NCBI RefSeq assembly: GCF_000019525.1
Contig: NC_010506.1
Location: 2,356,001 to 2,420,000, forward strand
Reading direction: 5' to 3'
Length of the DNA: 64,000 nt
Source of the DNA: Shewanella woodyi ATCC 51908
GTDB taxonomy: Bacteria > Pseudomonadota > Gammaproteobacteria > Enterobacterales > Shewanellaceae
Shown: positions 1 through 64,000 of the stretch, piece by piece
Numbering within the stretch: the first letter of the stretch is position 1
Layout of the letters: each line of letters begins with the position of its first letter
Program-made: the position numbers and the translations under genes
Notes under the pieces: generated by a model
Told to the model about the DNA's origin: nothing
What the model saw: only the letters and a program-made list of their open reading frames with translations
Database searches by the model: none

Positions 1-51
1 GTTGTAACAGACAATGATGGCTTAAAAGACAGTGCTAAATTAAGATTTTAA
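1..51 (+). CDS. C-terminal end of a PKD-like repeat protein (partial)
   Basis: Only the last 16 codons are in the window. They read VVTDNDGLKDSAKLRF and end in TAA. The string V-TDNDGL-DSA is typical of the closing strand of PKD or related immunoglobulin-like repeats found at the C-terminus of secreted proteases, chitinases and adhesins. The rest of the protein lies outside the window, so its catalytic function cannot be named. A strong terminator follows 31 bases downstream, which supports this being a real gene end. Confidence 0.55.
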   Translation, partial: VVTDNDGLKDSAKLRF

Positions 52-81
52 AGAGAAGAGTTTAACTTTTTAGTTAACAAC

Positions 82-107
82 AAAAAGCCCGCATAGCGGG
101 CTTTTTT
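82..107 (+). terminator. Rho-independent terminator, bidirectional
   Basis: An 11-bp stem (AAAAAGCCCGC / GCGGGCTTTTT) with a three-base ATA loop and a T-run follows the partial gene. The A-run on the left also gives a T-run on the minus strand. Confidence 0.85.
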
Positions 108-124
108 ACGGCGTGATTTTTGTT

Positions 125-444
125 TAATACCAATCAGTATAAAGATTTGATCGCTCAGCGAGAGTTTAGCGGTTCTGAGGCAAGGTCCTTAATTGCTCCT
201 GCATTAATGACATTCACCACATCCATGTGGTTTGCAACGAGTGAAGAGCATAGTTATTCTACGGTTTAGCTCGTTAACACAGCATCAGAACCGCTAAAAC
301 TCGCCTGTAGGGAGTGTTTTTGGCTGCCTACTTCTGCGTTGAATGAACTCATAAGGGAACAACCATTCTTTCATCCATTCGCCTTGAATTAGTTTGCCAA
401 AAGACACTCTGAGTAGATCAACTTCTTATACTGATTGGTATAAA
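125..444. mobile_element. MITE-like element with terminal inverted repeats
   Basis: About 320 bp with no credible ORF is bounded by near-identical inverted ends: TACCAATCAGTATAA at 128-142 and its reverse complement at 427-441. Inside, a second inverted repeat (GCGAG-TTTAGCGGTTCTGA) lies near 157-177 and again inverted near 284-304. The same terminal motif occurs singly at many other places in the window. The size, terminal repeats and lack of coding capacity fit a non-autonomous transposable element. No target-site duplication was identified with confidence, and family membership is an inference. Confidence 0.5.
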
Positions 445-450
445 TAGAGA

Positions 451-771
451 CTATTTTTTTACCCACTTACCATTTGAGCTTTTGATATATTGCCCACGTT
501 TGGTGGCTTTCATCGCTTTCTCGGCAGCGAGTTTTGCTACTTCACTAGCAGAAATACCATTTTTTCTCGCAATCTTTTCGTAGTGAGCTTTACGTTTTGC
601 ATTCACCTCTTTTGCTACCGCAGTAGCTTGAGGGTCACTTTTTACAACCCCTAAATAACCATTAGGTTGCTCGCCAACTAATCCTTGTGATTTAGCATCT
701 TGTAACGAGATCGCAAATGCGTTTAGGCTCAGCAGTAGACCTGCGGCGAGCACGAGTAACTTAGTTTTCAT
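451..771 (-). CDS. ydbL: YdbL family periplasmic protein (DUF1318)
   Basis: This 106-residue protein has a clean signal peptide (MKTKLLVLAAGLLLSLNAFA) followed by a small basic helical domain with the family pattern QDAKSQGLVGE-NGYLG. It belongs to the DUF1318/YdbL family of secreted proteins encoded with ynbE and ydbH. The start has a GGGGGAC ribosome site. The gene lies 26 bases downstream of ynbE on the same strand and is the last gene of the ydbH-ynbE-ydbL operon. In E. coli the operon acts in phospholipid movement between inner and outer membranes, with YdbL proposed to modulate the YdbH-YnbE bridge. Its exact function here is inferred from that context. Confidence 0.88.
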   Translation of the reverse strand: MKTKLLVLAAGLLLSLNAFAISLQDAKSQGLVGEQPNGYLGVVKSDPQATAVAKEVNAKRKAHYEKIARKNGISASEVAKLAAEKAMKATKRGQYIKSSNGKWVKK

Positions 772-797
772 TCTGTCCCCCTTAATTAACTGAGCCG

Positions 798-998
798 TTA
801 AAATAGTTCATCATTGGTAAGTAGCTCATCAAGCTCTTTATCCACTTTAATGCGTATCTCATGTTCAATTTTAACATTGAGATTGATCACGATTGGCTTA
901 TCTGGTGGCTCTATCTTCACTGTGGGCGTGCAGCCCGTCAGTAGCAGGAGAGCGGTGATTGCGCTCAACGTAATGCGTTGGATTTGCAACTTTTTCAC
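798..998 (-). CDS. ynbE: YnbE-like outer-membrane lipoprotein
   Basis: This 66-residue lipoprotein has a signal sequence ending in the lipobox LLTGC, then a short beta-rich tail (TPTVKIEPPDKPIVINLNVKI) typical of YnbE. The residue after the lipidated Cys is Thr, so outer-membrane sorting is expected. The start codon is GTG, preceded by AAAGGA at good spacing. In E. coli, YnbE multimers extend the YdbH beta-groove to the outer membrane. Here the gene sits between ydbH and ydbL, the conserved order, which strongly supports the assignment. Confidence 0.9.
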   Translation of the reverse strand: MKKLQIQRITLSAITALLLLTGCTPTVKIEPPDKPIVINLNVKIEHEIRIKVDKELDELLTNDELF

Positions 999-1089
999 GG
1001 CTATTTCCTTTTATCCAGTTTCTCGAAGTTATTTGGGTCTAGGCGTTAACTATAACGGGTTTAAGATGACAATAAGCTGAACGCCTGCT

Positions 1090-4000
1090 TTAATTCATCG
1101 ATTGTTCTATTTGAGTCTGTAGCTTATCACCTATCTGCAAACTCTTTAAAAGTAGTAACATATTCTCCTCTTGAGAGTAGTTCAAGTGAATTGGTCGTTC
1201 AATCCCTATAGTGTGACCTTTCACATTGACGTTTAAGATGGCATCTCCCGATGGCTCCATATCAAAGGTACTGGCAAGCTCAGAGTATTCAAGGTGCTCC
1301 AAAGTTGAAAAAGCAAAGTCCAGATAGGGCTGCGAGGTTCTCATCTGATCTACCGCAGGATTACCGCTGAGGGTAATAAGTCCACCTGGCGCACGAGCTG
1401 CCAGCCGTCCACCACTGACAGAAACTTTACCGTCGATAAGATCGACAGGTAGTACACCATCAAATATCCCATCGGCGTAGAGTCCCACTTGCGGTTGTAT
1501 CGCTATCAGCTGGGCAAGACTTAATCCTTGAAGCACTAAATATCCATGGGAGGGGGCGTTCAGGTTCAGGTCAAACTCGGGTAGAAGAAGTTCGCCTCCT
1601 AATAATTTACCGCCCGCATTCATCTGGATATTGGCATTCGTTAAATTCGCCGGCACATTAGTTGACTGGCTATCTAACTTTTCTGAGTCTTTGGATATAG
1701 ATATGTTGGCATTTGCTTTGAAGTCTTCGATAAGCACACCAGGATTAAATGCAACCGCTGACAGATTGATGTCGGGGCAGGAGAGTGTACTTTGCTCCTT
1801 GGGAGAAACTATAGATTGATCTTGGCCAGTACGATTCAGCTTAAGGTGGCAGCTAGCATCCATCATTGCGCCTTCAAATGGGAGCTCGTTGATACTGCCT
1901 CTAAGATCACTTAATTTTGGGGTGAAATCTAAGGAAAAGTGGCTTTGTGAGAGGGGGGATTTGCCATTTTTTGTTGTTTTCGTCTCTTGGGTGAATTGGT
2001 AATTAAGGTCTAACCTAGTGTGGCCATCGAGATTGAGACTTGGTGGAAGGGAGTAATTTGCATTTATCAGACCTAATACCGAGCTTATGTCAGTGTCGAG
2101 TATCGCTTTCCCCTCAACAGTAAAGTCAGTTAGGTTGGGTTGAGTTAAATCTGGTGTGGCTGTGTGCGTCGAGTCTAGATTTAGTCCATCGAAAGACCAG
2201 TGCTCTTGGGTGTTTAAATCTTGCTTATTCCAGTTGAAGCTCTGTATTAGCTCGCTTTGGCTCAACTCAAGGAGCTTCTCTGTTCTAAGGCGTCTGTTCT
2301 TACGGTAACTTCGCTTTATCTCGAGTCCCTCAATCTGGTACTTGGCTTGGTTTTGCAGGCTTTGCTGTTTAAGCAGTTGGTTCAAATTGGTATGCTTATC
2401 GATAGCCAATTTAAGGTTTGCAGTCTCCATCAATGTTAGCGTAAGGGAAGGAAGCTGAATGTTTACCTCCTGATTAAGTAGCGTAGGAGCCGTTGCTGTT
2501 TCTGTATTTTTTGATTTTGCGTGAGCCACTTGTGAGCCTGTTTGCAGCAGTTCATTGGCTAGTTGTTGGAGCTTAAATCTTGGGATCTCTAGTGACAATT
2601 GAGTTGTGCCATCATCAAGTTGTGACTTTTCTAACTTGATCCTATCCAGTGATTGCAAGTTTGCTTCCTGGGTTGAAACTGAGATGGAAGGGAGGGCGAG
2701 TCCCACAGTTTTACTTATTTTTTTATCTAAGAAGTTAATACCTTCAGAGCTTAATGAAAATATAGAGCCGTTAAACTCAATCGCTAAAACCTCTGGCTCG
2801 TTATCCTTAGAGTGCTTTGTTGCTGTGAGATAACTGGGCGCATCTGTATGAAGGCTAAGGTTGTTAGCGTTAAAGCTCACCTCTTTTGTTTTAGAGGAGG
2901 GCTGCTTATGGTCGTAGCTGACGGGACCTAAGGCTAACGTAAATGAAGGAAACGTTATTGAAAGGGTCTCGTTTGAGTCATTGAGATTTAGAGGGGAGTG
3001 AGTTCGCAATGAGAGTGATTTGATACTCATACTCATAGCCATAGCATCTTCTCGATTACTGTGCTTTTGTGGCGTAGGCTCATGCAACATCAGCTCTTCA
3101 CTATGAAAAAGTGTCGCTTTATCTAGATTTAGGCTGAGCTCTGTTCCTATCTTGTTGCTCTTTGCTTTTACTTTACCCGTTAACTCTGAAGTGGTTTTTG
3201 CGAGCTCAAGGGCATAAGAGGAGAGCTGCTCAGGTAGGATAGTGGTTAGTTCAAGCCTCTTTTTGGTTACAGTATTAAGCGACCAATCCCCCTCTAACTC
3301 AGCCCTTTGAGTTTCACTCTCCAAGGTTAGGTTTAGGGTTTGTAATATGGCTTTGGCAGAGAGCATTTCGTTCTCAATCGCGAGTTGAATCTTAGGTGAT
3401 AGAAGCTTTCGCTCTGCAAATGAGTAGTTAAGTGGCTCGTTCAGCTCAAACTTCATACTCAAGGGATTAAAAGAGGTGGCTTTATTGTCTGGATGCAACA
3501 GCTCGCTCATCTTGAGAAGCGATTTATCTTTAATTAGCGATCGTAATGCAACTTGTTGCCGGTGATCGGGAGCGACAGCTATCGAGAAGGGCTGTAAGCT
3601 CAATGATAGATCTGCAATATGGCCATTAATCGTAAATTGAGTTAGAGACGTTTCAGGAGTGATAATAAGATCTGCTAATTGTGTCAATTTTAGCTCTGTG
3701 TTTATAAGCTCATGGTTTGATGTCAGTTGTGCGGTTTTGAGATTAAGCTCTGCTTGACTATTCAGTGTGCCACTCAATTGTAATCCTAACTCATCAACTC
3801 TTTGTTTTATCAATATCAGACTAGTTAACGCCTTGTTATTAATAGGCTGTTTGGCAATATTGTTAAGGAGTGTTTGAACTTGCTCAAACACGACTGAGGT
3901 AGAGAAGGCCCATTTTGTGTCACTTAATTGAGCATCCATCGATAATAGGGTTTCACCCTTTTGCGTGAGTAAACTAGAGAGTGCGCCTTGGTTATCTAAG

Positions 4001-4494
4001 GTGAGGTAAGCTAAAACCAAGTTTAGTGGATTAGTGGTTCCGTTTTTCAATGTGAGTGTTGTTGGCCCAATCTCTATCTGCGGGAGTTGAGCGATATCCA
4101 GTGCCACAGTGGGGCCCTGTTGATCGACATTTTTCCCCTCATCAGTGAGGACGGAAGGGTTGAGTGCAACATCCACTTGTCCCAGTGAGATTTTAGCTAT
4201 CTGATCCGTTGAAAAATTGAGAAGAGAAAAAGAGGGGGCCAAGGTTAACTCAAGATCTTTAATCTTGATGTCGCTATCTTTTACCTCAAGGAACACATGC
4301 GCGAAGTGCCATTGAGTGATCGAGTGAGGGCGGATACTAAGCTTAGTTATCTGAGTGTCATAACTGGCTAGATACTGATTGGCAAACTTAACTGTCAGCC
4401 ACTCATAGCTCATCAACAAGGCTGTGAATAGGCAGATAAAGAGAAGTGTAAAGGCGAGTATAAGTCGCTTCATCCGAGATAAGGTTCGGAGCAT
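1090..4494 (-). CDS. ydbH: YdbH family AsmA-like intermembrane phospholipid transport protein
   Basis: This very large inner-membrane-anchored protein has one N-terminal membrane segment (MKRLILAFTLLFICLFTALL) and then about 1,080 residues of periplasmic beta-rich repeats. It ends in the conserved YdbH domain, with the SGGRLAARAPGGLITLSG and YADGIFDG strings. It is related to AsmA, TamB and YhdP, which form lipid-conducting grooves between membranes. It is much longer than E. coli YdbH (about 880 residues), with Ser/Thr/Leu-rich extensions. The open frame extends up to 4599, but that extension translates a palindromic repeat (4527-4582), so I place the start at the ATG at 4494; an ATG at 4473 is also possible. 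It is the first gene of the operon, with ynbE 91 bases downstream. Confidence 0.88.
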   Translation of the reverse strand: MLRTLSRMKRLILAFTLLFICLFTALLMSYEWLTVKFANQYLASYDTQITKLSIRPHSITQWHFAHVFLEVKDSDIKIKDLELTLAPSFSLLNFSTDQIAKISLGQVDVALNPSVLTDEGKNVDQQGPTVALDIAQLPQIEIGPTTLTLKNGTTNPLNLVLAYLTLDNQGALSSLLTQKGETLLSMDAQLSDTKWAFSTSVVFEQVQTLLNNIAKQPINNKALTSLILIKQRVDELGLQLSGTLNSQAELNLKTAQLTSNHELINTELKLTQLADLIITPETSLTQFTINGHIADLSLSLQPFSIAVAPDHRQQVALRSLIKDKSLLKMSELLHPDNKATSFNPLSMKFELNEPLNYSFAERKLLSPKIQLAIENEMLSAKAILQTLNLTLESETQRAELEGDWSLNTVTKKRLELTTILPEQLSSYALELAKTTSELTGKVKAKSNKIGTELSLNLDKATLFHSEELMLHEPTPQKHSNREDAMAMSMSIKSLSLRTHSPLNLNDSNETLSITFPSFTLALGPVSYDHKQPSSKTKEVSFNANNLSLHTDAPSYLTATKHSKDNEPEVLAIEFNGSIFSLSSEGINFLDKKISKTVGLALPSISVSTQEANLQSLDRIKLEKSQLDDGTTQLSLEIPRFKLQQLANELLQTGSQVAHAKSKNTETATAPTLLNQEVNIQLPSLTLTLMETANLKLAIDKHTNLNQLLKQQSLQNQAKYQIEGLEIKRSYRKNRRLRTEKLLELSQSELIQSFNWNKQDLNTQEHWSFDGLNLDSTHTATPDLTQPNLTDFTVEGKAILDTDISSVLGLINANYSLPPSLNLDGHTRLDLNYQFTQETKTTKNGKSPLSQSHFSLDFTPKLSDLRGSINELPFEGAMMDASCHLKLNRTGQDQSIVSPKEQSTLSCPDINLSAVAFNPGVLIEDFKANANISISKDSEKLDSQSTNVPANLTNANIQMNAGGKLLGGELLLPEFDLNLNAPSHGYLVLQGLSLAQLIAIQPQVGLYADGIFDGVLPVDLIDGKVSVSGGRLAARAPGGLITLSGNPAVDQMRTSQPYLDFAFSTLEHLEYSELASTFDMEPSGDAILNVNVKGHTIGIERPIHLNYSQEENMLLLLKSLQIGDKLQTQIEQSMN

Positions 4495-4526
4495 CAATAT
4501 AGTTTTTCCCAGTAATTTGTTGAGTT

Positions 4527-4582
4527 TATACCCAAGCGACCTCAAGATGCTGAATCCTGCACCTTGAAGTTGTTTGGGTATA
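4527..4582. repeat. REP-like palindromic element upstream of ydbH
   Basis: This is a 56-bp imperfect inverted repeat. TATACCCAAGCGACCTCAAG on the left faces TATACCCAAACAACTTCAAG read on the other strand, leaving a centre of about 8 bases. It would fold as a long hairpin. It looks like a dispersed intergenic repeat, not coding sequence, which bears on the ydbH start. No second copy was seen in the window. Confidence 0.65.
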
Positions 4583-4617
4583 GTATGATGAAAAAACAAA
4601 TATTTGAAAAGTGACGA

Positions 4618-4636
4618 TTATATTGATTGGTATTAA
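4618..4636. repeat. Dispersed short palindrome, copy 2
   Basis: TTATATTGATTGGTATTAA matches the reverse complement of the motif at 126-142. It lies between ydbH and the mutarotase gene. A degenerate copy (TATTCATCAGTATAAG) follows at 4675-4690 inside the neighbouring terminator loop. Confidence 0.6.
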
Positions 4637-4660
4637 GGTCAGCTCCATAAAGAGCAATAA

Positions 4661-4706
4661 AAAAGCCAAGCTAATATTCATCAGTATAAGAATTAGCTTG
4701 GCTTTC
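4661..4706 (-). terminator. Terminator of the mutarotase gene
   Basis: A 14-bp stem (AAAGCCAAGCTAAT / ATTAGCTTGGCTTT) is followed, read on the minus strand, by a T-run. It sits 44 bases past the stop of the hexose-6-phosphate mutarotase gene. The loop carries a degenerate copy of the dispersed palindrome. Confidence 0.8.
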
Positions 4707-4749
4707 GTTTATATAGTGCTATTGGCGGCTCATCAGCTTAACAACAAAG

Positions 4750-5598
4750 TTAACTCTTCCAACGGATCTTAGTGGTTAAGGTGTGTGATTCATCAGGGGC
4801 TAAAGTTACTGCATCATCTAGTACGTTAGCTGCTTCTAAGCAGACCATAGAGAGGTAGTCGTCGCTATTGAATCGAGAAAGGCGTTGAGATTTTTCTATC
4901 CAAGGGTTCCAGAGTACAGCTGAACGACTATTTTCACGATTAACCTCTATCACACCCTCAGGTGTCACTAGCTCCTGCAGATCACTTAGCTTGGTATAGA
5001 CGCGATCTGTCTCTTTGTCGAAGGAGACCTCATCACCTTGTTGCTTGAACGGGCCTTCTCCAAATTCAATGTATTGAGAACCTTCAAACCCTTTGGCCTT
5101 GAGTTGAGAGATATCCCCAATAGGGAAGTAGGTATGCAGTGCCTGCGTAAAACTAATGGGGTAACCAGACAAGTTTGTATTTTTAAGGGATACCGTTAAG
5201 GTGCCATTTAAGATAAATAGCATTTCGACTCGAGTATCGTGGGGCCAATAAAGCTTATCTTCCTCACTAATTTTCAGCGTAAACCTAAGCTCGACGCCAG
5301 AATCTTTCATCTGTACAGACTCTAGTGCCCATAATCGGGTACGGGCAAAGCCATGTTGTGGCCAGTCAGAGTTATCGTTCATGCCAAACCAGGGCCAGCA
5401 GACAGGTATTCCGCCTCTGATCCCGCTACCTGCTTGATAATCATCTGCAGATGAGACCCAAAGTAAGGGCGCTTTTCCCGTTGGCTGGAAAAAGTCAATT
5501 TGCGCCCCTTGTAAGAAAATTCTGGCTTTACATGCCGGAGTATCAACATCGACGTACTCTAATCCGTTGGCGTGCTTTTTAGTTGTCACTGAACCCAT
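4750..5598 (-). CDS. D-hexose-6-phosphate mutarotase (YeaD family aldose 1-epimerase)
   Basis: The protein is about 282 residues with the galactose-mutarotase beta-sandwich signature of the YeaD group: GGIPVCWPWFG near the N-terminus, QALHTYFPIGDI carrying the catalytic His, and LWNPW-EKS in the C-terminal half. The enzyme interconverts alpha and beta anomers of hexose 6-phosphates in the cytoplasm. The open frame starts at 5631, but the ATG at 5598 is preceded by GAGGAA at ideal spacing, so I use that start. The gene is monocistronic with its own terminator. In many gammaproteobacteria it lies near gapA, which is not visible here. Confidence 0.88.
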   Translation of the reverse strand: MGSVTTKKHANGLEYVDVDTPACKARIFLQGAQIDFFQPTGKAPLLWVSSADDYQAGSGIRGGIPVCWPWFGMNDNSDWPQHGFARTRLWALESVQMKDSGVELRFTLKISEEDKLYWPHDTRVEMLFILNGTLTVSLKNTNLSGYPISFTQALHTYFPIGDISQLKAKGFEGSQYIEFGEGPFKQQGDEVSFDKETDRVYTKLSDLQELVTPEGVIEVNRENSRSAVLWNPWIEKSQRLSRFNSDDYLSMVCLEAANVLDDAVTLAPDESHTLTTKIRWKS

Positions 5599-5951
5599 GC
5601 TCTGTTTCCTCATTCCAAATGCTGGACTCACTTATATTGATACAAGCTCTAAATATCGAGATTGTTTGGATATGTTTGATAGTGAGTCGGAATAATAATG
5701 CAGCTAGCTTAGCTTGTTTTGCACTTTTTCATAAGAGGTACTTGTGTTCTATTTACGGTTACGCTGTTCGGGTGCGCAAACAAACTGAGAAAAGCGAAAG
5801 GTTTCAGTAACGGTTCAGAGAGATTAAGGTCAATATCTTGCGTGGACGAAAACTGCCTCTTGTAAAAGTCATTATTTAAACGCATGATTGAAACCATTGT
5901 ATGAAAGGTCTGAACTTTATTAGCTGCGTATAAAAATAAAAGGATTAGGGA
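5599..5951. other. Intergenic region between divergent mutarotase and acyl-CoA dehydrogenase genes
   Basis: This stretch of about 350 bp separates two divergent genes and must hold both promoters. I see no convincing small ORF. The only regulatory candidate is the PsrA-like inverted repeat at 5875-5892. Confidence 0.6.
5875..5892. promoter_or_regulatory. Candidate PsrA-type fatty-acid regulator site
   Basis: TTTAAAC-GCAT-GATTGAA is an imperfect inverted repeat close to the CAAAC-N4-GTTTG type of site bound by the TetR-family fatty-acid regulator PsrA. It lies 60 bp before the acyl-CoA dehydrogenase start, where such control would make sense. It has one mismatch per half against a TTCAAAC/GTTTGAA model, so the call is tentative. 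Confidence 0.3.
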
Positions 5952-7742
5952 ATGCCGACATATCAAGCACCACTTCGTGATTATCAATTTGTATTAAATG
6001 AGTTACTTAATATCTATGAAGAGAGTGAGTTACAGGGATTCGATGAGATTGATGCAGATCTTGGCGATGCCATTCTTCAAGGTGTGGCAGACTTTGCTAC
6101 CGAGATCATGCTACCGCTAAACAGTAGTGGTGATGTCGAAGGTTGTAAGTTGCTTGATGGTCATGTTATTGCACCTAAGGGCTTTAAGGAAGCTTACCAG
6201 CAGTATGTGGATAATGGCTGGGGCACTTTGACCTGTGATCCTGAGTTTGGTGGCCAGGGACTTCCTGAAGTTATTGGTGTGTTTGCAACCGAGATGAAAA
6301 CCGCTACTAACATGGCGTTTGCCATGTATCCAGGGTTAACTCATGGCGCTTATGCTGCGATACATGCACATGGAAGTGACGCATTAAAGCAGAAATATTT
6401 AGAAAAACTGGTGACAGGTGAATGGACTGGGACCATGAACCTGACAGAGTCACATGCGGGTACAGATCTGGCGCTACTGCGCACAAAAGCTGTCGATGCA
6501 GGTGAGGGGTTTTTTGCTATTTCAGGTGAAAAGATATTTATCTCATCTGGTGATCATGATTTAGCCGAAAATATCATACATCTAGTGCTAGCCAGACTAC
6601 CCGATGCACCGGCAGGGGTGAAAGGGATCTCTCTGTTTGCAGTGCCTAAATATCTCGTCAATGACGATGGCAGTATTGGTGATGCTAACAAATTGTGTGC
6701 GACTGGGCTCGAGCATAAAATGGGGATCCACGGAAACTCAACCTGTGTGATGAACTTTGATGGAGCACTCGGTGAGCTAGTGGGCGAGCCTCATCAAGGC
6801 TTACGTGCCATGTTTACCATGATGAATCAGGCCAGATTAGGAGTGGGCGTGCAAGGTTTAGGTGTCTCTGAGATCGCCTATCAAAATGCACTTATTTATG
6901 CGAAAGGTAGAATCCAAGGGCGCGGCTTAAGTGGCGTTAAAGCCCCTGAAATGGCGGCGGATCCTATTCTAGTCCATGGTGATGTTCGCCGTATGTTGAT
7001 GTCTCAAAAAGCCTTCAACGAGGGAGCGAGAGCCATGATGGGTCAGCAAGCGTTATGGCTGGATAAAGCAGAGCGTCATAGCAACCCTGAAAAGGCCAAG
7101 GAGGCCTCTAAGTTAGCCGCACTGTTTACCCCTATTGTGAAAGGTTTCGTGACTGACAGAGGCTTTAATGCCTGTGTCGATGCTCAACAGGTCTTTGGCG
7201 GCCATGGTTATATCCATGAGTGGGGAATGGAGCAGTTTGTACGTGATATTCGCATCGCCATGATTTATGAAGGCACAAATGGCGTACAGGCACTGGATCT
7301 GGTTGGCCGTAAGATACTGTCAGATAAGGGGGCTGCGCTGATGAGTTGGTCTGGGCTGGTTAAACAGTTTATCGGTGAGAACATGGGTAATGATCAGATG
7401 AAGCCCTACATTGCCGGCTTGATGGATGCCTCTGGTGATCTCGAGAAAGCCACTCAGTTTATCGCAACTAATGCAGAGAAGAACCCAGACATTCTTGGCG
7501 CTGCTTCAATGCCATATATGCAGATATTAGGGATCACAGCTTTAGCTTGGATGTGGGCACGTATCGCTTCAACGGCAATCTTAGCACTCGAGAATGGCAC
7601 TACCGAGATTGAGTTTTACCAAGGCAAGCTAAAAACCGCCACATTTTACATGAACTATTGGGCGGTACAAACCAGAAGCTTACGTAAACAGATAGAAGCG
7701 AGCAGCGAACAGTTAACTCAATTTAGTGAGGCTGATTTTTAA
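5952..7742 (+). CDS. Acyl-CoA dehydrogenase (C-terminal-extended FadE/DmdC-like type)
   Basis: At 596 residues this is longer than classical short-chain acyl-CoA dehydrogenases (about 380), matching the subgroup with an N-terminal extension and an extra C-terminal domain. Visible landmarks are MNLTESHAGTDLALLRTKA (FAD-binding middle domain), QARLGVGVQGLG, FGGHGYIHEWGMEQFVRDIR and the catalytic Glu in MIYEGTNGVQALDLVGRK. It would catalyse FAD-dependent alpha-beta desaturation of acyl-CoA in beta-oxidation, passing electrons to ETF. Relatives are often labelled 3-methylmercaptopropionyl-CoA dehydrogenase (DmdC), but sequence alone does not fix the chain length or the DMSP role. The start has AAGGA upstream. 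Confidence 0.92.
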   Translation: MPTYQAPLRDYQFVLNELLNIYEESELQGFDEIDADLGDAILQGVADFATEIMLPLNSSGDVEGCKLLDGHVIAPKGFKEAYQQYVDNGWGTLTCDPEFGGQGLPEVIGVFATEMKTATNMAFAMYPGLTHGAYAAIHAHGSDALKQKYLEKLVTGEWTGTMNLTESHAGTDLALLRTKAVDAGEGFFAISGEKIFISSGDHDLAENIIHLVLARLPDAPAGVKGISLFAVPKYLVNDDGSIGDANKLCATGLEHKMGIHGNSTCVMNFDGALGELVGEPHQGLRAMFTMMNQARLGVGVQGLGVSEIAYQNALIYAKGRIQGRGLSGVKAPEMAADPILVHGDVRRMLMSQKAFNEGARAMMGQQALWLDKAERHSNPEKAKEASKLAALFTPIVKGFVTDRGFNACVDAQQVFGGHGYIHEWGMEQFVRDIRIAMIYEGTNGVQALDLVGRKILSDKGAALMSWSGLVKQFIGENMGNDQMKPYIAGLMDASGDLEKATQFIATNAEKNPDILGAASMPYMQILGITALAWMWARIASTAILALENGTTEIEFYQGKLKTATFYMNYWAVQTRSLRKQIEASSEQLTQFSEADF

Positions 7743-7791
7743 CGACTAACTTTCTTGTTGCTGTTCAGATTCGGTCTGAAATCTTACCTAA

Positions 7792-7830
7792 TTGATCTGC
7801 GGGGGTTTATCTTGTGCCTCTGCAGATCAA
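7792..7830 (+). terminator. Hairpin downstream of acyl-CoA dehydrogenase, likely weak terminator
   Basis: TTGATCTGC pairs with GCAGATCAA across a 21-base loop and is followed by CTTCTTTC. A smaller hairpin (TTCAGA/TCTGAA) lies just upstream at 7764-7780. The T-run is poor, so termination strength is uncertain. Confidence 0.4.
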
Positions 7831-8041
7831 CTTCTTTCAACGTATAGATTATCAATACTAAAGATTGTTTTATCTCTTACCGTTAAACCGTCAATTGCAT
7901 TAACTCTCCCCATCAACCCATTTAAAATTCATACTTAAAAACTCATTAATTAAGTGTATTTTGGTTATTTGAACTTTTATGTAAACTTAAACGGTCATTT
8001 TTCTCTTATCATTATGTCAGTTCACTAACAGGAGTCCTTAT

Positions 8042-8566
8042 ATGAAACTTAAAACATTAATCATTCTTTTGGCGGGTGTGGCATCATTTTCAAGTCAGGC
8101 ATTAGAGATCAGCAGTAAAGATATTCATGAAGGTCAGCTGATGAGATCTAAATTTGAGTTCTCTGGAATGGGTTGCAGTGGGGGGAATGTATCGCCTCAG
8201 CTTTCGTGGTCTAATGCGCCAAAGGGGACTAAAAGCTTTGCAATTACAGTGTTTGATCCCGACGCGCCAACCGGTAGTGGCTGGTGGCATTGGACGGTAT
8301 TGAATTTACCAGCAAGTACAACTCACCTAGAGCGAGGCGCTAAAATCACTAAAGGTCTTGAAACTCGCACTGATTTCGGTAAACCAGGTTTTGGTGGGGC
8401 ATGTCCGCCAGAAGGTGATGGTATGCACAGATATCAGTTTACGGTTTGGGCGTTGCCACAAGAAAAAGTCGATCTTCCTGCCGATATCTCTCCTGCCGTT
8501 GTAGGTTTTACGCTTAACAGTATGGCCTTAGATAAAGCAGTACTGACAGCAACGTTCGTACGTTAA
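8042..8566 (+). CDS. YbhB/YbcL family Raf-kinase-inhibitor-like protein (PEBP fold), exported
   Basis: A 174-residue protein with a signal peptide cleaved after SSQA and a complete PEBP domain. The ligand-pocket signatures are SPQLSW, FDPDAPTGSGWWHWTV and GACPPEGDGMHRYQFTVWAL. The family binds phosphatidylethanolamine-like or other anionic ligands; the bacterial function is not settled. Most bacterial members are cytoplasmic, so the signal peptide points to a periplasmic version. AGGAG precedes the start. The AraC-type regulator begins 22 bases downstream, indicating co-transcription. Confidence 0.9.
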   Translation: MKLKTLIILLAGVASFSSQALEISSKDIHEGQLMRSKFEFSGMGCSGGNVSPQLSWSNAPKGTKSFAITVFDPDAPTGSGWWHWTVLNLPASTTHLERGAKITKGLETRTDFGKPGFGGACPPEGDGMHRYQFTVWALPQEKVDLPADISPAVVGFTLNSMALDKAVLTATFVR

Positions 8567-8588
8567 GTCTGGGATATTCGGGGATAAG

Positions 8589-9368
8589 ATGGCTAAGTTA
8601 ATCAATGTGCACGCTTTTAAAAGCTCGCAACCACAAGCATTAAGAGACGTTCCCATCTATATTCCCAGTATTGTTGTGATACAAGCGGGGGCTAAACTGC
8701 TGAGTTGGCAAAGTGATACGTTAACGTTCGAGAGGGGGACTTGGTTGTTTGCTCATGCTGAGCAATCGCTTACTTTTATTAATCACCCTGCTAATTTTAC
8801 ATTTCGCTCAATTCAAATTTGTTTCTTATCGCCTCCTTCCTCAGCGATTATGGAGTCGATGGTTGATGAGAGAGGGAGGCGTTTAACCAAATCACCTAAA
8901 GTGGTCTCTAATACAAAGCTTGATTTTGCTTTGAAACAGCTACTTGCTATGCAAGAGCTGGACTTTACCGAGCAGACTCAGCAACACTACCTTGATGCCT
9001 TTTATCAAATACTGTTAGAAGCTGGGTTACTGCAGCTGCTTTTCCCTGGGGCTGATCTTTCAATGCGAGAGAGGGTATGTCGGTTTTTGAGTAATGAGCC
9101 CGCTAAGGCTCATTCCATTGATGAGCTTTGTACACACTTAGGCCAGAGTCGATCGACGTTAACACGACGGTTAGCTGATGAGAGTACCAGTTATCGTGAA
9201 CTCTTAAGTGAGACTCGTATGCTCCATGCGCTCAGTTTGATGCAGACCAGACCCTACAAGCAGTTGGAGCTGGCATTGGCCTGCGGTTATCAGTCTGAAA
9301 CTCGCTTTGGTCAACGTTTCCTTAAGCAGTTTGGACTCACTCCTAAGCAGTATATGAAGACGCTTTAA
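8589..9368 (+). CDS. AraC family transcriptional regulator
   Basis: In this 259-residue protein, the C-terminal 95 residues form the double helix-turn-helix of AraC/XylS regulators. The pattern SIDELCTHLGQSRSTLTRRL is the first HTH, and LALACGYQSETRFGQRFLKQFGLTPKQYM is the second with the signature region. The N-terminal 150 residues resemble a cupin-like sensing domain but give no ligand clue. It lies 22 bases after the exported PEBP protein and probably shares its transcript, so it may control that gene or its own operon. Confidence 0.9.
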   Translation: MAKLINVHAFKSSQPQALRDVPIYIPSIVVIQAGAKLLSWQSDTLTFERGTWLFAHAEQSLTFINHPANFTFRSIQICFLSPPSSAIMESMVDERGRRLTKSPKVVSNTKLDFALKQLLAMQELDFTEQTQQHYLDAFYQILLEAGLLQLLFPGADLSMRERVCRFLSNEPAKAHSIDELCTHLGQSRSTLTRRLADESTSYRELLSETRMLHALSLMQTRPYKQLELALACGYQSETRFGQRFLKQFGLTPKQYMKTL

Positions 9369-9389
9369 GGTTGAACAACAAAGTTAGAT

Positions 9390-9998
9390 CTACATTTTTA
9401 TAAAATGAAGCAAGCGATTATTGGCAGGCATAGTGTGGTCAGCCATTAGCTTCAGACCTTGCTCTTTTGCAAGTTGAATAATCCACTCAATATCGCGTAT
9501 CGCACTTTGAGGGTTTTGCTCTGCTAGCCAGATATCGAATCTGGCATTACTTTCACTGGTGTAGTTTCCTTCATAATTAAATGGCCCGTAGATACAGAGT
9601 TGCCCCTGGGATTGTAAATGCTCTCCGACGCCGTTAAAAAAAGCTTTTACCATCTCTTTGGCCATGATGTGGAGCGTATTGGCGGTGAACATAGCATCGA
9701 TATTAGCCTGTTTTGCTAGCGGCCAAGTTTGGGTCACATCGAGAGCTAATGGTTGTCGTAAATTCATTAGCTGTACTTGGGCTAATCTCATCTCTATGCC
9801 TTCAAGATAGCCCTGTTGATCACTGGTTTGCCAGATAAGATGCGGCAGATGTTGTGCAAAGTGGACAGCATGCTGCGCTGTACCTGTGCCTATCTCCAAA
9901 AGGTGTGTTGAGTTTAAAAATAGTGGCCTTATCACATCAAGGATAGGGGCTTTATTGTTTTCACAAGCTTGGGAAAAGGGGAGCTGATTTATGTTCAT
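9390..9998 (-). CDS. DUF938 family SAM-dependent methyltransferase-like protein
   Basis: A 202-residue Rossmann-fold protein starting MNINQLPFSQACENNKAPIL, the characteristic DUF938 N-terminus, with the SAM-binding glycine loop LLEIGTGTAQHAVHFA and the acidic-strand region LALDVTQTWP. MFTANTLHIM and CIYGPFNYEGNYTSESNARFD are family landmarks shared with eukaryotic METTL26. The substrate is unknown. It converges on the AraC gene with only 21 bases between them and is transcribed alone. Confidence 0.88.
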   Translation of the reverse strand: MNINQLPFSQACENNKAPILDVIRPLFLNSTHLLEIGTGTAQHAVHFAQHLPHLIWQTSDQQGYLEGIEMRLAQVQLMNLRQPLALDVTQTWPLAKQANIDAMFTANTLHIMAKEMVKAFFNGVGEHLQSQGQLCIYGPFNYEGNYTSESNARFDIWLAEQNPQSAIRDIEWIIQLAKEQGLKLMADHTMPANNRLLHFIKM

Positions 9999-10095
9999 TC
10001 TATTAGGCCCAAAGAATAGGAGATCTTAATTTGATACTGTATCTTGTTCTTTCTTTTCAAAGAAGGGAAGTTTAAGCGTTTATGGAGAGCTGGAT

Positions 10096-10593
10096 ATGAA
10101 ACTTATCAGTGTAGCTCAGGAGCATATTCGCCAGATGATGCTCTGGTTTGATGATAAAGACTCACTGTATTCCTGGGCAGGTCCTGGTTTTCGTTATCCA
10201 TTTACCTATGATAGCTTCATTGAAGATCTTAATCTGGATGCGTTAATCTCATTCTCTTTGGTCAATGATACTGGTGAGCTTGTCGGGTTCGGTCAGTGTT
10301 ATCGCCGTAATGGTAAATGTCACCTAGGACGCCTCGTTATTGCCCCCCATTTTCGAGGGCAAACTTGTCAGATAGCACCATCTAAAACGATGAAAGTAAG
10401 TCACTACCTGATCTTGGCCTTAAGTGAACAGGGATGTGAGGTATTAGAGCTCCCTCTTGTCTCTGGTTCTGTCTCTTTGTTTGTGTTAAATCATAATCTT
10501 CCAGCCCTTAATCTCTATCTGTCTTTAGGCTTTGTTGAGAGCCAGTACCCTGAAGCTATTCCGATTGATAACTGTCTCTACATGGTGAAATAA
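10096..10593 (+). CDS. GNAT family N-acetyltransferase
   Basis: A 165-residue single-domain protein with GNAT topology: an N-terminal strand-helix, the strand LVGFGQCYRR, then LGRLVIAPHFRGQ, which matches the acetyl-CoA-binding motif A (V-P--RG-G) although the Gly-rich loop is imperfect. The C-terminal NLPALNLYLSLGFVE is the usual GNAT end. The acceptor substrate cannot be read from sequence. GGAG lies before the start. The OsmC-family gene follows after 36 bases, so the two probably form an operon. Confidence 0.82.
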   Translation: MKLISVAQEHIRQMMLWFDDKDSLYSWAGPGFRYPFTYDSFIEDLNLDALISFSLVNDTGELVGFGQCYRRNGKCHLGRLVIAPHFRGQTCQIAPSKTMKVSHYLILALSEQGCEVLELPLVSGSVSLFVLNHNLPALNLYLSLGFVESQYPEAIPIDNCLYMVK

Positions 10594-10629
10594 TTTTAAT
10601 CTTAGTGATATGAAATGTAAGGAGTATTA

Positions 10630-11097
10630 ATGTCTGAGTACCTTGCCAATATTAGCTGGAAGAGAGCCGCTGATGAGGCATTTATTGATAATGAATATAG
10701 CCGAGGTCATCAGTGGTCTTTTGATGGCGGAGTCGAGATTTCAGCTTCCTCTTCACCTCATATTGTTCCTCTGCCGTTTTCTGTGGAGGCTAATGTTGAT
10801 CCAGAGGAGGCATTTGTCGCTTCACTTTCAAGTTGTCATATGTTGTTCTTTTTGGGGATTGCGGCAAAAAGGCGGTGGGTCGTTGATGCTTATCATGATA
10901 ATGCTGTGGGAGTAATGGGGCTGGATGAAAATGGGAAAATGGCGATGACTAAGGTACTGCTTAGGCCCAAAGTGACGTTTTCAGGAGAAAAGCAACCAAG
11001 CTTGGCTCAACTTGAAAAAGTGCATCACCAATCCCATGAACAGTGCTTTATTGCGAACTCAGTAAAAACAGAGGTGGTCACTGAAATCGTATTTTAG
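10630..11097 (+). CDS. OsmC family peroxiredoxin-like protein
   Basis: A 155-residue OsmC/Ohr-fold protein with the two conserved redox cysteines, one in ASLSSCHMLFFLGIAAK and one in HEQCFIANSVK. This is the arrangement used by OsmC and Ohr to reduce organic hydroperoxides. The sequence is closer to the general OsmC group than to Ohr, so the natural substrate is open. AAGGAG sits at good spacing before the ATG. It lies 36 bases after the GNAT gene. Confidence 0.9.
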   Translation: MSEYLANISWKRAADEAFIDNEYSRGHQWSFDGGVEISASSSPHIVPLPFSVEANVDPEEAFVASLSSCHMLFFLGIAAKRRWVVDAYHDNAVGVMGLDENGKMAMTKVLLRPKVTFSGEKQPSLAQLEKVHHQSHEQCFIANSVKTEVVTEIVF

Positions 11098-11152
11098 CGA
11101 AAAGAAGTTGATGCTGGGCGGGGGGATAAAGTGTCAACTATTTAAAAGTAAG

Positions 11153-11174
11153 TCGAGTACTGGCCTACTCGACC
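11153..11174 (+). terminator. Hairpin downstream of the OsmC gene
   Basis: GTCGAGTA pairs perfectly with TACTCGAC across the loop CTGGCC. No T-run follows, so this may be a weak terminator or an mRNA-stabilising hairpin. Confidence 0.35.
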
Positions 11175-11310
11175 TAACCTGAGTTGTAAATGATGACAAG
11201 CTCTTAGGCTAGTTTCATGACTCTACATTCAAAAAACAGCAAAATAATTGGTGGCAGATCCACTACTTGTGCTCGCTCCCTAGGCGTTCTTACGTTTGTA
11301 CATTTTGGTT

Positions 11311-11383
11311 AGACACTGCACAAGTCAACTCAAGAGTTAACATTAACAAACTATCTGTCTAAAAAATTAGACTAAAAGTGTCT
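11311..11383. promoter_or_regulatory. Candidate operator region of the XRE cassette
   Basis: AGACACT at 11311 and its inverse AGTGTCT at 11377 flank a perfect 6-4-6 palindrome, GTCTAAAAAATTAGAC (11357-11372). All three carry the half-site core AGAC/GTCT. The block is 80-150 bp before the XRE start, a normal place for regulator binding. That the XRE protein binds here is an inference. Confidence 0.4.
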
Positions 11384-11464
11384 GTAGTGTTAAAAATATG
11401 TTCTCCCTTTTAAAGGGCAGAGCTATATATCTTTTTATCAACGGCCAGTGGAAAAAAGGAATTT

Positions 11465-11746
11465 ATGTTCACAACACCAGAGATAGTCAAATCGCTTCGG
11501 TTGTCACAAGGATACAGTGTCACTGAACTGGCAAGTAAGATGGGGTGCAGTCGACAAACCATATATAACTGGGAGGATGGGGTCTCAGAACCTAAACTGT
11601 CTCAGTTTCTGCATTTATGTGTGATTGTGGGGCTTAATCCAAATAATTTACTTCCTAAAATACCTTCAAAAATGAGTAAAACACAGATCACAGACAAGGA
11701 GTTTCAAGATGATAATCAGCAATCCTCCACTGATTTCACAAAGTAG
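11465..11746 (+). CDS. Small XRE family helix-turn-helix regulator
   Basis: In this 93-residue protein, residues 5-60 are a standard XRE/Cro HTH: SLRLSQGYSVTELASKMG, then the recognition helix CSRQTIYNWEDG, then LSQFLHLCVIVGLNP. About 30 polar residues follow, whose coding DNA overlaps the next gene by 38 bases in another frame. AAAAAAGGA precedes the start. No sensor domain is visible. The arrangement suggests it regulates the repeat-peptide gene and membrane-protein gene that follow. Confidence 0.85.
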   Translation: MFTTPEIVKSLRLSQGYSVTELASKMGCSRQTIYNWEDGVSEPKLSQFLHLCVIVGLNPNNLLPKIPSKMSKTQITDKEFQDDNQQSSTDFTK

Positions 11747-12065
11747 TCAGCTAAAATCAATATCCTCAAGTGAAGTAGGGATCACACGGAAGACAACTGG
11801 GGGAGATGTTCAGCCACCACCAAAAATTCAAGCTGAAGGACCAGTGATCACACCAAACACAACTGGAGGGGCACTTCAACCACCACCAAAAATTCATGCT
11901 GAAGGACCAGTGATCACACCAAAGACCACAGGTGGAGCACTGCAACCCCCACCAAAAATCCATAATGATGAGATGGTGACTTACGCACGAGGCGCTTCAG
12001 GAGTTATCTCTTCTGACGCTGATAAAACGATAGGTGCCCATACCTCCATATCCGTTAATGTGTGA
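11709..12065 (+). CDS. Proline-rich peptide with three 22-residue repeats, unknown function
   Basis: This 118-residue protein matches no family I recognise. Residues 1-24 are a polar leader, residues 25-90 are three tandem 22-residue repeats of the form ITPxTTGGALQPPPKIHAEG, and a 28-residue tail ends VTYARGASGVISSDADKT-. There is no signal peptide, membrane segment or cysteine. The start is well supported: AAGGAG lies seven bases before ATG, inside the end of the XRE gene, giving a 38-base overlap and probable coupling. Over the core of repeats 2 and 3, seven of 13 codons differ and all seven changes are synonymous, which indicates selection on the protein. It could be a multi-core secreted or modified peptide, a signalling peptide, or an adaptor with repeated PPPK docking sites. 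Confidence 0.75.
   Translation: MIISNPPLISQSSQLKSISSSEVGITRKTTGGDVQPPPKIQAEGPVITPNTTGGALQPPPKIHAEGPVITPKTTGGALQPPPKIHNDEMVTYARGASGVISSDADKTIGAHTSISVNV
11781..11978 (+). repeat. Three tandem 66-bp coding repeats
   Basis: Units at 11781-11846, 11847-11912 and 11913-11978 each encode 22 residues in frame. Units 1 and 2 are nearly identical over their last 13 codons. Unit 3 diverges at its C-terminal end, where AEGP becomes NDEM. Confidence 0.9.
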
Positions 12066-12165
12066 TATTCAGTTAGGTTTAAGCAGTGAAGGTTAATGTA
12101 TTTAACACTTTTACTTTAATTGTGTTTTTACTGGTTGAAGTTAGGAATAGGATGTTTCCAAACTT

Positions 12166-12708
12166 ATGTTAGAGTATTTTTCACTGTTTAACCGCATTGA
12201 ATGGGCGCTTATCATCATAGCTTTTGCTGTGAGTGCCAAATCTGCCAATATCCGTTGGTTGACGGGGACATTGATTGTTTTAAAGACGATTGATGTTTTA
12301 GTTATTGACATTATTTTACAGTGGGGAGGTTTTTATTACCTTGCTATCTCATTTTATGATGTCGTTATTATTGCAATGATACTGAATCGGCAAAAAACAG
12401 CCTCCTGGATTGCTGGTCTGAATATTCCAGTATTGAGTCGACTTGCACTAGGTTCTGCCCAATATTATAAACTGACAAGTAATGAGATCTGTTTAATTTT
12501 ACTGTATCTAGCGTCAATTTTGGTTAATCTACTCTCTTTGAGTGAACGTTTAGTCCGTAAGTACACTGAGTTTGAACCTATGTTTTTCTACAATATATAT
12601 CCTGAGGCGAAGCTTACATTAACAACTTTAAGCATTTTAATTCTCTGCTCTGTTGCGATAAATGGTGCGAACAATCTCTATCGGGACAGGAAAGGACAAA
12701 AATTATAA
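12166..12708 (+). CDS. Multi-pass membrane protein, unknown family
   Basis: A 180-residue hydrophobic protein with about five predicted membrane segments, near residues 12-28, 32-53, 56-74, 106-125 and 150-167, and short polar loops. A charged stretch, SERLVRKYTEFEP, lies between segments 4 and 5. I recognise no transporter, holin, CPBP-protease or signalling motif. It lies 100 bases after the repeat peptide on the same strand and may be its exporter, receptor or immunity partner, but this is inference from position only. The ribosome site is weak (AGGATG about 12 bases upstream). Confidence 0.7.
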   Translation: MLEYFSLFNRIEWALIIIAFAVSAKSANIRWLTGTLIVLKTIDVLVIDIILQWGGFYYLAISFYDVVIIAMILNRQKTASWIAGLNIPVLSRLALGSAQYYKLTSNEICLILLYLASILVNLLSLSERLVRKYTEFEPMFFYNIYPEAKLTLTTLSILILCSVAINGANNLYRDRKGQKL

Positions 12709-12722
12709 TTTAATGGTGAAGC

Positions 12723-12768
12723 ATGAGTTGGTTACTAATGGGGAAACCTTCAAAGTAAACCAACTCAT
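12723..12768. other. Long hairpin between the membrane-protein gene and the convergent small gene
   Basis: ATGAGTTGGTTACT pairs with AGTAAACCAACTCAT (one bulge) across a 17-base loop, giving a stem of about 14 bp. No T-run follows on either strand, so it is not a typical terminator. It may protect convergent transcripts from decay. Confidence 0.5.
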
Positions 12769-12799
12769 TAAAAGATGAGCATTTTGCTAATGTATATGG

Positions 12800-13069
12800 C
12801 TAACTTTCAGCTTTTCCTGCTTCTTTGGCTTTCTTAATATCAAAATTATCCAGTAGAAGAAGGTTGTCGGCTAAGGCGGATTTGAGCTTAGTTGCGGGAG
12901 GCGTTTTTTTATCACGACTTAATGACTCTCTTCGCGTGACAGACTCTAATAGTGCTTCAAGCTTTTCGGGGGATTCAAGCTCGAGATCCGGAAGCTTTTT
13001 ACTGCTAGCGTCATTATAAAGTTTAAACTCATTCTTTAGGTGCTCTTGAGCTTCTTTAATTCTATTCAT
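12800..13069 (-). CDS. Small charged helical protein, unknown function
   Basis: An 89-residue protein when started at the ATG at 13069, which has GGAGAAG at good spacing; an upstream ATG at 13099 has no such site. The protein is rich in Lys, Glu and Leu (MNRIKEAQEHLKNEFKLYND, then SPEKLEALLESVTRRESLSR) and looks fully helical, with no signal peptide or membrane segment. No family is recognised. It converges on the XRE/peptide/membrane-protein cassette, and whether it belongs to that unit is unclear. Confidence 0.6.
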   Translation of the reverse strand: MNRIKEAQEHLKNEFKLYNDASSKKLPDLELESPEKLEALLESVTRRESLSRDKKTPPATKLKSALADNLLLLDNFDIKKAKEAGKAES

Positions 13070-13205
13070 CTGCGCTTCTCCATTTAAAATAAATGTCATC
13101 TAATTAAGCTAGTTCATAAGATGGGTTTACGCAAATTATTGAATTTCTCAATATTAAAGTGAATTCATTGCTCTTTTGGTTTAATTGTATGATCTAGTTT
13201 GGTTA

Positions 13206-13237
13206 GAAAAAGACCCTTTTGATGCCAAAAGGGTCTC
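13206..13237 (-). terminator. Terminator of cpdB
   Basis: Read on the minus strand, AGACCCTTTTG pairs with CAAAAGGGTCT and is followed by a run of five T, 58 bases after the cpdB stop codon. Confidence 0.8.
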
Positions 13238-13294
13238 TGTTAGTCAAAACCGACTAGGTTAGGCTTAAATGAGACAGCCTTGTAGTATGTTGAC

Positions 13295-15358
13295 CTACTT
13301 AGTCACTGGTGTGGTTAGGTCAATATTGTAGATGGCAAAGCCAAACTCATCGGTTAAATCTGTGCGTTTAGTTAATGGGCGAACTTGGTTATCGATAACA
13401 AATTTATCAGCAAGTTCACTGTCTTGGGTTTCAAAGCGGATATCTAATTGAGTGGCAGTATCGATCGTCACAAAGTCCCAGTTATTGTCAGCAGAAGGAT
13501 CCACTTCTCCATTGGTCTCTGTTTCATCTGTGATGTACTGAGCTAGTGCCTCACGATTACTGTCTGGCAACTCCATGATGACGTAGTCCGCTCCTGTACC
13601 TGCAAACTTACCACCAAATGCGCGGTAGTTATTGGTTGCGACGATAAACTCTTTCTTAGCTAATTCGTCACCGGTGAATACCGTATCATCTTGGGTATAA
13701 GCCAAGTCAACAATGCGGTTTGCATCTTCATTGACAAGCTTACAATCCCCATCGAACTTAGTAGGTTGAGTGACATCTATTTTGTAAGTCACACCATCGA
13801 TAACATCGAAGTTGTAAGTTCGGTGCGTGTCCCAGTTAATTAGGTTTTGTGGTGTCGAGATGTTTGGATCAATCTGATTAAACTGGTTTGCACTGCACTC
13901 CAACCAATCTTTGAGCTCTGCGCCAGTAAGCTTAACGGCAACCATGGTATTTGGATAGAGGTAAAGATCGGCGGCATTCTTATAGGTCAGATCTCCTGCT
14001 GGTACTTGCACGTAAGAGTCTGCGTCAGCAGCGGTGCTGTGACGTCCGCCAGCTTTAAATGGAGCAGCCGCAGAAAGCACCGGAATATCTTTTAATGCGT
14101 CGGTTAGGTTAGCTTTGACTTTAGCTATCTGCGCATCAGAGACAATCTGCACTGATGGATCATCCTGCACTAAGGTCAGGAAGCTATACATATCAGCAGA
14201 GGCTTTACCAATAGGCTGATCTACGTAGCTAAGTGTGCCTTGATGCTCAAGTGCTACAGCGTCACGAATACCATTATCGGCAGTGACGAGTTCAGGCTGT
14301 TCTGCATTTTTGTCATATATCGGTGATGCTTTTGCTGAGCGGTCGATGACAACCCAAGCGCCGTTCTGCATCTCGAGTTTAAGATCGACAATACCTAAGT
14401 TATCACCCCAACGACCAGGCATTACAGCTGCCACACCGTTGATTGTTCCTTTCTCTAGGTCAGCGTTTTCCAATCCTTCAAAGGTAGCTGATGGAAAAAC
14501 TGAGTGGCTGTGGCCAAAGGTGATTGCATCAATCCCCTCAACCAGTGAGAGTGCATAGGTGGCATTTTCATCGTTAACATCAACCGGATTTGATGGCGTG
14601 CCGACACCTGAGTGAGGAATGGCAACAATCACATCCGCACCTTCAGCTTTCATCATAGGGATGAACTTTTCTGCGGCTTCAACAATCCCAAGTACAGTTA
14701 CTTTGCCTGAAAGGTTTTGTTTATCCCAAAGTAGAATTTGTGGAGGAACAAAGCCGATATAACCAATTTTGACGGTTTGTTGATCGCCATTGCTGTCGAT
14801 GACGGTTTTCTCTTCGATGATGTAAGGGGTGAAGAGGTTATCGCCCTTGGCTTTACCTTCCCAGCAGTCAGCTTCACATAATACGTTAGCATTGATATAG
14901 GGGAAGTTTGCACCAGCTAGGGCTTCCTCTAAGAAATCTAGCCCGTAGTTGAACTCGTGGTTACCAATATTACCTACAGAGTAGCCTAGGGTATTCATCG
15001 CTTTATAGGCAGGGTGTGTGCCACCTATGGTGTTATCGCGTTTGAAATTGTCGGCAACATAATCCCCCATTGGACTACCTTGCAGCAGGTCACCATTATC
15101 AACTAAAACAAAGTTGTTAACCTCAGCGCCTTGTTGTTTGATTAGGCTAGCGGTTCTTGCTAAGCCTATGGTTGGATCATACTTTGTTTTGTAATAGTCA
15201 TAATCCATGATGTTAGTGTGTAGATCTGAGGTTTCAAGAATTCTAAGGTCAACCTGTACGGCTGCAACCTGTTCGTTGTTATCATCTGAACCACAGGCAA
15301 CTAACCCTAGTGTGGATGCGATCACTACCGCTAAAACTTTTTTATTAAACATATCCAT
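13295..15358 (-). CDS. cpdB: 2',3'-cyclic-nucleotide 2'-phosphodiesterase/3'-nucleotidase, lipoprotein form
   Basis: A 687-residue enzyme with the N-terminal calcineurin-like metallophosphoesterase domain (LRILETSDLHTN, LVDNGDLLQGSP, GNIGNHEFNYG, ITFGHSHSVFP) and the C-terminal 5'-nucleotidase domain (FIVATNNYRAFGG). The string ETSDLHTNIMDYDYY is typical of CpdB and separates it from UshA-type enzymes. It would release nucleosides and phosphate from 2',3'-cyclic and 3' nucleotides outside the cytoplasm. The signal sequence ends in LGLVAC, so the protein should be lipidated at Cys22, whereas E. coli CpdB is a soluble periplasmic enzyme. It is transcribed alone. Confidence 0.92.
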   Translation of the reverse strand: MDMFNKKVLAVVIASTLGLVACGSDDNNEQVAAVQVDLRILETSDLHTNIMDYDYYKTKYDPTIGLARTASLIKQQGAEVNNFVLVDNGDLLQGSPMGDYVADNFKRDNTIGGTHPAYKAMNTLGYSVGNIGNHEFNYGLDFLEEALAGANFPYINANVLCEADCWEGKAKGDNLFTPYIIEEKTVIDSNGDQQTVKIGYIGFVPPQILLWDKQNLSGKVTVLGIVEAAEKFIPMMKAEGADVIVAIPHSGVGTPSNPVDVNDENATYALSLVEGIDAITFGHSHSVFPSATFEGLENADLEKGTINGVAAVMPGRWGDNLGIVDLKLEMQNGAWVVIDRSAKASPIYDKNAEQPELVTADNGIRDAVALEHQGTLSYVDQPIGKASADMYSFLTLVQDDPSVQIVSDAQIAKVKANLTDALKDIPVLSAAAPFKAGGRHSTAADADSYVQVPAGDLTYKNAADLYLYPNTMVAVKLTGAELKDWLECSANQFNQIDPNISTPQNLINWDTHRTYNFDVIDGVTYKIDVTQPTKFDGDCKLVNEDANRIVDLAYTQDDTVFTGDELAKKEFIVATNNYRAFGGKFAGTGADYVIMELPDSNREALAQYITDETETNGEVDPSADNNWDFVTIDTATQLDIRFETQDSELADKFVIDNQVRPLTKRTDLTDEFGFAIYNIDLTTPVTK

Positions 15359-15649
15359 CGTTCTCTTTATATTTAGACCCCAGAAGAGCGTTTTTATGCT
15401 CTTCCATTTAGCTGATGGTTACTCTCTGTTAACGTTACTCAGCTTGATGGATTATATAGAGATCCAATGGCTTTTATGTGACATGAGGTAGGCTTGTTGT
15501 GATGATATCTCTGAATTAACTCTTGTTCGCTTAAAATGTGAACTTGGTGTTTTACACGTTGTTTTATTTGTTAGTGCTATGTTTGTTTTGCTCTCAATTT
15601 GTTCGAGTTTAATAAAAGGCCCATGGTAATCGAAATAAAAGACAGGCAT
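15359..15649. other. Intergenic region upstream of cpdB
   Basis: About 290 bp separate cpdB from the Dcp terminator. A likely minus-strand -10 (TATAAT) lies near 15454-15459. A hairpin (AGAGC/GCTCT) lies near 15387-15403 in the cpdB leader. The short ORFs here have no ribosome sites, and I call none as genes. Confidence 0.45.
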
Positions 15650-15678
15650 AAAAAAGCACGGCATTAGCCGTGCTTTTT
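15650..15678 (-). terminator. Terminator of the Dcp gene
   Basis: Read on the minus strand, AAAAGCACGGC pairs with GCCGTGCTTTT across TAAT and is followed by T residues. It is 20 bases beyond the stop codon. Confidence 0.88.
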
Positions 15679-15698
15679 ACTTTCATTAGCCTCTTGGT

Positions 15699-17876
15699 TT
15701 ACTTATTCAGTAAGCCACGGCTGCGAAGGAGTGGATCAATACCTGCTTCTTTGCCGCGAAACTCTTTATAGAGTTTCATCGGATCTTCACTTCCACCTTG
15801 TGAAAGGACTGTGTTTCTGAATGCATCGGCAGTGGCTTTATCAAAAATACCATTCTCTTTAAAGGCTTCAAATGCATCCGCACCTAAGATATCAGACCAC
15901 AGGTAACTGTAGTAACCAGCTGAATACCCACCAGAGAAGATATGAGCAAAGTATGTACTGCGGTAGCGTGGCGCGATCTCACTGATTAAACCCATCTTAT
16001 TCAGAGAGTCAGCTTCAAACTTAGCCGCATCTTTTGGCGTGAAGTCTGTGATAGTGTGCCAATCTAAATCAAGCTTAGTTGCTGCCATATATTCAACAGT
16101 AGCAAAGCCTTGATTGAATTTACTCGCGGCTTGGATCTTTTTAACCAGCTCTTGAGGAATAACTTCACCTGTTTTGTAGTGTTTAGCAAATTGAGCTAGT
16201 ACTTCAGGTTGTGTCATCCAGTTTTCCATTACTTGTGATGGGAATTCAACATAATCACGCGGTACAGAAGTACCAGCCTGTGAGCGATACTTTACATCAG
16301 ATAGAATACCGTGAAGTGCATGACCAAACTCATGGAAGAGTGTACTTGCTTCATCGAAGGTGAGCAGTGAAGGCTCATCACCGATTGGGCTAGGGTAGTT
16401 CAATACGTTAACAATGATCGGCATAGAGTCGACACCATTCATATCGTATTGTTTGCGGTAAGAGTTCATCCAAGCGCCACCACGTTTGCTATCACGAACG
16501 TAGTAGTCGCCTAAAAAGATCGCCATGAGTGAGCCATCTTTGTCATACACTTCCCAAGTGCGTACATCTTTATTGTACTTAGGTAGATCAGTGCGCTCTT
16601 TAACCGTGATACCAAATAAACGGTTAGCCGTGTAGAACACGCCTTTAAGGGTATTTTCTAATGAGAAGTAAGGGCGAGTTTGTTGCTCGTTGAAGCTATA
16701 TTTAGCCACACGGATCTTATCGGCATAATAATCCCAGTCCCAAGCGGCTAGTTTGAAGTTTCCACCTTGCTCATCGATTAGCTCCTGCATAACGGCAACT
16801 TCAGCTTCAGCTTGACCCAATGCAGCAGGCCATACCTTGTTTAGCAACTCATAGACATTTTCAGGTGTTTTAGCTGTGCGCTCTTCAAGTACTAAATGGG
16901 CGTGTGTTTTGTAACCTAGTAGCTGAGCACGCTCCGCACGTAAGGCTGCCATTTTAGCCAATATTTTTTTGTTATCATTGGCGTTATCATTGTTAGCACG
17001 CTCGATGTAGCCTTTGTAGAGCTTTTCACGAAGCTGACGGTTATCTGCGTAGGTTAAAAATGGCGTAATTGATGGGCGAGATGTGGTAAATACCCACTTG
17101 CCTTCATGTCCACGTTTAGTAGCGGTTTGCGCTGCCGTGCTGATAACATCACTCGGTAGTCCTGCCAGATCCGCTTCATTGTCGATAACGAGTTCGAATG
17201 CGTTGGTTTCAGCCAACAAGTTATCACCAAACTCTAGGCTTAGTTTGCCAATCTGCTCATTTAGGGCACGTAGCGTTGATTTATCCGCTTCGTTTAAGTT
17301 TGCGCCACCTCGAGTGAATGATTTATAGGTATCTTCAAGTAGTTTGGCTTGGGCTGTATTAAGGTTTAGTCCCTTACGCTGCTCATAAACGGCTTTCACT
17401 CTCTTGAATAATTTATCATTGAGTAAAACATCATCACCGGCAGCTGAAAGCATAGGCGACACCTCTTTAGAGATGGCTTGAAGCTCATCATTAGTGTCTG
17501 CACCAGTTAGGTTGTAGAAAACACTGGCAACTTTAGTCGTTAAGTTTCCAGAAAACTCCATCGCTTCAATGGTATTTGCAAAAGTAGGCGCCGCAGGGTT
17601 ATCGATGATGGCCTGAATTTCAGCCTTATGTTGTGCAATACCTGCTTTAAATGCGGGCAGGTAATGTTCGGGTTTAATTTTGTCGAAATCTGGAATACCA
17701 AAATAGGTGTCATATGGCTTAAAGAATGGATTAGAAGCATTATTTTCGATTATTTGCGCTGCTAGTACATTGGGTGCCACATTGGTTTCTGTTGTAGTTG
17801 AAGTGTTGCTACATGCACCTAAAGCGAGCGTGAGTGCAATGGCTGATACGAGTGGTTTGAGGGTTAATCCCTTCAT
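15699..17876 (-). CDS. dcp: Peptidyl-dipeptidase Dcp, M3 metallopeptidase, lipoprotein
   Basis: A 725-residue M3-family peptidase with the zinc site TLFHEFGHALHGIL (HExxH, around residue 513) and the downstream zinc-ligand Glu region. The sequence YFGIPDFDKIKPEHYLPAF near the N-terminus is typical of Dcp rather than oligopeptidase A. It would remove C-terminal dipeptides from peptides. A lipobox (LALGAC, Cys22) predicts membrane anchoring in the periplasm or outer membrane, unlike the E. coli enzyme. The start has GGGGAT upstream. It is monocistronic with its own terminator. Confidence 0.92.
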   Translation of the reverse strand: MKGLTLKPLVSAIALTLALGACSNTSTTTETNVAPNVLAAQIIENNASNPFFKPYDTYFGIPDFDKIKPEHYLPAFKAGIAQHKAEIQAIIDNPAAPTFANTIEAMEFSGNLTTKVASVFYNLTGADTNDELQAISKEVSPMLSAAGDDVLLNDKLFKRVKAVYEQRKGLNLNTAQAKLLEDTYKSFTRGGANLNEADKSTLRALNEQIGKLSLEFGDNLLAETNAFELVIDNEADLAGLPSDVISTAAQTATKRGHEGKWVFTTSRPSITPFLTYADNRQLREKLYKGYIERANNDNANDNKKILAKMAALRAERAQLLGYKTHAHLVLEERTAKTPENVYELLNKVWPAALGQAEAEVAVMQELIDEQGGNFKLAAWDWDYYADKIRVAKYSFNEQQTRPYFSLENTLKGVFYTANRLFGITVKERTDLPKYNKDVRTWEVYDKDGSLMAIFLGDYYVRDSKRGGAWMNSYRKQYDMNGVDSMPIIVNVLNYPSPIGDEPSLLTFDEASTLFHEFGHALHGILSDVKYRSQAGTSVPRDYVEFPSQVMENWMTQPEVLAQFAKHYKTGEVIPQELVKKIQAASKFNQGFATVEYMAATKLDLDWHTITDFTPKDAAKFEADSLNKMGLISEIAPRYRSTYFAHIFSGGYSAGYYSYLWSDILGADAFEAFKENGIFDKATADAFRNTVLSQGGSEDPMKLYKEFRGKEAGIDPLLRSRGLLNK

Positions 17877-18133
17877 ATTTTTATCCCCGATTATTTTGTT
17901 GAGTTGCTTTTATTGTGTAAACGCCAACATTGAGGTCAGATCATTTTGGCGAAGAAAATTGGATCAATCTTTTTCGTTAATGCCTTTAAATATCATGGTT
18001 GAAGGTGATAAATCCATCAAAATTATGTTTAGTTTGTAACAAATGTTTTGAGTGGTGTGTTTTTATACGCTAACTGACCAATTATATGGCAAACTAACAG
18101 AGTTTCTTGATAATAATAACAATTGGATAACCT

Positions 18134-19660
18134 ATGAAAACCCTTATTGGAACCTTGAGTTTACTCCTTGGTGTGATGCTGGCTTTCTCTGTGCAGGCTT
18201 TAAGTCCTAAATCGGAGAGTGTGGCTGATTATGCTGTCGAAAACTATGAAGATGCGATGTTAGATTCTCTGGCTAAACTGGTGACATTTAAGACTGTTGC
18301 GAAGGAGGGGATGACACCCGAAAATAATCCTGAGTTTATCGGTTTTAAGCAAGAGATAAAGAAATTAACTCAAGAGCTAGGTTTGACTTATTCAGATCAT
18401 GGTTATGTGTTGTTAATCGGCTTAGGCGATAGTGAGGATAAACTAGGGGTTATTACCCATGGTGATGTGCAGCCTGCAGATCCGGCGTTGTGGGCTCAAG
18501 ATCCTTTTTTGTTAGATACTCAATCTCAGCCAGGTAAGTTAATTGGTCGCGGCACTGAAGATGATAAAGGCGCCATTGTCACCGCCATGTATGCCATGAA
18601 ATCGATTAAAGATAAGCAACTTACATTAAGTAAGCGTATTGAGTTGATGGTCTACTTGGCTGAGGAATCTGACTGGGATCCTCTCAGGGAATTTCTTAAA
18701 GGCTATACCCCAGCTGAGATTAATATCACGATTGATGCCGAGTACCCTGTGGTTACCGCTGAAAAGGGGTGGAGTCAAATTACCTTCACGATTCCTAATC
18801 TTGATGGCGAGTTAATAGGTAAGTCCCATGATAAGCACTCTGCTAATTTACTTTCATTTTCAGGTGGGTACTTCTCAAGTCAGATCCCTCAACAAGCAAA
18901 AGCGAGTTTATCTAATGTTTCATCCCCTTTATTGGCCAAACTTAAAACCATTGTAACCAAGCAGGAGGGGATGGCTTATCGTTTTGAGTCCAAGGGGGAG
19001 CATTTAACTATTTTTGCTGACGGTAAAGCAGCGCACTCCTCTTCGCCAAAAGATGGGGTGAATGCGGTAACGCATTTAGCCCAACTTCTGTCAGCACATC
19101 ACTGGCCTAAGTCTCAGGCTTCATTAACGCAAAGCTTCATTCACGAGTTAATTGGTTTGGGAGTTGAGGCTGAACTGTTTGGGGATATCGCCTATAACGA
19201 TGGATTTATGGGTCCTATGACATTGGCGCCAACGGTGGTGAAGCAAACACAAAAGGGCACTGAGGTGACGCTAAATTTACGCCGTCCTGTGGGGAAAACT
19301 CCCGAGCTTTTGGATATTCAAACTGCACAGGCACTCGAGCTTTGGCAGGTTAAGCATGATATCAAGTTAAAAGATGTAGAAACTTATTGGGGTAAGCCTA
19401 TGGTGATGGGAAACGCGCCTCATCTGGATACTCTGCTGGCTGTTTTCTCACACTTCACAGGGATTAAAGATCCTAAGCCTGTTTCTATTGGGGGCTCAAC
19501 CAACAGTAAGCTCTTTCCTAATGCGTTAAGTTTTGGTCCCACCATGCCAGGTAAGGCATATACGGGACACACGGAGAATGAGTTTATGACTCAGAAGCAG
19601 TTTATGTTGAATTTAAAGATGTATACCGCGGCGTTTATTGAGTTAGCGGTTGAGAAGTAA
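18134..19660 (+). CDS. M20 family metallopeptidase (PepV-like dipeptidase), exported
   Basis: A 508-residue protein with a signal peptide (cleavage near SVQA) and the M20 di-zinc site: ITHGDVQPADP (His, catalytic Asp), GRGTEDDKGAIV (bridging Asp), LAEESDWDPL (catalytic Glu and ligand) and GHTENEF (last His ligand). The family cleaves dipeptides or trims peptides. The PepV/Xaa-His-like layout with a long lid domain is compatible with a broad dipeptidase. With Dcp and GGT next to it, a role in periplasmic peptide scavenging is likely. The stretch upstream to the divergent Dcp gene is 257 bp. Confidence 0.88.
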   Translation: MKTLIGTLSLLLGVMLAFSVQALSPKSESVADYAVENYEDAMLDSLAKLVTFKTVAKEGMTPENNPEFIGFKQEIKKLTQELGLTYSDHGYVLLIGLGDSEDKLGVITHGDVQPADPALWAQDPFLLDTQSQPGKLIGRGTEDDKGAIVTAMYAMKSIKDKQLTLSKRIELMVYLAEESDWDPLREFLKGYTPAEINITIDAEYPVVTAEKGWSQITFTIPNLDGELIGKSHDKHSANLLSFSGGYFSSQIPQQAKASLSNVSSPLLAKLKTIVTKQEGMAYRFESKGEHLTIFADGKAAHSSSPKDGVNAVTHLAQLLSAHHWPKSQASLTQSFIHELIGLGVEAELFGDIAYNDGFMGPMTLAPTVVKQTQKGTEVTLNLRRPVGKTPELLDIQTAQALELWQVKHDIKLKDVETYWGKPMVMGNAPHLDTLLAVFSHFTGIKDPKPVSIGGSTNSKLFPNALSFGPTMPGKAYTGHTENEFMTQKQFMLNLKMYTAAFIELAVEK

Positions 19661-19665
19661 GGTGT

Positions 19666-19697
19666 AAAAAATCGCCAGTGTTTGGCACTGGCGATCT
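19666..19697 (-). terminator. Bidirectional terminator between the convergent M20 peptidase and ggt
   Basis: ATCGCCAGTG pairs with CACTGGCGAT across TTTGG. The minus-strand side has a run of six T and the plus-strand side a weaker CTCTTGTT tract, so it can serve both genes. Confidence 0.85.
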
Positions 19698-19754
19698 CTT
19701 GTTACTATTGACTCTAGACTCGTTCTGTATTTTAAATTGGCTAAATGAAGTCCA

Positions 19755-21500
19755 TTAATAGCCTAAGGTTTCACTGCCTGCACGCCTTGGATCCGATGCG
19801 CCAAAGATGCCTTTCTCTGTCACCATAATTGATTGAGTAGAGCCCATAGCATTATTGATTTTCACCTTATGCCCTTTAGCCCTTAGCAGCTCTATGGTGT
19901 CACGATTTAAAGTATGCTCAACTCGTAACAGATCCGGTTGCCATTGATGGTGAATACGTGGCGCTGCAGTGGCTTCAGCAATATTAAGATCGTGATCGAT
20001 AACATTCATGATGATCTGCATCGTAGTATTGATAATACGTGAGCCACCAGGACTGCCCGTGACAATAAAGGGCTTGCCATCTTTCATCACTATGGTTGGA
20101 CTCATGGAGCTTAATGGGCGTTTATTTCCTTCTACAGCGTTTGCATCACCACCGACTAAGCCATAGCCATTTGGTGTGCCTGGTTTAGCGGAGAAGTCAT
20201 CCATCTCGTTGTTCAGTAATATTCCTGTGCCTTTAGCCACTAAACCTGAGCCATAACTGAAGTTAAGGGTGTAAGTATTGGAGACAGCATTGCCCCATTT
20301 ATCAACAACCGAGTAATGAGTCGTTTGGTTGCTTTCATAGGGGGCTAAGTTACCGGGTTTTACTTCGCTACTGGGTGTCGCCTTATTGATGGCTATCTGG
20401 CTGGCGAGCTTTTTGGCGTAATCTTTATTGATAAGGGCTTGTACTGGCACTTTATAAAAATCTGGATCGCCTAAATATTCGCTGCGATCGGCATAAGCGC
20501 GGCGCATCGATTCAGTCATCAAGTGTAAGGTAGCAGCAGTATTATGGCCAAGCTTATCGATAGGGAACTGCTCAAGAATGTTAAGCATCTCTATAATATG
20601 CACGCCTCCTGATGAAGGAGGGGGCATAGAGACAACTTGATAACCTCGATAATCACCTTGAACAGGTTTACGCTCAACCACTTTATAGTTTTTGAGATCA
20701 TCCAATGTCATGATCCCACCAGCATCTTGTATTGCAGCCACCAGTTTCTCGGCTGTTTCACCTTGATAAAAACCTTTACTGCCCTTTTGTGCTATCAGCG
20801 ACAGCGAGTGAGCTAATTCAGGCTGCTTTAACAGATCTCCGACCTGATAGTCACTTCCATCGGCTTTATAAAAGATCTCAGCAGAACTTGGCCATTGAGC
20901 AATACGGCGCTTTAAACCTGTGAGTGATGTGGAGAGATCTGGGGTCACAGAAATACCATTTTTTGCCATCTTAATGGCGGCGTTGGTGGCCTGTTTCATG
21001 GTCATGGTGCCGTATTTTTGTAAGGCCAGCTCCATCCCCATTACAGTGCCAGGCACGCCAACGGCTAAGCCATGCTCTCGACTGAGCGCGGCAACTGGGT
21101 CGCCTTGCTCATTGAGGAAGATATCTTTGTGCGCTTTAGAAGGCGCCATTTCACGGTAATCAATTGCTATGGTTCTGTTTTGCTCTGCCAGATGAACTAA
21201 CATAAATCCACCACCGCCAATATTACCTGCCCTTGGTAGGGTGACTGCTAAACTAAAGCCAACAGCGACAGCTGCATCTACGGCGTTGCCACCTTGCTTT
21301 AATATCTCGACACCAGCTTGCGTGGCTAAGGCTTCCTGACTAGATACCATGCCATGCTTAGCCCAGATAGGCTGCGCCGTTGCCATATGGCTGTAGATAG
21401 ATGCTTCTTTAGCCTGTGCTGGTGAAACAAAGGCTGAGGATAGAGTGATGAGCGGGGCTGCTATCGACATGGCGACGAGTAAGGTCTTGAACGCGCGCAT
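19755..21500 (-). CDS. ggt: Gamma-glutamyltransferase
   Basis: A 581-residue periplasmic Ntn-hydrolase with a signal peptide and a proenzyme layout. The catalytic threonine, by family position Thr393, is in NQTTHYSVVDKWGNAVSNT and is preceded by the large-subunit segment. Other landmarks are GGNAVDAAVAVGFSLAVT, GNIGGGGFMLVHL, MPPPSSGGVHIIEMLNILEQ and GSPGGSRIINTT. After self-cleavage it would hydrolyse or transfer the gamma-glutamyl group of glutathione and related peptides. AAGGAAG lies before the start. The convergent M20 dipeptidase could process the Cys-Gly product, which is inference from proximity. Confidence 0.95.
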   Translation of the reverse strand: MRAFKTLLVAMSIAAPLITLSSAFVSPAQAKEASIYSHMATAQPIWAKHGMVSSQEALATQAGVEILKQGGNAVDAAVAVGFSLAVTLPRAGNIGGGGFMLVHLAEQNRTIAIDYREMAPSKAHKDIFLNEQGDPVAALSREHGLAVGVPGTVMGMELALQKYGTMTMKQATNAAIKMAKNGISVTPDLSTSLTGLKRRIAQWPSSAEIFYKADGSDYQVGDLLKQPELAHSLSLIAQKGSKGFYQGETAEKLVAAIQDAGGIMTLDDLKNYKVVERKPVQGDYRGYQVVSMPPPSSGGVHIIEMLNILEQFPIDKLGHNTAATLHLMTESMRRAYADRSEYLGDPDFYKVPVQALINKDYAKKLASQIAINKATPSSEVKPGNLAPYESNQTTHYSVVDKWGNAVSNTYTLNFSYGSGLVAKGTGILLNNEMDDFSAKPGTPNGYGLVGGDANAVEGNKRPLSSMSPTIVMKDGKPFIVTGSPGGSRIINTTMQIIMNVIDHDLNIAEATAAPRIHHQWQPDLLRVEHTLNRDTIELLRAKGHKVKINNAMGSTQSIMVTEKGIFGASDPRRAGSETLGY

Positions 21501-21676
21501 AAGCTTCCTTGTTATTACTTATAATTAATTATCAGTGCAATGTGACGTTAAAGAAAACAAATTGCAAGTGGTAGCCAAGTTATCATTTTTTTGCCAGAGT
21601 TTGTGTCCCTGATTTTTCGAGCGTTTGTGTTATTCTCAATAATCTGTTTTTTAATCACTTTTGAGCCAGAGTTTTG

Positions 21677-22894
21677 ATGTCAGAGATCCAGATTGAATTT
21701 ATCCCAGCAATTTCATTAATCTCTGCTCAGGAGTGGAATCAGTTAATGGTGACGAGCTCCGATGAAGGAGCGAGCGTTAACCCTTTTGTGCGACATGAGT
21801 ATTTAGCCGCATTGGAGTCAAGTGGTTGCGTTTGTGCTAAAACAGGCTGGACACCGATGCATCTTACTGTACTACAAGGTGAGAAACGCTTGGCGGTGAT
21901 GCCACTTTATGAAAAGACTCACTCCTATGGAGAGTATGTTTTTGATTGGGCATGGGCCGAGGCCTATGAGCGAAACAGTATCGATTATTATCCTAAATTA
22001 CTCTGTGCTATCCCTTTTACGCCAGTAACGGGGCCGAGAGTGGGGATGGCTAAGAGCTTAACTCAGAGTGAAGCGGCATTAGTGTGGTCAAAGATTACTG
22101 AGCATTTTAGTGAGATGCTGCAAAAGAGTGGGTACTCGAGTTGGCATGCGCTGTTTTTAACTAAGCCTGAGTGTGACATGTTTTCAAAGCAAAATGCATT
22201 GAGCCGAGTTGGTACCCAGTTTCATTGGATGAATAAAGGCTATCAAAGCTTTGAAGATTATCTGGCAGCGATGAATTCACGAAAACGTAAGGATATTCGT
22301 AAAGAGCGTTACAGAGTCGCTCAACATGGGCTCACTATGCGTTTTGTGGATGGTGGGGAGGTGACCGATGAGCAGTGGCTGGCGTTTACTCACTGTTATC
22401 AAATGACTTACGCCAAACGTTCGGGCCATTATGGTTATCTTAATTTATCTTTTTTTAAATCATTAGCGCAAAATATGCCTCAGCAGATAAAGTTACTGCT
22501 AGTGGAGACGAATGAGGGTGACAGTGGTGCTGATTATGAGGATAAGCAGGGCCAACGAATTATTGCATCAGCACTCTATTTTTGTAGCGATACCCACCTT
22601 TATGGACGTTACTGGGGAGCATTAGAGACGATTGAAGGGCTACATTTTGAGGTTTGTTATTATCAGGGGATTGAGTATTGCATTGCACAGGGATTACAAA
22701 CTTTTGATGCTGGGGCTCAAGGGGAACATAAGGTCCCCCGAGGGTTCGAGCCAGTAGCTATCTATTCAAATCATGATATTGCTCATCCCGCCTTTCGTGA
22801 TGCGATTGAACATTTTACTCACCAAGAACGGACTCAGATAAGCTGCTATATGAAAGAGATGAGTCAATCACTGCCATTTAAGTCTAGTGATTAA
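21677..22894 (+). CDS. FemAB/GNAT-like peptidoglycan-associated acyltransferase family protein (COG3146)
   Basis: A 405-residue cytoplasmic protein. It carries the family strings NPFVRHEYLAALESSG, GWTPMHLTVL, the central basic motif MNSRKRKDIRKERYRV, GRYWGA--EGLHFEVCYYQGIEYCI and the C-terminal GAQGEHKVPRGFEP. These define the DUF482/COG3146 group with two tandem GNAT-like folds related to FemAB. The substrate is unknown. The ATG at 21677 is used; the TTG codon just before it is an alternative. Its stop overlaps the stop of the convergent LysE-family gene. Confidence 0.85.
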   Translation: MSEIQIEFIPAISLISAQEWNQLMVTSSDEGASVNPFVRHEYLAALESSGCVCAKTGWTPMHLTVLQGEKRLAVMPLYEKTHSYGEYVFDWAWAEAYERNSIDYYPKLLCAIPFTPVTGPRVGMAKSLTQSEAALVWSKITEHFSEMLQKSGYSSWHALFLTKPECDMFSKQNALSRVGTQFHWMNKGYQSFEDYLAAMNSRKRKDIRKERYRVAQHGLTMRFVDGGEVTDEQWLAFTHCYQMTYAKRSGHYGYLNLSFFKSLAQNMPQQIKLLLVETNEGDSGADYEDKQGQRIIASALYFCSDTHLYGRYWGALETIEGLHFEVCYYQGIEYCIAQGLQTFDAGAQGEHKVPRGFEPVAIYSNHDIAHPAFRDAIEHFTHQERTQISCYMKEMSQSLPFKSSD

Positions 22895-23508
22895 CCTAAG
22901 GCTAGCCAGAAGCCAACACCTATCATAAGTGAGCCTGCTATCCGGTTCATCCATTTGATATTATCCCCACGGCTTAAGAAGATCTTTAAGCTTTTTCCTC
23001 CAGCAGCGTAGGCTAACATGCTGATGAGCTCAGTGAAGAGTATGATGCTGAGTAGCGCGACAAATTGAGGAGCAAGCTCCTTGTCGACATTGATAAAAGG
23101 GGGAAGCAGGGAGATCATAAATGCCCAGCCTTTGGGGTTGGCAATCGCAGTGATAAAACCTTGTGAGATAAGCGTGCTATTACTAATCCTAGCAGATTGT
23201 TCATCTAGCTTGGCCATCTTACCTTTAGCACGCCACATCTGAACACCGATATAGGCTAAATAGATACCGCCTACCCATTTCAATACCTCAAAGATTTGTG
23301 GGTAGTTAAGCATGATACTTGCAACGCCCATGACCGCTGCGATGGCGACTAAAGCGACACCGACAAGTTCACCTATCATCATCCATAAGGTACGGCGAAC
23401 ACCAATACTCATACCTAATGTCATGGCGAGTGTCATGCACATTCCCGGAGTGATTGAGACAAAGAAAAAAGTGGGCAGAAAAACCGCAAGTAGAGCAAAA
23501 TCCGGCAT
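22891..23508 (-). CDS. LysE/RhtB family amino-acid exporter
   Basis: A 205-residue inner-membrane protein with six hydrophobic segments and the LysE-superfamily N-terminal signature FVSITPGMCMTLAMTLGMSIGVRRTLW, followed by GGIYLAYIGVQMW and the loop NPKGWAFMISLLPPF. Members export amino acids such as lysine, threonine or homoserine lactone; the substrate here cannot be assigned. The gene converges on the COG3146 gene with overlapping stop codons (22891-22894). Confidence 0.92.
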   Translation of the reverse strand: MPDFALLAVFLPTFFFVSITPGMCMTLAMTLGMSIGVRRTLWMMIGELVGVALVAIAAVMGVASIMLNYPQIFEVLKWVGGIYLAYIGVQMWRAKGKMAKLDEQSARISNSTLISQGFITAIANPKGWAFMISLLPPFINVDKELAPQFVALLSIILFTELISMLAYAAGGKSLKIFLSRGDNIKWMNRIAGSLMIGVGFWLALG

Positions 23509-23572
23509 GTTAATAGGCTATCTTAAAAGTAATGAAGGGTTAAGTTTATCCCTATATTTGTCCACTGAAAAC

Positions 23573-23599
23573 AAAAAACCAGCCACTTGGGCTGGTTTT
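23573..23599 (-). terminator. Terminator of hppD
   Basis: Read on the minus strand, AAAACCAGCC pairs with GGCTGGTTTT across CAAGT and continues into a T-run. It lies about 60 bases beyond the hppD stop codon. Confidence 0.85.
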
Positions 23600-23659
23600 A
23601 CATCTAGGTAACCTAGTTAAGCAGTCAATGTAACCTAACTGACTGAATATGCGTGAAGT

Positions 23660-24700
23660 TTATAGTACACCACGGCGCTGTTGATCGCGCTCAATTGATT
23701 GGAATAGTGCGGTAAAGTTACCTTCACCAAACCCTAGGTTATTTTTACGTTGTATGATCTCAATAAATATAGGACCAAATAGGTTCTTAGTGAAGATCTG
23801 CAAAAGATATCCATCTTCATCACCATCAACCAAAATCTGGTGGTGCTTGATGCGCTCTCTGTCTTCAGTGACCTGAGGAAGCTTGTCAAAGATAGTTTCA
23901 TAATATTCAGGGATAATATCTAGTGTCTGAATTGATGAACCTTCCATCGCATCAAGTGAGGCGACAATATCGCGACTTCTAAATGCTAAATGCTGAACAC
24001 CTGGGCCATCATAGTCTCTTAGGTACTCATCAATTTGGTTTTTGTCATTGCCTTTACCTTCATTGATTGGAATACAGAAGCTGCCATCTGGCGAGCGCAG
24101 TGCATAGGAAACCAGTGCTGTTTGAGAACCTTTGATGTCAAAGTAACGCACCTCAGTAAAACCAAAAATATCTTTATAGAAGTTTGCCCACTTCTCCATC
24201 GTGCCCTTGTAGACATTATTGGTTAAGTGATCGACTTCAATAAACCCTTTCTCTTGGGTCACAACTGGGTTTTCTAGATCGACGAAATCATGCTTGTAGA
24301 TATTATTCTCTTCACCAAAGATATCGATAAAGTAGATAAGGCTGTCGCCAATACCGTAGATGGCAGGGTAAGGATGATCCTTACTCGCTTCATCTGCAGG
24401 CTTAGCACCACGCTCAACTGCGCCTTCGAAAGCAAACTTAGCATCCTCTACACGCCAGCCCATTGAGCAGATGGCTGGTCCGTGGCTTTTAGCAAACTCT
24501 GAAGAAAATCCACTACGTTCGTTGTTTAAGAGGAAATTAATATCATTTTGTTTGTAGTAGGCAATGTCCTTTGTTTTGCTCTTTTTTAGTTTTGAAAAAC
24601 CAAAATCGATAAAAACCTGATGCATGAAGTCATGTTCTGGTGTAGCAAATTCTGTAAATTCGATACCCAGTAATCCCAGTGGATTTTGTTCGCTTGCCAT
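23660..24700 (-). CDS. hppD: 4-hydroxyphenylpyruvate dioxygenase
   Basis: A 346-residue enzyme made of two vicinal-oxygen-chelate domains. The three iron ligands are visible at His158 (EVDHLTNNV), His237 (VQHLAFRS) and Glu314 (FIEIIQRK) when numbered from the ATG at 24700. GAGGATAAG precedes that ATG, so I prefer it to the open frame reaching 24739. The enzyme converts 4-hydroxyphenylpyruvate to homogentisate in tyrosine breakdown and melanin-like pigment formation. Homogentisate dioxygenase is not in the window. A LysR regulator is divergent and is the likely controller. Confidence 0.96.
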   Translation of the reverse strand: MASEQNPLGLLGIEFTEFATPEHDFMHQVFIDFGFSKLKKSKTKDIAYYKQNDINFLLNNERSGFSSEFAKSHGPAICSMGWRVEDAKFAFEGAVERGAKPADEASKDHPYPAIYGIGDSLIYFIDIFGEENNIYKHDFVDLENPVVTQEKGFIEVDHLTNNVYKGTMEKWANFYKDIFGFTEVRYFDIKGSQTALVSYALRSPDGSFCIPINEGKGNDKNQIDEYLRDYDGPGVQHLAFRSRDIVASLDAMEGSSIQTLDIIPEYYETIFDKLPQVTEDRERIKHHQILVDGDEDGYLLQIFTKNLFGPIFIEIIQRKNNLGFGEGNFTALFQSIERDQQRRGVL

Positions 24701-24913
24701 TGTCTTATCCTCGTTCAATTTAACATCACACGCCGCCACTCTTCGATGGCTGTTGAGTGAAGCATTTACTGTTCACTAAAAGTCGTGGTAATGAGTGCTT
24801 ATCTATTAAGCGTCGTCTTGTTTGCTATCTTCACCCAGTTTAATGACATATCTGCGTTGATATTGATCATGTACTGATTCTATGTGTGATCTAAGTATCA
24901 ATTTAGTTGGTGA

Positions 24914-24957
24914 CTTGAACAAAAAAAAGAATAATAATTAGCTTATCTTGAACAAAA
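24914..24957. promoter_or_regulatory. Direct repeats in the hppD-lysR divergent promoter
   Basis: CTTGAACAAAA occurs at 24914-24924 and again at 24947-24957, exactly 33 bp apart (three helical turns), just before the LysR start and in the hppD upstream region. Spacing on one face of DNA suggests binding by a multimeric regulator. Binding by the neighbouring LysR protein is an inference. Confidence 0.4.
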
Positions 24958-24997
24958 TATTAGATGGTATTGTATTGTTTACACCCTTGGAGGTCAT

Positions 24998-25903
24998 ATG
25001 CGGATAGATGTCGACACATTCAAAGTGCTTGAGATATTAGTCGAGGAGGGAAGCTTCGCTAAGGCCGCAGAGCGTTTACATAAGGCTCAGTCTGCGGTGA
25101 GTTATCAAGTTAAAAAACTTGAACATCACTTAGGTGTAAAGCTTTTTTGTCGGGATCAGTACCGTGCTGAATTAACACCTGAGGGTAGGGTTATCCTTGC
25201 TGAAGGGCAAAAATTGTTGCAATACCTTGCCAACATTGAACATTTAGCCAGCAAGTTCAGTGATGGGTGGGAGCCAAAACTTGAGCTCATTGTCGATGGA
25301 TCTTTGCCGATGGAGCCCATTATGAAGGCATTGAAACGGATGACGTTGGAAAATATCCCCACAAAAATCCAGTTGAATGTGGAGTTTTTGGCTGGTGTTC
25401 AGGCAAGGTTCGAGCGCGATCAAGCTGATTTGATGTTAGTGAAAGACTACAGAACTGGCCCTCATTACCGTCCACAATCCCTTCCAGATATCACAACCAT
25501 TTTGGTTGTTTCATCAAGCCACCCATTGGCGAACACTCATGATGTTTCACTGCTTGAGTTACAAAGCCATGTTGAGTTGACCATAGAAGATTCTTCATCC
25601 GATATTCATTATCACGATGAGTTGCAGTTTGGCGGTGATAAAGTGTTTTATCTTTCGGGCTTTATCATGAAGAAAAATGCGTTGGAAATGGGGCTTGGCT
25701 TTGGGTGGATGCCAGATTTTCTTATTCATCAGGAGTTGGCAAGTGGCGAGATGGTTGAAGTCGACTTTACTGGGGGAAGTCGGTATACCTTCACACCTAA
25801 GCTGGTGTCGACAATGGAGCGCCCTCTGGGAAAGGCTGGACAACTATTTACTGAGTTCATTCTTGATGAGTTTGCTAAAGCTGAACTCTCATACTCGCTT
25901 TAG
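24998..25903 (+). CDS. LysR family transcriptional regulator
   Basis: A 301-residue protein with a typical LysR winged HTH at the N-terminus (VDTFKVLEILVEEGSFAKAAERLHKAQSAVSYQVKKLEHHLGVKLF) and a periplasmic-binding-like effector domain behind it. GGAGG precedes the ATG. It is divergent from hppD across about 300 bp, the classic LysR-target arrangement, so tyrosine catabolism is the likely regulon. The effector is unknown. Confidence 0.92.
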   Translation: MRIDVDTFKVLEILVEEGSFAKAAERLHKAQSAVSYQVKKLEHHLGVKLFCRDQYRAELTPEGRVILAEGQKLLQYLANIEHLASKFSDGWEPKLELIVDGSLPMEPIMKALKRMTLENIPTKIQLNVEFLAGVQARFERDQADLMLVKDYRTGPHYRPQSLPDITTILVVSSSHPLANTHDVSLLELQSHVELTIEDSSSDIHYHDELQFGGDKVFYLSGFIMKKNALEMGLGFGWMPDFLIHQELASGEMVEVDFTGGSRYTFTPKLVSTMERPLGKAGQLFTEFILDEFAKAELSYSL

Positions 25904-26271
25904 GAATCTTGAATCTCAGATTGCGATGCAAATTAAGAACTGCCATCCATTTCTTAACCTCCTTTTGAACCATGAGTGACAAACAGCATCAAATGTTCTG
26001 TTAAATAACTGTAGAGTTTAAAAATGGGTGATTCATTAACCTTGAGTTGGTTAAATTCTAAACGCTTGTATCTGAGGATGAATCTAGCAAGGCGGAGCTT
26101 AAATAACACTTCGTACTGTTAAGCTTAGGTTCAGATACCTTACCTTAAGATGGTTTCATTGAAGGTTTGCCCAATGCTGGTACAGCATATGCAAATCCAT
26201 TTGTAAGTTGTTATGAGATGAAAAATCTTCATTTACGCAAGCAAAGTCTGCCCGCTTGCAGGGGGTATTAG
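25904..26271. other. Intergenic region without a recognised gene
   Basis: About 370 bp lie between the LysR gene and the DUF6508-like gene. It contains a small palindrome (TTAACC/GGTTAA near 26037-26055). I see no ORF with a ribosome site and no clear promoter. Confidence 0.5.
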
Positions 26272-26628
26272 ATGGAACCATTATTACTCAACCATACTTC
26301 AGCTCTTTATGCTAAATATGTAAGTGACTTAGCCTGTGGAGAAAGAGCATTATCTGTATTTAAAATGCATGAGTTTATTGATGAACTAGCTGAAAACAGC
26401 TTACTCTTAACTGATTTCAATTGGGATGACTGGTATCACAACAGCCATTTAGTTGACAGGCCTGAGTATATTGCTGATGCCAGTTTACATGAATGCCAAC
26501 TCTTGCTTACCGCCATGACACGCTTAGAGCAGTTCAGTCCAGGAGTGATGGATAATATGCGTCGAAGTGGGGTGCTATTGGCGATTATGGAACGATTTAA
26601 CTGTTTATCGTTAAAACTTACAGCATAG
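26272..26628 (+). CDS. Small DUF6508-like protein
   Basis: A 118-residue soluble protein with the pattern FNWDDWYHNSHLVD-PEYIADASLHECQLLLTAMTRLEQFSPG and then SGVLLAIMERF. I match this, from memory of family patterns, to DUF6508, whose function is unknown. AGGGGG precedes the ATG. It is monocistronic, followed by a strong terminator that overlaps a copy of the dispersed palindrome. The family name is moderately sure, and the gene itself is well supported. Confidence 0.75.
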   Translation: MEPLLLNHTSALYAKYVSDLACGERALSVFKMHEFIDELAENSLLLTDFNWDDWYHNSHLVDRPEYIADASLHECQLLLTAMTRLEQFSPGVMDNMRRSGVLLAIMERFNCLSLKLTA

Positions 26629-26630
26629 AT

Positions 26631-26647
26631 AATACCAATCAGTATAA
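26631..26647. repeat. Dispersed short palindrome, copy 3
   Basis: AATACCAATCAGTATAA, in the same orientation as the copy at 126-142, lies directly between the stop codon and the terminator of the DUF6508-like gene. Confidence 0.65.
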
Positions 26648-26673
26648 AAACGCCAGCATATGCTGGCGTTTTA
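26646..26673. terminator. Bidirectional terminator
   Basis: AAAACGCCAGCAT pairs with ATGCTGGCGTTTT as a near-perfect palindrome with T-runs on both strands. It serves the convergent DUF6508-like and cytochrome c peroxidase genes. Confidence 0.9.
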
Positions 26674-26695
26674 GTTTTACACTCTACACAAATGA

Positions 26696-27688
26696 TTATT
26701 TACCAAATGGTACAGGCCTTGGAGTATTGACGTTTGATGGCGGCAAGATAGGCAAAATTATCTGAGGCTGATCGCCGGTCAGTGATTTTAGGAATGCGAC
26801 CATCTCCTTTGTTTCCTGCTCAGTTAAACTCTGTCCTAGCTGAATATCTGCCATAACATTAACCGCTTCCTCAAGTGTCCAGGTGGCACCGTCGTGGAAG
26901 TAGGGGTAGGTGAGTTCAATATTTCTTAATGTTGGCACTTTAAATACATGCATATCGGCTGCATTGCCTGTGACAGCAATCCTTCCCTCTGCAGGGTTCT
27001 TGGTGTGGAATGGCTTGACGAGTCCCATCTTCATATACATGGTGCCGCCAACCGCAGGGCCGTTATGGCAACTGACACATCCCTTGTCTTTAAACAGTTG
27101 ATATCCAGCTGTCGCTTCTGTTGTTATTGCTGACTTATCACCTTGTAAGTACAGATCAAATGGGCTGTTTGGTGTTACTAAAGTTTTCTCAAATGCGGCA
27201 ATGGCATCTGTGATATTGTCGATGGTGATCTTACCGTCGCCATAGACGTTTTCAAATCTTGTCTTATAAGCGGGCATTGAGTCGATTGTTGAAACCGCCA
27301 ATTCATGGGAAAAACCCATCTCTTTGGGATTCGCAATCGGTCCACCAGCTTGCTCTTTTAGGTCTTTTGCTCGGCCATCCCAAAACTGCGCTAGTCCATA
27401 TTCAGCGTTTAATACTGTGGGTGAGTTGATCGGACCCTCTTGCCAGTTGTGGCCGATTGAGGTTGGTAGGGCATCAACACCACCTGTAGAGAGATTGTGG
27501 CAAGAGTTACATGAGATAAAGCCAGATTTTGACAATCTTGGTTCGAAGAAAAGCATCTTACCCAGTTCAACTTTTTCTGGTTCAGTGATATTTGCTGGCT
27601 TGATGATCTCAATGGGCTCTTTGGCCATGGCTGGAGAGGCACAAATAGCGGCTAAAATGGCAAGTGCAATAGGGGAAAATAGTTTCAT
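26696..27688 (-). CDS. ccpA: Di-haem cytochrome c peroxidase
   Basis: A 330-residue periplasmic protein with a Sec signal peptide (cleavage after SPAMA) and two haem-c sites, CNSCH and CVSCH. The CCP/MauG signatures are ELGKMLFFEPRLSKSG, SPTVLNAEYGLAQFWDGRA, KVPTLRNIELTYPYFHDG and LTEQETKEMVAFLKSL. It reduces hydrogen peroxide with electrons from c-type cytochromes. The upstream GTG belongs to the sequence GTGAGG that forms the ribosome site, so I start at the ATG at 27688. Confidence 0.94.
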   Translation of the reverse strand: MKLFSPIALAILAAICASPAMAKEPIEIIKPANITEPEKVELGKMLFFEPRLSKSGFISCNSCHNLSTGGVDALPTSIGHNWQEGPINSPTVLNAEYGLAQFWDGRAKDLKEQAGGPIANPKEMGFSHELAVSTIDSMPAYKTRFENVYGDGKITIDNITDAIAAFEKTLVTPNSPFDLYLQGDKSAITTEATAGYQLFKDKGCVSCHNGPAVGGTMYMKMGLVKPFHTKNPAEGRIAVTGNAADMHVFKVPTLRNIELTYPYFHDGATWTLEEAVNVMADIQLGQSLTEQETKEMVAFLKSLTGDQPQIILPILPPSNVNTPRPVPFGK

Positions 27689-27929
27689 AACAGACCTCAC
27701 TGTAAGATATTTAAATCGATAAGCTTATCGACGCAGGCATGATATTCAGTTAAGAGATTTTTTCATAACTATTTGTTTCGATGGGGACTATCGTAGATTT
27801 GGATTAATTAATCGTGAGGTTGATCTCGGACAGAAGGGGGATATTTCGCTAGTATTTATGCGCTGGTTCAAACTTTATTTAGAAGTGTGAACCAAGCCGC
27901 GTCGATGCCATGTAGGATTGGGGGAAAAA

Positions 27930-28157
27930 TTAAGATTTCATTCTTCTTAATAGGATTTTTCTATCGAGCCAAGCAGCAGATGCTGAAAATTGTTTCTGAC
28001 TTTTACGCAACCAGATTTTTGCCCAAGGGTATTCAAGGCTTAAAATTGCCAACCCGATGGGAAGAAGTAACCAAGCAGGCCCAGGTAAAATAAGTAAAGC
28101 GGCGCCGAGTAAAGTGAGCCCTCCACCGAGTACTGTTATGGCAGTCTTTCGTAGCAT
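27930..28157 (-). CDS. PGPGW-type small membrane protein
   Basis: A 75-residue protein with one hydrophobic hairpin, VLGGGLTLLGAALLILPGPAWLLLPIGLAILSLEYPWA, the defining pattern of the putative transmembrane PGPGW family (here ILPGPAW). A basic amphipathic C-terminus follows. GAGAGG lies before the ATG. Function is unknown across the family. It is monocistronic, with no clear terminator. Confidence 0.85.
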   Translation of the reverse strand: MLRKTAITVLGGGLTLLGAALLILPGPAWLLLPIGLAILSLEYPWAKIWLRKSQKQFSASAAWLDRKILLRRMKS

Positions 28158-28313
28158 AAGCGCCTCTCATCATTGTTATTCTAGTTAGTTTCTCACTGTT
28201 TATTCCTCATTGGCTAGGCAAGAATTGTAACAAAGGTTGATTTATTATTGAGCTAAACAAGCTATAATTGCTTTCATGACTAGGGATTTATGGACCGTTT
28301 TTTGAATTGCTAT

Positions 28314-28322
28314 TAAGGAGGT
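28314..28322 (+). promoter_or_regulatory. Near-perfect ribosome binding site without a normal start codon
   Basis: TAAGGAGGT matches the full anti-Shine-Dalgarno complement. Eight bases after GGAGG, in frame with the solute-binding protein, the codon is ATC at 28330. No ATG, GTG or TTG lies at usable spacing. Confidence 0.7.
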
Positions 28323-28329
28323 TATCAAT

Positions 28330-29124
28330 ATCGATAACAGTACTTTTTTAGTTTGCGGTAATAAAAATAACTCTACCTTTGCCACTCTCTGTGTTCTGTT
28401 GGGAATATTGGCAAGTCTTCTTGCGCCTAAAGTAAATGCCGAAACTTTGCATCTCACTTCACTTCATTGGCCACCCTATTCGAGTAGTCAGCTAGCTGAG
28501 CAGGGAGCGGTGATTGCCATCACTCGAGCGGCTGTGAATGCCATGGGTCATAAACTAGAAGTTGATTTCTACCCCTGGAGCCGAGCTGTCAGATTAGTGA
28601 ATAGAAAGGGGGCAAAATATGACGGTTACCTTCCAGCCTATCCTTATCCTACCGAGAAATTTGTTTTTTCAGATGTTCTAGGCACTAGCCCGTTGGGATT
28701 AGTCGAGCGACGAATACACCCTGTGAGCTGGTTAGAAGCCTCAGATCTTAATCAATATACTTTAGGTGTAGTGAGAGACTATGTGAACACCAGTGAGCTT
28801 GATGCCATGATCAAACTGGGAACTCAAAAGGTTGAGGTGGTGAATTCTGACGAACACAATTTGACAAAAGTGGCAACGGCGCGAGTGGATGCAGCTGTTA
28901 TGGATGTTAATGTGTTGCAGTTTTTACTGCTACAGAGCAAGTTAAAACCATTGAGTAGTAAAGTACAAGTCAATAAACATATCTTAGAAAACAAAGATTT
29001 GACTATTGCATTTGCGAATAACTCACAAGGGCTTTTTTGGCGAGATATTGTTAATGCAGGCCTGGCTAAAATTGACAGTGATGCAATGCTTTCAGCTTAT
29101 ATAAAAAACAGTGAAAAAAAGTAG
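28330..29124 (+). CDS. Periplasmic solute-binding-like protein (SBP_bac_3 type), possible ATC start
   Basis: About 264 residues if started at the ATC codon at 28330. The mature part begins ETLHLTSLHWPPYSS and contains AVIAITRAAVNAMGHKLEVDFYPWSRAV, the pattern of amino-acid-binding-like proteins found without an ABC transporter in Shewanella-type genomes. The only ordinary start (TTG, 28399) leaves a 14-residue leader with no basic n-region. Extending the frame upstream gives a complete signal peptide (NKNNSTFATLCVLLGILASLL, cleaved after NAE or VNA) reaching a near-perfect ribosome site. Either a rare AUC/AUU start is used or the annotated bases hide an error. The ligand is unknown. Confidence 0.75.
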   Translation: MDNSTFLVCGNKNNSTFATLCVLLGILASLLAPKVNAETLHLTSLHWPPYSSSQLAEQGAVIAITRAAVNAMGHKLEVDFYPWSRAVRLVNRKGAKYDGYLPAYPYPTEKFVFSDVLGTSPLGLVERRIHPVSWLEASDLNQYTLGVVRDYVNTSELDAMIKLGTQKVEVVNSDEHNLTKVATARVDAAVMDVNVLQFLLLQSKLKPLSSKVQVNKHILENKDLTIAFANNSQGLFWRDIVNAGLAKIDSDAMLSAYIKNSEKK

Positions 29125-29203
29125 GTCTTTTACTACAGGTTGAATAAGTGTGAGGGCACTTGCCAAATTGATGATTTGACAAGTGAGGTTAGCTGCTACA
29201 AAA

Positions 29204-29794
29204 CTAGTTTGTATGTTTGCCTACTTCCCAGCCTTTTAACGCAAGTAAGCTCTCTCCTGAAGCGATAGCTCCCTCTTCTAGTGTGGTGGCCATGGAGTCA
29301 TTCCAGCGATTAAGGTAACCAAACAGCGAGATCACCCCAAGTATTTCTACAATCTCATCCTCTTCCCAGTATTGATGTAGACGTTGATTCAGTTCCTCAT
29401 CAACACCGTTAGGGACTGTTGATGCTGCTACTGAGAAATCCAATGCGGCGCGCTCTGCATCAGTAAATGCAGGGTGTGTTTTATATTCCCATATATTATC
29501 AAGTTGAGCTTGCTCTGCGCCATAGCGCTCAGCGGCTCTAATAGTATGTGCTTGGCAATAGCGACAACCAGTAACATTACTGGAAACATAAGCGATTAGT
29601 CGCTTGAGTAAACTTGTCACTCTCCCCTGATTGTCCATTACAGCCATATTAAGCTCGATAAAGGCTTTAGCTATTTTAGGCCTTCTCATCATGGTCAGTA
29701 CGCTATTAGGGCAAAAGCCTAATGTTTCATTAAAAAATCTAGCAAGCTGGGCAACTTCTTCGTTGGATTCGAGAAGGGGGGTAACGAGTGGCAT
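29204..29794 (-). CDS. Carboxymuconolactone decarboxylase family (AhpD-like) protein
   Basis: A 196-residue helical protein with the AhpD redox motif GCRYCQAHT (CxxC followed by His) and the preceding LLKRLIAYVSSNV helix. It resembles peroxidase-related CMD proteins that act in oxidant defence, rather than the lactone decarboxylase itself. AGGAGAG precedes the ATG. It is divergent from a MocR-type regulator with about 170 bp between them, so that regulator may control it. Confidence 0.88.
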   Translation of the reverse strand: MPLVTPLLESNEEVAQLARFFNETLGFCPNSVLTMMRRPKIAKAFIELNMAVMDNQGRVTSLLKRLIAYVSSNVTGCRYCQAHTIRAAERYGAEQAQLDNIWEYKTHPAFTDAERAALDFSVAASTVPNGVDEELNQRLHQYWEEDEIVEILGVISLFGYLNRWNDSMATTLEEGAIASGESLLALKGWEVGKHTN

Positions 29795-29968
29795 CAGTTC
29801 TCTCCTGTTAGTTTGACTGTGACAGTTAGCCTACAGAGTCATTTTTCAACAAAAAAGAGACAGTCAAGGTTAAAAACAGCGGTACACTTTCAATTAAATT
29901 GGTAAAAAAGTATTATATTTCTATTTTGTACTGATATCGTGTCAGCCATCCGACAATGAGAGTGTTTT

Positions 29969-31399
29969 ATGCCTATTAAGAAATATCAACTGGTTGCGGA
30001 CACGATTTCCCAGCAGATCTTGACTGGTTATTTTCAACCTGGAGAGAAAATCCCTTCAGTTAGAGCAAGCTGTGAACAGTTTCATGTCAGTATGACAACG
30101 GTACAAGCGGCGTATGAGATCCTTGAAGATAATGGCTTAGTGGCAAGTAGGCCAAGTTCCGGTTACTTTGTTTCTCGTTTAGCCGATACCGAGCACTTAA
30201 CGCCAATAAAGCCACAGGGGATCTCCGTTTATAACCGCATGATATCTGTGCTGAATGATTGTCATAAAGAGGGGGTGATAAACCTAGGTACCGCGGTCGT
30301 ATCACCCTCACTGCTTCCCACTCATCAAATTAAGAAAATCCTGAATAAGCTGACTCGCGATCATATGCTTGAATTAGTCACGCCTGAGTTTTCATCAGGT
30401 TATCCGCGCTTAAGAAGGGAGTTCGCTAAACGAATGCTCAATGTGAATGTTGAAGTACACCCTGATGATATCTTGGTTACTGGTGGCTGCCAGGATGCGA
30501 TCGCATTAGCATTAAGTGCAGTGGCAAATGCAGGTGATGTCATCGCTGTTGAAAGTCCATGTTTTCCAGGATTATTACAAGTGATTGAATCACTTGATAT
30601 GAAGGCGTTGCCACTTCCTTGCTCGGGGAGCTTAGGGATGAAGCCTGATACATTACAAGATGCGCTTCAGTCTTGGCCTATATCAGCCATAGTGCTTGTT
30701 CCCTCATTCAGTAACCCTACCGGGAGTCTTATGCCGATAGAGAGTAGAAAGAGGGTGATAGCCTTAGTAGAGGAGTATGATATTGCGCTTATTGAAGATG
30801 ACCTTTTCTCTGAGCTTAACTATCAAGATAAACCTGTACCAGCTATCAAGTCATTAGAGAGAAAGGGGAATGTGATCTATTGCTCCTCAGTTTCTAAATC
30901 ATTAGGCTCAGGCTTTAGGTTGGGCTGGTTATGCGGTGGAAAGTATCATAGCAAGATTATGAAATTAAAAGCTTTTAGGAATGTATCCGAACCTTTGATT
31001 ATTCAGATGTTGATAGCTGAATTGATGAAACAGGGCGGATATAGTAAACACCTTAAAAAACTGAAAATAGCCTTACATCAAAATCAAAAATTGATGCAAA
31101 GCTGTATCAAAAAATCCTTCCCTAAAGGGACACTGGTGAACTCTTGTGATGGTGGTTATGTCCTGTGGGTGCAACTTCCTGATCTTTGTGACTCAAGAGA
31201 GTTGTTTACGCAAGCCATTAAAAGTGGAGTTGCATTTTTCCCTGGGGATGTGTTTTCTCCCCATGAGCACTACCTTAGTTACATCAGGTTTAACTTAGCT
31301 GTGAAATGGTGTCAGGAGATTGAGCAAGCCGTTATAAGTTTAGGTAAGCTGGTTAAGCTGCAGTTAGAGCGAAGTGCAGCTCAGCTACCGATAGACTGA
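29969..31399 (+). CDS. MocR/PdxR family regulator (GntR HTH fused to aminotransferase domain)
   Basis: A 476-residue fusion. Residues 1-75 are a GntR winged HTH (DTISQQILTGYFQPGEKIPSVRASCEQFHVSMTTVQAAYEILEDNGLV). Residues 100-460 are a class I aminotransferase fold, with the pyridoxal-phosphate lysine in SSVSKSLGSGFRLGW (Lys310) and the substrate-pocket SFSNPTGSLMP. MocR proteins sense PLP or amino compounds and control one or a few neighbours, often divergent ones. The divergent CMD gene is the natural candidate target. The effector is unknown. Confidence 0.92.
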   Translation: MPIKKYQLVADTISQQILTGYFQPGEKIPSVRASCEQFHVSMTTVQAAYEILEDNGLVASRPSSGYFVSRLADTEHLTPIKPQGISVYNRMISVLNDCHKEGVINLGTAVVSPSLLPTHQIKKILNKLTRDHMLELVTPEFSSGYPRLRREFAKRMLNVNVEVHPDDILVTGGCQDAIALALSAVANAGDVIAVESPCFPGLLQVIESLDMKALPLPCSGSLGMKPDTLQDALQSWPISAIVLVPSFSNPTGSLMPIESRKRVIALVEEYDIALIEDDLFSELNYQDKPVPAIKSLERKGNVIYCSSVSKSLGSGFRLGWLCGGKYHSKIMKLKAFRNVSEPLIIQMLIAELMKQGGYSKHLKKLKIALHQNQKLMQSCIKKSFPKGTLVNSCDGGYVLWVQLPDLCDSRELFTQAIKSGVAFFPGDVFSPHEHYLSYIRFNLAVKWCQEIEQAVISLGKLVKLQLERSAAQLPID

Positions 31400-31436
31400 A
31401 CTGCTGTATATTAGATTATGATATAGCTGTTAGCGT

Positions 31437-31844
31437 TTAAGCTTTTGCAACAACGGTTTGTCCTATAGGCGTTAAACTTAAAATAGCCAATTTAAGATGT
31501 TGAATACCAAATGGAATGCCTATGATGGTGACAAAACATGCTAAGGCATGAGTAATATGTCCTATTGCTAACCAGATCCCGAAAAGTAAAAACCAGATGA
31601 TATTACCTATGGTCCCGAATGCGCCGGTTCCTATATCCTCTCGGCCTGTAAGGCTTTGACGATTCATATGGTCTTGGCCAAATGGCCAGAAAGTCATCTC
31701 GCCAATTACGAAACATGCTCGTCCGAAGGGGATACCAATAATACTGATATAACAGAGTAAACCGGCGACCCACCAAGCCAGTCCCATCACAAAACCACCA
31801 AGAACAAACCAAGCTATGTTAAATATTAAACGTAATACTGCCAT
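31437..31844 (-). CDS. yccF: YccF domain membrane protein
   Basis: A 135-residue integral membrane protein with two YccF repeats. Each has hydrophobic segments ending in the family string IGIPFG: once as ISIIGIPFGRACFVIGEMTFWPFG, once as VTIIGIPFGIQHLKLAILSLTPIG. E. coli YccF is an inner-membrane protein of unclear function. AGGAG lies before the ATG. It is monocistronic and converges on the MocR gene with 37 bases between them. Confidence 0.92.
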   Translation of the reverse strand: MAVLRLIFNIAWFVLGGFVMGLAWWVAGLLCYISIIGIPFGRACFVIGEMTFWPFGQDHMNRQSLTGREDIGTGAFGTIGNIIWFLLFGIWLAIGHITHALACFVTIIGIPFGIQHLKLAILSLTPIGQTVVAKA

Positions 31845-32075
31845 TAATGACTCCTAAATAAAGGCTGATGCTAAAAGATCACAAACGAGTGTGAAGTTAT
31901 GATCCGTAACCTAAATAAAGCTATTTTTGTGCCATATTTATATGTTGTTGTAAATTATAGGTTTAACTACCATCTTTCTTTGAGGGGGTAGTGAGAAATA
32001 CTTGTATTTAGTTATTTTGCTCAACTGCACCAAGTGATAAAATTCTATGAGTACGGTTTAAAGGCTAATTGAGAA

Positions 32076-32993
32076 ATGAAGTTAAGTAATACACCTGTTG
32101 ACTCGCTTATGATGTTTGATAGGCAGATATTTATTAAGCGTGATGATCTGCTTCATCCTGAATTTTCTGGCAATAAAGCACGAAAGTTTGCCTATTTTCT
32201 CGCCCATGATTTTCCTGGGGCCAAAAAGTTGATCGGCTATGGCTCACCTCAGGCTAACTCTCTTTACTCAATGTCTGCTTTGGCTAAGCTTAAGGGCTGG
32301 ACGTTGGATTTTTATGTGGATCACATCGCTGCACAAGTAAAATCTCAAACAGAGGGAAATTATGTTGAGGCCTGTGCGAATGGGGCGAATGTCATTGATT
32401 TGAGCGAACGACACGACAGGGAAGGGCGCAGCTGCGAAGAATATATTAAAGAGAAAGCATTGATTGATGAAACCCAAGCGCTGTTTGTCCCTGAAGGTGG
32501 GCGATGTGAATATGCTGAGTTTGGTGTTGCGCAACTCGCCAGAGAGATCGTCGATTGGGCTGTTCAAGCAAACCTAGAACAGTTAAAAGTGTTTCTCCCC
32601 TCTGGTACAGGGACAACAGCACTGTTTCTTAATAAATATTTTATTGAATCGGGCTCTAATATTCGTGTCTTAACCTGCGCTTGTGTTGGCGGGGATGAGT
32701 ATTTAAATCTGCAATTCACCCAACTATCTCAGTTTAAAACGTTCTATCCAGAGATTATATCTCTGCCTAAAAAGTATCACTTTGGGAAGCTTTATCGTGA
32801 GTGCTATGAGATGTGGCAGCGTATCGATAAGCAGGGAATTCGATTTGAGCTTTTATACGACCCGGTAGGCTGGATAGCGCTTGAAGCGTATTTAAAGAGT
32901 GCTAGTGAACAAACGTCAATCATCTATATTCATCAGGGAGGTTTACTGGGAAATGCCAGTATGCTGCCGAGATATAAACGTAAGTTTGGTTAG
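32076..32993 (+). CDS. PLP-dependent 1-aminocyclopropane-1-carboxylate deaminase/D-cysteine desulfhydrase family enzyme
   Basis: A 305-residue fold-type II PLP enzyme. The start IFIKRDDLLHPEFSGNKARKFAYFL carries the cofactor lysine in GNKARK, and LPSGTGTTALFLNKY is the phosphate-binding loop. YIHQGGLLGN near the end is the family C-terminal signature. It would open or desulfurate small amino acids such as D-cysteine; ACC deaminase activity cannot be told apart by eye. The ribosome site is weak (GAGAA). It is monocistronic. Confidence 0.87.
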   Translation: MKLSNTPVDSLMMFDRQIFIKRDDLLHPEFSGNKARKFAYFLAHDFPGAKKLIGYGSPQANSLYSMSALAKLKGWTLDFYVDHIAAQVKSQTEGNYVEACANGANVIDLSERHDREGRSCEEYIKEKALIDETQALFVPEGGRCEYAEFGVAQLAREIVDWAVQANLEQLKVFLPSGTGTTALFLNKYFIESGSNIRVLTCACVGGDEYLNLQFTQLSQFKTFYPEIISLPKKYHFGKLYRECYEMWQRIDKQGIRFELLYDPVGWIALEAYLKSASEQTSIIYIHQGGLLGNASMLPRYKRKFG

Positions 32994-33099
32994 CGAGTTA
33001 ATGTCATTTGGGGGAGGTTTTTACCAGTTGGTCAGGCTAAGTATCTGTGAAATTGATACAGCCTAGACCAAAGGTAGGTGTTGCTTAGATGCTTAATAG

Positions 33100-33167
33100 C
33101 CGACGTAATGAAGTCGGTCCTATCTGTTCTTTAAGAACAATCGATACTGATGAGAGGAGTGTATCGA
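33100..33167. other. Cluster of three small hairpins
   Basis: CCGAC/GTCGG (33100-33117), GTTCT/AGAAC (33126-33138) and TCGATAC/GTATCGA (33141-33167) lie in a row with no coding sequence. On the minus strand they come right after the 57-residue gene, so they could be its structured 3' region or a small RNA. No T-run is seen. Confidence 0.45.
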
Positions 33168-33195
33168 ACTGCATTATTCATATTACTTTTTCGGT

Positions 33196-33369
33196 TTACT
33201 TGTTGCTTGAAAGCAACCACTTCATAAACGTTAATGCTTCAGTACGCTTAGAAAATGTTTGTCTATTCTTTCCAAGGCTATCGGTAAATGCGATAGATGA
33301 CTTGTTTAAAGAGATAGAATTTACTGGAAAACTAACTGTGATCTCATGACCATTTACATTGTACGACAT
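33196..33369 (-). CDS. 57-residue small protein, unknown function
   Basis: A short ORF read on the minus strand starts MSYNVNGHEITVSFPVNSIS and ends TFMKWLLSSNK. AAAGGAG precedes the ATG at eight bases, better than many annotated genes here. The protein is soluble, with a beta-like N-terminal half and a basic helical C-terminus (SKRTEALTFMKWLL). I recognise no family. The plus-strand ORF over the same bases has no ribosome site. Its isolation in 800 bp of otherwise gene-free DNA, next to a hairpin cluster, makes it a plausible overlooked gene. Confidence 0.6.
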   Translation of the reverse strand: MSYNVNGHEITVSFPVNSISLNKSSIAFTDSLGKNRQTFSKRTEALTFMKWLLSSNK

Positions 33370-33848
33370 ATGCCATACTCCTTTTATTTTTTACTGCACT
33401 ATTAGCAGTGAATATATAACTATAAGATATCCTTAGCATTATTGCGAAAGACGAATTTAAGATTCGTTTTGAGCCTACCCATCTTTAGCACCTTAATCAA
33501 GGCAGTTCGTTATCTATAAATGTTAGTGTTTGTAACAGTTTAGATTGAAGCTTTGATCTAATCAGATTTAATCATAGTGGTATGACAGTAATATGACTAG
33601 TTTTTAGATGCGAACCAGGTGTATTAATATTTTTGCGTGGTATTGACGAGAGGAGTCAAACAAAAGGCAAACTACTTTACAAGGGTGTTCAAAATCAGAG
33701 CACAGTATATCCCTAGTTTTTGGCTTGTCAATAGATATCGAGTATCTTTTTCATTCTTTGTGCTACTAATATTTAGCGTTATAAACTGTTGTTTTATAAA
33801 ATAAGTGATATTATTTTGTCACCATAGTGTCCTAATTTGGTTGTGCTA
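33370..33848. other. AT-rich intergenic region before the MscS gene
   Basis: About 480 bp contain no ORF with a ribosome site. The promoters for the 57-residue gene (minus) and the MscS gene (plus) must lie here, but I cannot place either with confidence. Confidence 0.5.
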
Positions 33849-35450
33849 ATGCGCTTTTTTTGTATCTCTATCATGCTTTTTATTTTAGGTTTGCTCGGCC
33901 CTTCGTTGGCGCTAGCTGATACTGCAAACTTAATATCAGGGGCTAATGCAGCGGAAGAACCTCATACTGCATTGAGTGTCCATCAGCAGTTTCAATATAA
34001 AGATAAGCATAATAGAGATACGCCGAAAGGAACACTAGAGGGGTTCTTCAATGCCGCTTATGAGCAGGATTTTGAGTTGGCGTCACAGTATCTGGATCTG
34101 CGTTACCTGCCAGAAAATATGTCACAAGAGAAAGGTCCTGAATATGCCACCATGTTGCAGGCGATTATTGACAGAAATGTATGGATCAACCTTGAGGAAT
34201 TAGATGATACACCTCAAGGGGCAACTAATGATAGTTTGCCCTCATACAGAGATATCTTTGGCCGAATAAAGGTGGAGAGTGGTGAGGTGATGCTACTACT
34301 TCAACGAGTGCCCTCTGACAAGCGTTCGATTTGGAAGATATCGAATGCCACTGTTGCTAAAATTCCAGAGCTTTATAGTCAACTCGGATATGGACCTATT
34401 GTTGAGTGGTTTGTTGAGACCATTCCAGAAGGGCGACTGTTTAAGATCAATCTGTGGGAGTGGGCGTTACTGCTCACATACTTGCTGGCTGCATTTATTA
34501 TTGTGATTCCAATCACCTTGTTGATTAAGTTAGTGCTGTTAAAGTCTACTCTTAGTCTCAAGGTGGAGCTTGGCTATATTGCTTCAGGCCCATTGCGTTT
34601 TTTTCTTGCTGTGGTGCTTGATAGGGCTTGGATAGCCCAAAGCAGTATCTCTCCTCATGCTCTGGAGGCTATTAATACCGGTTTTTTACTGCTGATCTCG
34701 GTTATATGGTTGGTATGGTCTTCATTAGGTATTATGAGTGCAGGTTTAAAGCAGCGTTTAATCGCTCAAGAGCATCAGCAAGGTGCATCTTTATTGGGGC
34801 CTTTGACGAATTTTGTTCGAGTGATTTTTATTGCCATCGCTTTTTTGGTTTGGCTAGAGTTTTTAGGATTTAATGCCAGTGCAATCGTGGCAGGAATGGG
34901 CATTGGTGGTGTTGCAATTGCGCTCGCTTCTAAACAGTCAATTGAAAACTTTATTGGAACCATCACTCTTTATTCTGCTGCCCCAATTAAAGTGGGCAAT
35001 ATTTGTCAGTTTGGCTCCATTAAAGGGACGGTTGAGGAGATTGGGTTACGTTGTACGCAAATTCGTACATTAGACAGAACCTTAATTCATGTGCCTAATG
35101 CAAAATTAGCTGAGATGGAGATTGAAAATATCTCTGAGCGTGAGAAGATTCGCTTTAAAGCTGATATTCGGCTCGATTATTTAACCCGTTCAGAGCAGCT
35201 AAAGGCTATTATTTCAGATATTACTGGAATGCTAGAAAACCATGAGCTGATAGATGAAGACCCTTTGCGAGTTACCTTTCAAGGTTTTGGATTACACGGG
35301 CTTCAAGTCAATATTTTTGCGTATGTTGGAACAACCAGTTTTCCGACTTATCAGAAAGTTGCTCAGGAGTTACATCTGGCGATCATGGATATCGTTGAGA
35401 CCCATGGTTCTAGAATTATTCCTGTTGCGCCTATAGCTGCTAAAATTTAA
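33849..35450 (+). CDS. MscS family mechanosensitive channel with N-terminal periplasmic domain
   Basis: A 533-residue protein starts at the ATG at 33849; upstream GTG and TTG codons in frame are alternatives. It has a signal peptide (cleaved near LALA), about 170 residues of periplasmic domain with a DTPKGTLEGFFNAAYEQDF segment, then four hydrophobic segments. The MscS pore/beta domain follows: FNASAIVAGMGIGGVAIALASKQSIENFIGTITLYSAAPIKVGN, then the C-terminal cage. It would open under membrane tension. The extra N-terminal domain puts it in the larger MscM/YbdG-like group. Confidence 0.9.
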   Translation: MRFFCISIMLFILGLLGPSLALADTANLISGANAAEEPHTALSVHQQFQYKDKHNRDTPKGTLEGFFNAAYEQDFELASQYLDLRYLPENMSQEKGPEYATMLQAIIDRNVWINLEELDDTPQGATNDSLPSYRDIFGRIKVESGEVMLLLQRVPSDKRSIWKISNATVAKIPELYSQLGYGPIVEWFVETIPEGRLFKINLWEWALLLTYLLAAFIIVIPITLLIKLVLLKSTLSLKVELGYIASGPLRFFLAVVLDRAWIAQSSISPHALEAINTGFLLLISVIWLVWSSLGIMSAGLKQRLIAQEHQQGASLLGPLTNFVRVIFIAIAFLVWLEFLGFNASAIVAGMGIGGVAIALASKQSIENFIGTITLYSAAPIKVGNICQFGSIKGTVEEIGLRCTQIRTLDRTLIHVPNAKLAEMEIENISEREKIRFKADIRLDYLTRSEQLKAIISDITGMLENHELIDEDPLRVTFQGFGLHGLQVNIFAYVGTTSFPTYQKVAQELHLAIMDIVETHGSRIIPVAPIAAKI

Positions 35451-35584
35451 CTATCCATAGGGGTAAGTGATAGCTCTATATGTTATTTATTCGAGTTTTA
35501 TCAGGCTTAGCTATGGTTCTACGGACTATAATTAATTAGCAATGTTACCAGAGACTGAGTGTCTCTTTTTTCGAGAGTTGTATT

Positions 35585-36529
35585 ATGACAAAAGTACTAG
35601 ATTCAGTAGACCAACGTACCCAATTAGTCGGTGAAAACCGCTTAGAACTTTTATTATTTCGAATTAATGCAACTCAACTATTTGCCATCAATGTTTTTAA
35701 AGTCAAAGAGGTAGTTAAACTTCCTCCGTTAAACTCTGTGCCTGGAAGTCACCCGCATATCTCAGGTGTTGCGAATATTCGCGGCTCTTCAATTCCGGTG
35801 ATTGATCTTAGAGGTGCTATCGGCTTCTCACCCATGAGTAGTGATCAAGAGCGTAATCTGATTATTACTGAATACAACCGTAGTATTCAGGGCTTTATGG
35901 TGGGTAAGGTTGAACATATCGTTAATATGACCTGGAGTGATATTTTACCTCCGCCTAAAACTGCAGGTAAGCAAAATTATCTTACAGCTATCTGTCGATT
36001 AGAGATCGATGATGTGATCAACATGGTGTCAATTATCGATGTTGAAAAGGTGCTAGCGGAGATCATCAATTACGATATTCGCCTTTCAGAAGGTGTGTTA
36101 GATGAAGAGTTAGCCAAAGAGATGGTTGGTCGTAGAATATTAATTGCTGATGATTCATCAACAGCTCGAAGACAGATTAAAGAGACGCTTGAGCCACTAG
36201 GAATTGAGATTTTAGAGGTGTCTGATGGCTTGCAAGCCCTCCAGTTACTACAAAGTTGGTGTAACGAAGGTAAATCGATCTACGATGAGATATTAATGCT
36301 TATCACAGATGCTGAGATGCCTGAGATGGATGGATATAAACTAACCTCAGAGATACGAAGTGACAATCGTATGTCGGATCTGTTTATTGCATTGAACACC
36401 TCATTAAGTGGCAGTTTTAATGAAGCCATGGTCGAGAAGGTTGGTTGTGATCGATTTATTTCTAAGTTTCAACCGGATCTCTTAGTTGGTGTCGTACAAG
36501 ATAAATTGAGAGAGCAGAAAGAGAAGTAA
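35585..36529 (+). CDS. cheV: Chemotaxis coupling protein CheV
   Basis: A 314-residue protein. Residues 20-165 are a CheW-like domain (LLLFRINATQLFAINVFKVKEV, GSHPHISGVANIRGSSIPVIDL), and residues 185-310 are a response-regulator receiver with the phospho-acceptor Asp242 in LMLITDAEMPEMDGYKL. CheV links chemoreceptors to CheA and tunes adaptation through phosphorylation. It is a stand-alone gene with a terminator, away from any che operon in the window. Confidence 0.95.
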   Translation: MTKVLDSVDQRTQLVGENRLELLLFRINATQLFAINVFKVKEVVKLPPLNSVPGSHPHISGVANIRGSSIPVIDLRGAIGFSPMSSDQERNLIITEYNRSIQGFMVGKVEHIVNMTWSDILPPPKTAGKQNYLTAICRLEIDDVINMVSIIDVEKVLAEIINYDIRLSEGVLDEELAKEMVGRRILIADDSSTARRQIKETLEPLGIEILEVSDGLQALQLLQSWCNEGKSIYDEILMLITDAEMPEMDGYKLTSEIRSDNRMSDLFIALNTSLSGSFNEAMVEKVGCDRFISKFQPDLLVGVVQDKLREQKEK

Positions 36530-36544
36530 TAAGTGCTAATCATT

Positions 36545-36571
36545 AAAGCAGCGTTAGGCTGCTTTATATTG
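36545..36571 (+). terminator. Terminator of cheV
   Basis: AAAGCAGC pairs with GCTGCTTT across GTTAG, followed by a T-rich tract (ATATTGTTTT). Confidence 0.75.
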
Positions 36572-36572
36572 T

Positions 36573-36593
36573 TTTAATACTGATTAGTATAAA
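36573..36593. repeat. Dispersed short palindrome, copy 4
   Basis: TTTAATACTGATTAGTATAAA lies directly behind the cheV terminator and matches the common core with A in place of G at one position. Confidence 0.6.
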
Positions 36594-36598
36594 GCCAG

Positions 36599-37267
36599 TT
36601 AAAACCAAGTTGAGTCACTCAACTCTTCACCCTGTTCAAGGGCTAGGTCTTTCAATACCTCCTGTTTAGTTCTCTTATTTGAAGCGATATTGATCCTGCA
36701 GAGTCTAACCGCATAAGCGAATCGATTTCGGCCCACTTGTGAGACGATTGCTTGAAGAAAATGTTTATCTAGCCCTAAGGTTTCGCTGTAATGTTTAATG
36801 GCTTTTGAAAGGGAAGAGTATTTTACACCATCGAAATCAAAACTTGTTTCCCTCTCTTCGATATCAAGAGGTACACCATCAATTGAGATAGACCAGCTAT
36901 GGGCGTTAACTCTATCTCTGGCGATAAGGTACATCATCCAACCACTTTTTTTAAAGCCCTCAAATACCTTGCAGGAAAATTCAGAGTCAATTAACTCCTG
37001 CTCTGTCCAATTAATCCCAATGGCAAGGTGCTTAGCATAGATCCGCATTAACTCATCTTTTACGGCTATCTGACACTCCCAGATAGAGGTTAGCTTATGC
37101 TTTTCAGCTAATTTTAAGCACTCTTTACAGGCTGGAACAGCCAAACTTGGGTGCGGTGTATGACTATTAGCATGATACTGAAAAGAGTCGTTACATGGCT
37201 CAGCACAAAACCAGCAGGTATGACGAAGCTCGAAGGGGATATCGATTAGGGGGATAGTTAGCGTCAT
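36599..37267 (-). CDS. CxxC zinc-ribbon-like protein, unknown function
   Basis: A 222-residue protein. Near the N-terminus, CWFCAEPC and about 25 residues later CKECLK form a C2-C2 arrangement typical of a small zinc ribbon. The rest is mixed helical, with the conserved-looking string VGRNRFAYAVRLCRINIASNKRTKQEVL. No membrane segment or signal peptide is seen. I cannot assign a family. It is monocistronic and lies next to the DUF2750-type gene on the same strand, with 65 bases between them. Confidence 0.75.
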   Translation of the reverse strand: MTLTIPLIDIPFELRHTCWFCAEPCNDSFQYHANSHTPHPSLAVPACKECLKLAEKHKLTSIWECQIAVKDELMRIYAKHLAIGINWTEQELIDSEFSCKVFEGFKKSGWMMYLIARDRVNAHSWSISIDGVPLDIEERETSFDFDGVKYSSLSKAIKHYSETLGLDKHFLQAIVSQVGRNRFAYAVRLCRINIASNKRTKQEVLKDLALEQGEELSDSTWF

Positions 37268-37332
37268 AACAGATCACTGTGCATGACGCGATTGTGTGTG
37301 CATTTCATTATGAAGGATAGAGTGTAGAGAGG

Positions 37333-37692
37333 TTACTCCTCTTCTACATTGACCAGAGACTTAGCGAGTATGATTGGATCCATCTCTAAGCACTCTTGAT
37401 CTTCCTGCCAGTTGGTTCCAATCAAAACGCCATCTTCATTAAGGTCTGATATCCAGAACTCGAGTAGATCAGTTAAACCGATAGCAACAGGTTGGTAATT
37501 AGCCCACTCATCATTACAGTGCACCTTAGCTTGTGCTTCAGTAGACCATAGTGGCATAACGTCGGTATCTTCATATTCTGAAGAGTCACATACGACCCAA
37601 CCTTCTCCAGATTCATCTTGCAGTCCCCAGACAGCTTGGTGTTGTTTAACATCTTCGATAAAGCTGGCTAATATTGGATTTATTTCTGTCAT
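37333..37692 (-). CDS. DUF2750 domain protein
   Basis: A 119-residue acidic protein containing AVWGLQDESGEGWVVCDSSEYEDTDVMPLWSTEAQAKVHCNDEWA and then FWISDLNEDGVLIGTNW, the DUF2750 pattern. Function is unknown. The ATG at 37692 gives the family-length protein (MTEINPILASFIEDVKQHQA); the open frame continues to 37743 without a better ribosome site. Confidence 0.85.
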   Translation of the reverse strand: MTEINPILASFIEDVKQHQAVWGLQDESGEGWVVCDSSEYEDTDVMPLWSTEAQAKVHCNDEWANYQPVAIGLTDLLEFWISDLNEDGVLIGTNWQEDQECLEMDPIILAKSLVNVEEE

Positions 37693-37913
37693 GTCAGGTC
37701 TCTTAAGTGAGTTATTTTTCGGGGTCATTATACGACATCGCATCTATTCGCCAAGTGATCTTTAGCATTTTATCCTTAACTTGAAAAATTAAGGTTATTT
37801 CCATCTTGCGTGAGTATAGTAATTATGGCTCAATTTGAGCTTGGTATCTTAAGGCCTTTTTTCAGACTGTTATTGTCGGCCTATTTTTTTACAACATTTT
37901 TGGAGTATTCATC

Positions 37914-39101
37914 ATGATTAAAAATGTCCCTTTAGCATCTCTGCTACTGTTTTCGAGTTTGAGTACACCACTGGCCTTTGCGACTGATTTCCCCTCTTGT
38001 GTGGTTGAGCTGCAAAAAACGGCCAAGAGCCAAGGTTTGTCGGCCGATACGATTGAAAACACTTTAGGTAAGGTTAAATACGTGGCTCGGGTCATTGAGC
38101 TAGATAAAAAGCAGCCAGAGTTTAGTCAGACTTTCGATAACTACTTCAGTAAGCGAGTCACAGATTGGCGTGTGAAAGAGGGGAGGCGTTTACTCGCTGA
38201 GAATCGTGAGCTTCTTAATCAACTGAAAGATAAATATGGTGTTCCTCCACAATATTTAATGGCCTTTTGGGGCTTAGAGACAAATTTCGGCTCCTATAAG
38301 GGAAAGATGCCTGTTTTAGACTCTTTAGCGACGTTAGCTTGTGATCCTAGAAGAAGTGGATACTTTACCGGTGAGTTGATGAAAGCCCTTAAACTCAAAG
38401 AGGAGTATCAATTTGAGGCAAGTGAGATGGTGGGCTCATGGGCGGGAGCCATGGGGCACACTCAGTTCATGCCCTCTGCATATACAGCTTATGCGGTAGA
38501 CGGCGATGGTGATGGTAAAGCTGATCTATGGAATAGTAGGGCTGATGCGTTAACCTCTGCGGCAAACTTTCTGCAGCAACTTGGCTGGCAGCGAAATGAG
38601 CGTTGGGGACGTGAAGTTACCCTACCTGATAACTTCAGTTATGAGTATTTAGGTAAGCGCCATGAACAAGCTTTAGTAAAATGGGCTGAGCTAGGCGTGA
38701 TGAAAAATGATGGTAAGCCTATCTCGACACCGGACATGAAAGCTGCACTTTACTTACCTGCTGGTCATACAGGTCCTGCTTTTTTGGGCTATAAAAACTT
38801 CGATGTGATTATGCGCTGGAACCGTTCGACTTTCTATGTGATTGCCGTCGGTCACCTTGCTGATCGTATCAATGGTGGCGTTAGCCTAACAGTGGCGCCG
38901 CCTAAACAAGATAACTTAAGCCGAGCACGGGTTAAGCAACTTCAAGCAAAGTTAAATGAAAAAGGGTTCGATGTTGGTAAACCTGATGGTGTATTAGGGG
39001 CGAACTCCAAATCAGGGCTGCGAGAATTCCAGCGTTCTGCAGGCTTAGTTGCCGATGGCTTTCCAAGTGAGGCAAGTTTTAATGCACTAGGCGTTCAATA
39101 G
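37914..39101 (+). CDS. Lytic murein transglycosylase (MltB family) with peptidoglycan-binding domain
   Basis: A 395-residue protein with a signal peptide (cleaved near LAFA). Its SLT_2 lytic transglycosylase domain shows the catalytic Glu region LMAFWGLETNFGSYKGKMPVLDSLATLACDPRR and GAMGHTQFMPS. Residues 335-393 are a C-terminal peptidoglycan-binding domain (LQAKLNEKGFDVGKPDGVLGANSKSGLREFQRSAGL). It would cleave glycan strands forming 1,6-anhydromuropeptides. There is no lipobox, so it is a soluble periplasmic version. TGGAG precedes the ATG. Confidence 0.93.
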   Translation: MIKNVPLASLLLFSSLSTPLAFATDFPSCVVELQKTAKSQGLSADTIENTLGKVKYVARVIELDKKQPEFSQTFDNYFSKRVTDWRVKEGRRLLAENRELLNQLKDKYGVPPQYLMAFWGLETNFGSYKGKMPVLDSLATLACDPRRSGYFTGELMKALKLKEEYQFEASEMVGSWAGAMGHTQFMPSAYTAYAVDGDGDGKADLWNSRADALTSAANFLQQLGWQRNERWGREVTLPDNFSYEYLGKRHEQALVKWAELGVMKNDGKPISTPDMKAALYLPAGHTGPAFLGYKNFDVIMRWNRSTFYVIAVGHLADRINGGVSLTVAPPKQDNLSRARVKQLQAKLNEKGFDVGKPDGVLGANSKSGLREFQRSAGLVADGFPSEASFNALGVQ

Positions 39102-39103
39102 CC

Positions 39104-39122
39104 TTATACCAATCAATATAAG
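39104..39122. repeat. Dispersed short palindrome, copy 5
   Basis: TTATACCAATCAATATAAG lies two bases after the transglycosylase stop codon. It continues as AATTAG, exactly as the degenerate copy near 4690 does, so the repeated unit is longer than the palindrome. Confidence 0.65.
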
Positions 39123-39207
39123 AATTAGATAAACACTAGAGCTGGTGGGGGAGTTTTGGTAAGCTTCCCTCCAAAATTTAAGTCAGTATTATGGTTAAGG
39201 ACAGTTA

Positions 39208-39690
39208 ATGAGCATTAAGAACGATATGGTAGTTCAGTTTAACTACACATTACGTGATGAACAGGGAGAAGTATTGGAGACAAATGAGGGGTTAGATCCT
39301 ATTGCATACCTTCATGGTCACGACAATATGATGCCTGGTGTTGAAGATGCCATTGCCGGTAAAACCGTTGGTGAGAAGTTCTCTGTTACCCTAGCGCCAG
39401 AAACCACTTACGGTGTTCGTAACGAAGAAGCTATTCAGCGTGTTTCAGTAAAGCATCTTCAAGGTGAGAAAGTGTGGAAGGCTGGAATGCGCGCATTGAT
39501 CAATACCGATCAAGGTCAACGTCAGGTTACCATTATCAAAATGGGTAAGTTTATGGCGACCGTTGATGTGAATCACCCGCTGGCGGGTCGCGAGCTAACT
39601 TTTGACCTTGAGATTATCGACGCAAGAGCTGCAAGTGATGAAGAGATCGCTCATGGTCATGCGCACGGTAAAGGTGGTCACCACCACTAG
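39208..39690 (+). CDS. slyD: SlyD-like FKBP-type peptidyl-prolyl isomerase
   Basis: A 160-residue cytoplasmic foldase with the SlyD order: an FKBP half (MVVQFNYTLRDEQGEVLETN), the inserted flap (TYGVRNEEAIQRV to VDVNHPLAGRELTFDLEII), and a short metal-binding tail (HGHAHGKGGHHH) with seven histidines. It catalyses proline isomerisation and binds nickel for hydrogenase maturation in some species. The tail is much shorter than E. coli's. AAGGA precedes the ATG and a terminator follows. Confidence 0.93.
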   Translation: MSIKNDMVVQFNYTLRDEQGEVLETNEGLDPIAYLHGHDNMMPGVEDAIAGKTVGEKFSVTLAPETTYGVRNEEAIQRVSVKHLQGEKVWKAGMRALINTDQGQRQVTIIKMGKFMATVDVNHPLAGRELTFDLEIIDARAASDEEIAHGHAHGKGGHHH

Positions 39691-39716
39691 GCTCAAAGAG
39701 GTTCTGAGCAGATAGA

Positions 39717-39744
39717 AACCAGCAAAATCTTGCTGGTTTTTTGT
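39717..39744 (+). terminator. Terminator of slyD
   Basis: AACCAGCAA pairs with TTGCTGGTT followed by TTTTGTTTT. Confidence 0.88.
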
Positions 39745-39770
39745 TTTATGTTTATTTTCAGGAATGGGTT

Positions 39771-39992
39771 ATGGTCATCGATTTCTCTCAAGGGAAAATT
39801 ATTCTGACACCCTTTGAGATCCAGATTAAATTATCCACATCAGGCAGTGGTATGTATGCCATGGCCGAGGATCTGAACTTCATTGATGATGCGTTAATTA
39901 TTAACGCCGATGCAGGCTCTGTAAAATGGAGTTTGCGCTTGGACTCTATTGAACAACTTAATATGATCCGTGAGACGTTGGGAGTTGCTTGA
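39771..39992 (+). CDS. DUF3389-like small protein
   Basis: A 73-residue protein from the ATG at 39771 (MVIDFSQGKIILTPFEIQIK, with GSGMYAMAEDLNFIDDALII and a C-terminal IEQLNMIRETLGVA). The pattern fits DUF3389, a small family of unknown function in Vibrio and Shewanella relatives. The open frame reaches 39741, but the better-placed GGAATGGG precedes 39771. It lies 111 bases before the esterase gene, perhaps in one transcript. Confidence 0.75.
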   Translation: MVIDFSQGKIILTPFEIQIKLSTSGSGMYAMAEDLNFIDDALIINADAGSVKWSLRLDSIEQLNMIRETLGVA

Positions 39993-40103
39993 GCCTCAAA
40001 TACCATCTGGATCACTTTTACTCCTCCCGTCTGACGTCCTACGGTGAGTTCAGCTAACAATCCGAGCCATTTTTTATCTATTAATAAGAATCTAAGGGAA
40101 AAC

Positions 40104-40775
40104 ATGTCAACAATATCATTAGAGCGGATCACGATAGAGCCTCAAACTAAAGCCACTGCTTGTGTTATCTGGCTTCATGGTTTGGGTGACTCTGGGGCTG
40201 GTTTTGCGCCTGTTGTTCCCGCATTGGGCTTGCCACAAGATCACAGCATTCGATTTATTTTCCCTCACGCACCTGAGCAAGCCGTGACGATTAACCAAGG
40301 CTATATCATGCGAGCTTGGTATGATATTAAGAGTATGGATCTGCATAACAGAGCCGATATGCAAGGTGTATTGGGATCTGAGGTGTCGGTCAAAGCGTTA
40401 ATCCAAGAGCAGATAGACTCAGGTATCCCCGCAGATAGAATTGTGCTTGCAGGTTTTAGTCAAGGTGGTGTAATGAGTTTGTTTACAGGCCTTAGATACC
40501 CTGAGAAACTTGCTGGGATTATGGCTTTATCATGTTACCTACCTACAGCCGATAAACTACCTGAAAACTTAAGTGTAGCGAATCTTTCGACGTCAATTTT
40601 ACAGCATCATGGTGAGCAAGATGATGTTGTGCCTGTGAGCTCTGGTAAGATGGCAAATGAGCTACTCAATGATGCGGGATATAAGGCTGAGTGGAAAACA
40701 TATCAGATGCCCCACAGTGTTTTACCTGAACAACTACGTGACATTGCCAAATGGTTAAATAGTGTGTTGTTGTAG
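40104..40775 (+). CDS. Alpha/beta-hydrolase carboxylesterase (phospholipase/carboxylesterase family)
   Basis: A 223-residue alpha/beta hydrolase of the carboxylesterase II family. CVIWLHGLGDSGAGF is the oxyanion-hole region, LAGFSQGGVMSLFTG carries the nucleophile Ser, QHHGEQDDVVPV supplies the catalytic Asp and QMPHSVLPEQL the His. Relatives hydrolyse short-chain esters or lysophospholipids. No signal peptide is present, so it acts in the cytoplasm. AAGGGAAA lies before the chosen ATG; the frame is open back to 40044. Confidence 0.93.
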   Translation: MSTISLERITIEPQTKATACVIWLHGLGDSGAGFAPVVPALGLPQDHSIRFIFPHAPEQAVTINQGYIMRAWYDIKSMDLHNRADMQGVLGSEVSVKALIQEQIDSGIPADRIVLAGFSQGGVMSLFTGLRYPEKLAGIMALSCYLPTADKLPENLSVANLSTSILQHHGEQDDVVPVSSGKMANELLNDAGYKAEWKTYQMPHSVLPEQLRDIAKWLNSVLL

Positions 40776-41059
40776 GTTTTTGCTTTGTAAATGGTTTTGT
40801 TTAAGCTTTGATATCACTTTTTTCTAGCTGTTCTGATTTTCGAAGAATATGAATCAAGTTTAACTTTAAATAACTCATTGAAAAAATAAGGTAAGCTTTG
40901 CTTAAGTGCTAGCTTACCTTTTTATTTTGTCTCTTTATTGTTCCTTCTCTTTTGCTCCTGTTTTTCCTCTCGAACAATGATGTTAATAAGTGTATGTTTT
41001 AACAAAGATTTTACTCTCCTTTTTGCAATAAACTTAACAGTTTTCATCTCACCCTTTGG
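40776..41059. other. Intergenic region with terminator and nucleotidase promoter region
   Basis: The esterase terminator occupies 40888-40928. The remaining AT-rich sequence should hold the upstream part of the first nucleotidase promoter. No small gene is evident. Confidence 0.5.
40888..40928 (+). terminator. Terminator of the esterase gene
   Basis: AAGGTAAGCT pairs with AGCTTACCTT across a 13-base loop and runs into TTTATTTTG. Confidence 0.85.
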
Positions 41060-41092
41060 TATGATGTTAGCCAGCGAGATCAGAGAATCCGT
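41060..41092 (+). promoter_or_regulatory. Conserved promoter/leader block of 5'-nucleotidase 1
   Basis: The block starts TATGATGTTAGCC, a good -10 box and presumed start site, and continues GAGATCAGAGAATCCGT. It is 29/33 identical to 43355-43387 before the paralogous gene, although flanking sequence is not conserved. Confidence 0.6.
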
Positions 41093-41132
41093 GATGTTAA
41101 TAATTTAATAAAATAATTAAAGGGTTGATGTA

Positions 41133-42899
41133 ATGATTAATAAGCTAGTAAAAGGTGTTGTCGCAACGGCTGTCTTAGCCGCATTGGCGGGCTGTAATAG
41201 CAGCGACGATAACAATACTCCACAAACAGCATGTGAAGCTGCGGGCGATGCATGTACTAAATTCACCGTTATCCATACTAATGATAACCATGGTCGCTTC
41301 TGGCAAAACAGTAAAGGCGAATATGGTATGGCGGCACGTAAAACCGTTATCGATCAAATTCGTAATGAAGTTGACCACGCAGGTGGTGAGACCATTCTAC
41401 TCTCTGGCGGTGACATCAATACCGGTGTTCCAGAGTCAGATATGCAAGATGCAGTACCTGATTTTATCGGTATGAGCATGCTGGGCTATGATGCAATGGC
41501 TGTAGGTAATCATGAGTTTGATAACCCGTTAAGCACATTAGATATGCAGGCAACGATTGCTCAGTTCCCTATGCTAGCTGCTAACATCTATAAAAAAGAC
41601 AGCAATGGAGAGGTCACTTCAGAGCGTTATTTTGAACCTTACCGTGTCTTTGAAATTAACGGTCTTAAGGTGGCTATTATCGGCTTCACAACGGTTGATA
41701 CTCCTAAAGTTGTGAGCCCAGATAACGTTGCCAGCCTACATTTCACTAAGCCTCAAGATGAAATTCAAACCGTTCTTGCTGAAATCGAAGCCAATGAAAA
41801 GGTTGACATGGTGTTTGCTTTGACACATATGGGTCATTATGCCAATGGTGAGCACGGTACGGAAGCTGCTGGTGATGTGAAACTAGCTCGCTCATTAGAG
41901 CAGGGCCAATTACAGGCGATTATCGGTGGTCACTCACAAAACCCTGTGTGTATGGAAGGTGATGGTTACGCTGACTTTAAACCGGGTGATGAGTGTAAAC
42001 CTGATGTTCAAAACGGCACCTTTATTATGCAAGCCCATGAGTGGGGCAAGTATGTTGGCCGTGCTGATTTCGAATACATGGACGGTGAGTTGAAGCTGGC
42101 TAGCTATAAGCTGATCCCAATTAACCTGAAAGAGAAAAATGAAAACGATGAGCTTGTTTTCATTACTGAAGAGATAGAGCAAGACCAACTGGTGATTGAT
42201 GCACTACAGCATTACCAAGATCTGGGCCAGGAGCTACTTGATGTGGTTATCTCAAGTACAGATGGTAAGCTTGAAGGTGATAGAGCCGTTGTTCGCACAG
42301 AACAAACCAACTTAGGCCAGCTACTAACTCGCGCTTATGGCGATTGGGTCACGGCTAATTTTGAGCCAACAGTCGATTTCGGTGTGATGAACTCAGGTGG
42401 TATCCGTGACTCTATCGCACCAGGCACAGTGTCATACCGCGACGTGTTAACGGTGCAGCCATTTAGTAACGATGTGTCATTCGTGACGATGTCAGGTAAA
42501 GAAGTTCAGGATTACCTTGCCAATGTAGCACTAAAGACCGGTGGTGGAATGGCGCAGCTTTATCCTTTAGAGATGAACGTGAGCTGTGATGCTGTTGAAG
42601 TTAATCCAGATGCTACCTCTGCTGATATCGTGCAGATCACATCGTTAGGTGGCCGTGCGTTTGATATGGCGGGTAACTACACTTTCTCATTGATCAACTT
42701 CAGTGCTAAAGGTGGTGACGATTATCCAAAGATCACAGAGCATGTAAACTATGTTGATACTCAGCGTAGCGATGCATCGGTTCTTCGCGAATACTTTGAA
42801 AAGAACCCTAATATCAAAGTGGCTGATTACGATCCTGCCCAAGGTGGACACCCTGTGTTCTACCGTGGTGGTGCTGTCGTTAAGAGCTGTGCTAAGTAA
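41133..42899 (+). CDS. 5'-nucleotidase/metallophosphatase lipoprotein, paralogue 1
   Basis: A 588-residue UshA/NadN-type enzyme. The metallophosphoesterase motifs are TVIHTNDNHGRF, LLSGGDINTGVPES, VGNHEFDNPL, THMGHY and IIGGHSQNPVCM. The 5'-nucleotidase C-terminal domain follows, with the substrate-binding VMNSGGIRDSI. The signal sequence ends in LAALAGC, giving lipidation at Cys21. The following Asn and Ser-Asp residues favour an outer-membrane location. It would strip phosphate from extracellular nucleotides or NAD. It is one of two adjacent paralogues with highly similar catalytic domains. Confidence 0.93.
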   Translation: MINKLVKGVVATAVLAALAGCNSSDDNNTPQTACEAAGDACTKFTVIHTNDNHGRFWQNSKGEYGMAARKTVIDQIRNEVDHAGGETILLSGGDINTGVPESDMQDAVPDFIGMSMLGYDAMAVGNHEFDNPLSTLDMQATIAQFPMLAANIYKKDSNGEVTSERYFEPYRVFEINGLKVAIIGFTTVDTPKVVSPDNVASLHFTKPQDEIQTVLAEIEANEKVDMVFALTHMGHYANGEHGTEAAGDVKLARSLEQGQLQAIIGGHSQNPVCMEGDGYADFKPGDECKPDVQNGTFIMQAHEWGKYVGRADFEYMDGELKLASYKLIPINLKEKNENDELVFITEEIEQDQLVIDALQHYQDLGQELLDVVISSTDGKLEGDRAVVRTEQTNLGQLLTRAYGDWVTANFEPTVDFGVMNSGGIRDSIAPGTVSYRDVLTVQPFSNDVSFVTMSGKEVQDYLANVALKTGGGMAQLYPLEMNVSCDAVEVNPDATSADIVQITSLGGRAFDMAGNYTFSLINFSAKGGDDYPKITEHVNYVDTQRSDASVLREYFEKNPNIKVADYDPAQGGHPVFYRGGAVVKSCAK

Positions 42900-43354
42900 C
42901 CTAAGAAGATAATCTTCTCTATTTTGATAAAAGCAGCCTATTGGCTGCTTTTATTTTCTATTTCAGATCTGCAATTTAATAAAACCTGTATTTACTCTCC
43001 ATATTATCCCGCTACGCTCTCTATTAAGGGTCATAAACTCTTCATCAGTTCTTCACACTTGATAATACTTGGATAATATTTAAATCAAGGGGCAAAATTT
43101 AACAGGCTAATACTTCTGCCATTGTTCTTAACACAGGTCAAACTTTATCTGTTCAGCTGAGTATTTAATCTATTGAAAATATAGAGCCTAAATCGATAAA
43201 TATAAAATGTTGCCGCACTAAGTTTAATTTTGCTGCCGACGTTGATTTGCCACTGTTCTTATAAGAAAACAATTCTCGCTACAAATCACCCTTTTAAGAA
43301 ACATTAACATCACATTTATTCATTAAAATGACACATATTCGATATATTCTTTGT
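42900..43354. other. Intergenic region between the nucleotidase paralogues
   Basis: About 450 bp contain the terminator of paralogue 1 and an AT-rich upstream region of paralogue 2. No ORF or RNA gene is recognised. The region TTCATCAGTTCTTCACAC near 43051-43068 loosely resembles a Pho box, but not well enough to call. Confidence 0.45.
42929..42957 (+). terminator. Terminator of nucleotidase paralogue 1
   Basis: AAAAGCAGCC pairs with GGCTGCTTTT across TATT, followed by ATTTTC. Confidence 0.88.
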
Positions 43355-43387
43355 TATTATGTTCGCCAACGAGATCATAGAATCCGT
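43355..43387 (+). promoter_or_regulatory. Conserved promoter/leader block of 5'-nucleotidase 2
   Basis: TATTATGTTCGCCAACGAG and the following GAATCCGT match the block at 41060-41092 at 29 of 33 positions. It lies 62 bases before the start codon, against 40 for paralogue 1. Confidence 0.6.
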
Positions 43388-43449
43388 ATTTTTAAAAAAT
43401 GATGGTAATAATTAAAACTATTTCAATAAAAATCTAGGGGTTGATAGTA

Positions 43450-45159
43450 ATGAAAAATTTGTTAATTAAAGGACTTGTTGCATCTGCTGTACTGGCAGCA
43501 TTAACGGGCTGTGGTAGCGATAATGATGATGCACCCGTTTTACCGACTACCTGTGCCGAAGCTGGTGAGGCATGTACCACTTTCACTGTACTGCATACGA
43601 ATGATAACCATGGCCGTTTTTGGGAAAACAGGCATGGCGAATATGGCATGGCGGCACGTAAGACTCTGATCGATCAGATCCGTGCAGAGGTCGAGTCCAA
43701 TGGCAGTGAAACAATTCTGCTCTCAGGCGGTGATATCAATACAGGTGTACCTGAGTCAGATCTGCAAGATGCACGTCCTGATTTTGTTGGTATGAACCTG
43801 ATTGGTTACGATGCTATGGCTGTTGGTAACCACGAATTTGATAACCCGTTAGCAACTGTTGAGATGCAGCGTGAGTTGGCAAACTTCCCAATGCTGGCTG
43901 CTAATATCTATGATAAAGCTTCTGGTAAGCGTTATTTTGATGCTTATAAGGTCTTTGATGTAAATGGCCTGCGTATTGCGGTTGTAGGATTGACGACTGA
44001 AGACACTAAGAAAATTGGTAACCCTGAATTTATCAGTGGTCTTGAATTTACCGACCCTGCGACAGAGATCCAGAAAGTCATTAAAGATATTAAAGATGCC
44101 GATGAAGCGGATCTTATCTTTGCTACAACCCATATGGGACACTACGCTGACGCACAAAATGGCAGTAATGCACCGGGTGATGTCGCCATGGCTCGTGCAG
44201 TAACAGCTGGCGATCTGCATGCGATTATTGGTGGTCACTCTCAGAACCCTGTCTGTATGGAGCCTGGTACTAACGATTACGCAGACTTTACGCCTGGTGG
44301 CGATTGTACGCCTGATAAGCAAAATGGCACCTATATCATGCAAGCCCATGAGTGGGGTAAGTATGTTGGACAAGCTGATTTCGAATACTTCAACGATGAG
44401 CTACACCTTGCAAGCTACAAGCTGATCCCGGTTAACTTGAAGAAGAAAAATGATGCGGGAGAGCGTGTGTTGATTGGTGAAGAGATCACACCAGATGGCA
44501 CTGTATTAGAGATCCTGAAGCAGTATCAAGAGAAAGGTCAAGACCAGCTAAACGAAGTGATTGCGACAACGGCAGAGAAGCTTGAAGGTGAGCGTGCAGT
44601 TGTGCGTTTTATGCAGACTAACTTAGGTCACTTAATCTCAACTGCGCACACCTCAAAAGTAAATGCTGATGTTGGTGTGATGAACTCAGGTGGCGTACGC
44701 GCATCTATTGAGCCTGGTGAGATCACTTATAAGGATGTATTAACTGTGCAGCCATTTGGTAACTCTATCACTAAGAGTACAGTAACAGGCGCTGAGTTAA
44801 CTGAATACTTAGGCGCTGTTGCATCTCTACAGATTGACTCAGGTGCCTATGCTCAACTGACTGGCGTAAAAATGACCGTTGATTGTGTTGCTAAAACTGT
44901 CGATATCAGCGATGTCAATGGCAAAGGCTATGATGCCGCTGCAACTTATACATTTACCGTTCCTAGCTTTAACGCTGCTGGTGGTGACGGTTATCCTGTA
45001 TTGACCCCTGTGATGACAGGTTTTGTTGATGCAGCCGTTATGTATGACTTCTTAAAAGAAAAGGGCTCTATTGCTGCAGGTGAATTTGCACCGACTGGTG
45101 ATGTTGTTTATGAGAACTCTATGAGCACTGATGGTTGTCAGGTACTAAGCACTCAATAA
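43450..45159 (+). CDS. 5'-nucleotidase/metallophosphatase lipoprotein, paralogue 2
   Basis: A 569-residue paralogue of the preceding gene, with the same motifs (TVLHTNDNHGRF, LLSGGDINTGVPES, VGNHEFDNPL, IIGGHSQNPVCM, VMNSGGVRASI) and lipobox LAALTGC at Cys21. The C-terminal domain is more diverged and slightly shorter than in paralogue 1, which could change substrate range. AGGGG precedes the ATG at 43450. The shared leader block suggests common control. A strong terminator follows. Confidence 0.93.
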   Translation: MKNLLIKGLVASAVLAALTGCGSDNDDAPVLPTTCAEAGEACTTFTVLHTNDNHGRFWENRHGEYGMAARKTLIDQIRAEVESNGSETILLSGGDINTGVPESDLQDARPDFVGMNLIGYDAMAVGNHEFDNPLATVEMQRELANFPMLAANIYDKASGKRYFDAYKVFDVNGLRIAVVGLTTEDTKKIGNPEFISGLEFTDPATEIQKVIKDIKDADEADLIFATTHMGHYADAQNGSNAPGDVAMARAVTAGDLHAIIGGHSQNPVCMEPGTNDYADFTPGGDCTPDKQNGTYIMQAHEWGKYVGQADFEYFNDELHLASYKLIPVNLKKKNDAGERVLIGEEITPDGTVLEILKQYQEKGQDQLNEVIATTAEKLEGERAVVRFMQTNLGHLISTAHTSKVNADVGVMNSGGVRASIEPGEITYKDVLTVQPFGNSITKSTVTGAELTEYLGAVASLQIDSGAYAQLTGVKMTVDCVAKTVDISDVNGKGYDAAATYTFTVPSFNAAGGDGYPVLTPVMTGFVDAAVMYDFLKEKGSIAAGEFAPTGDVVYENSMSTDGCQVLSTQ

Positions 45160-45192
45160 GAAGCTTATTAAAAGTTTTTTAGTGTAAAGAGT

Positions 45193-45225
45193 AGGGTAGC
45201 TTTCGAGCTACCCTTTTTTATTTTT
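45193..45225 (+). terminator. Terminator of nucleotidase paralogue 2
   Basis: AGGGTAGCT pairs with AGCTACCCT closed by a TTCG tetraloop, then a T-run. Confidence 0.93.
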
Positions 45226-45233
45226 GAAAACTT

Positions 45234-45252
45234 TTATATTGATTGGTATTAA
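45234..45252. repeat. Dispersed short palindrome, copy 6
   Basis: TTATATTGATTGGTATTAA is identical to the copy at 4618-4636 and again lies just past a terminator. Confidence 0.65.
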
Positions 45253-45293
45253 ACTCAAGACTAGAAAAAAATGTCACTTTTTTAATACCAAGC

Positions 45294-45321
45294 CTTGAAA
45301 ACAAAATTATTGGCTACATAT
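45294..45321 (+). promoter_or_regulatory. Sigma-32 heat-shock promoter of ibpA
   Basis: CTTGAAA (perfect -35) is followed after 13 bases by CTACATAT, matching five of the seven fixed positions of the CCCCATNT -10. It drives a leader of about 160 bases before the Hsp20 gene. Confidence 0.65.
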
Positions 45322-45462
45322 AGTGAGTATGGGGCGCTCAATGAGGTCTCTAGTTAATGAAAACGTGATGCCTTCGGGGTCTATGTTTGTTAGCGAAAAA
45401 TGATTGTGAAAAGGTGCGACTAAGCTAACGATTTAGCTGATGTTGACCAACTTAAATTAACT

Positions 45463-45484
45463 ATATTGCTTAAGACAAGGATAT
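45463..45484 (+). promoter_or_regulatory. ROSE-like RNA thermometer hairpin over the ibpA ribosome site
   Basis: ATATTGCTT pairs with AAGGATAT across AAGAC, with the G of TTGCT left unpaired opposite the AAGG ribosome site. This is the defining feature of ROSE elements (UYGCU facing the Shine-Dalgarno), and the start codon follows four bases later. Heat melting of the hairpin would free translation. Confidence 0.7.
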
Positions 45485-45488
45485 AACT

Positions 45489-45929
45489 ATGCGTAATTAT
45501 GACTTAACACCACTATACCGCAGTGCCATTGGTTTCGATCGTTTAGCCCAGCTTGCAGAACATGCTGCATCGAACAAAGGCAATTCAGGTTACCCACCCT
45601 ATAATATCGAACTGCTTAACGAGACCCGTTACCGTATCACTATGGCTGTTGCCGGCTTCACGATGGACGAGCTGGATATTACCAGCGAAGGTGACAAGTT
45701 ATTAGTGAAGGGTACCAAGGCAGAACAAGATAAAGAGCGTAAATACCTTTATCAAGGTATAGCAGAGCGCGGCTTTGAGCGTACATTCCAGCTTGCTGAC
45801 TATGTCACCGTTGTGGGGGCTAACCTTGAGAACGGTTTACTCAATATTGATCTTCAACGTGAGATCCCAGAGGCGATGAAGCCTAGAAAAATTGAGATCG
45901 GTACATCAAGATTGATCGACTCTGAGTAG
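45489..45929 (+). CDS. ibpA: Small heat-shock protein IbpA (Hsp20)
   Basis: A 146-residue alpha-crystallin-type chaperone. The N-terminal arm [19 protein letters not shown] is typical of IbpA/IbpB. It is followed by the Hsp20 core ([57 protein letters not shown]) and a C-terminal extension PRKIEI carrying the I-x-I oligomerisation motif. It holds aggregating proteins for refolding. Control appears double: a sigma-32 promoter plus a ROSE-like thermometer. Confidence 0.95.
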
Positions 45930-45975
45930 TTTCTTATAGCCTGGACTCTATAATTAACTAACATTCAGAAAATAG

Positions 45976-45998
45976 AAAGGGAGCCTAGGGCTCCCTTT
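45976..45998 (+). terminator. Terminator of ibpA
   Basis: AAAGGGAGCC faces GGGCTCCCTTTT across a very short loop, giving a strong hairpin with T residues. Confidence 0.8.
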
Positions 45999-46270
45999 TG
46001 CACATGGATGTGCTTATCCCTGATCGCAAGGACAGCGATGGAAGGGGTTTGCACATGGCCGGATATGTTCCATACATTTTGCGGCATTTCCTCCATCCGT
46101 GGAGGTCAGATGTGCTTATCCCTGATCGCAAGGTACCTGAAATGCTCCCAGCATTTGTCGGTATTCCCTACACTGACCCATAGGGATATGGGGAATGTCT
46201 TTAAAGCGTATGGAACGCTTAAGACCATGTAGCTCAAAGCGATGGAAGGGCTTGTTCTCCGGCAAATACT
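45999..46270. repeat. Structured repeat cluster between ibpA and ilvH
   Basis: A 25-base direct repeat (GATGTGCTTATCCC and onward) occurs at 46007-46031 and 46109-46133. GCGATGGAAGGG occurs at 46035 and 46239, and TTGCACATGG at 45999-46008 and 46049-46058. Hairpins include CCTCCA/TGGAGG near 46090, AAATGCT/AGCATTT near 46139 and AAGCGT/ACGCTT near 46204. The two short ORFs across it are in repeat DNA without ribosome sites. It looks like overlapping copies or remnants of a dispersed intergenic repeat; genome-wide copies cannot be checked here. Confidence 0.55.
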
Positions 46271-46276
46271 AGCTTC

Positions 46277-46771
46277 TTAAGCGCGCATCGCCTTTTCACC
46301 GCGGCTAAGCCCAACGACGCCAGAGCGAGATACTTCAACCACTTTAGTGACTTCACCAATGGCGCTGATAAAGGCATCAAGCTTAGCTGTCGGCCCAGTT
46401 AACTGCACTGTGTAAAGCTCAGCGGTAATATCGACAATTTGTGCACGGAATATATCTGCTGTGCGTTTTACCTCTTCACGAATACTGCCTTTGGCTTTGA
46501 CTTTGACCAGAGCCAGTTCTCGCTCGATATGCTCAGATTCTGTAATGTTAGAGACTTTTAGAATATCGATTAACTTGTGCAGCTGTTTCTCAATCTGTTC
46601 CAGTACATTTTCATCGGCAAACAGTGTGATATTGAGCCTTGATAGCGTTGCATCATCGGTTGGGGCTACCGTTAGTGTTTCTATGTTATAGCCGCGTTGA
46701 GAAAACAGGCCAACAACTCGAGACAGGGCGCCAGGTTGGTTTTCAAGTAATACAGATATAATACGACGCAT
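46277..46771 (-). CDS. ilvH: Acetolactate synthase small (regulatory) subunit
   Basis: A 164-residue protein starting [20 protein letters not shown], the standard IlvH N-terminal ACT domain with GYNIETLTVAPTDDATLSR, followed by the C-terminal ALS regulatory domain (REVKRTADIFRAQIVDIT). It binds valine and confers feedback inhibition on the catalytic subunit. The ATG overlaps the ilvI stop codon (TAATG), giving tight coupling, with CGGAG upstream. Confidence 0.96.
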   Translation of the reverse strand: MRRIISVLLENQPGALSRVVGLFSQRGYNIETLTVAPTDDATLSRLNITLFADENVLEQIEKQLHKLIDILKVSNITESEHIERELALVKVKAKGSIREEVKRTADIFRAQIVDITAELYTVQLTGPTAKLDAFISAIGEVTKVVEVSRSGVVGLSRGEKAMRA

Positions 46772-48492
46772 TAGCTTTTCTCCGTTTTGCTTAGCCACAT
46801 CTCGTTCATTGCCCCGCCGCGAATAAGCATTGGGTAAACGTGCTCTGTCTGATCGACATTAATGTCGACAAACACCAACTTATCCTTCATCGCTAGGGCT
46901 TTCTCAAGTCCAGATTCAAGCTCTGATGAGTCACTGATTGTGATCCCCACATGGCCATAAGCTTCAGCAATTTTGGCAAAGTTAGGTACAGAGTCCATGT
47001 AAGAGTGAGAGTGACGGCCAGAATAGATCATATCCTGCCACTGCTTTACCATGCCAAGAAAACGATTATTTAGATTAATGATTTTTACAGGAATATCGTA
47101 TTGAAGCGCTGTCGATAACTCCTGAATATTCATCTGTATTGAACCATCACCAGTCACACAAAGCACTGTTTCATCAGGCTTGGCTAACTTGACCCCCATG
47201 GCTGCTGGCAAGCCAAATCCCATGGTGCCGAGCCCGCCTGAGTTTATCCAGCGGCGTGGTTTATCAAAAGGATAATAGAGGGCGGCAAACATCTGGTGCT
47301 GGCCTACATCTGAAGCCACATAAGCGTTACCTTTGGTGAGTTTATGCAGGGCTTCAATCACCTCTTGTGGCTTAATTTTTTCACTGGTTTTGTCATAGGC
47401 AAGACTCTTACGTTCACGCCATTGATTAATTTCACTCCACCAGAAATCGATGGCAGCTTCATCTCGATTGTCATCATTGGATGCATTTAGTTGAGTTAAC
47501 ATCACATCGAGAATTTTATCTGCCGAACCAACGATAGGAATATCGACACGTATGGTTTTAGAGATAGAGGAGGGGTCTATATCTATATGCAAAATGGTGG
47601 CGTTGGGGCAGTATTTTTCGACATTATTGGTGGTTCTGTCATCAAAGCGCACCCCAATACCGAAGATTAAATCGGTATTGTGCATCGCCATGTTGGCTTC
47701 ATAGCAACCGTGCATGCCCAGCATGCCTAAGCTATTTTGATGTGTTCCGGGAAAAGCACCGAGCCCCATTAAGGTACTAACCACAGGAATATTTAGTTTT
47801 TCTGATAGGGCTAAAATTTGCTTGTCGCACTCTGATATAACTGCGCCGCCACCGACGTAAAGAACTGGCTTTTTAGCTGCCAGGAGCGCCTGTATTCCGC
47901 GGCGGATCTGCCCTTTGTGACCAGAGGTCGTTGGGTTGTATGAACGCATGCTGATGTCATTTGGATACTCATAATCATGGAGTATCTCAGGGTTCATGCA
48001 ATCTTTTGGAACATCGACAACGACAGGGCCTGGTCTGCCGCTGGCTGCGATAAAGAAGGCTTTTTTGATGATCTCAGGGATATCTCGTGCGTCAGTGACC
48101 AAAAAGCTGTGTTTAACAACGGGCCTTGAGATACCGATCATGTCACACTCTTGGAATGCATCGTTACCGATCAAATTGCTAGGAACTTGACCCGAGACAA
48201 TCACCAGAGGAATTGAATCCATATAAGCGGTTGCAATACCAGTAATCGTGTTGGTGGCGCCGGGGCCTGATGTGACAAGGACCACACCGACTTCACCCGT
48301 TGCGCGGGCATAGCCGTCAGCCATGTGCACGGCAGCTTGTTCATGACGAACTAAGATATGTTCTATTTTGGATTTTTCGTGTAGGGCATCATAGATATCT
48401 AACACGGATCCGCCAGGATAGCCGAATATATGTTTTACGCCTTCGTCGATAAGTGAACGGACGATCATACTGGCGCCGGATAACTTCTCCAT
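46771..48492 (-). CDS. ilvI: Acetolactate synthase large (catalytic) subunit
   Basis: A 573-residue ThDP-dependent enzyme starting [20 protein letters not shown], with the catalytic Glu in [19 protein letters not shown], the FAD region [11 protein letters not shown], and the ThDP motif [29 protein letters not shown]. It condenses pyruvate to acetolactate (or with 2-ketobutyrate) in valine, leucine and isoleucine synthesis. I use the ATG at 48492 with GAGGG upstream, which gives the normal length; the frame is open to 48630. It forms an operon with ilvH. Confidence 0.96.
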
Positions 48493-48864
48493 TTGTAAAC
48501 CCTCATAAGTTACCGCTACGGTATGCAGTATCTCGATACAGCGACGGTAATCGCTTGAATATAATGAGTTTGGACGGTGATCCTCACTCTCGATATGTCG
48601 GTTAGCATCTGGTGTAATGTTAACCATCACCTTGTAAGGTGTGACATCTGTTTAAAATGAACAGATTTTCATCATATAAAAAAGAGCACGTATTTCAACC
48701 CTTTTATGTAAAAAAACTCTTTAGATGAGAAAAAATAGTGTTTAGAGGGGAATTCAGCACTATTTTTGTGCAGATAAGATAAAAAAGAGATAGTTTATGA
48801 AAATAGGAAAACGAGTTTGAGGCTGATTAATACCATGTGTTGTTAAGTTAAAGCTTTTTCACTG
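48493..48864. other. ilvIH upstream region
   Basis: About 370 bp include an in-frame open extension of ilvI without a usable ribosome site, a small palindrome CACCTT/AAGGTG at 48631-48644, and AT-rich stretches beyond. No branched-chain-rich leader peptide is seen, so classical attenuation is not supported. Lrp control is known for E. coli ilvIH but cannot be shown here. Confidence 0.45.
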
Positions 48865-48898
48865 TAGATGCAGAGAAAGTCTAATCTCCCTGCATCTA
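48865..48898 (-). terminator. Hairpin downstream of the Bcr/CflA gene
   Basis: TAGATGCAG pairs with CTGCATCTA, with additional GA/TC pairing in the loop. Only a weak T tract follows on the minus strand. Confidence 0.4.
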
Positions 48899-48948
48899 TC
48901 GCTATTTCTCTGGTTAAGGCGATTTATGTAGATGTTTGTCTATCAGGC

Positions 48949-50175
48949 TCACTCTTCACACTGAACGCCGTGAGCTGCAAAAAACTGACACAGTCCAACT
49001 AAGATGACGGCACTTAGCATAAGTGCTGAAAACGGCACTGCTGTACCTGTATAAAATAGGGCAAGCAGCGGGCCTGCCATGGCACCACAGCCAAAGCGCA
49101 AGGTGCCAATCACTGCGGTTGCAGTACCTGTCTCTTTTTTAAATTTCATCAGCACAATAGCATCAGCGTTGACGGACATGATCCCTAAGAACCCCATAAA
49201 GGGGATCAACATAGCCACAGTAAAGTGATAACTAAGCCCAAAAAGATTAACGAGTAACAGCGCTGAGCCTGCAAGCATCGCCAGTAAGGTTGAAACTTTT
49301 AGCATCAGTCTTGAACCGTAACGCACAACAATTCGGCTGTTTATAACATTGGCTAACATGAGTGCGCCAACATTGGTGCTAAAGAGTATGGCAAAAAGTG
49401 ACTTGTCTAAGCCAAAAACCTCCATGTAAACAAAGGGGGAGGCGGTCAGGTAGCAGAAAAAAGCAAATGAGGTCAGTACGCCACTGGCGATATGCAGTTT
49501 TGTCCCAGGCTTGGTGAAGACCACGGCATAGGCTCCAAAGAAAGATTTTTGGCTACGGCTGTTTGCATCACTGTCGCTGGGCATCTTCAACTTCCACAGC
49601 ACTAGTGCTAGCAAGATGAACGCGTAAGCTGCAAGAATGAAGAAGATGAGATGCCACTCTCCAAGCTCTAGGATAAGACTGCCTATGCTAGGGGCTATCA
49701 GAGGCGCTAACATCATTATTAAGCTTACATATGACATTCCCTTAGCTGTGTTTTCTCCATAGACCTCTTTGATATAACCAGGCACAACAACCGTAGCGGC
49801 AGCACCAATAAAAGCTTGTGCAAATCTTAATGCTAAAAATAGTTCAACATTGTTGACGAAGGCCAAGCAGAGACTCACTAACATAAAACCTGTTAAACCC
49901 ATTAGTACAAGAGGTCGTCTACCGATCCTATCTGCTAAGGGGCCAAAACAGAGCATCCCTACGGCATAACCTGCCAGATAGATACTCAAAGATTGCTGCA
50001 CTGTAGTGATATCGGAATGGAAACTACTGGCTAAGGTTGCCATTGCAGGCAAATACATATCGATAGCCAAAGGCGTGATAGCTACGATGGCAGCTAGCAT
50101 GGGGATTAATATGGCAAGGTTAACGATAGCGACGGGTGTAACTGTGGCTGGCGATTGCTGTGGATCTGTTTGCAC
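48949..50175 (-). CDS. Bcr/CflA family multidrug efflux MFS transporter
   Basis: A 408-residue, 12-helix major-facilitator protein with the Bcr/CflA signatures AITPLAIDMYLPAM and FGPLADRIGRRPLVLMGL (MFS motif A), QAFIGAAATVVVPG and GFLGIMSVNADAIVLMKF. It would export drugs such as bicyclomycin or chloramphenicol, or sulfonamides, in exchange for protons; the substrate is not assigned. The start is GTG with AAGAGG at good spacing. A perfect palindrome 70 bases upstream may be an operator. Confidence 0.92.
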   Translation of the reverse strand: MQTDPQQSPATVTPVAIVNLAILIPMLAAIVAITPLAIDMYLPAMATLASSFHSDITTVQQSLSIYLAGYAVGMLCFGPLADRIGRRPLVLMGLTGFMLVSLCLAFVNNVELFLALRFAQAFIGAAATVVVPGYIKEVYGENTAKGMSYVSLIMMLAPLIAPSIGSLILELGEWHLIFFILAAYAFILLALVLWKLKMPSDSDANSRSQKSFFGAYAVVFTKPGTKLHIASGVLTSFAFFCYLTASPFVYMEVFGLDKSLFAILFSTNVGALMLANVINSRIVVRYGSRLMLKVSTLLAMLAGSALLLVNLFGLSYHFTVAMLIPFMGFLGIMSVNADAIVLMKFKKETGTATAVIGTLRFGCGAMAGPLLALFYTGTAVPFSALMLSAVILVGLCQFFAAHGVQCEE

Positions 50176-50533
50176 TGATACCTCTTGATACTAAATCTTG
50201 CAGTGAAGGGAAAATTAACTAATACGGCCGTGCTTGAAATATCTTTATACCGATCGGTATGAGTCAGATATCTGAGAGATGGATGATTGTACGACTTATC
50301 ACCCGAGTAAGCCATGTTGAAATGAGCTCTTTACTGAATTAGCTGGGGCAATTTGTAACGAAACTTTACTTGAGCCAAGTGCTCTCGTTTTTAAGCTCTC
50401 TTTAACTATTTAAGCTTATTCAGATTGAATACTCGAGTTTGCTCAATGTCTTAAATTTGTCACCTTGTTGTCATCTTTTGTTCGCTTTATGTCATTAGGT
50501 TATCTGGTCAAATTCTAGAGATGATACACCTTA
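50176..50533. other. Divergent intergenic region
   Basis: This 358-bp region between the Bcr/CflA gene and the choice-of-anchor lipoprotein contains the palindrome at 50244-50262. No small gene is evident. Confidence 0.5.
50244..50262. promoter_or_regulatory. Perfect palindrome, candidate repressor operator (or copy of the dispersed motif)
   Basis: ATACCGATCGGTAT is a perfect 14-bp palindrome, resembling TetR-family operators, 70 bp upstream of the exporter start. It also resembles the dispersed TATACCAATCAGTATA motif with two changes, so either reading is possible. No TetR gene lies nearby. Confidence 0.4.
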
Positions 50534-52453
50534 ATGGCGGGCACAATGAAAACAACAAGCAGAGCTATATCGGTAAATAGAAGAGTCAACATTAAGCAAA
50601 AGGTGATAGCGAAGTATCGAAGCGTTATTCAGTCGATGTTAGTTAGCTCTTTTTTGCTAGCGGGCTGCGGAAGTGATGGCAAGGACGGCATCAATGCACT
50701 GATCAATGTGACTGAGCTTGAGGTGGGAAGTGAGCAGTGTGCACTTGGTGGTCAGATAATTCAAACGGGTTTAGATATTAATGGTAATGGCCTGCTTGAG
50801 GGGGATGAAATTGATGACGCACAGACACAACTTAATTGTAAAGAGAGCACTAAGCCCTTGGCAGCGGAGTTAATTGCTCGGCATAGTTCAGGTGTCTTTG
50901 GGCAAAGTGCAGCAGAGATTGTTGATTATCATAGGGCATCGAGAAGCATATTTGTGGTGAATGCAAACAGTGGCAAAGTTGATCTGCTTAACGCATCACT
51001 TTTGGTTGATGCCACAGCAGTCAGTACAGAGAGTGCTTTGGTTTTAAATAATCTGCCAAAACTTGGAGAGCTCGACGTTGCTGCCGATATCGCCTTGGCA
51101 GAACTAGGGGAGGTTAATAGCTTAAGTATCTTTGATGATCTGTTAGCTGTGGCTATCGAAAGGGGAGATGGGCAAGGCAATAAGAAGCAAGCTAATGGGT
51201 TTGTTGCCTTTTATCGTTTATCACAGGCAGGTGACGCTAGTTTTATTAAAGCCGTTGAGGTCGGTGCATTACCTGATAATGTCACTTTTACCCATGACGG
51301 TAATAGCTTGATAGTCGCTAATGAAGGAGAGCCTAATGGGGCATACACCTTAGACCCTGAGGGAAGTATTGCTGTGATTGCGATTGTGCAAGGAGTACCC
51401 GCTGATAGCGCTAGCATAATAGACTTTAGCGACTTTAATCTTGGGGGAAGCCGAGAAAGTGAATTGAGCGAGCAGATCAAGATTAATGGCCCAGGCTCAT
51501 CGGTAGCTCAGGATTTAGAGCCCGAATATATCTCTATTTCAACAGATAATAATAGCGCTTTTGTGAGTCTGCAGGAAAATAACGCCATTGCTGTGGTTGA
51601 TTTAACGGCTTTGACGATTAGGGATATTTTACCTTTGGGCTTGAAAGATTTCGGGTTAGCACGAAATGGCATTGATGCTAGTGACAAAGATGATCTGATC
51701 AATATCCGTGCTTATGAAGGCGTTTATGGTCTTTATCAACCTGACACTATTGCAAGCTTTTCTTGGAAAGGGGGGAATTTTATTGTTTCTGCCAATGAAG
51801 GTGATGCCAGAGATTATGCTGGCTTTTCTGAAGAGCTAAGAGCGCAAGATTTGCTGTTAGATGCCAACCACCCACAAGTTGCTGCGATACAAGATAAGAC
51901 CCTGCTAGGGCGTCTTAAAGTGACAAATTCGATGGGAGATGAAGATCAAGATGGTGATTTTGATAAAATAATAGGTTATGGCGGTCGCTCTTTTTCTATC
52001 TGGGATGAAGCGGGAAATATAGTGTTCGATAGTGGTAATGAGTTTGCTCGTATCACTGCTGCGGTTTTAGGTAGCGATTTCAATAATCACAATGAAGAGA
52101 GTAAAGGAGATAGTCGTAGTGATGATAAAGGAGCCGAACCTGAAGCATTAGCGTTGGGAGTGATTGGTGATAAAAGGTACGCTTTTATTGGACTTGAACG
52201 AACATCAGGATTTATGATTTATGATATTACCAACCCATTTGATGTTCATTTTATCGACTACGTGGTCAATCGGGACTTTAGTGTCGAGTTTGAGATAGAT
52301 GGAGATAATATAAGCGGTATGCCTGAGCTTGCTGGCGACTTAGGCCCCGAGGGAATGAAGTTTGTCTCAGCAGATAAGAGTCCAAACGGGCAAGCGCTGT
52401 TGATTATTGGCAACGAGGTCAGCGGGACGACCTCTGTTTATCAGTTCAAATAA
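50534..52453 (+). CDS. Choice-of-anchor I family lipoprotein
   Basis: A protein of up to 639 residues. A lipobox (SSFLLAGC) is followed by a DUF7151-like segment (GLDINGNGLLEGDEIDDAQTQLNCK), then a beta-propeller-like body with SIFVVNANSGKVDLL, NSLIVANEGEPNG, FIVSANEGDARDY, GLERTSGFMIYDITNP and GPEGMKFV, typical of choice-of-anchor I proteins. Function is unproven; relatives include surface glycoproteins and are sometimes called alkaline-phosphatase-like. The start is uncertain. ATG 50534 gives an unusually long n-region, while GTG at 50603 would give a normal 22-residue lipoprotein signal. Confidence 0.85.
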   Translation: MAGTMKTTSRAISVNRRVNIKQKVIAKYRSVIQSMLVSSFLLAGCGSDGKDGINALINVTELEVGSEQCALGGQIIQTGLDINGNGLLEGDEIDDAQTQLNCKESTKPLAAELIARHSSGVFGQSAAEIVDYHRASRSIFVVNANSGKVDLLNASLLVDATAVSTESALVLNNLPKLGELDVAADIALAELGEVNSLSIFDDLLAVAIERGDGQGNKKQANGFVAFYRLSQAGDASFIKAVEVGALPDNVTFTHDGNSLIVANEGEPNGAYTLDPEGSIAVIAIVQGVPADSASIIDFSDFNLGGSRESELSEQIKINGPGSSVAQDLEPEYISISTDNNSAFVSLQENNAIAVVDLTALTIRDILPLGLKDFGLARNGIDASDKDDLINIRAYEGVYGLYQPDTIASFSWKGGNFIVSANEGDARDYAGFSEELRAQDLLLDANHPQVAAIQDKTLLGRLKVTNSMGDEDQDGDFDKIIGYGGRSFSIWDEAGNIVFDSGNEFARITAAVLGSDFNNHNEESKGDSRSDDKGAEPEALALGVIGDKRYAFIGLERTSGFMIYDITNPFDVHFIDYVVNRDFSVEFEIDGDNISGMPELAGDLGPEGMKFVSADKSPNGQALLIIGNEVSGTTSVYQFK

Positions 52454-52460
52454 CAGGGTT

Positions 52461-52487
52461 AAGCCACTTTATAGTGGCTTTTTTATC
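52461..52487 (+). terminator. Terminator of the choice-of-anchor gene
   Basis: AAGCCACT pairs with AGTGGCTT across TTAT, followed by TTTTATC. Confidence 0.9.
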
Positions 52488-52636
52488 TACATTGTTGGTT
52501 GAAAACACGCTAATGAAATGGTTCTTCGAACGATTGATCTGCTTCGCTTAATGCAAATGAGCTTGTCATAAATTGGGTTTACATGCTTTTATAGATAGAT
52601 CGAGTGAATTAATTTAACAACTTCTAGAGTGGTGAT

Positions 52637-53125
52637 ATGAAGAAACGTTACCTTTTGGCTTTACTGTTTTCCCATCTGTTTGTGGCTGGTGGTGGTTTTA
52701 TTATGGGGATGTACCTCTTGCCGATAATGACCGCTCCTGCAGCTCCTCAACTATCAGTATTGGAGTCTACAATTGAAAGTCGTGAGTTTAGCGGCCAGTT
52801 TTCACGAGAAAGAGCTGACAGTGATCTGCTTCATTGGGGAGAGGGAGAGGTCTCAATTAGTGCTGACTCGATAGCTTTTATTGGCTCATTAGCACCTGGT
52901 CCCGATTATCGACTCTACCTGTCACCTAAGTTTGTTGATACAGAATCAGGTTTTAATCGTCTTAAACCATCTATGGTGCAAGTGGGGTCGGTTAACACCT
53001 TTGATAATTTTATTGTGACTATTCCTGATGATGTTGATCCCTCACACTACAACACTCTTGTAGTGTGGTGCGAATCATTTGGCCAGTTTATTACCTCTGG
53101 AACTTATGAAACAGTTGCTCAGTAA
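52637..53125 (+). CDS. DM13 domain protein, membrane-anchored
   Basis: A 162-residue protein with an N-terminal signal-anchor (MKKRYLLALLFSHLFVAGGG) and a DM13 domain. The domain includes LLHWGEGEVSISADSIAFIG, LAPGPDYRLYLSP and the conserved Cys in TLVVWCESFGQFITSG. DM13 domains are thought to be redox or electron-transfer modules built around that Cys. Function here is unknown. A hairpin spans the stop codon. Confidence 0.88.
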   Translation: MKKRYLLALLFSHLFVAGGGFIMGMYLLPIMTAPAAPQLSVLESTIESREFSGQFSRERADSDLLHWGEGEVSISADSIAFIGSLAPGPDYRLYLSPKFVDTESGFNRLKPSMVQVGSVNTFDNFIVTIPDDVDPSHYNTLVVWCESFGQFITSGTYETVAQ

Positions 53126-53139
53126 AAACTGAGTAACTG
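53112..53139 (+). terminator. Hairpin spanning the DM13 stop codon
   Basis: CAGTTGCTCAGT pairs with ACTGAGTAACTG with one mismatch across AAAA. The T-run after it is weak. Confidence 0.45.
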
Positions 53140-53170
53140 TTTATACCATCCACCCTCTTATCTCTATGGG

Positions 53171-54007
53171 TTAACAGGCAAACTCTTTCTCATAGGCAAG
53201 CATAAAATCTTCTCGTATCGACTGCTCTAGATGAGATGCACGCTCTGTTGGGCAGAAGATCATGATATGGACATGCTGCTCTCCAGTGGCTCCACTACTG
53301 ACATGAATATGGGGCTCAGACCCAGGTAAGTCGACGCCCGCATGTTTCTCTATGATGCTGTTATAGCGCTTAGCGACTTCATGAAAATCTTCGCAATGTT
53401 GCTCTATCTGCACTGTCAGAGAGGGAAATAGTGGGTATAGATTAACGAACTTAGGCACAGTAATGGTGAAGTTATGGTAAACATAGCGCTTCATAAAGTT
53501 CAGGTTTTTGACTGGGTAGGTAAAAAACGTACTGTTAGGAAAAGTGGCTGTCTTTCCAGTGTAGTGATACTGACCATGGTGGAGATCGATCTCCTGAATG
53601 ACCGTTGCCATTAAGTTATGTTCAATCACTTCACCACATAAACTTCCAACCTCTATCCAGTCACCAATGACAAAAGAGCGAGAGCTTGCACGTTGGATTG
53701 AGCCTGTAAAACAGAGAATAATCTCTTTTGATGCAACAACAATGGCGATAGCGATAGCGGTTACCGATAGCGCAAACTTGTTGATCTCTGTCTGCCACAA
53801 CATAAACAGCAAAATGACCAGTAGAGTAAACGTGCCGTTTTTGGTTCTGGAGATCCATTTACGCTGAGTATCACTCAAAAAAGAGACATCACCACGAACC
53901 TTGTAAATGATGAGACGTTTAGTCGCTGATATTAAAACGATAATGAGTAAGGTAAGTAAAAGCTTATGGGTGAATAAGAAATCGATAAGCAGTGTTAGTT
54001 TTTCCAC
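53171..54007 (-). CDS. MscS family mechanosensitive channel, short form
   Basis: A 278-residue protein with three or four hydrophobic N-terminal segments, then the MscS pore-lining and beta domain: ALSVTAIAIAIVVASKEIILCFTGSIQRASSRSFVIGDWIEVGS, then GEVIEHNLMATVIQEID. It is a compact MscS-like channel with an unusual C-terminal region rich in His and Glu. The start is GTG with AAGAGG upstream. It converges on the DM13 gene and is divergent from the kinase cluster. Confidence 0.87.
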   Translation of the reverse strand: MEKLTLLIDFLFTHKLLLTLLIIVLISATKRLIIYKVRGDVSFLSDTQRKWISRTKNGTFTLLVILLFMLWQTEINKFALSVTAIAIAIVVASKEIILCFTGSIQRASSRSFVIGDWIEVGSLCGEVIEHNLMATVIQEIDLHHGQYHYTGKTATFPNSTFFTYPVKNLNFMKRYVYHNFTITVPKFVNLYPLFPSLTVQIEQHCEDFHEVAKRYNSIIEKHAGVDLPGSEPHIHVSSGATGEQHVHIMIFCPTERASHLEQSIREDFMLAYEKEFAC

Positions 54008-54402
54008 AAAAGCCTCTTTTAAGCATTTTTAAACATTAAAGTGCTGTAAGTCAGTGAGTTGTATCTAGGCTACTCTAAGGAGAAGGTGTTAAAAATACAA
54101 GAGTCCCTTCAGAAGCGATTAATACATTGCTGATCCATTAGTCAATGCAAAGCCTTTAAATGAGGTTGCTTGTTAAGCGTTATTTTGAGCTGTGAGTGTT
54201 AGTACTTGAGAGTAATACTCCCGATAACGAGTTTAGATAATCAATTCTGAAAATTAGGTTTAGGCAGTAAACCCCTTCAGTTTTCTTCCAGAATTTTTCT
54301 TATTAACTATGCTTTTAGTTAGCACTAAAGCTCATCACTCCGTTTTAAGTTTTACAAGGAGCATTTGAGTAAACATTAGTCGTTGGCAAGGTAGGGTATT
54401 CG
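54008..54402. other. Intergenic region upstream of the kinase pair
   Basis: About 395 bp must contain promoters for the MscS gene and the kinase operon. I see no small ORF with a ribosome site and no clear sigma-70 pair. Confidence 0.5.
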
Positions 54403-57400
54403 ATGGATGAATTGCAATCTCAAGCACTGATTAAGTTCACCATAGCGAGAAAACTTCTGTTAGTTATCATATCTAACTTACTGATGATGAGTTTAGTTGG
54501 TGCTTATGCAGTGAGCTTGATGCTGTCAACTGGTGAGGAGATCGAAGAGGCGGTATTCATTGAAATGCCGAGGATGAGCCATTTAACACTGACTGAGTCG
54601 CATCTTTTGGAGCAGCAAACTTATTTCGAAAAAGTATTACGCTTAGCCGAGGAGATACAGCTTGATTTAAGCTCTGGCGATGAAAAAAGCCTGATTATCG
54701 TGACCAGAGAGTTTAATCGAAACAACCTACTTTTTAGAGAGTTGTCAGCAAGAATCACAGATGAGCTTGATAAAAGCATCATTGAAATACAAGGGGTTAT
54801 CAACACTCAAAGTATACAGATTGAAGATGATAGTCATCAGCTACTGCTCAAGGGGGTTAAGGAGGTGAAGCGTTTACATCTCCAACATGAATCTAAAACC
54901 TTTGATATTTTTAACTCTGTAGAGTCTGGTGAATGGGATCACTCCACCAACCTCATGATGATTAAAGAGCTTGAAACAGAAGGCAGGGAGGTAGAACAAA
55001 GACTTGCCACTTTACGAGATATGGTCGAGGAGCAGATCCAAAAACACCTGCTAACGACTAAACAAAATGGTACTCAAGGGATTAAAGCGGTTGTTGTTTT
55101 TGTTCTGATTGCACTGCTAATAAGCTTAGCTATCTCACTGTTTACAGCTCGACTTATTATTAAACCCATCAGTGATATCAAACGGGTGACAGATGCATTA
55201 ATAAAAGGAGATTTGACTCGCAACATCTCTTGGAAAAGTAGTGATGAAGTGGGGGCTCTTTCTGTGTCGATTAATGAAGTCATTAGAACAATGAAAGAGG
55301 TTGCAGAGCAAGCTAATGCTCTTGCCTGTGGTGATTTTTCTAAAGATATTTTGGTTAAAGGGGAAAATGATCAATTGATCATGGCCTTGATCCAGATGAA
55401 AAAACAGATAAAGGAGAGAAATACCTCATTGTCTCGTTCGTTAAGCCTCAACAAAGGGATTGTGAGTACTGCTGTCGATGGCATTATCTCGATTAAAGAT
55501 GATGGCACCATTCTCTCTGTTAACTTAGCAACAGAGAGAATGTTTAAATATTTAGCTGAAGATCTCATTGGTAAGAATATTAAAGTGTTGATGCCTGAGC
55601 CCTATCACTCAGAGCATGATAACTATCTGAGTAAGTATAAAAATACAGGGATTAAAAGTGTGATAGGTAAAGGGAGAGAGGTACAAGCCATGCGCAGTGA
55701 TGGCAGTACCTTTCCCATATTTCTCTCTGTTGGAGAGGTACAACAAGGCGATGAGACACTGTATACCGGTTTTATTCGAGATATCAGTCAGCAAAAACAG
55801 TATGAACAAGAGATGCTTAAGAGTGAAGCCTTAAACCGAGGCATGGTTGATACTTGTTTAGATGCCATTCTCTCTATTTCCGCTAAGGGTGTGATCATTG
55901 CCTGTAATCGCGCTGCAGAGTCTCTATTTCAATACTCTCGAGATGATTTGCTCGGTAAGAAAATAAACCTCTTGATGCCGAGCCCTTTTACTGAAGAGCA
56001 CGATACTTACCTTAGTAATTACCTAAACACAGGGACCAAAAAGGTGATTGGTCAGGGACGTGAGGTTATAGGTTTAAAAAGAGATGGCTCCACTTTTCCA
56101 ATGTACCTGACCGTAGGTGAAGTTATACAAGAGGGGGAGAGTATTTTTACCGGGTTTGTTAGAGATATCACAGTAGAGAAAAAGTTTGAACAGGAGATGA
56201 TGAAAAGTGAAGCGCTTAATCGTGGCATGGTCGATACCTGTTTGGACGCCATTCTCTCTATCTCAGTTAAGGGCGTGATTGTCTCTTGTAATCATGCTGC
56301 ACAGTCTCTGTTTCAATATCGAAGTGACGAGCTAATAGGCCAAAAGATAAACCGTTTAATGCCAAGTCCCTTTACAGAGGAGCATGATGGCTATCTTGAA
56401 AAGTATTTTGCTACTGGTATTAAAAAAGTCATAGGGCAAGGGCGAGAGGTGGTCGGCTTAAAAAGAGATGGCTCGACCTTCCCAATGTATTTGACCGTTG
56501 GTGAGGTCGAGCAAGATGGAGAGACTATTTTTACTGGCTTTGTGCGTGATATTAGCAAAGAGAAACAGTATGAATTAGAGCTTAAGAAAACCAATGAAGA
56601 TCTTCTGAAGCAAAATGAGTTGAAGAGTCAGGTCTCTAGAATTAACGACTTGACCCAAGGTGCCACGGATATGATGGCGATGTCCGATGAGATTATTTCA
56701 GCATTGGCCGAAATGATGAAAGCAGGAAATGGCGTGTTGTACACCTATGATCGCGACGATGCCAGACTGACCTTGTCAGGAAGTTATGCTTTCAAAAAAA
56801 GAAAGGCAATACTCCCCTCTATCGCTATGGGAGAGGGCTTGGCAGGTCAATGTGCGAAAGAGCAAAAAACCATACTTCTAACTCATGTTCCCATCGATTA
56901 TATTCAAATAAATTCCGCTTTGGGCCAGAGTACTCCTCTCAACGTGTTAGTGGTACCAGTATTATTTGAAGATGAGTTGGTTGGTGTTATTGAGCTTGCT
57001 TCATTTAGAGAGTTCAGTGATGAGCAAGTCGAAGTGATAGAGCTCATCTCCTGTAATTTAGGCATTGTGGTAAATAATCTACGAAATCAACAAGTCACTC
57101 AGGAACTTTTAGTTGAGACTCAGAGGCAGTCAGAGGAGTTACAGGCGCAGCAGGAGGAGCTTAAGAGCTCAAATGATAGTTTAGTCGAGCAAACTCAACG
57201 CCTTAAAGCTTCAGAGGAGGAGTTGAAGGATCAGAGTGAAGCGTTAAAAGTATCCAATAAGGAGCTGGAGGAGAAACAGACCTTCCTTAAGCGCCAAAGA
57301 GATGAGATTGAAAGCGCCAGAGCTGATCTTACAGTGAAAGCGGATGAACTGGCCTTAGCCAGTAAATATAAGTCCGAGTTCTTGGCCAATATGAGTCATG

Positions 57401-59445
57401 AGTTAAGAACCCCCCTCAATAGCCTTCTTCTACTCGCTAAAGGCTTGGCTGATAATAAGAGTAAAAATTTAAATGAGACTGAAGTTGAAGATGCTCAAGT
57501 TATCTTTGATGGTGGTAATAACCTTCTGTGTTTAATCAATGACATTATGGATCTCTCCAAAGTCGAAGCGGGTAAGCTCTCTATCCATATTGAAGAGGTT
57601 AATATAAGTACGCTATGTCGAAATTTACGGCAGGTCTTTAACCCTATTGCTAAGAACCGTGAACTGGAATTTGATATTAAGGTCGATGAAAAACTGCCTG
57701 CTACGGTGAGTAGCGATGGACATCGGATTGAGCAGATACTGAGAAACCTACTTTCTAATGCATTAAAATTTACCGAAGCTGGCAGTGTTACGCTATTTAT
57801 CGGTTACTCCGCAGCTGACACTGTTTTCTCCCATAGTTGTTTAGACCCTAATACTGCCTTGTCGTTTGCTGTTGTCGATACAGGTATCGGTATCCCGCAA
57901 AATAAGATCCAGGCAATCTTTGAAGCATTTCAACAGCAAGATGGCTCAACCAGTAGAAAGTATGGTGGCACTGGGCTAGGTTTAACCATAGCTAGAGAGT
58001 TGACTCGTTTGTTAGGTGGGGAGATACAGCTAGAAAGTGAGCCGAATCAAGGCAGCACTTTTACGCTCTTTTTACCGAATGCCTTCGATGTGAATGGGGT
58101 GGAGGCTAAATCTGATGGCGGATCAATTGTCTCTGATATTAAGTTTTCAGCCGAAGACCAAGACCCATCTCCCGCTGAGCCTATAGAACAAGCCATCCCA
58201 GCAATGCCTCCCAGAGAACCTTATCTTGAGTTTATCCCCGATGATAGAAATAACCTACACGAAGGGGAGTTGAGCTTACTCATTATCGATGATGATCCGA
58301 CTTTCGCGAAAATATTAAGGGATCATGCTAGAGAAGCGGGTTATCAATGTCTGGTGGCGGGCGATGGACGTATGGGGATCTATCTAGCACAAGAGTATCA
58401 GCCCAGTGGGATTATTCTCGACATTATGCTGCCAGATATCGACGGTCATAAGGTGCTCGAACAATTAAAGTTCAGCCTTAAGACTCGTCATATTCCAGTG
58501 GAGATCATCTCAGCTCACAGTGAAGATAAGAACACTGCATTAGTCAAAGGTGCAGTTGGGTTACACACTAAACCTGTTAGCCAAGAAGCCTTGTTAACAG
58601 TACTTGATGAGATAAAAGCCTTTTCTAGTAATGAGTTACGCAGGCTACTGGTCATTGAAGATGATACAGGTAACCAGACCTCTATTATCAGGCTATTAGA
58701 TGGCAGTGATATCGATATTAAGTGTGTCGGCAAAGGGAGTGATGGCGTCGATGAGATCCTGTCGGGACAATATGACTGCATTATCTTAGATCTAGGTTTA
58801 CCCGACATCACAGGTTTTGAGGTACTTAGCCGAGTGGAAGCCAGTGAGTTAGAGCGAGTGCCACCTGTGATTATTTATACGGGTAAGGAGATAACGGATG
58901 AGGAGCAAAATGAGCTTAACAAGTTCTCATCGACAATTGTGATAAAGGGCGTGGGCTCAGGTGAGCGCTTATTGGATGATATCTCTTTGTTTCTGCATGA
59001 CATCGAAAAGCGCTTTGGTAGCGAAGAGCGCAATACAATTCAGATGCTGCATGATGAAGATGCCATGTTTTTAGGTCGTAAGGTGTTAATTGTTGACGAT
59101 GATATGAGAAACACCTATGCCCTGTCTAAAAAATTAATCGAAGTAGGGTTTGAGGTAGATATGGCCCATGACGGCAAGGAAGCGGTGGATCTCCTATTAG
59201 TTGAGAAGAGCTTTGAATTGGTGCTAATGGATACCATGATGTCAGAGATGGACGGTTATGAGGCGATAAAGCAGATTAGGGAGATGGAGCATTATAAGCT
59301 GGTTCCCATTATCTCTTTAACGGCGAAAACGATGCCGGAAGATAGAGCCAAGTCCCTGCAAGCAGGGGCTTCAGAATATCTAACCAAACCCATCGATTTT
59401 GAAAAGTTACTGTCTATTTTGCGTATTTGGCTGTTTAAGCACTAG
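54403..59445 (+). CDS. Hybrid histidine kinase 1: sensor-HAMP-PAS3-GAF-HisKA-HATPase-REC3
   Basis: A 1680-residue inner-membrane kinase. Membrane segments lie near residues 15-40 and 227-252 and enclose a helical periplasmic sensor. HAMP and a HAMP-like repeat reach about residue 345. PAS domains are at about 349-470, 474-600 and 602-727, and the last two are near-copies (period 128 residues). A GAF domain is at about 750-900, then a coiled coil. The HisKA phospho-His is His999 (MSHELRTPLN), followed by HATPase with VVDTGIGIP and GGTGLGLTIA. Three receivers have Asp1340, Asp1463 and Asp1610. It lies 14 bases before a second kinase of the same design. The stimulus and output are unknown. Confidence 0.95.
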   Translation: MDELQSQALIKFTIARKLLLVIISNLLMMSLVGAYAVSLMLSTGEEIEEAVFIEMPRMSHLTLTESHLLEQQTYFEKVLRLAEEIQLDLSSGDEKSLIIVTREFNRNNLLFRELSARITDELDKSIIEIQGVINTQSIQIEDDSHQLLLKGVKEVKRLHLQHESKTFDIFNSVESGEWDHSTNLMMIKELETEGREVEQRLATLRDMVEEQIQKHLLTTKQNGTQGIKAVVVFVLIALLISLAISLFTARLIIKPISDIKRVTDALIKGDLTRNISWKSSDEVGALSVSINEVIRTMKEVAEQANALACGDFSKDILVKGENDQLIMALIQMKKQIKERNTSLSRSLSLNKGIVSTAVDGIISIKDDGTILSVNLATERMFKYLAEDLIGKNIKVLMPEPYHSEHDNYLSKYKNTGIKSVIGKGREVQAMRSDGSTFPIFLSVGEVQQGDETLYTGFIRDISQQKQYEQEMLKSEALNRGMVDTCLDAILSISAKGVIIACNRAAESLFQYSRDDLLGKKINLLMPSPFTEEHDTYLSNYLNTGTKKVIGQGREVIGLKRDGSTFPMYLTVGEVIQEGESIFTGFVRDITVEKKFEQEMMKSEALNRGMVDTCLDAILSISVKGVIVSCNHAAQSLFQYRSDELIGQKINRLMPSPFTEEHDGYLEKYFATGIKKVIGQGREVVGLKRDGSTFPMYLTVGEVEQDGETIFTGFVRDISKEKQYELELKKTNEDLLKQNELKSQVSRINDLTQGATDMMAMSDEIISALAEMMKAGNGVLYTYDRDDARLTLSGSYAFKKRKAILPSIAMGEGLAGQCAKEQKTILLTHVPIDYIQINSALGQSTPLNVLVVPVLFEDELVGVIELASFREFSDEQVEVIELISCNLGIVVNNLRNQQVTQELLVETQRQSEELQAQQEELKSSNDSLVEQTQRLKASEEELKDQSEALKVSNKELEEKQTFLKRQRDEIESARADLTVKADELALASKYKSEFLANMSHELRTPLNSLLLLAKGLADNKSKNLNETEVEDAQVIFDGGNNLLCLINDIMDLSKVEAGKLSIHIEEVNISTLCRNLRQVFNPIAKNRELEFDIKVDEKLPATVSSDGHRIEQILRNLLSNALKFTEAGSVTLFIGYSAADTVFSHSCLDPNTALSFAVVDTGIGIPQNKIQAIFEAFQQQDGSTSRKYGGTGLGLTIARELTRLLGGEIQLESEPNQGSTFTLFLPNAFDVNGVEAKSDGGSIVSDIKFSAEDQDPSPAEPIEQAIPAMPPREPYLEFIPDDRNNLHEGELSLLIIDDDPTFAKILRDHAREAGYQCLVAGDGRMGIYLAQEYQPSGIILDIMLPDIDGHKVLEQLKFSLKTRHIPVEIISAHSEDKNTALVKGAVGLHTKPVSQEALLTVLDEIKAFSSNELRRLLVIEDDTGNQTSIIRLLDGSDIDIKCVGKGSDGVDEILSGQYDCIILDLGLPDITGFEVLSRVEASELERVPPVIIYTGKEITDEEQNELNKFSSTIVIKGVGSGERLLDDISLFLHDIEKRFGSEERNTIQMLHDEDAMFLGRKVLIVDDDMRNTYALSKKLIEVGFEVDMAHDGKEAVDLLLVEKSFELVLMDTMMSEMDGYEAIKQIREMEHYKLVPIISLTAKTMPEDRAKSLQAGASEYLTKPIDFEKLLSILRIWLFKH

Positions 59446-59459
59446 CCTAGGAGTGAAAA

Positions 59460-62400
59460 ATGTTGACTGAGTTTAAATTCAGAACTCAACTGTTATTGAG
59501 TTATGCAACCATCTTATCATTCATGCTTGTGATCGCCTTAGTGGTCTTTTTTAGTGTCAAATCACTAGAGGATGATTTGATCTGGGTGGAGCATACTCAT
59601 GCCGTTTTAGACAAAGCCTCCAAAATAGAAGCCTCAGCCATCAATATGGAAACGGGAATGAGAGGTTATCTTTTGGCTGGGCAAGATGATTTTTTAGCCC
59701 CATATGAAGAGGGTAGAAAGGTTTTCAATAAATTAATCTCCGAGCTTTCATCCGATGTGGATGATAACCCTGAGCAGGTGGCACTGTTAGGTGAAATAAA
59801 AAAGACAATAGATGAATGGCATACAGAGGTGACGACCCCGGTTATTGCTTTAAGGGCTGAAATAGGTAATGCCAAGTCGATGAATGACATGGCAGAGGTG
59901 ATAAAACGAGCTGAAGGTAAGGCTCTTTTTGATGAATTTAGGAAGAAAATTGCTGAATTTATAAAACATGAACAAGCGTTAGTTGTGCAGCGACATCGAA
60001 CTCTTGAACTTAGTAACAATGCTAAAGAGCTTAAACGGCTTGAAAAGCTAGAGGTTCGCTCTTATGAGGCGATCACAATGGCACAAAATATTCTTGCAGC
60101 CGCTGTTGATATGGAAACGGGGATGCGTGGCTTTCTGCTGGCTGGTCAGGAGCGTTTTCTTGAACCCTATAAACAAGGTAATGAAGCGTTTCATCGATTA
60201 GTGGATGAGTTATCTCAGCTAGAAGCGGATCATTCCAATCAACTTGCATTATTGTCCGTAAGTCGAGAGCTCATAGACACTTGGATAAGTGAGGTGGTTG
60301 AGCCTCAAATCAGTCTGCGCGAAGAGATAGGTGATGCTAAAACCATGGATGACATGGCAGATTTGGTTGGAGAGGCTAAGGGGAAAATCTATTTCGATAA
60401 GTTTCGTGATCAGATAAAGACATTTAAAGATAGAGAGCTAGTTCTACTGGATAAGCGTCAAGCATCTCTTGAAAGTACTGAATCTCTGGTAGTGAATGTG
60501 ACCCTCTTTGGTACTCTTTTAGCCATAATTGTCGGTATTGGGGTCGCATTTAGGTTAACTAGATACATAGTTAATCAATTAGGTGGTGAACCAGCTTATA
60601 TTGCTGAGATTGCCCGAAATGTCTCAAATGGTGATTTGAGTATTGAACTGGAGCATGAGGGCAAGCCTCAAGGAATATTTGCTGAGATGCAGCAGATGAT
60701 GCTGACCCTAAAAGCTAAAACTAGCTTAGCTCAGGGGATCGCTGTTGGTGAATTAGATCAAGTTGTTAAGCTGGCATCAGATAAAGACACCTTAGGGATA
60801 GCGTTAAAGGAGATGCTTAAAAACTTAAATAATGTCGCAGACCAAGCCGATGCCATTGCCAAGGAGGATTTTAGCAAAGAGGTGGTGTTTAAAAGTGATA
60901 AAGATCGATTAGGTATCGCTCTGCATGAGATGAAAAATCAGATCAAGGAGCGTAATGCTTCGTTATCATTGAGCTTAAACCTTAATCGAGGGATTGTGGA
61001 TACCGCTGTTGATGGAATTATCTCAATAAAAGATGATGGCACCATACTCTCTGTTAACTCCGCCACAGAGGAGATGTTTAAGTATTCTGCCGAGTCACTT
61101 ATCGGACAAAATATTAAATTCCTAATGCCTGAGCCCTATCATTCGGAGCACAGCACATATCTTAGTCAGTATAAAGCAACCGGAAACAAGAAGATTATAG
61201 GTAAAGGTCGTGAGGTGATGGCCCTTAGGAGTGACGGTACTACTTATCCTATCTATCTCTCAGTTGGGGAGGTTAAACAGGGGGAGGAGACGCTGTATAC
61301 CGGTTTTATTCGTGATATCACGCAGCAGAAGAAGTTTGAGCAGGACATTATTAGAAGGGAAGCGCTCAATCGTGGCATGGTTGACACCTGTCTTGACGCC
61401 ATTCTCTCTATAACGACCGATGGGGTCATTATTGCCTGCAATAACGCTGCAGAGCTACTGTTTCAATATAAAAGTGAGGAGTTGATTGGCAAGAAGGTCA
61501 ATATCTTAATGCCTAGCCCTTTCACCGATGAGCATGATGAATATTTAAAGAATTATTTAACGACTGGTATTAAGAAGATCATGGGCAAAGGGCGAGAGGT
61601 TACTGGTTTAAAAAAAGATGGCACGACATTCCCAATCTTTTTGACTATCGGTGAGGTTGAGCAGGAGGAGGGCACAATCTTTACTGGTTTTGTTCGGGAT
61701 ATCACTAAAGAGAAGCAGTATGAGGCAGATCTGCAAAGAACCAATGAAGATTTAATGAAGCAAAACGAGTTAAAGAGTCAAGTCTCTAGGATTAATGAAT
61801 TGACTCAAGGCGCTTCAGATCTAATGGCGATGGCTGATGAAATTATTTCTGCACTCTCACAGATGATGAAAGCGGGTCACGGGGTTATCTATACCTATGA
61901 TCAAGAGGATGATGGTTTAAGCCTGTCTGGAAGTTACGCGTTTAAGAAAAGAAAAGCAGTACTTCCCTCTATCTCTATAGGGGAAGGCTTGGTAGGTCAA
62001 TGCGCTAAAGAGAGAAAAGCCATACTCTTATCTCAGGTTCCAGCGGATTATATCCAGATAAATTCAGGGCTGGGGCAAAGCTCGCCTTTGAATGTGTTAG
62101 TGGTTCCAGTGTTGTTTGAAGAGGCGTTGATAGGGGTGATTGAGCTGGCCTCTTTTGAAGGCTTTACTGATGAACAGGTTGAAGTCATCGAGCTGATATC
62201 AAGTAATTTAGGCATAGTGATCAATAACCTCAGAAGCCAAGAGAGGACGCAGACTCTATTACTGGAAACCCAAAGACAGTCAGAGGAGTTACAGGCGCAG
62301 CAAGAGGAGCTTAAAAGCTCAAATGAAAGCTTGCTGGAGCAAACTCAGTTGTTGAAAACCTCTGAAGAGGAGCTAAAACAGCAGAGTGAAGAGCTAAAAG

Positions 62401-64000
62401 TGTCAAATGAGGAGTTAGAAGAGAAACAGGTATTCCTTAAACGTCAGAAGAGTGAGATTGAAGCGGCCAAAACAGATCTTACGATTAAGGCTGAGGAGTT
62501 AGCGTTGGCCAGTAAGTATAAATCTGAGTTTTTGGCCAATATGAGTCATGAATTAAGAACCCCTCTAAATAGCTTGCTTCTATTAGCTAAGGGATTAGCA
62601 GATAACAAGAGTCAACACTTGGATGAAACAGAGGTGGAGGATGCCAAGATTATCTTTGATGGGGGCAATAACCTTCTCTGCTTGATCAATGACATCATGG
62701 ATCTTTCTAAAGTTGAAGCCGGTAAGTTGTCGATCCATATTGAAGAGGTCAGTATTGCTGTGCTGTGTCGTAATTTAAGGCAAGTATTTGACCCTATAGC
62801 TAAGGATAGAGAGCTTGTACTCAATATCGAGGTTGACGATAAATTACCTAGCACTGTACGCAGTGATGGTCATAGAGTTGAGCAGATATTACGAAACTTA
62901 CTCTCTAATGCATTGAAGTTTACAGAAACAGGCTCTGTAACACTTAAAATTGGCTATGTTGCACCCAATACTCTTTTCTCCCACAGCAGTCTAGATGCAG
63001 AAACTGCGCTCTCGTTTTCGGTTGTTGATACAGGTATTGGTATTCCAGAAAATAAGATCCAAGCTATTTTCGAGGCTTTTCAGCAGCAGGATGGCTCAAC
63101 AAGCAGAAAGTATGGTGGCACTGGATTAGGCCTGACGATAGCGAGAGAGTTGACTCGTCTGCTGGGAGGAGAGATCCAGCTACAGAGTGTGCTTGATGAG
63201 GGAAGCACGTTTACTCTCTATCTTCCCAACGTTTATGATTCTGATGCCGTGGAGGAGAAGCTTGAGGCGGGGTCAATTGTTTCTGATGTTAAATTCAAGC
63301 AAGAGGTAGTGGGAGCAAGTGATGTGGAAGAAAAATCCTCCAAGACAGAGGAACCCACAGAGCTTGTACTGCAACCTTACTCGGAATTTATTCCCGATGA
63401 CAGAGAGAGCCTGCAGGAGGGCGAGCCGATTATATTGATCATTGATGATGATCCTGTGTTTGCCAAAATATTGCGTGATCATGCCAGGGAGTGTGGCTAT
63501 CAGTCTTTGGTTGCTGGTGATGGACGAATGGGGATTTTTCTAGCACAGGAGTATCAGCCAAACGGGATTATTCTCGACATAATGCTTCCTGATATAGATG
63601 GCCATCAGGTATTAGAGCAACTGAAGTTTAGCCTCAAGACTCGTCACATACCTGTAGAGATAATCTCGGCTCATAATGAAGATAAGAATGCTGCATTAGT
63701 TCAGGGAGCCATTGGCTTGCAAACAAAGCCTGTTAGTCAAGAAACCCTATTAAGTGTATTTGATGAGATTAAGTCATTCTCATCCTCGGAACTACGCCGA
63801 TTGCTGGTGATTGAAGATGACGCTGGAAATCAGACCTCCATAGTTAGGCTTTTGGAGGGGAGTGATATCGATATTAAGTGCGTCGATAAAGGTACTGAGG
63901 GGGTTGAGGAGATTTTGTCCGGGCAATATGACTGCATTATTTTGGATTTGGGTTTACCAGATATTAGTGGTTTTGAGGTGTTAAAACAGATTGAGAGCAG
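59460..64000 (+). CDS. Hybrid histidine kinase 2 with tandem CHASE3 sensors (partial at window end)
   Basis: The ATG at 59460, with AGGAG upstream, opens a frame that stays open for 1513 codons to the window edge, so the C-terminus is missing. After one membrane segment (residues 11-33) come two CHASE3 domains marked by METGMRGYLLAGQ (residue 63) and METGMRGFLLAGQ (residue 218). A second membrane segment (345-366) and poly-HAMP follow. PAS domains start at about 508 and 634, with GAF at about 780-930. The phospho-His is His1030 (MSHELRTPLN), followed by HATPase, a first receiver from about 1325, and a second receiver cut off at LPDISGFEVLKQ. It is a paralogue of the preceding kinase, with one PAS fewer and a different sensor. 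Confidence 0.93.
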   Translation, partial: MLTEFKFRTQLLLSYATILSFMLVIALVVFFSVKSLEDDLIWVEHTHAVLDKASKIEASAINMETGMRGYLLAGQDDFLAPYEEGRKVFNKLISELSSDVDDNPEQVALLGEIKKTIDEWHTEVTTPVIALRAEIGNAKSMNDMAEVIKRAEGKALFDEFRKKIAEFIKHEQALVVQRHRTLELSNNAKELKRLEKLEVRSYEAITMAQNILAAAVDMETGMRGFLLAGQERFLEPYKQGNEAFHRLVDELSQLEADHSNQLALLSVSRELIDTWISEVVEPQISLREEIGDAKTMDDMADLVGEAKGKIYFDKFRDQIKTFKDRELVLLDKRQASLESTESLVVNVTLFGTLLAIIVGIGVAFRLTRYIVNQLGGEPAYIAEIARNVSNGDLSIELEHEGKPQGIFAEMQQMMLTLKAKTSLAQGIAVGELDQVVKLASDKDTLGIALKEMLKNLNNVADQADAIAKEDFSKEVVFKSDKDRLGIALHEMKNQIKERNASLSLSLNLNRGIVDTAVDGIISIKDDGTILSVNSATEEMFKYSAESLIGQNIKFLMPEPYHSEHSTYLSQYKATGNKKIIGKGREVMALRSDGTTYPIYLSVGEVKQGEETLYTGFIRDITQQKKFEQDIIRREALNRGMVDTCLDAILSITTDGVIIACNNAAELLFQYKSEELIGKKVNILMPSPFTDEHDEYLKNYLTTGIKKIMGKGREVTGLKKDGTTFPIFLTIGEVEQEEGTIFTGFVRDITKEKQYEADLQRTNEDLMKQNELKSQVSRINELTQGASDLMAMADEIISALSQMMKAGHGVIYTYDQEDDGLSLSGSYAFKKRKAVLPSISIGEGLVGQCAKERKAILLSQVPADYIQINSGLGQSSPLNVLVVPVLFEEALIGVIELASFEGFTDEQVEVIELISSNLGIVINNLRSQERTQTLLLETQRQSEELQAQQEELKSSNESLLEQTQLLKTSEEELKQQSEELKVSNEELEEKQVFLKRQKSEIEAAKTDLTIKAEELALASKYKSEFLANMSHELRTPLNSLLLLAKGLADNKSQHLDETEVEDAKIIFDGGNNLLCLINDIMDLSKVEAGKLSIHIEEVSIAVLCRNLRQVFDPIAKDRELVLNIEVDDKLPSTVRSDGHRVEQILRNLLSNALKFTETGSVTLKIGYVAPNTLFSHSSLDAETALSFSVVDTGIGIPENKIQAIFEAFQQQDGSTSRKYGGTGLGLTIARELTRLLGGEIQLQSVLDEGSTFTLYLPNVYDSDAVEEKLEAGSIVSDVKFKQEVVGASDVEEKSSKTEEPTELVLQPYSEFIPDDRESLQEGEPIILIIDDDPVFAKILRDHARECGYQSLVAGDGRMGIFLAQEYQPNGIILDIMLPDIDGHQVLEQLKFSLKTRHIPVEIISAHNEDKNAALVQGAIGLQTKPVSQETLLSVFDEIKSFSSSELRRLLVIEDDAGNQTSIVRLLEGSDIDIKCVDKGTEGVEEILSGQYDCIILDLGLPDISGFEVLKQIES

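Follow-up and report, generated by a model that had tools for sequence, protein, structure and literature searches.

The three genes of the cassette

The window, a stretch of 64,000 nucleotides from Shewanella woodyi ATCC 51908, contained a cassette of three genes on the forward strand, located where the preliminary description had placed them. The first gene (11465–11746, +) encoded an XRE-family helix-turn-helix (HTH) regulator of 93 aa (Pfam HTH_3, 36.7 bits against a cut-off of 23, E 4.4e-9). The second gene (11709–12065, +) encoded a peptide of 118 aa with three TTGG-x3-PPPKI units. Its ATG was located 38 bp inside the XRE gene, behind the AAGGAG ribosome site that had been described as strong (11696–11701, +), and this site was found at the equivalent place in five of the seven type I loci described below. 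Given this overlap of the frames, translation of the two is probably coupled. The repeats proposed earlier for the peptide were recovered as a 66-bp tandem repeat encoding 22-residue units (11780–11959, +; Tandem Repeats Finder, 2.7 copies with 85% matches).

The third gene (12166–12708, +) encoded a membrane protein of 180 aa, here called the TM protein. The AlphaFold2 model (34 sequences, mean pLDDT 85.2, pTM 0.79) comprised five long and two short helices, in agreement with the five or so membrane segments first suggested. Comparison of this model with solved structures gave no fold that was clearly similar. The best viral structure matches were mostly unnamed phage proteins of 140–165 aa (A0A2I7S3M5, E 0.03, probability 1.00). 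The peptide and the TM protein had been described as lacking a recognised family, and the library searches agreed: Pfam gave no match to either protein, and NCBIfam and PHROGs gave nothing significant. The TM family as a whole was recognised by none of Pfam, NCBIfam, PHROGs and PADLOC as scanned.

A candidate palindromic operator, GTCTAAAAAATTAGAC (11357–11372, unstranded), preceded the XRE gene. The block had been called AT-rich, which held for 12001–13000 (37.0% GC) and not for 11001–12000 (41.5% GC). Downstream of the cassette, a 99-aa gene (12800–13099, -) without a significant Pfam match was present in 36 of 129 Shewanella genomes, mostly without an adjoining cassette in the loci checked.

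Distribution and divergence of the cassette

Single-sequence searches (E<=0.001) of 129 Shewanella genomes detected the peptide in three and the TM protein in nine, and the widest profile placed the TM family in 11. Seven distinct type I loci were recognised: the window, S. nanhaiensis, S. hanedai, two in genome G096, S. waksmanii and one P2-like contig (two viral contigs were read, and one that repeated the prophage copy was counted once). The order XRE, peptide and TM gene, as well as an overlap of 38–53 bp between the XRE and peptide genes, was kept in all seven. Five aligned cassette orthologues of the XRE protein shared 54–98% identity with that of the window, and twelve TM proteins shared 45–86%. 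The type I peptides comprised one to four GG-x3-PxP units. Peptide homologues standing alone would have spoken against the proposed linkage; the peptide profile detected six loci at E<0.01 in the 129 genomes, all of them cassettes. Of 14 marginal loci (E 0.03–1), four were read, and all four were unrelated by eye.

The palindrome GTC[AT]AAN4TT[AT]GAC was located 105–121 bp before the XRE start in the seven type I loci. It was also found 112–146 bp before the XRE start in nine of nine type III loci (see below), six of which had C at position 4, a variant that was permitted only after the type III loci had been seen. There was no occurrence in 149,694 bases of other loci. The pattern GTCWAAN4TTWGAC had one other site in the genome of the window, and the same pattern written backwards had four.

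In genome G111, the methyltransferase gene, an OsmC remnant and the 99-aa gene were present, and the cassette between them was absent. This indicated that a genome can have or lack the unit as a whole. The region (L072, about 490–1764) is a site that either never received the cassette or has lost it. Next to the S. hanedai cassette, the OsmC-like gene (L016, 5689–6208) was in separate pieces and looked broken.

The XRE genes of the window and S. nanhaiensis were 96% identical, and the downstream flank was mostly 92–100% identical in steps of 60 bases. Identity was 72–87% over the repeats and most of the C-terminal part of the peptide (11801–12040), and the steps of the TM gene fell to 78–87% (12281–12460) and 65–88% (12521–12640). 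The dN/dS values were 0.06 for the XRE gene, 0.35 for the peptide gene and 0.19 for the TM gene. The dS was raised in the peptide (0.38) and TM (0.46) genes compared with 0.14–0.18 in the XRE gene and two neighbours. This suggests that divergent alleles of the peptide and TM genes were imported while both stayed coding, and such divergence beside a kept XRE gene might mark the two as a specificity pair. The contrast was imperfect, since the upstream flank was uneven as well (70–100% per step) and the divergence of the two genes was thus not unique. The type III pair L034/L035 displayed no such contrast (dS of 0.51, 0.23 and 0.50 for the XRE, peptide and TM genes). The kept order and overlap at all seven type I loci, together with dN/dS below 1 in all three frames, indicated that the arrangement is more than chance. 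The cassette noticed at first is real, and the observation extends further than first described.

A genome scan with a 14-row alignment detected 17 loci, eight of which were in Pseudoalteromonas. These eight, here called type III, comprised an XRE gene of 82–84 aa, a peptide with G[AS]GGVAGGGG(G)Q[VI]DP and a TM protein, and a ninth copy of this type came from a P. piscicida record. The type II loci, from deep-branching Shewanella, had the order peptide, TM protein of 225–229 aa and HTH protein of 114–150 aa. Twelve of them were displayed, one (L309) centred on the wrong frame. In eight, the peptide had between one and five Gly-rich/Pro repeats; the upstream frame of L314 and of L315 lacked GG..P, and no peptide was recognised in L321. 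Locus L312 of Shewanella G073 (1287–1460) looked intermediate: its peptide combined TGGEKPPPNN with a C-terminus like that of type I (ASINVKV), and its genes had the type II order. G839, which belongs to another genus of the family, possessed an XRE gene, a peptide of 83 aa that lacked GG..P and a TM protein of 209 aa. A further 15 distant TM members were found in seven Pseudoalteromonas genomes, where they accompanied a group of short double-glycine (GG) peptides.

Comparison of the TM profiles with hhalign gave a probability of 100 for type I against type III, and 97.4 for type I against both type II and the GG-peptide group. This supports the placement of all four in one family. R75, E107 and E127 were invariant across 24 diverse members, and the Glu equivalent to E107 was only nearly invariant across 31. 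In the model, with the orientation set by charge, R75 and E107 are predicted to lie where helices 3 and 4 end on the cytoplasmic side, with E127, R131, P138 and Y142 on the periplasmic side.

The genus search detected the TM family in 47 of 108 Pseudoalteromonas genomes, with up to 11 matches per genome. Two class-wide samples gave one and two of 369 genomes (the window's own genome in each, plus a weak match with an internal stop), and an order sample gave two of 394 (the own genome and G839). A narrow distribution is likely from these samples, which were thin per genus. An XRE gene lay upstream on the same strand of 26 of the 28 TM frames in the Pseudoalteromonas search loci, within 11 bp in 17 of the 26, and any match to the XRE profile was found in three of 165 control loci. 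Three TM-family genes in a row, with no peptide recognised between them, were observed in L236 (8592–10737) and L241 (3556–5703), and they recall orphan immunity arrays.

Peptides of the relatives and their export signals

The distant Pseudoalteromonas members were accompanied by short MK-x-L...GG...SPDLP frames, mostly directly 3′ of the TM gene; the 1.5 kb read contained as many as five of them in succession. In the type III loci L279, L280 and L283, a 30-residue peptide, GAAGGGVTSPDLPERKE, followed the TM gene at a distance of 80 bp. A GG-peptide profile was built from 15 peptides of seven genomes. It was applied to 30 loci, one per genome, from the genus search, which listed more than 100 further matches; removal of seven loci from the training genomes left 23. 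At E<=1e-3, the profile matched 19 of these 23 loci (39 peptides in 80.8 kb), which come from related genomes and are not independent, and none of 165 control loci (1.14 Mb).

C39-peptidase transporters have been described as recognising hydrophobic residues at -4, -7 and -12 before GG, GA or GS (PMC10885120). A GG, GA or GS site was present in 35 of 37 unique Pseudoalteromonas peptides. Among the 35, hydrophobic residues occupied -4 in 91%, -7 in 77% and -12 in 94%, and the site was combined with all three positions in 25 of the 37. The type III upstream peptides tested (six, with nine loci known) all fitted the leader with the site before the core, compared with 4–9% of shuffled sequences, and two peptides with two units had two leaders each. 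Ten peptides were compared with the NCBIfam model of the EntF induction factor, which matched the leader of two, in each case below its cut-off (E 0.0014 and 0.045). A different signal was found in Shewanella G055, where two copies had peptides with Sec-like N-termini as judged by eye and hydropathy; one of them continued with two TGSKVVPP units.

The preliminary description had compared the layout with peptide-signalling or peptide-export modules. The relatives lent support to this with their double-glycine-type leaders or Sec-like signals, and the window peptide did not, as neither a C39-type leader nor a signal sequence was found in it. Eight type I peptides were tested for the leader, and a site was present in P0003 only, near the C-terminus and not before the repeat. 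Among five type II peptides tested, only L022 had a leader-like site, which a third of its shuffled sequences had too. The type I peptides, including that of the window, thus had neither signal at their repeats, which counts against export in the window. We infer the release of this tandem-repeat peptide, which has no recognisable export signal, from its relatives only.

A C39 peptidase domain was present in 17 of 17 genomes; this says little, since eight of 14 control genomes had one too. Among the matches listed, the C39 domain closest to a TM gene was ~32 kb away (G861), and 20 C39 loci contained no GG peptide. Both observations count against the reading favoured below.

Possible functions of the peptide and the TM protein

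The three-gene unit is probably an undescribed peptide competition or communication system. We tentatively favour, at somewhat less than an even chance, an autoregulated operon for a short Gly/Pro-rich exported peptide and its cognate inner-membrane partner, microcin-like with membrane immunity. The XRE protein would set expression through binding to the palindrome, 108 bp ahead of the XRE gene. The signals seen in the sequences suggest two export routes for the peptide in the wider family: C39-peptidase ABC transporters, encoded at other loci, in Pseudoalteromonas, and Sec in a single Shewanella genome. The peptide would be released as a Pro-rich core. The five-helix protein, which adjoins the peptide gene in the order kept at all type I loci, would recognise the peptide, most likely as the immunity protein of a microcin-like competition system; immunity was ranked as more likely than a receptor role. 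Microcin immunity proteins are described as 51–216 aa in size, typically located in the inner membrane and encoded beside the precursor gene, often overlapping it (PMC10233263). The same review, from 2022, puts the number of microcins at only 15 and assigns all of them to Enterobacteriaceae.

The cassettes resembled class II microcins in the leader of most Pseudoalteromonas peptides, in the small multi-helix membrane protein encoded next to the peptide and in the overlapping frames of some copies. However, their cores were mostly 15–35 residues, Pro-rich and conserved (SPDLP), compared with microcins of ~5–10 kDa. They also possessed a dedicated XRE gene and no nearby C39 transporter, and the window peptide had no leader. 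Conservation of the SPDLP core, which we judged unusual for polymorphic bacteriocins, counts against the microcin-like reading. Several peptides shared a single TM gene at some loci, and this, like the rows of TM genes without a recognised peptide, counts against it too. The relatives without the peptide motif (L314, L315 and the G839 copy, and L321 with no peptide recognised) also argue against the favoured reading.

A pheromone circuit was considered rather unlikely. In such a circuit, the exported peptide would act as a signal and alter operon expression upon binding, and the TM protein would either sense it or anchor the co-translated XRE protein to the membrane. The short distance between most XRE and TM genes in Pseudoalteromonas suits a stoichiometric pair, the short leaders resemble the EntF induction factor, one TM gene adjoins several similar peptides, and the palindrome precedes the operon with one other site in the genome. 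However, no sensory domain was found in the five XRE proteins scanned, the palindrome search found no target besides the operon, and up to 11 TM matches per genome are many for signalling. The EntF/ComC-type induction peptides of Gram-positive bacteria are likewise short double-glycine precursors, to which two leaders showed weak EntF matches. They differ in that no kinase or response regulator gene was noticed beside the cassette loci read, and in that the membrane partner of the cassette is a five-helix protein of unrecognised family and its regulator a one-domain XRE protein. In agr-type systems, the AgrD peptide gene lies beside that of AgrB, a multi-helix membrane protein of ~180–200 aa. 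The cassette peptide gene adjoins a multi-helix membrane protein of similar size, but the TM alignments contained no invariant Cys, and an invariant His was present in the GG-peptide group only. RRNPP receptors such as Rgg, PrgX and AimR carry a C-terminal peptide-binding repeat domain on an HTH protein. The regulator of the window, at 93 aa, gave HTH matches only and no such domain. No RiPP modification enzyme was noticed by eye beside the precursor among the frames listed.

Some copies were borne by phages. In the G096 prophage and the P2-like contig, the cassette was located between the portal gene (phrog_68) and the origin-nicking replication gene (phrog_91), and it adjoined a phrog_603 regulator, which we take to be Ogr. 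In the contig, a C5-methyltransferase gene also adjoined the cassette. In Pseudoalteromonas, two copies had HsdM/HsdS or ThsB-TIR/QueC/Ogg/TIR-TGT genes within ~5.5 kb; the PADLOC scan of neighbours covered ten proteins from four loci and yields no rate. Locus L034 (5–4316) contained a cluster of ThsB-like TIR, QueC, Ogg-HhH, TIR-TGT and PfkB-type genes, possibly a nucleoside-based defence system. In L030 (3760–5301), a phage tail-hub (GPD)/VgrG-like gene followed the Pseudoalteromonas cassette, and the same protein start followed the near-identical cassette in L047 (6823).

These surroundings speak for an antiphage or superinfection-exclusion function, with the TM protein as an effector that is controlled by the peptide and kept silent by the XRE protein. 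The interval between gpA and gpQ of P2 has been reported as a hotspot of antiphage genes (PMC9122126), and the two phage-borne copies share this position with accessory cassettes such as old and tin. However, the window and the Pseudoalteromonas copies read sit elsewhere, and the defence models of PADLOC missed the TM family, with one match among 34 members at E 0.64. Export leaders would be hard to explain in an intracellular effector, and proximity to phage-defence genes has been reported for class II lanthipeptide clusters as well (PMC12715929). This function was regarded as improbable, yet as a serious rival in view of the two copies at the hotspot.

A further alternative is an intracellular pair: a disordered repeat peptide would tether the TM protein or regulate it in the manner of an antitoxin, without ever leaving the cell, and the leaders of relatives would be a later recruitment. 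This accords with the lack of export signals at the type I repeats, with the single leader-like site among five type II peptides and with a type I repeat number that varies from one to four, but it was considered the most doubtful, since the relatives have two different kinds of export signal and the type I gene order and palindrome are common to type III, whose peptides fit the leader.

No published description of an XRE/peptide/TM module was found in the literature, subscription papers and preprints being outside the scope of the search. Returning to the exported peptide and its membrane partner, we cautiously propose, as a possibility that falls short of being probable, a new peptide system of marine Gammaproteobacteria (Shewanella and Pseudoalteromonas), in which one new TM family and an XRE gene are combined with diversifying Gly/Pro peptides whose exit route differs between lineages (double-glycine leader, Sec signal or other). 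The system would be partly borne by P2-like phages, amplified up to 11-fold per genome, and used for competition or kin recognition. The competition and signalling readings can both be tested directly with short synthetic peptides. A simple gene signature leads to many candidate peptides and membrane partners in marine Pseudoalteromonas and Shewanella, including those in P2-like phage DNA.
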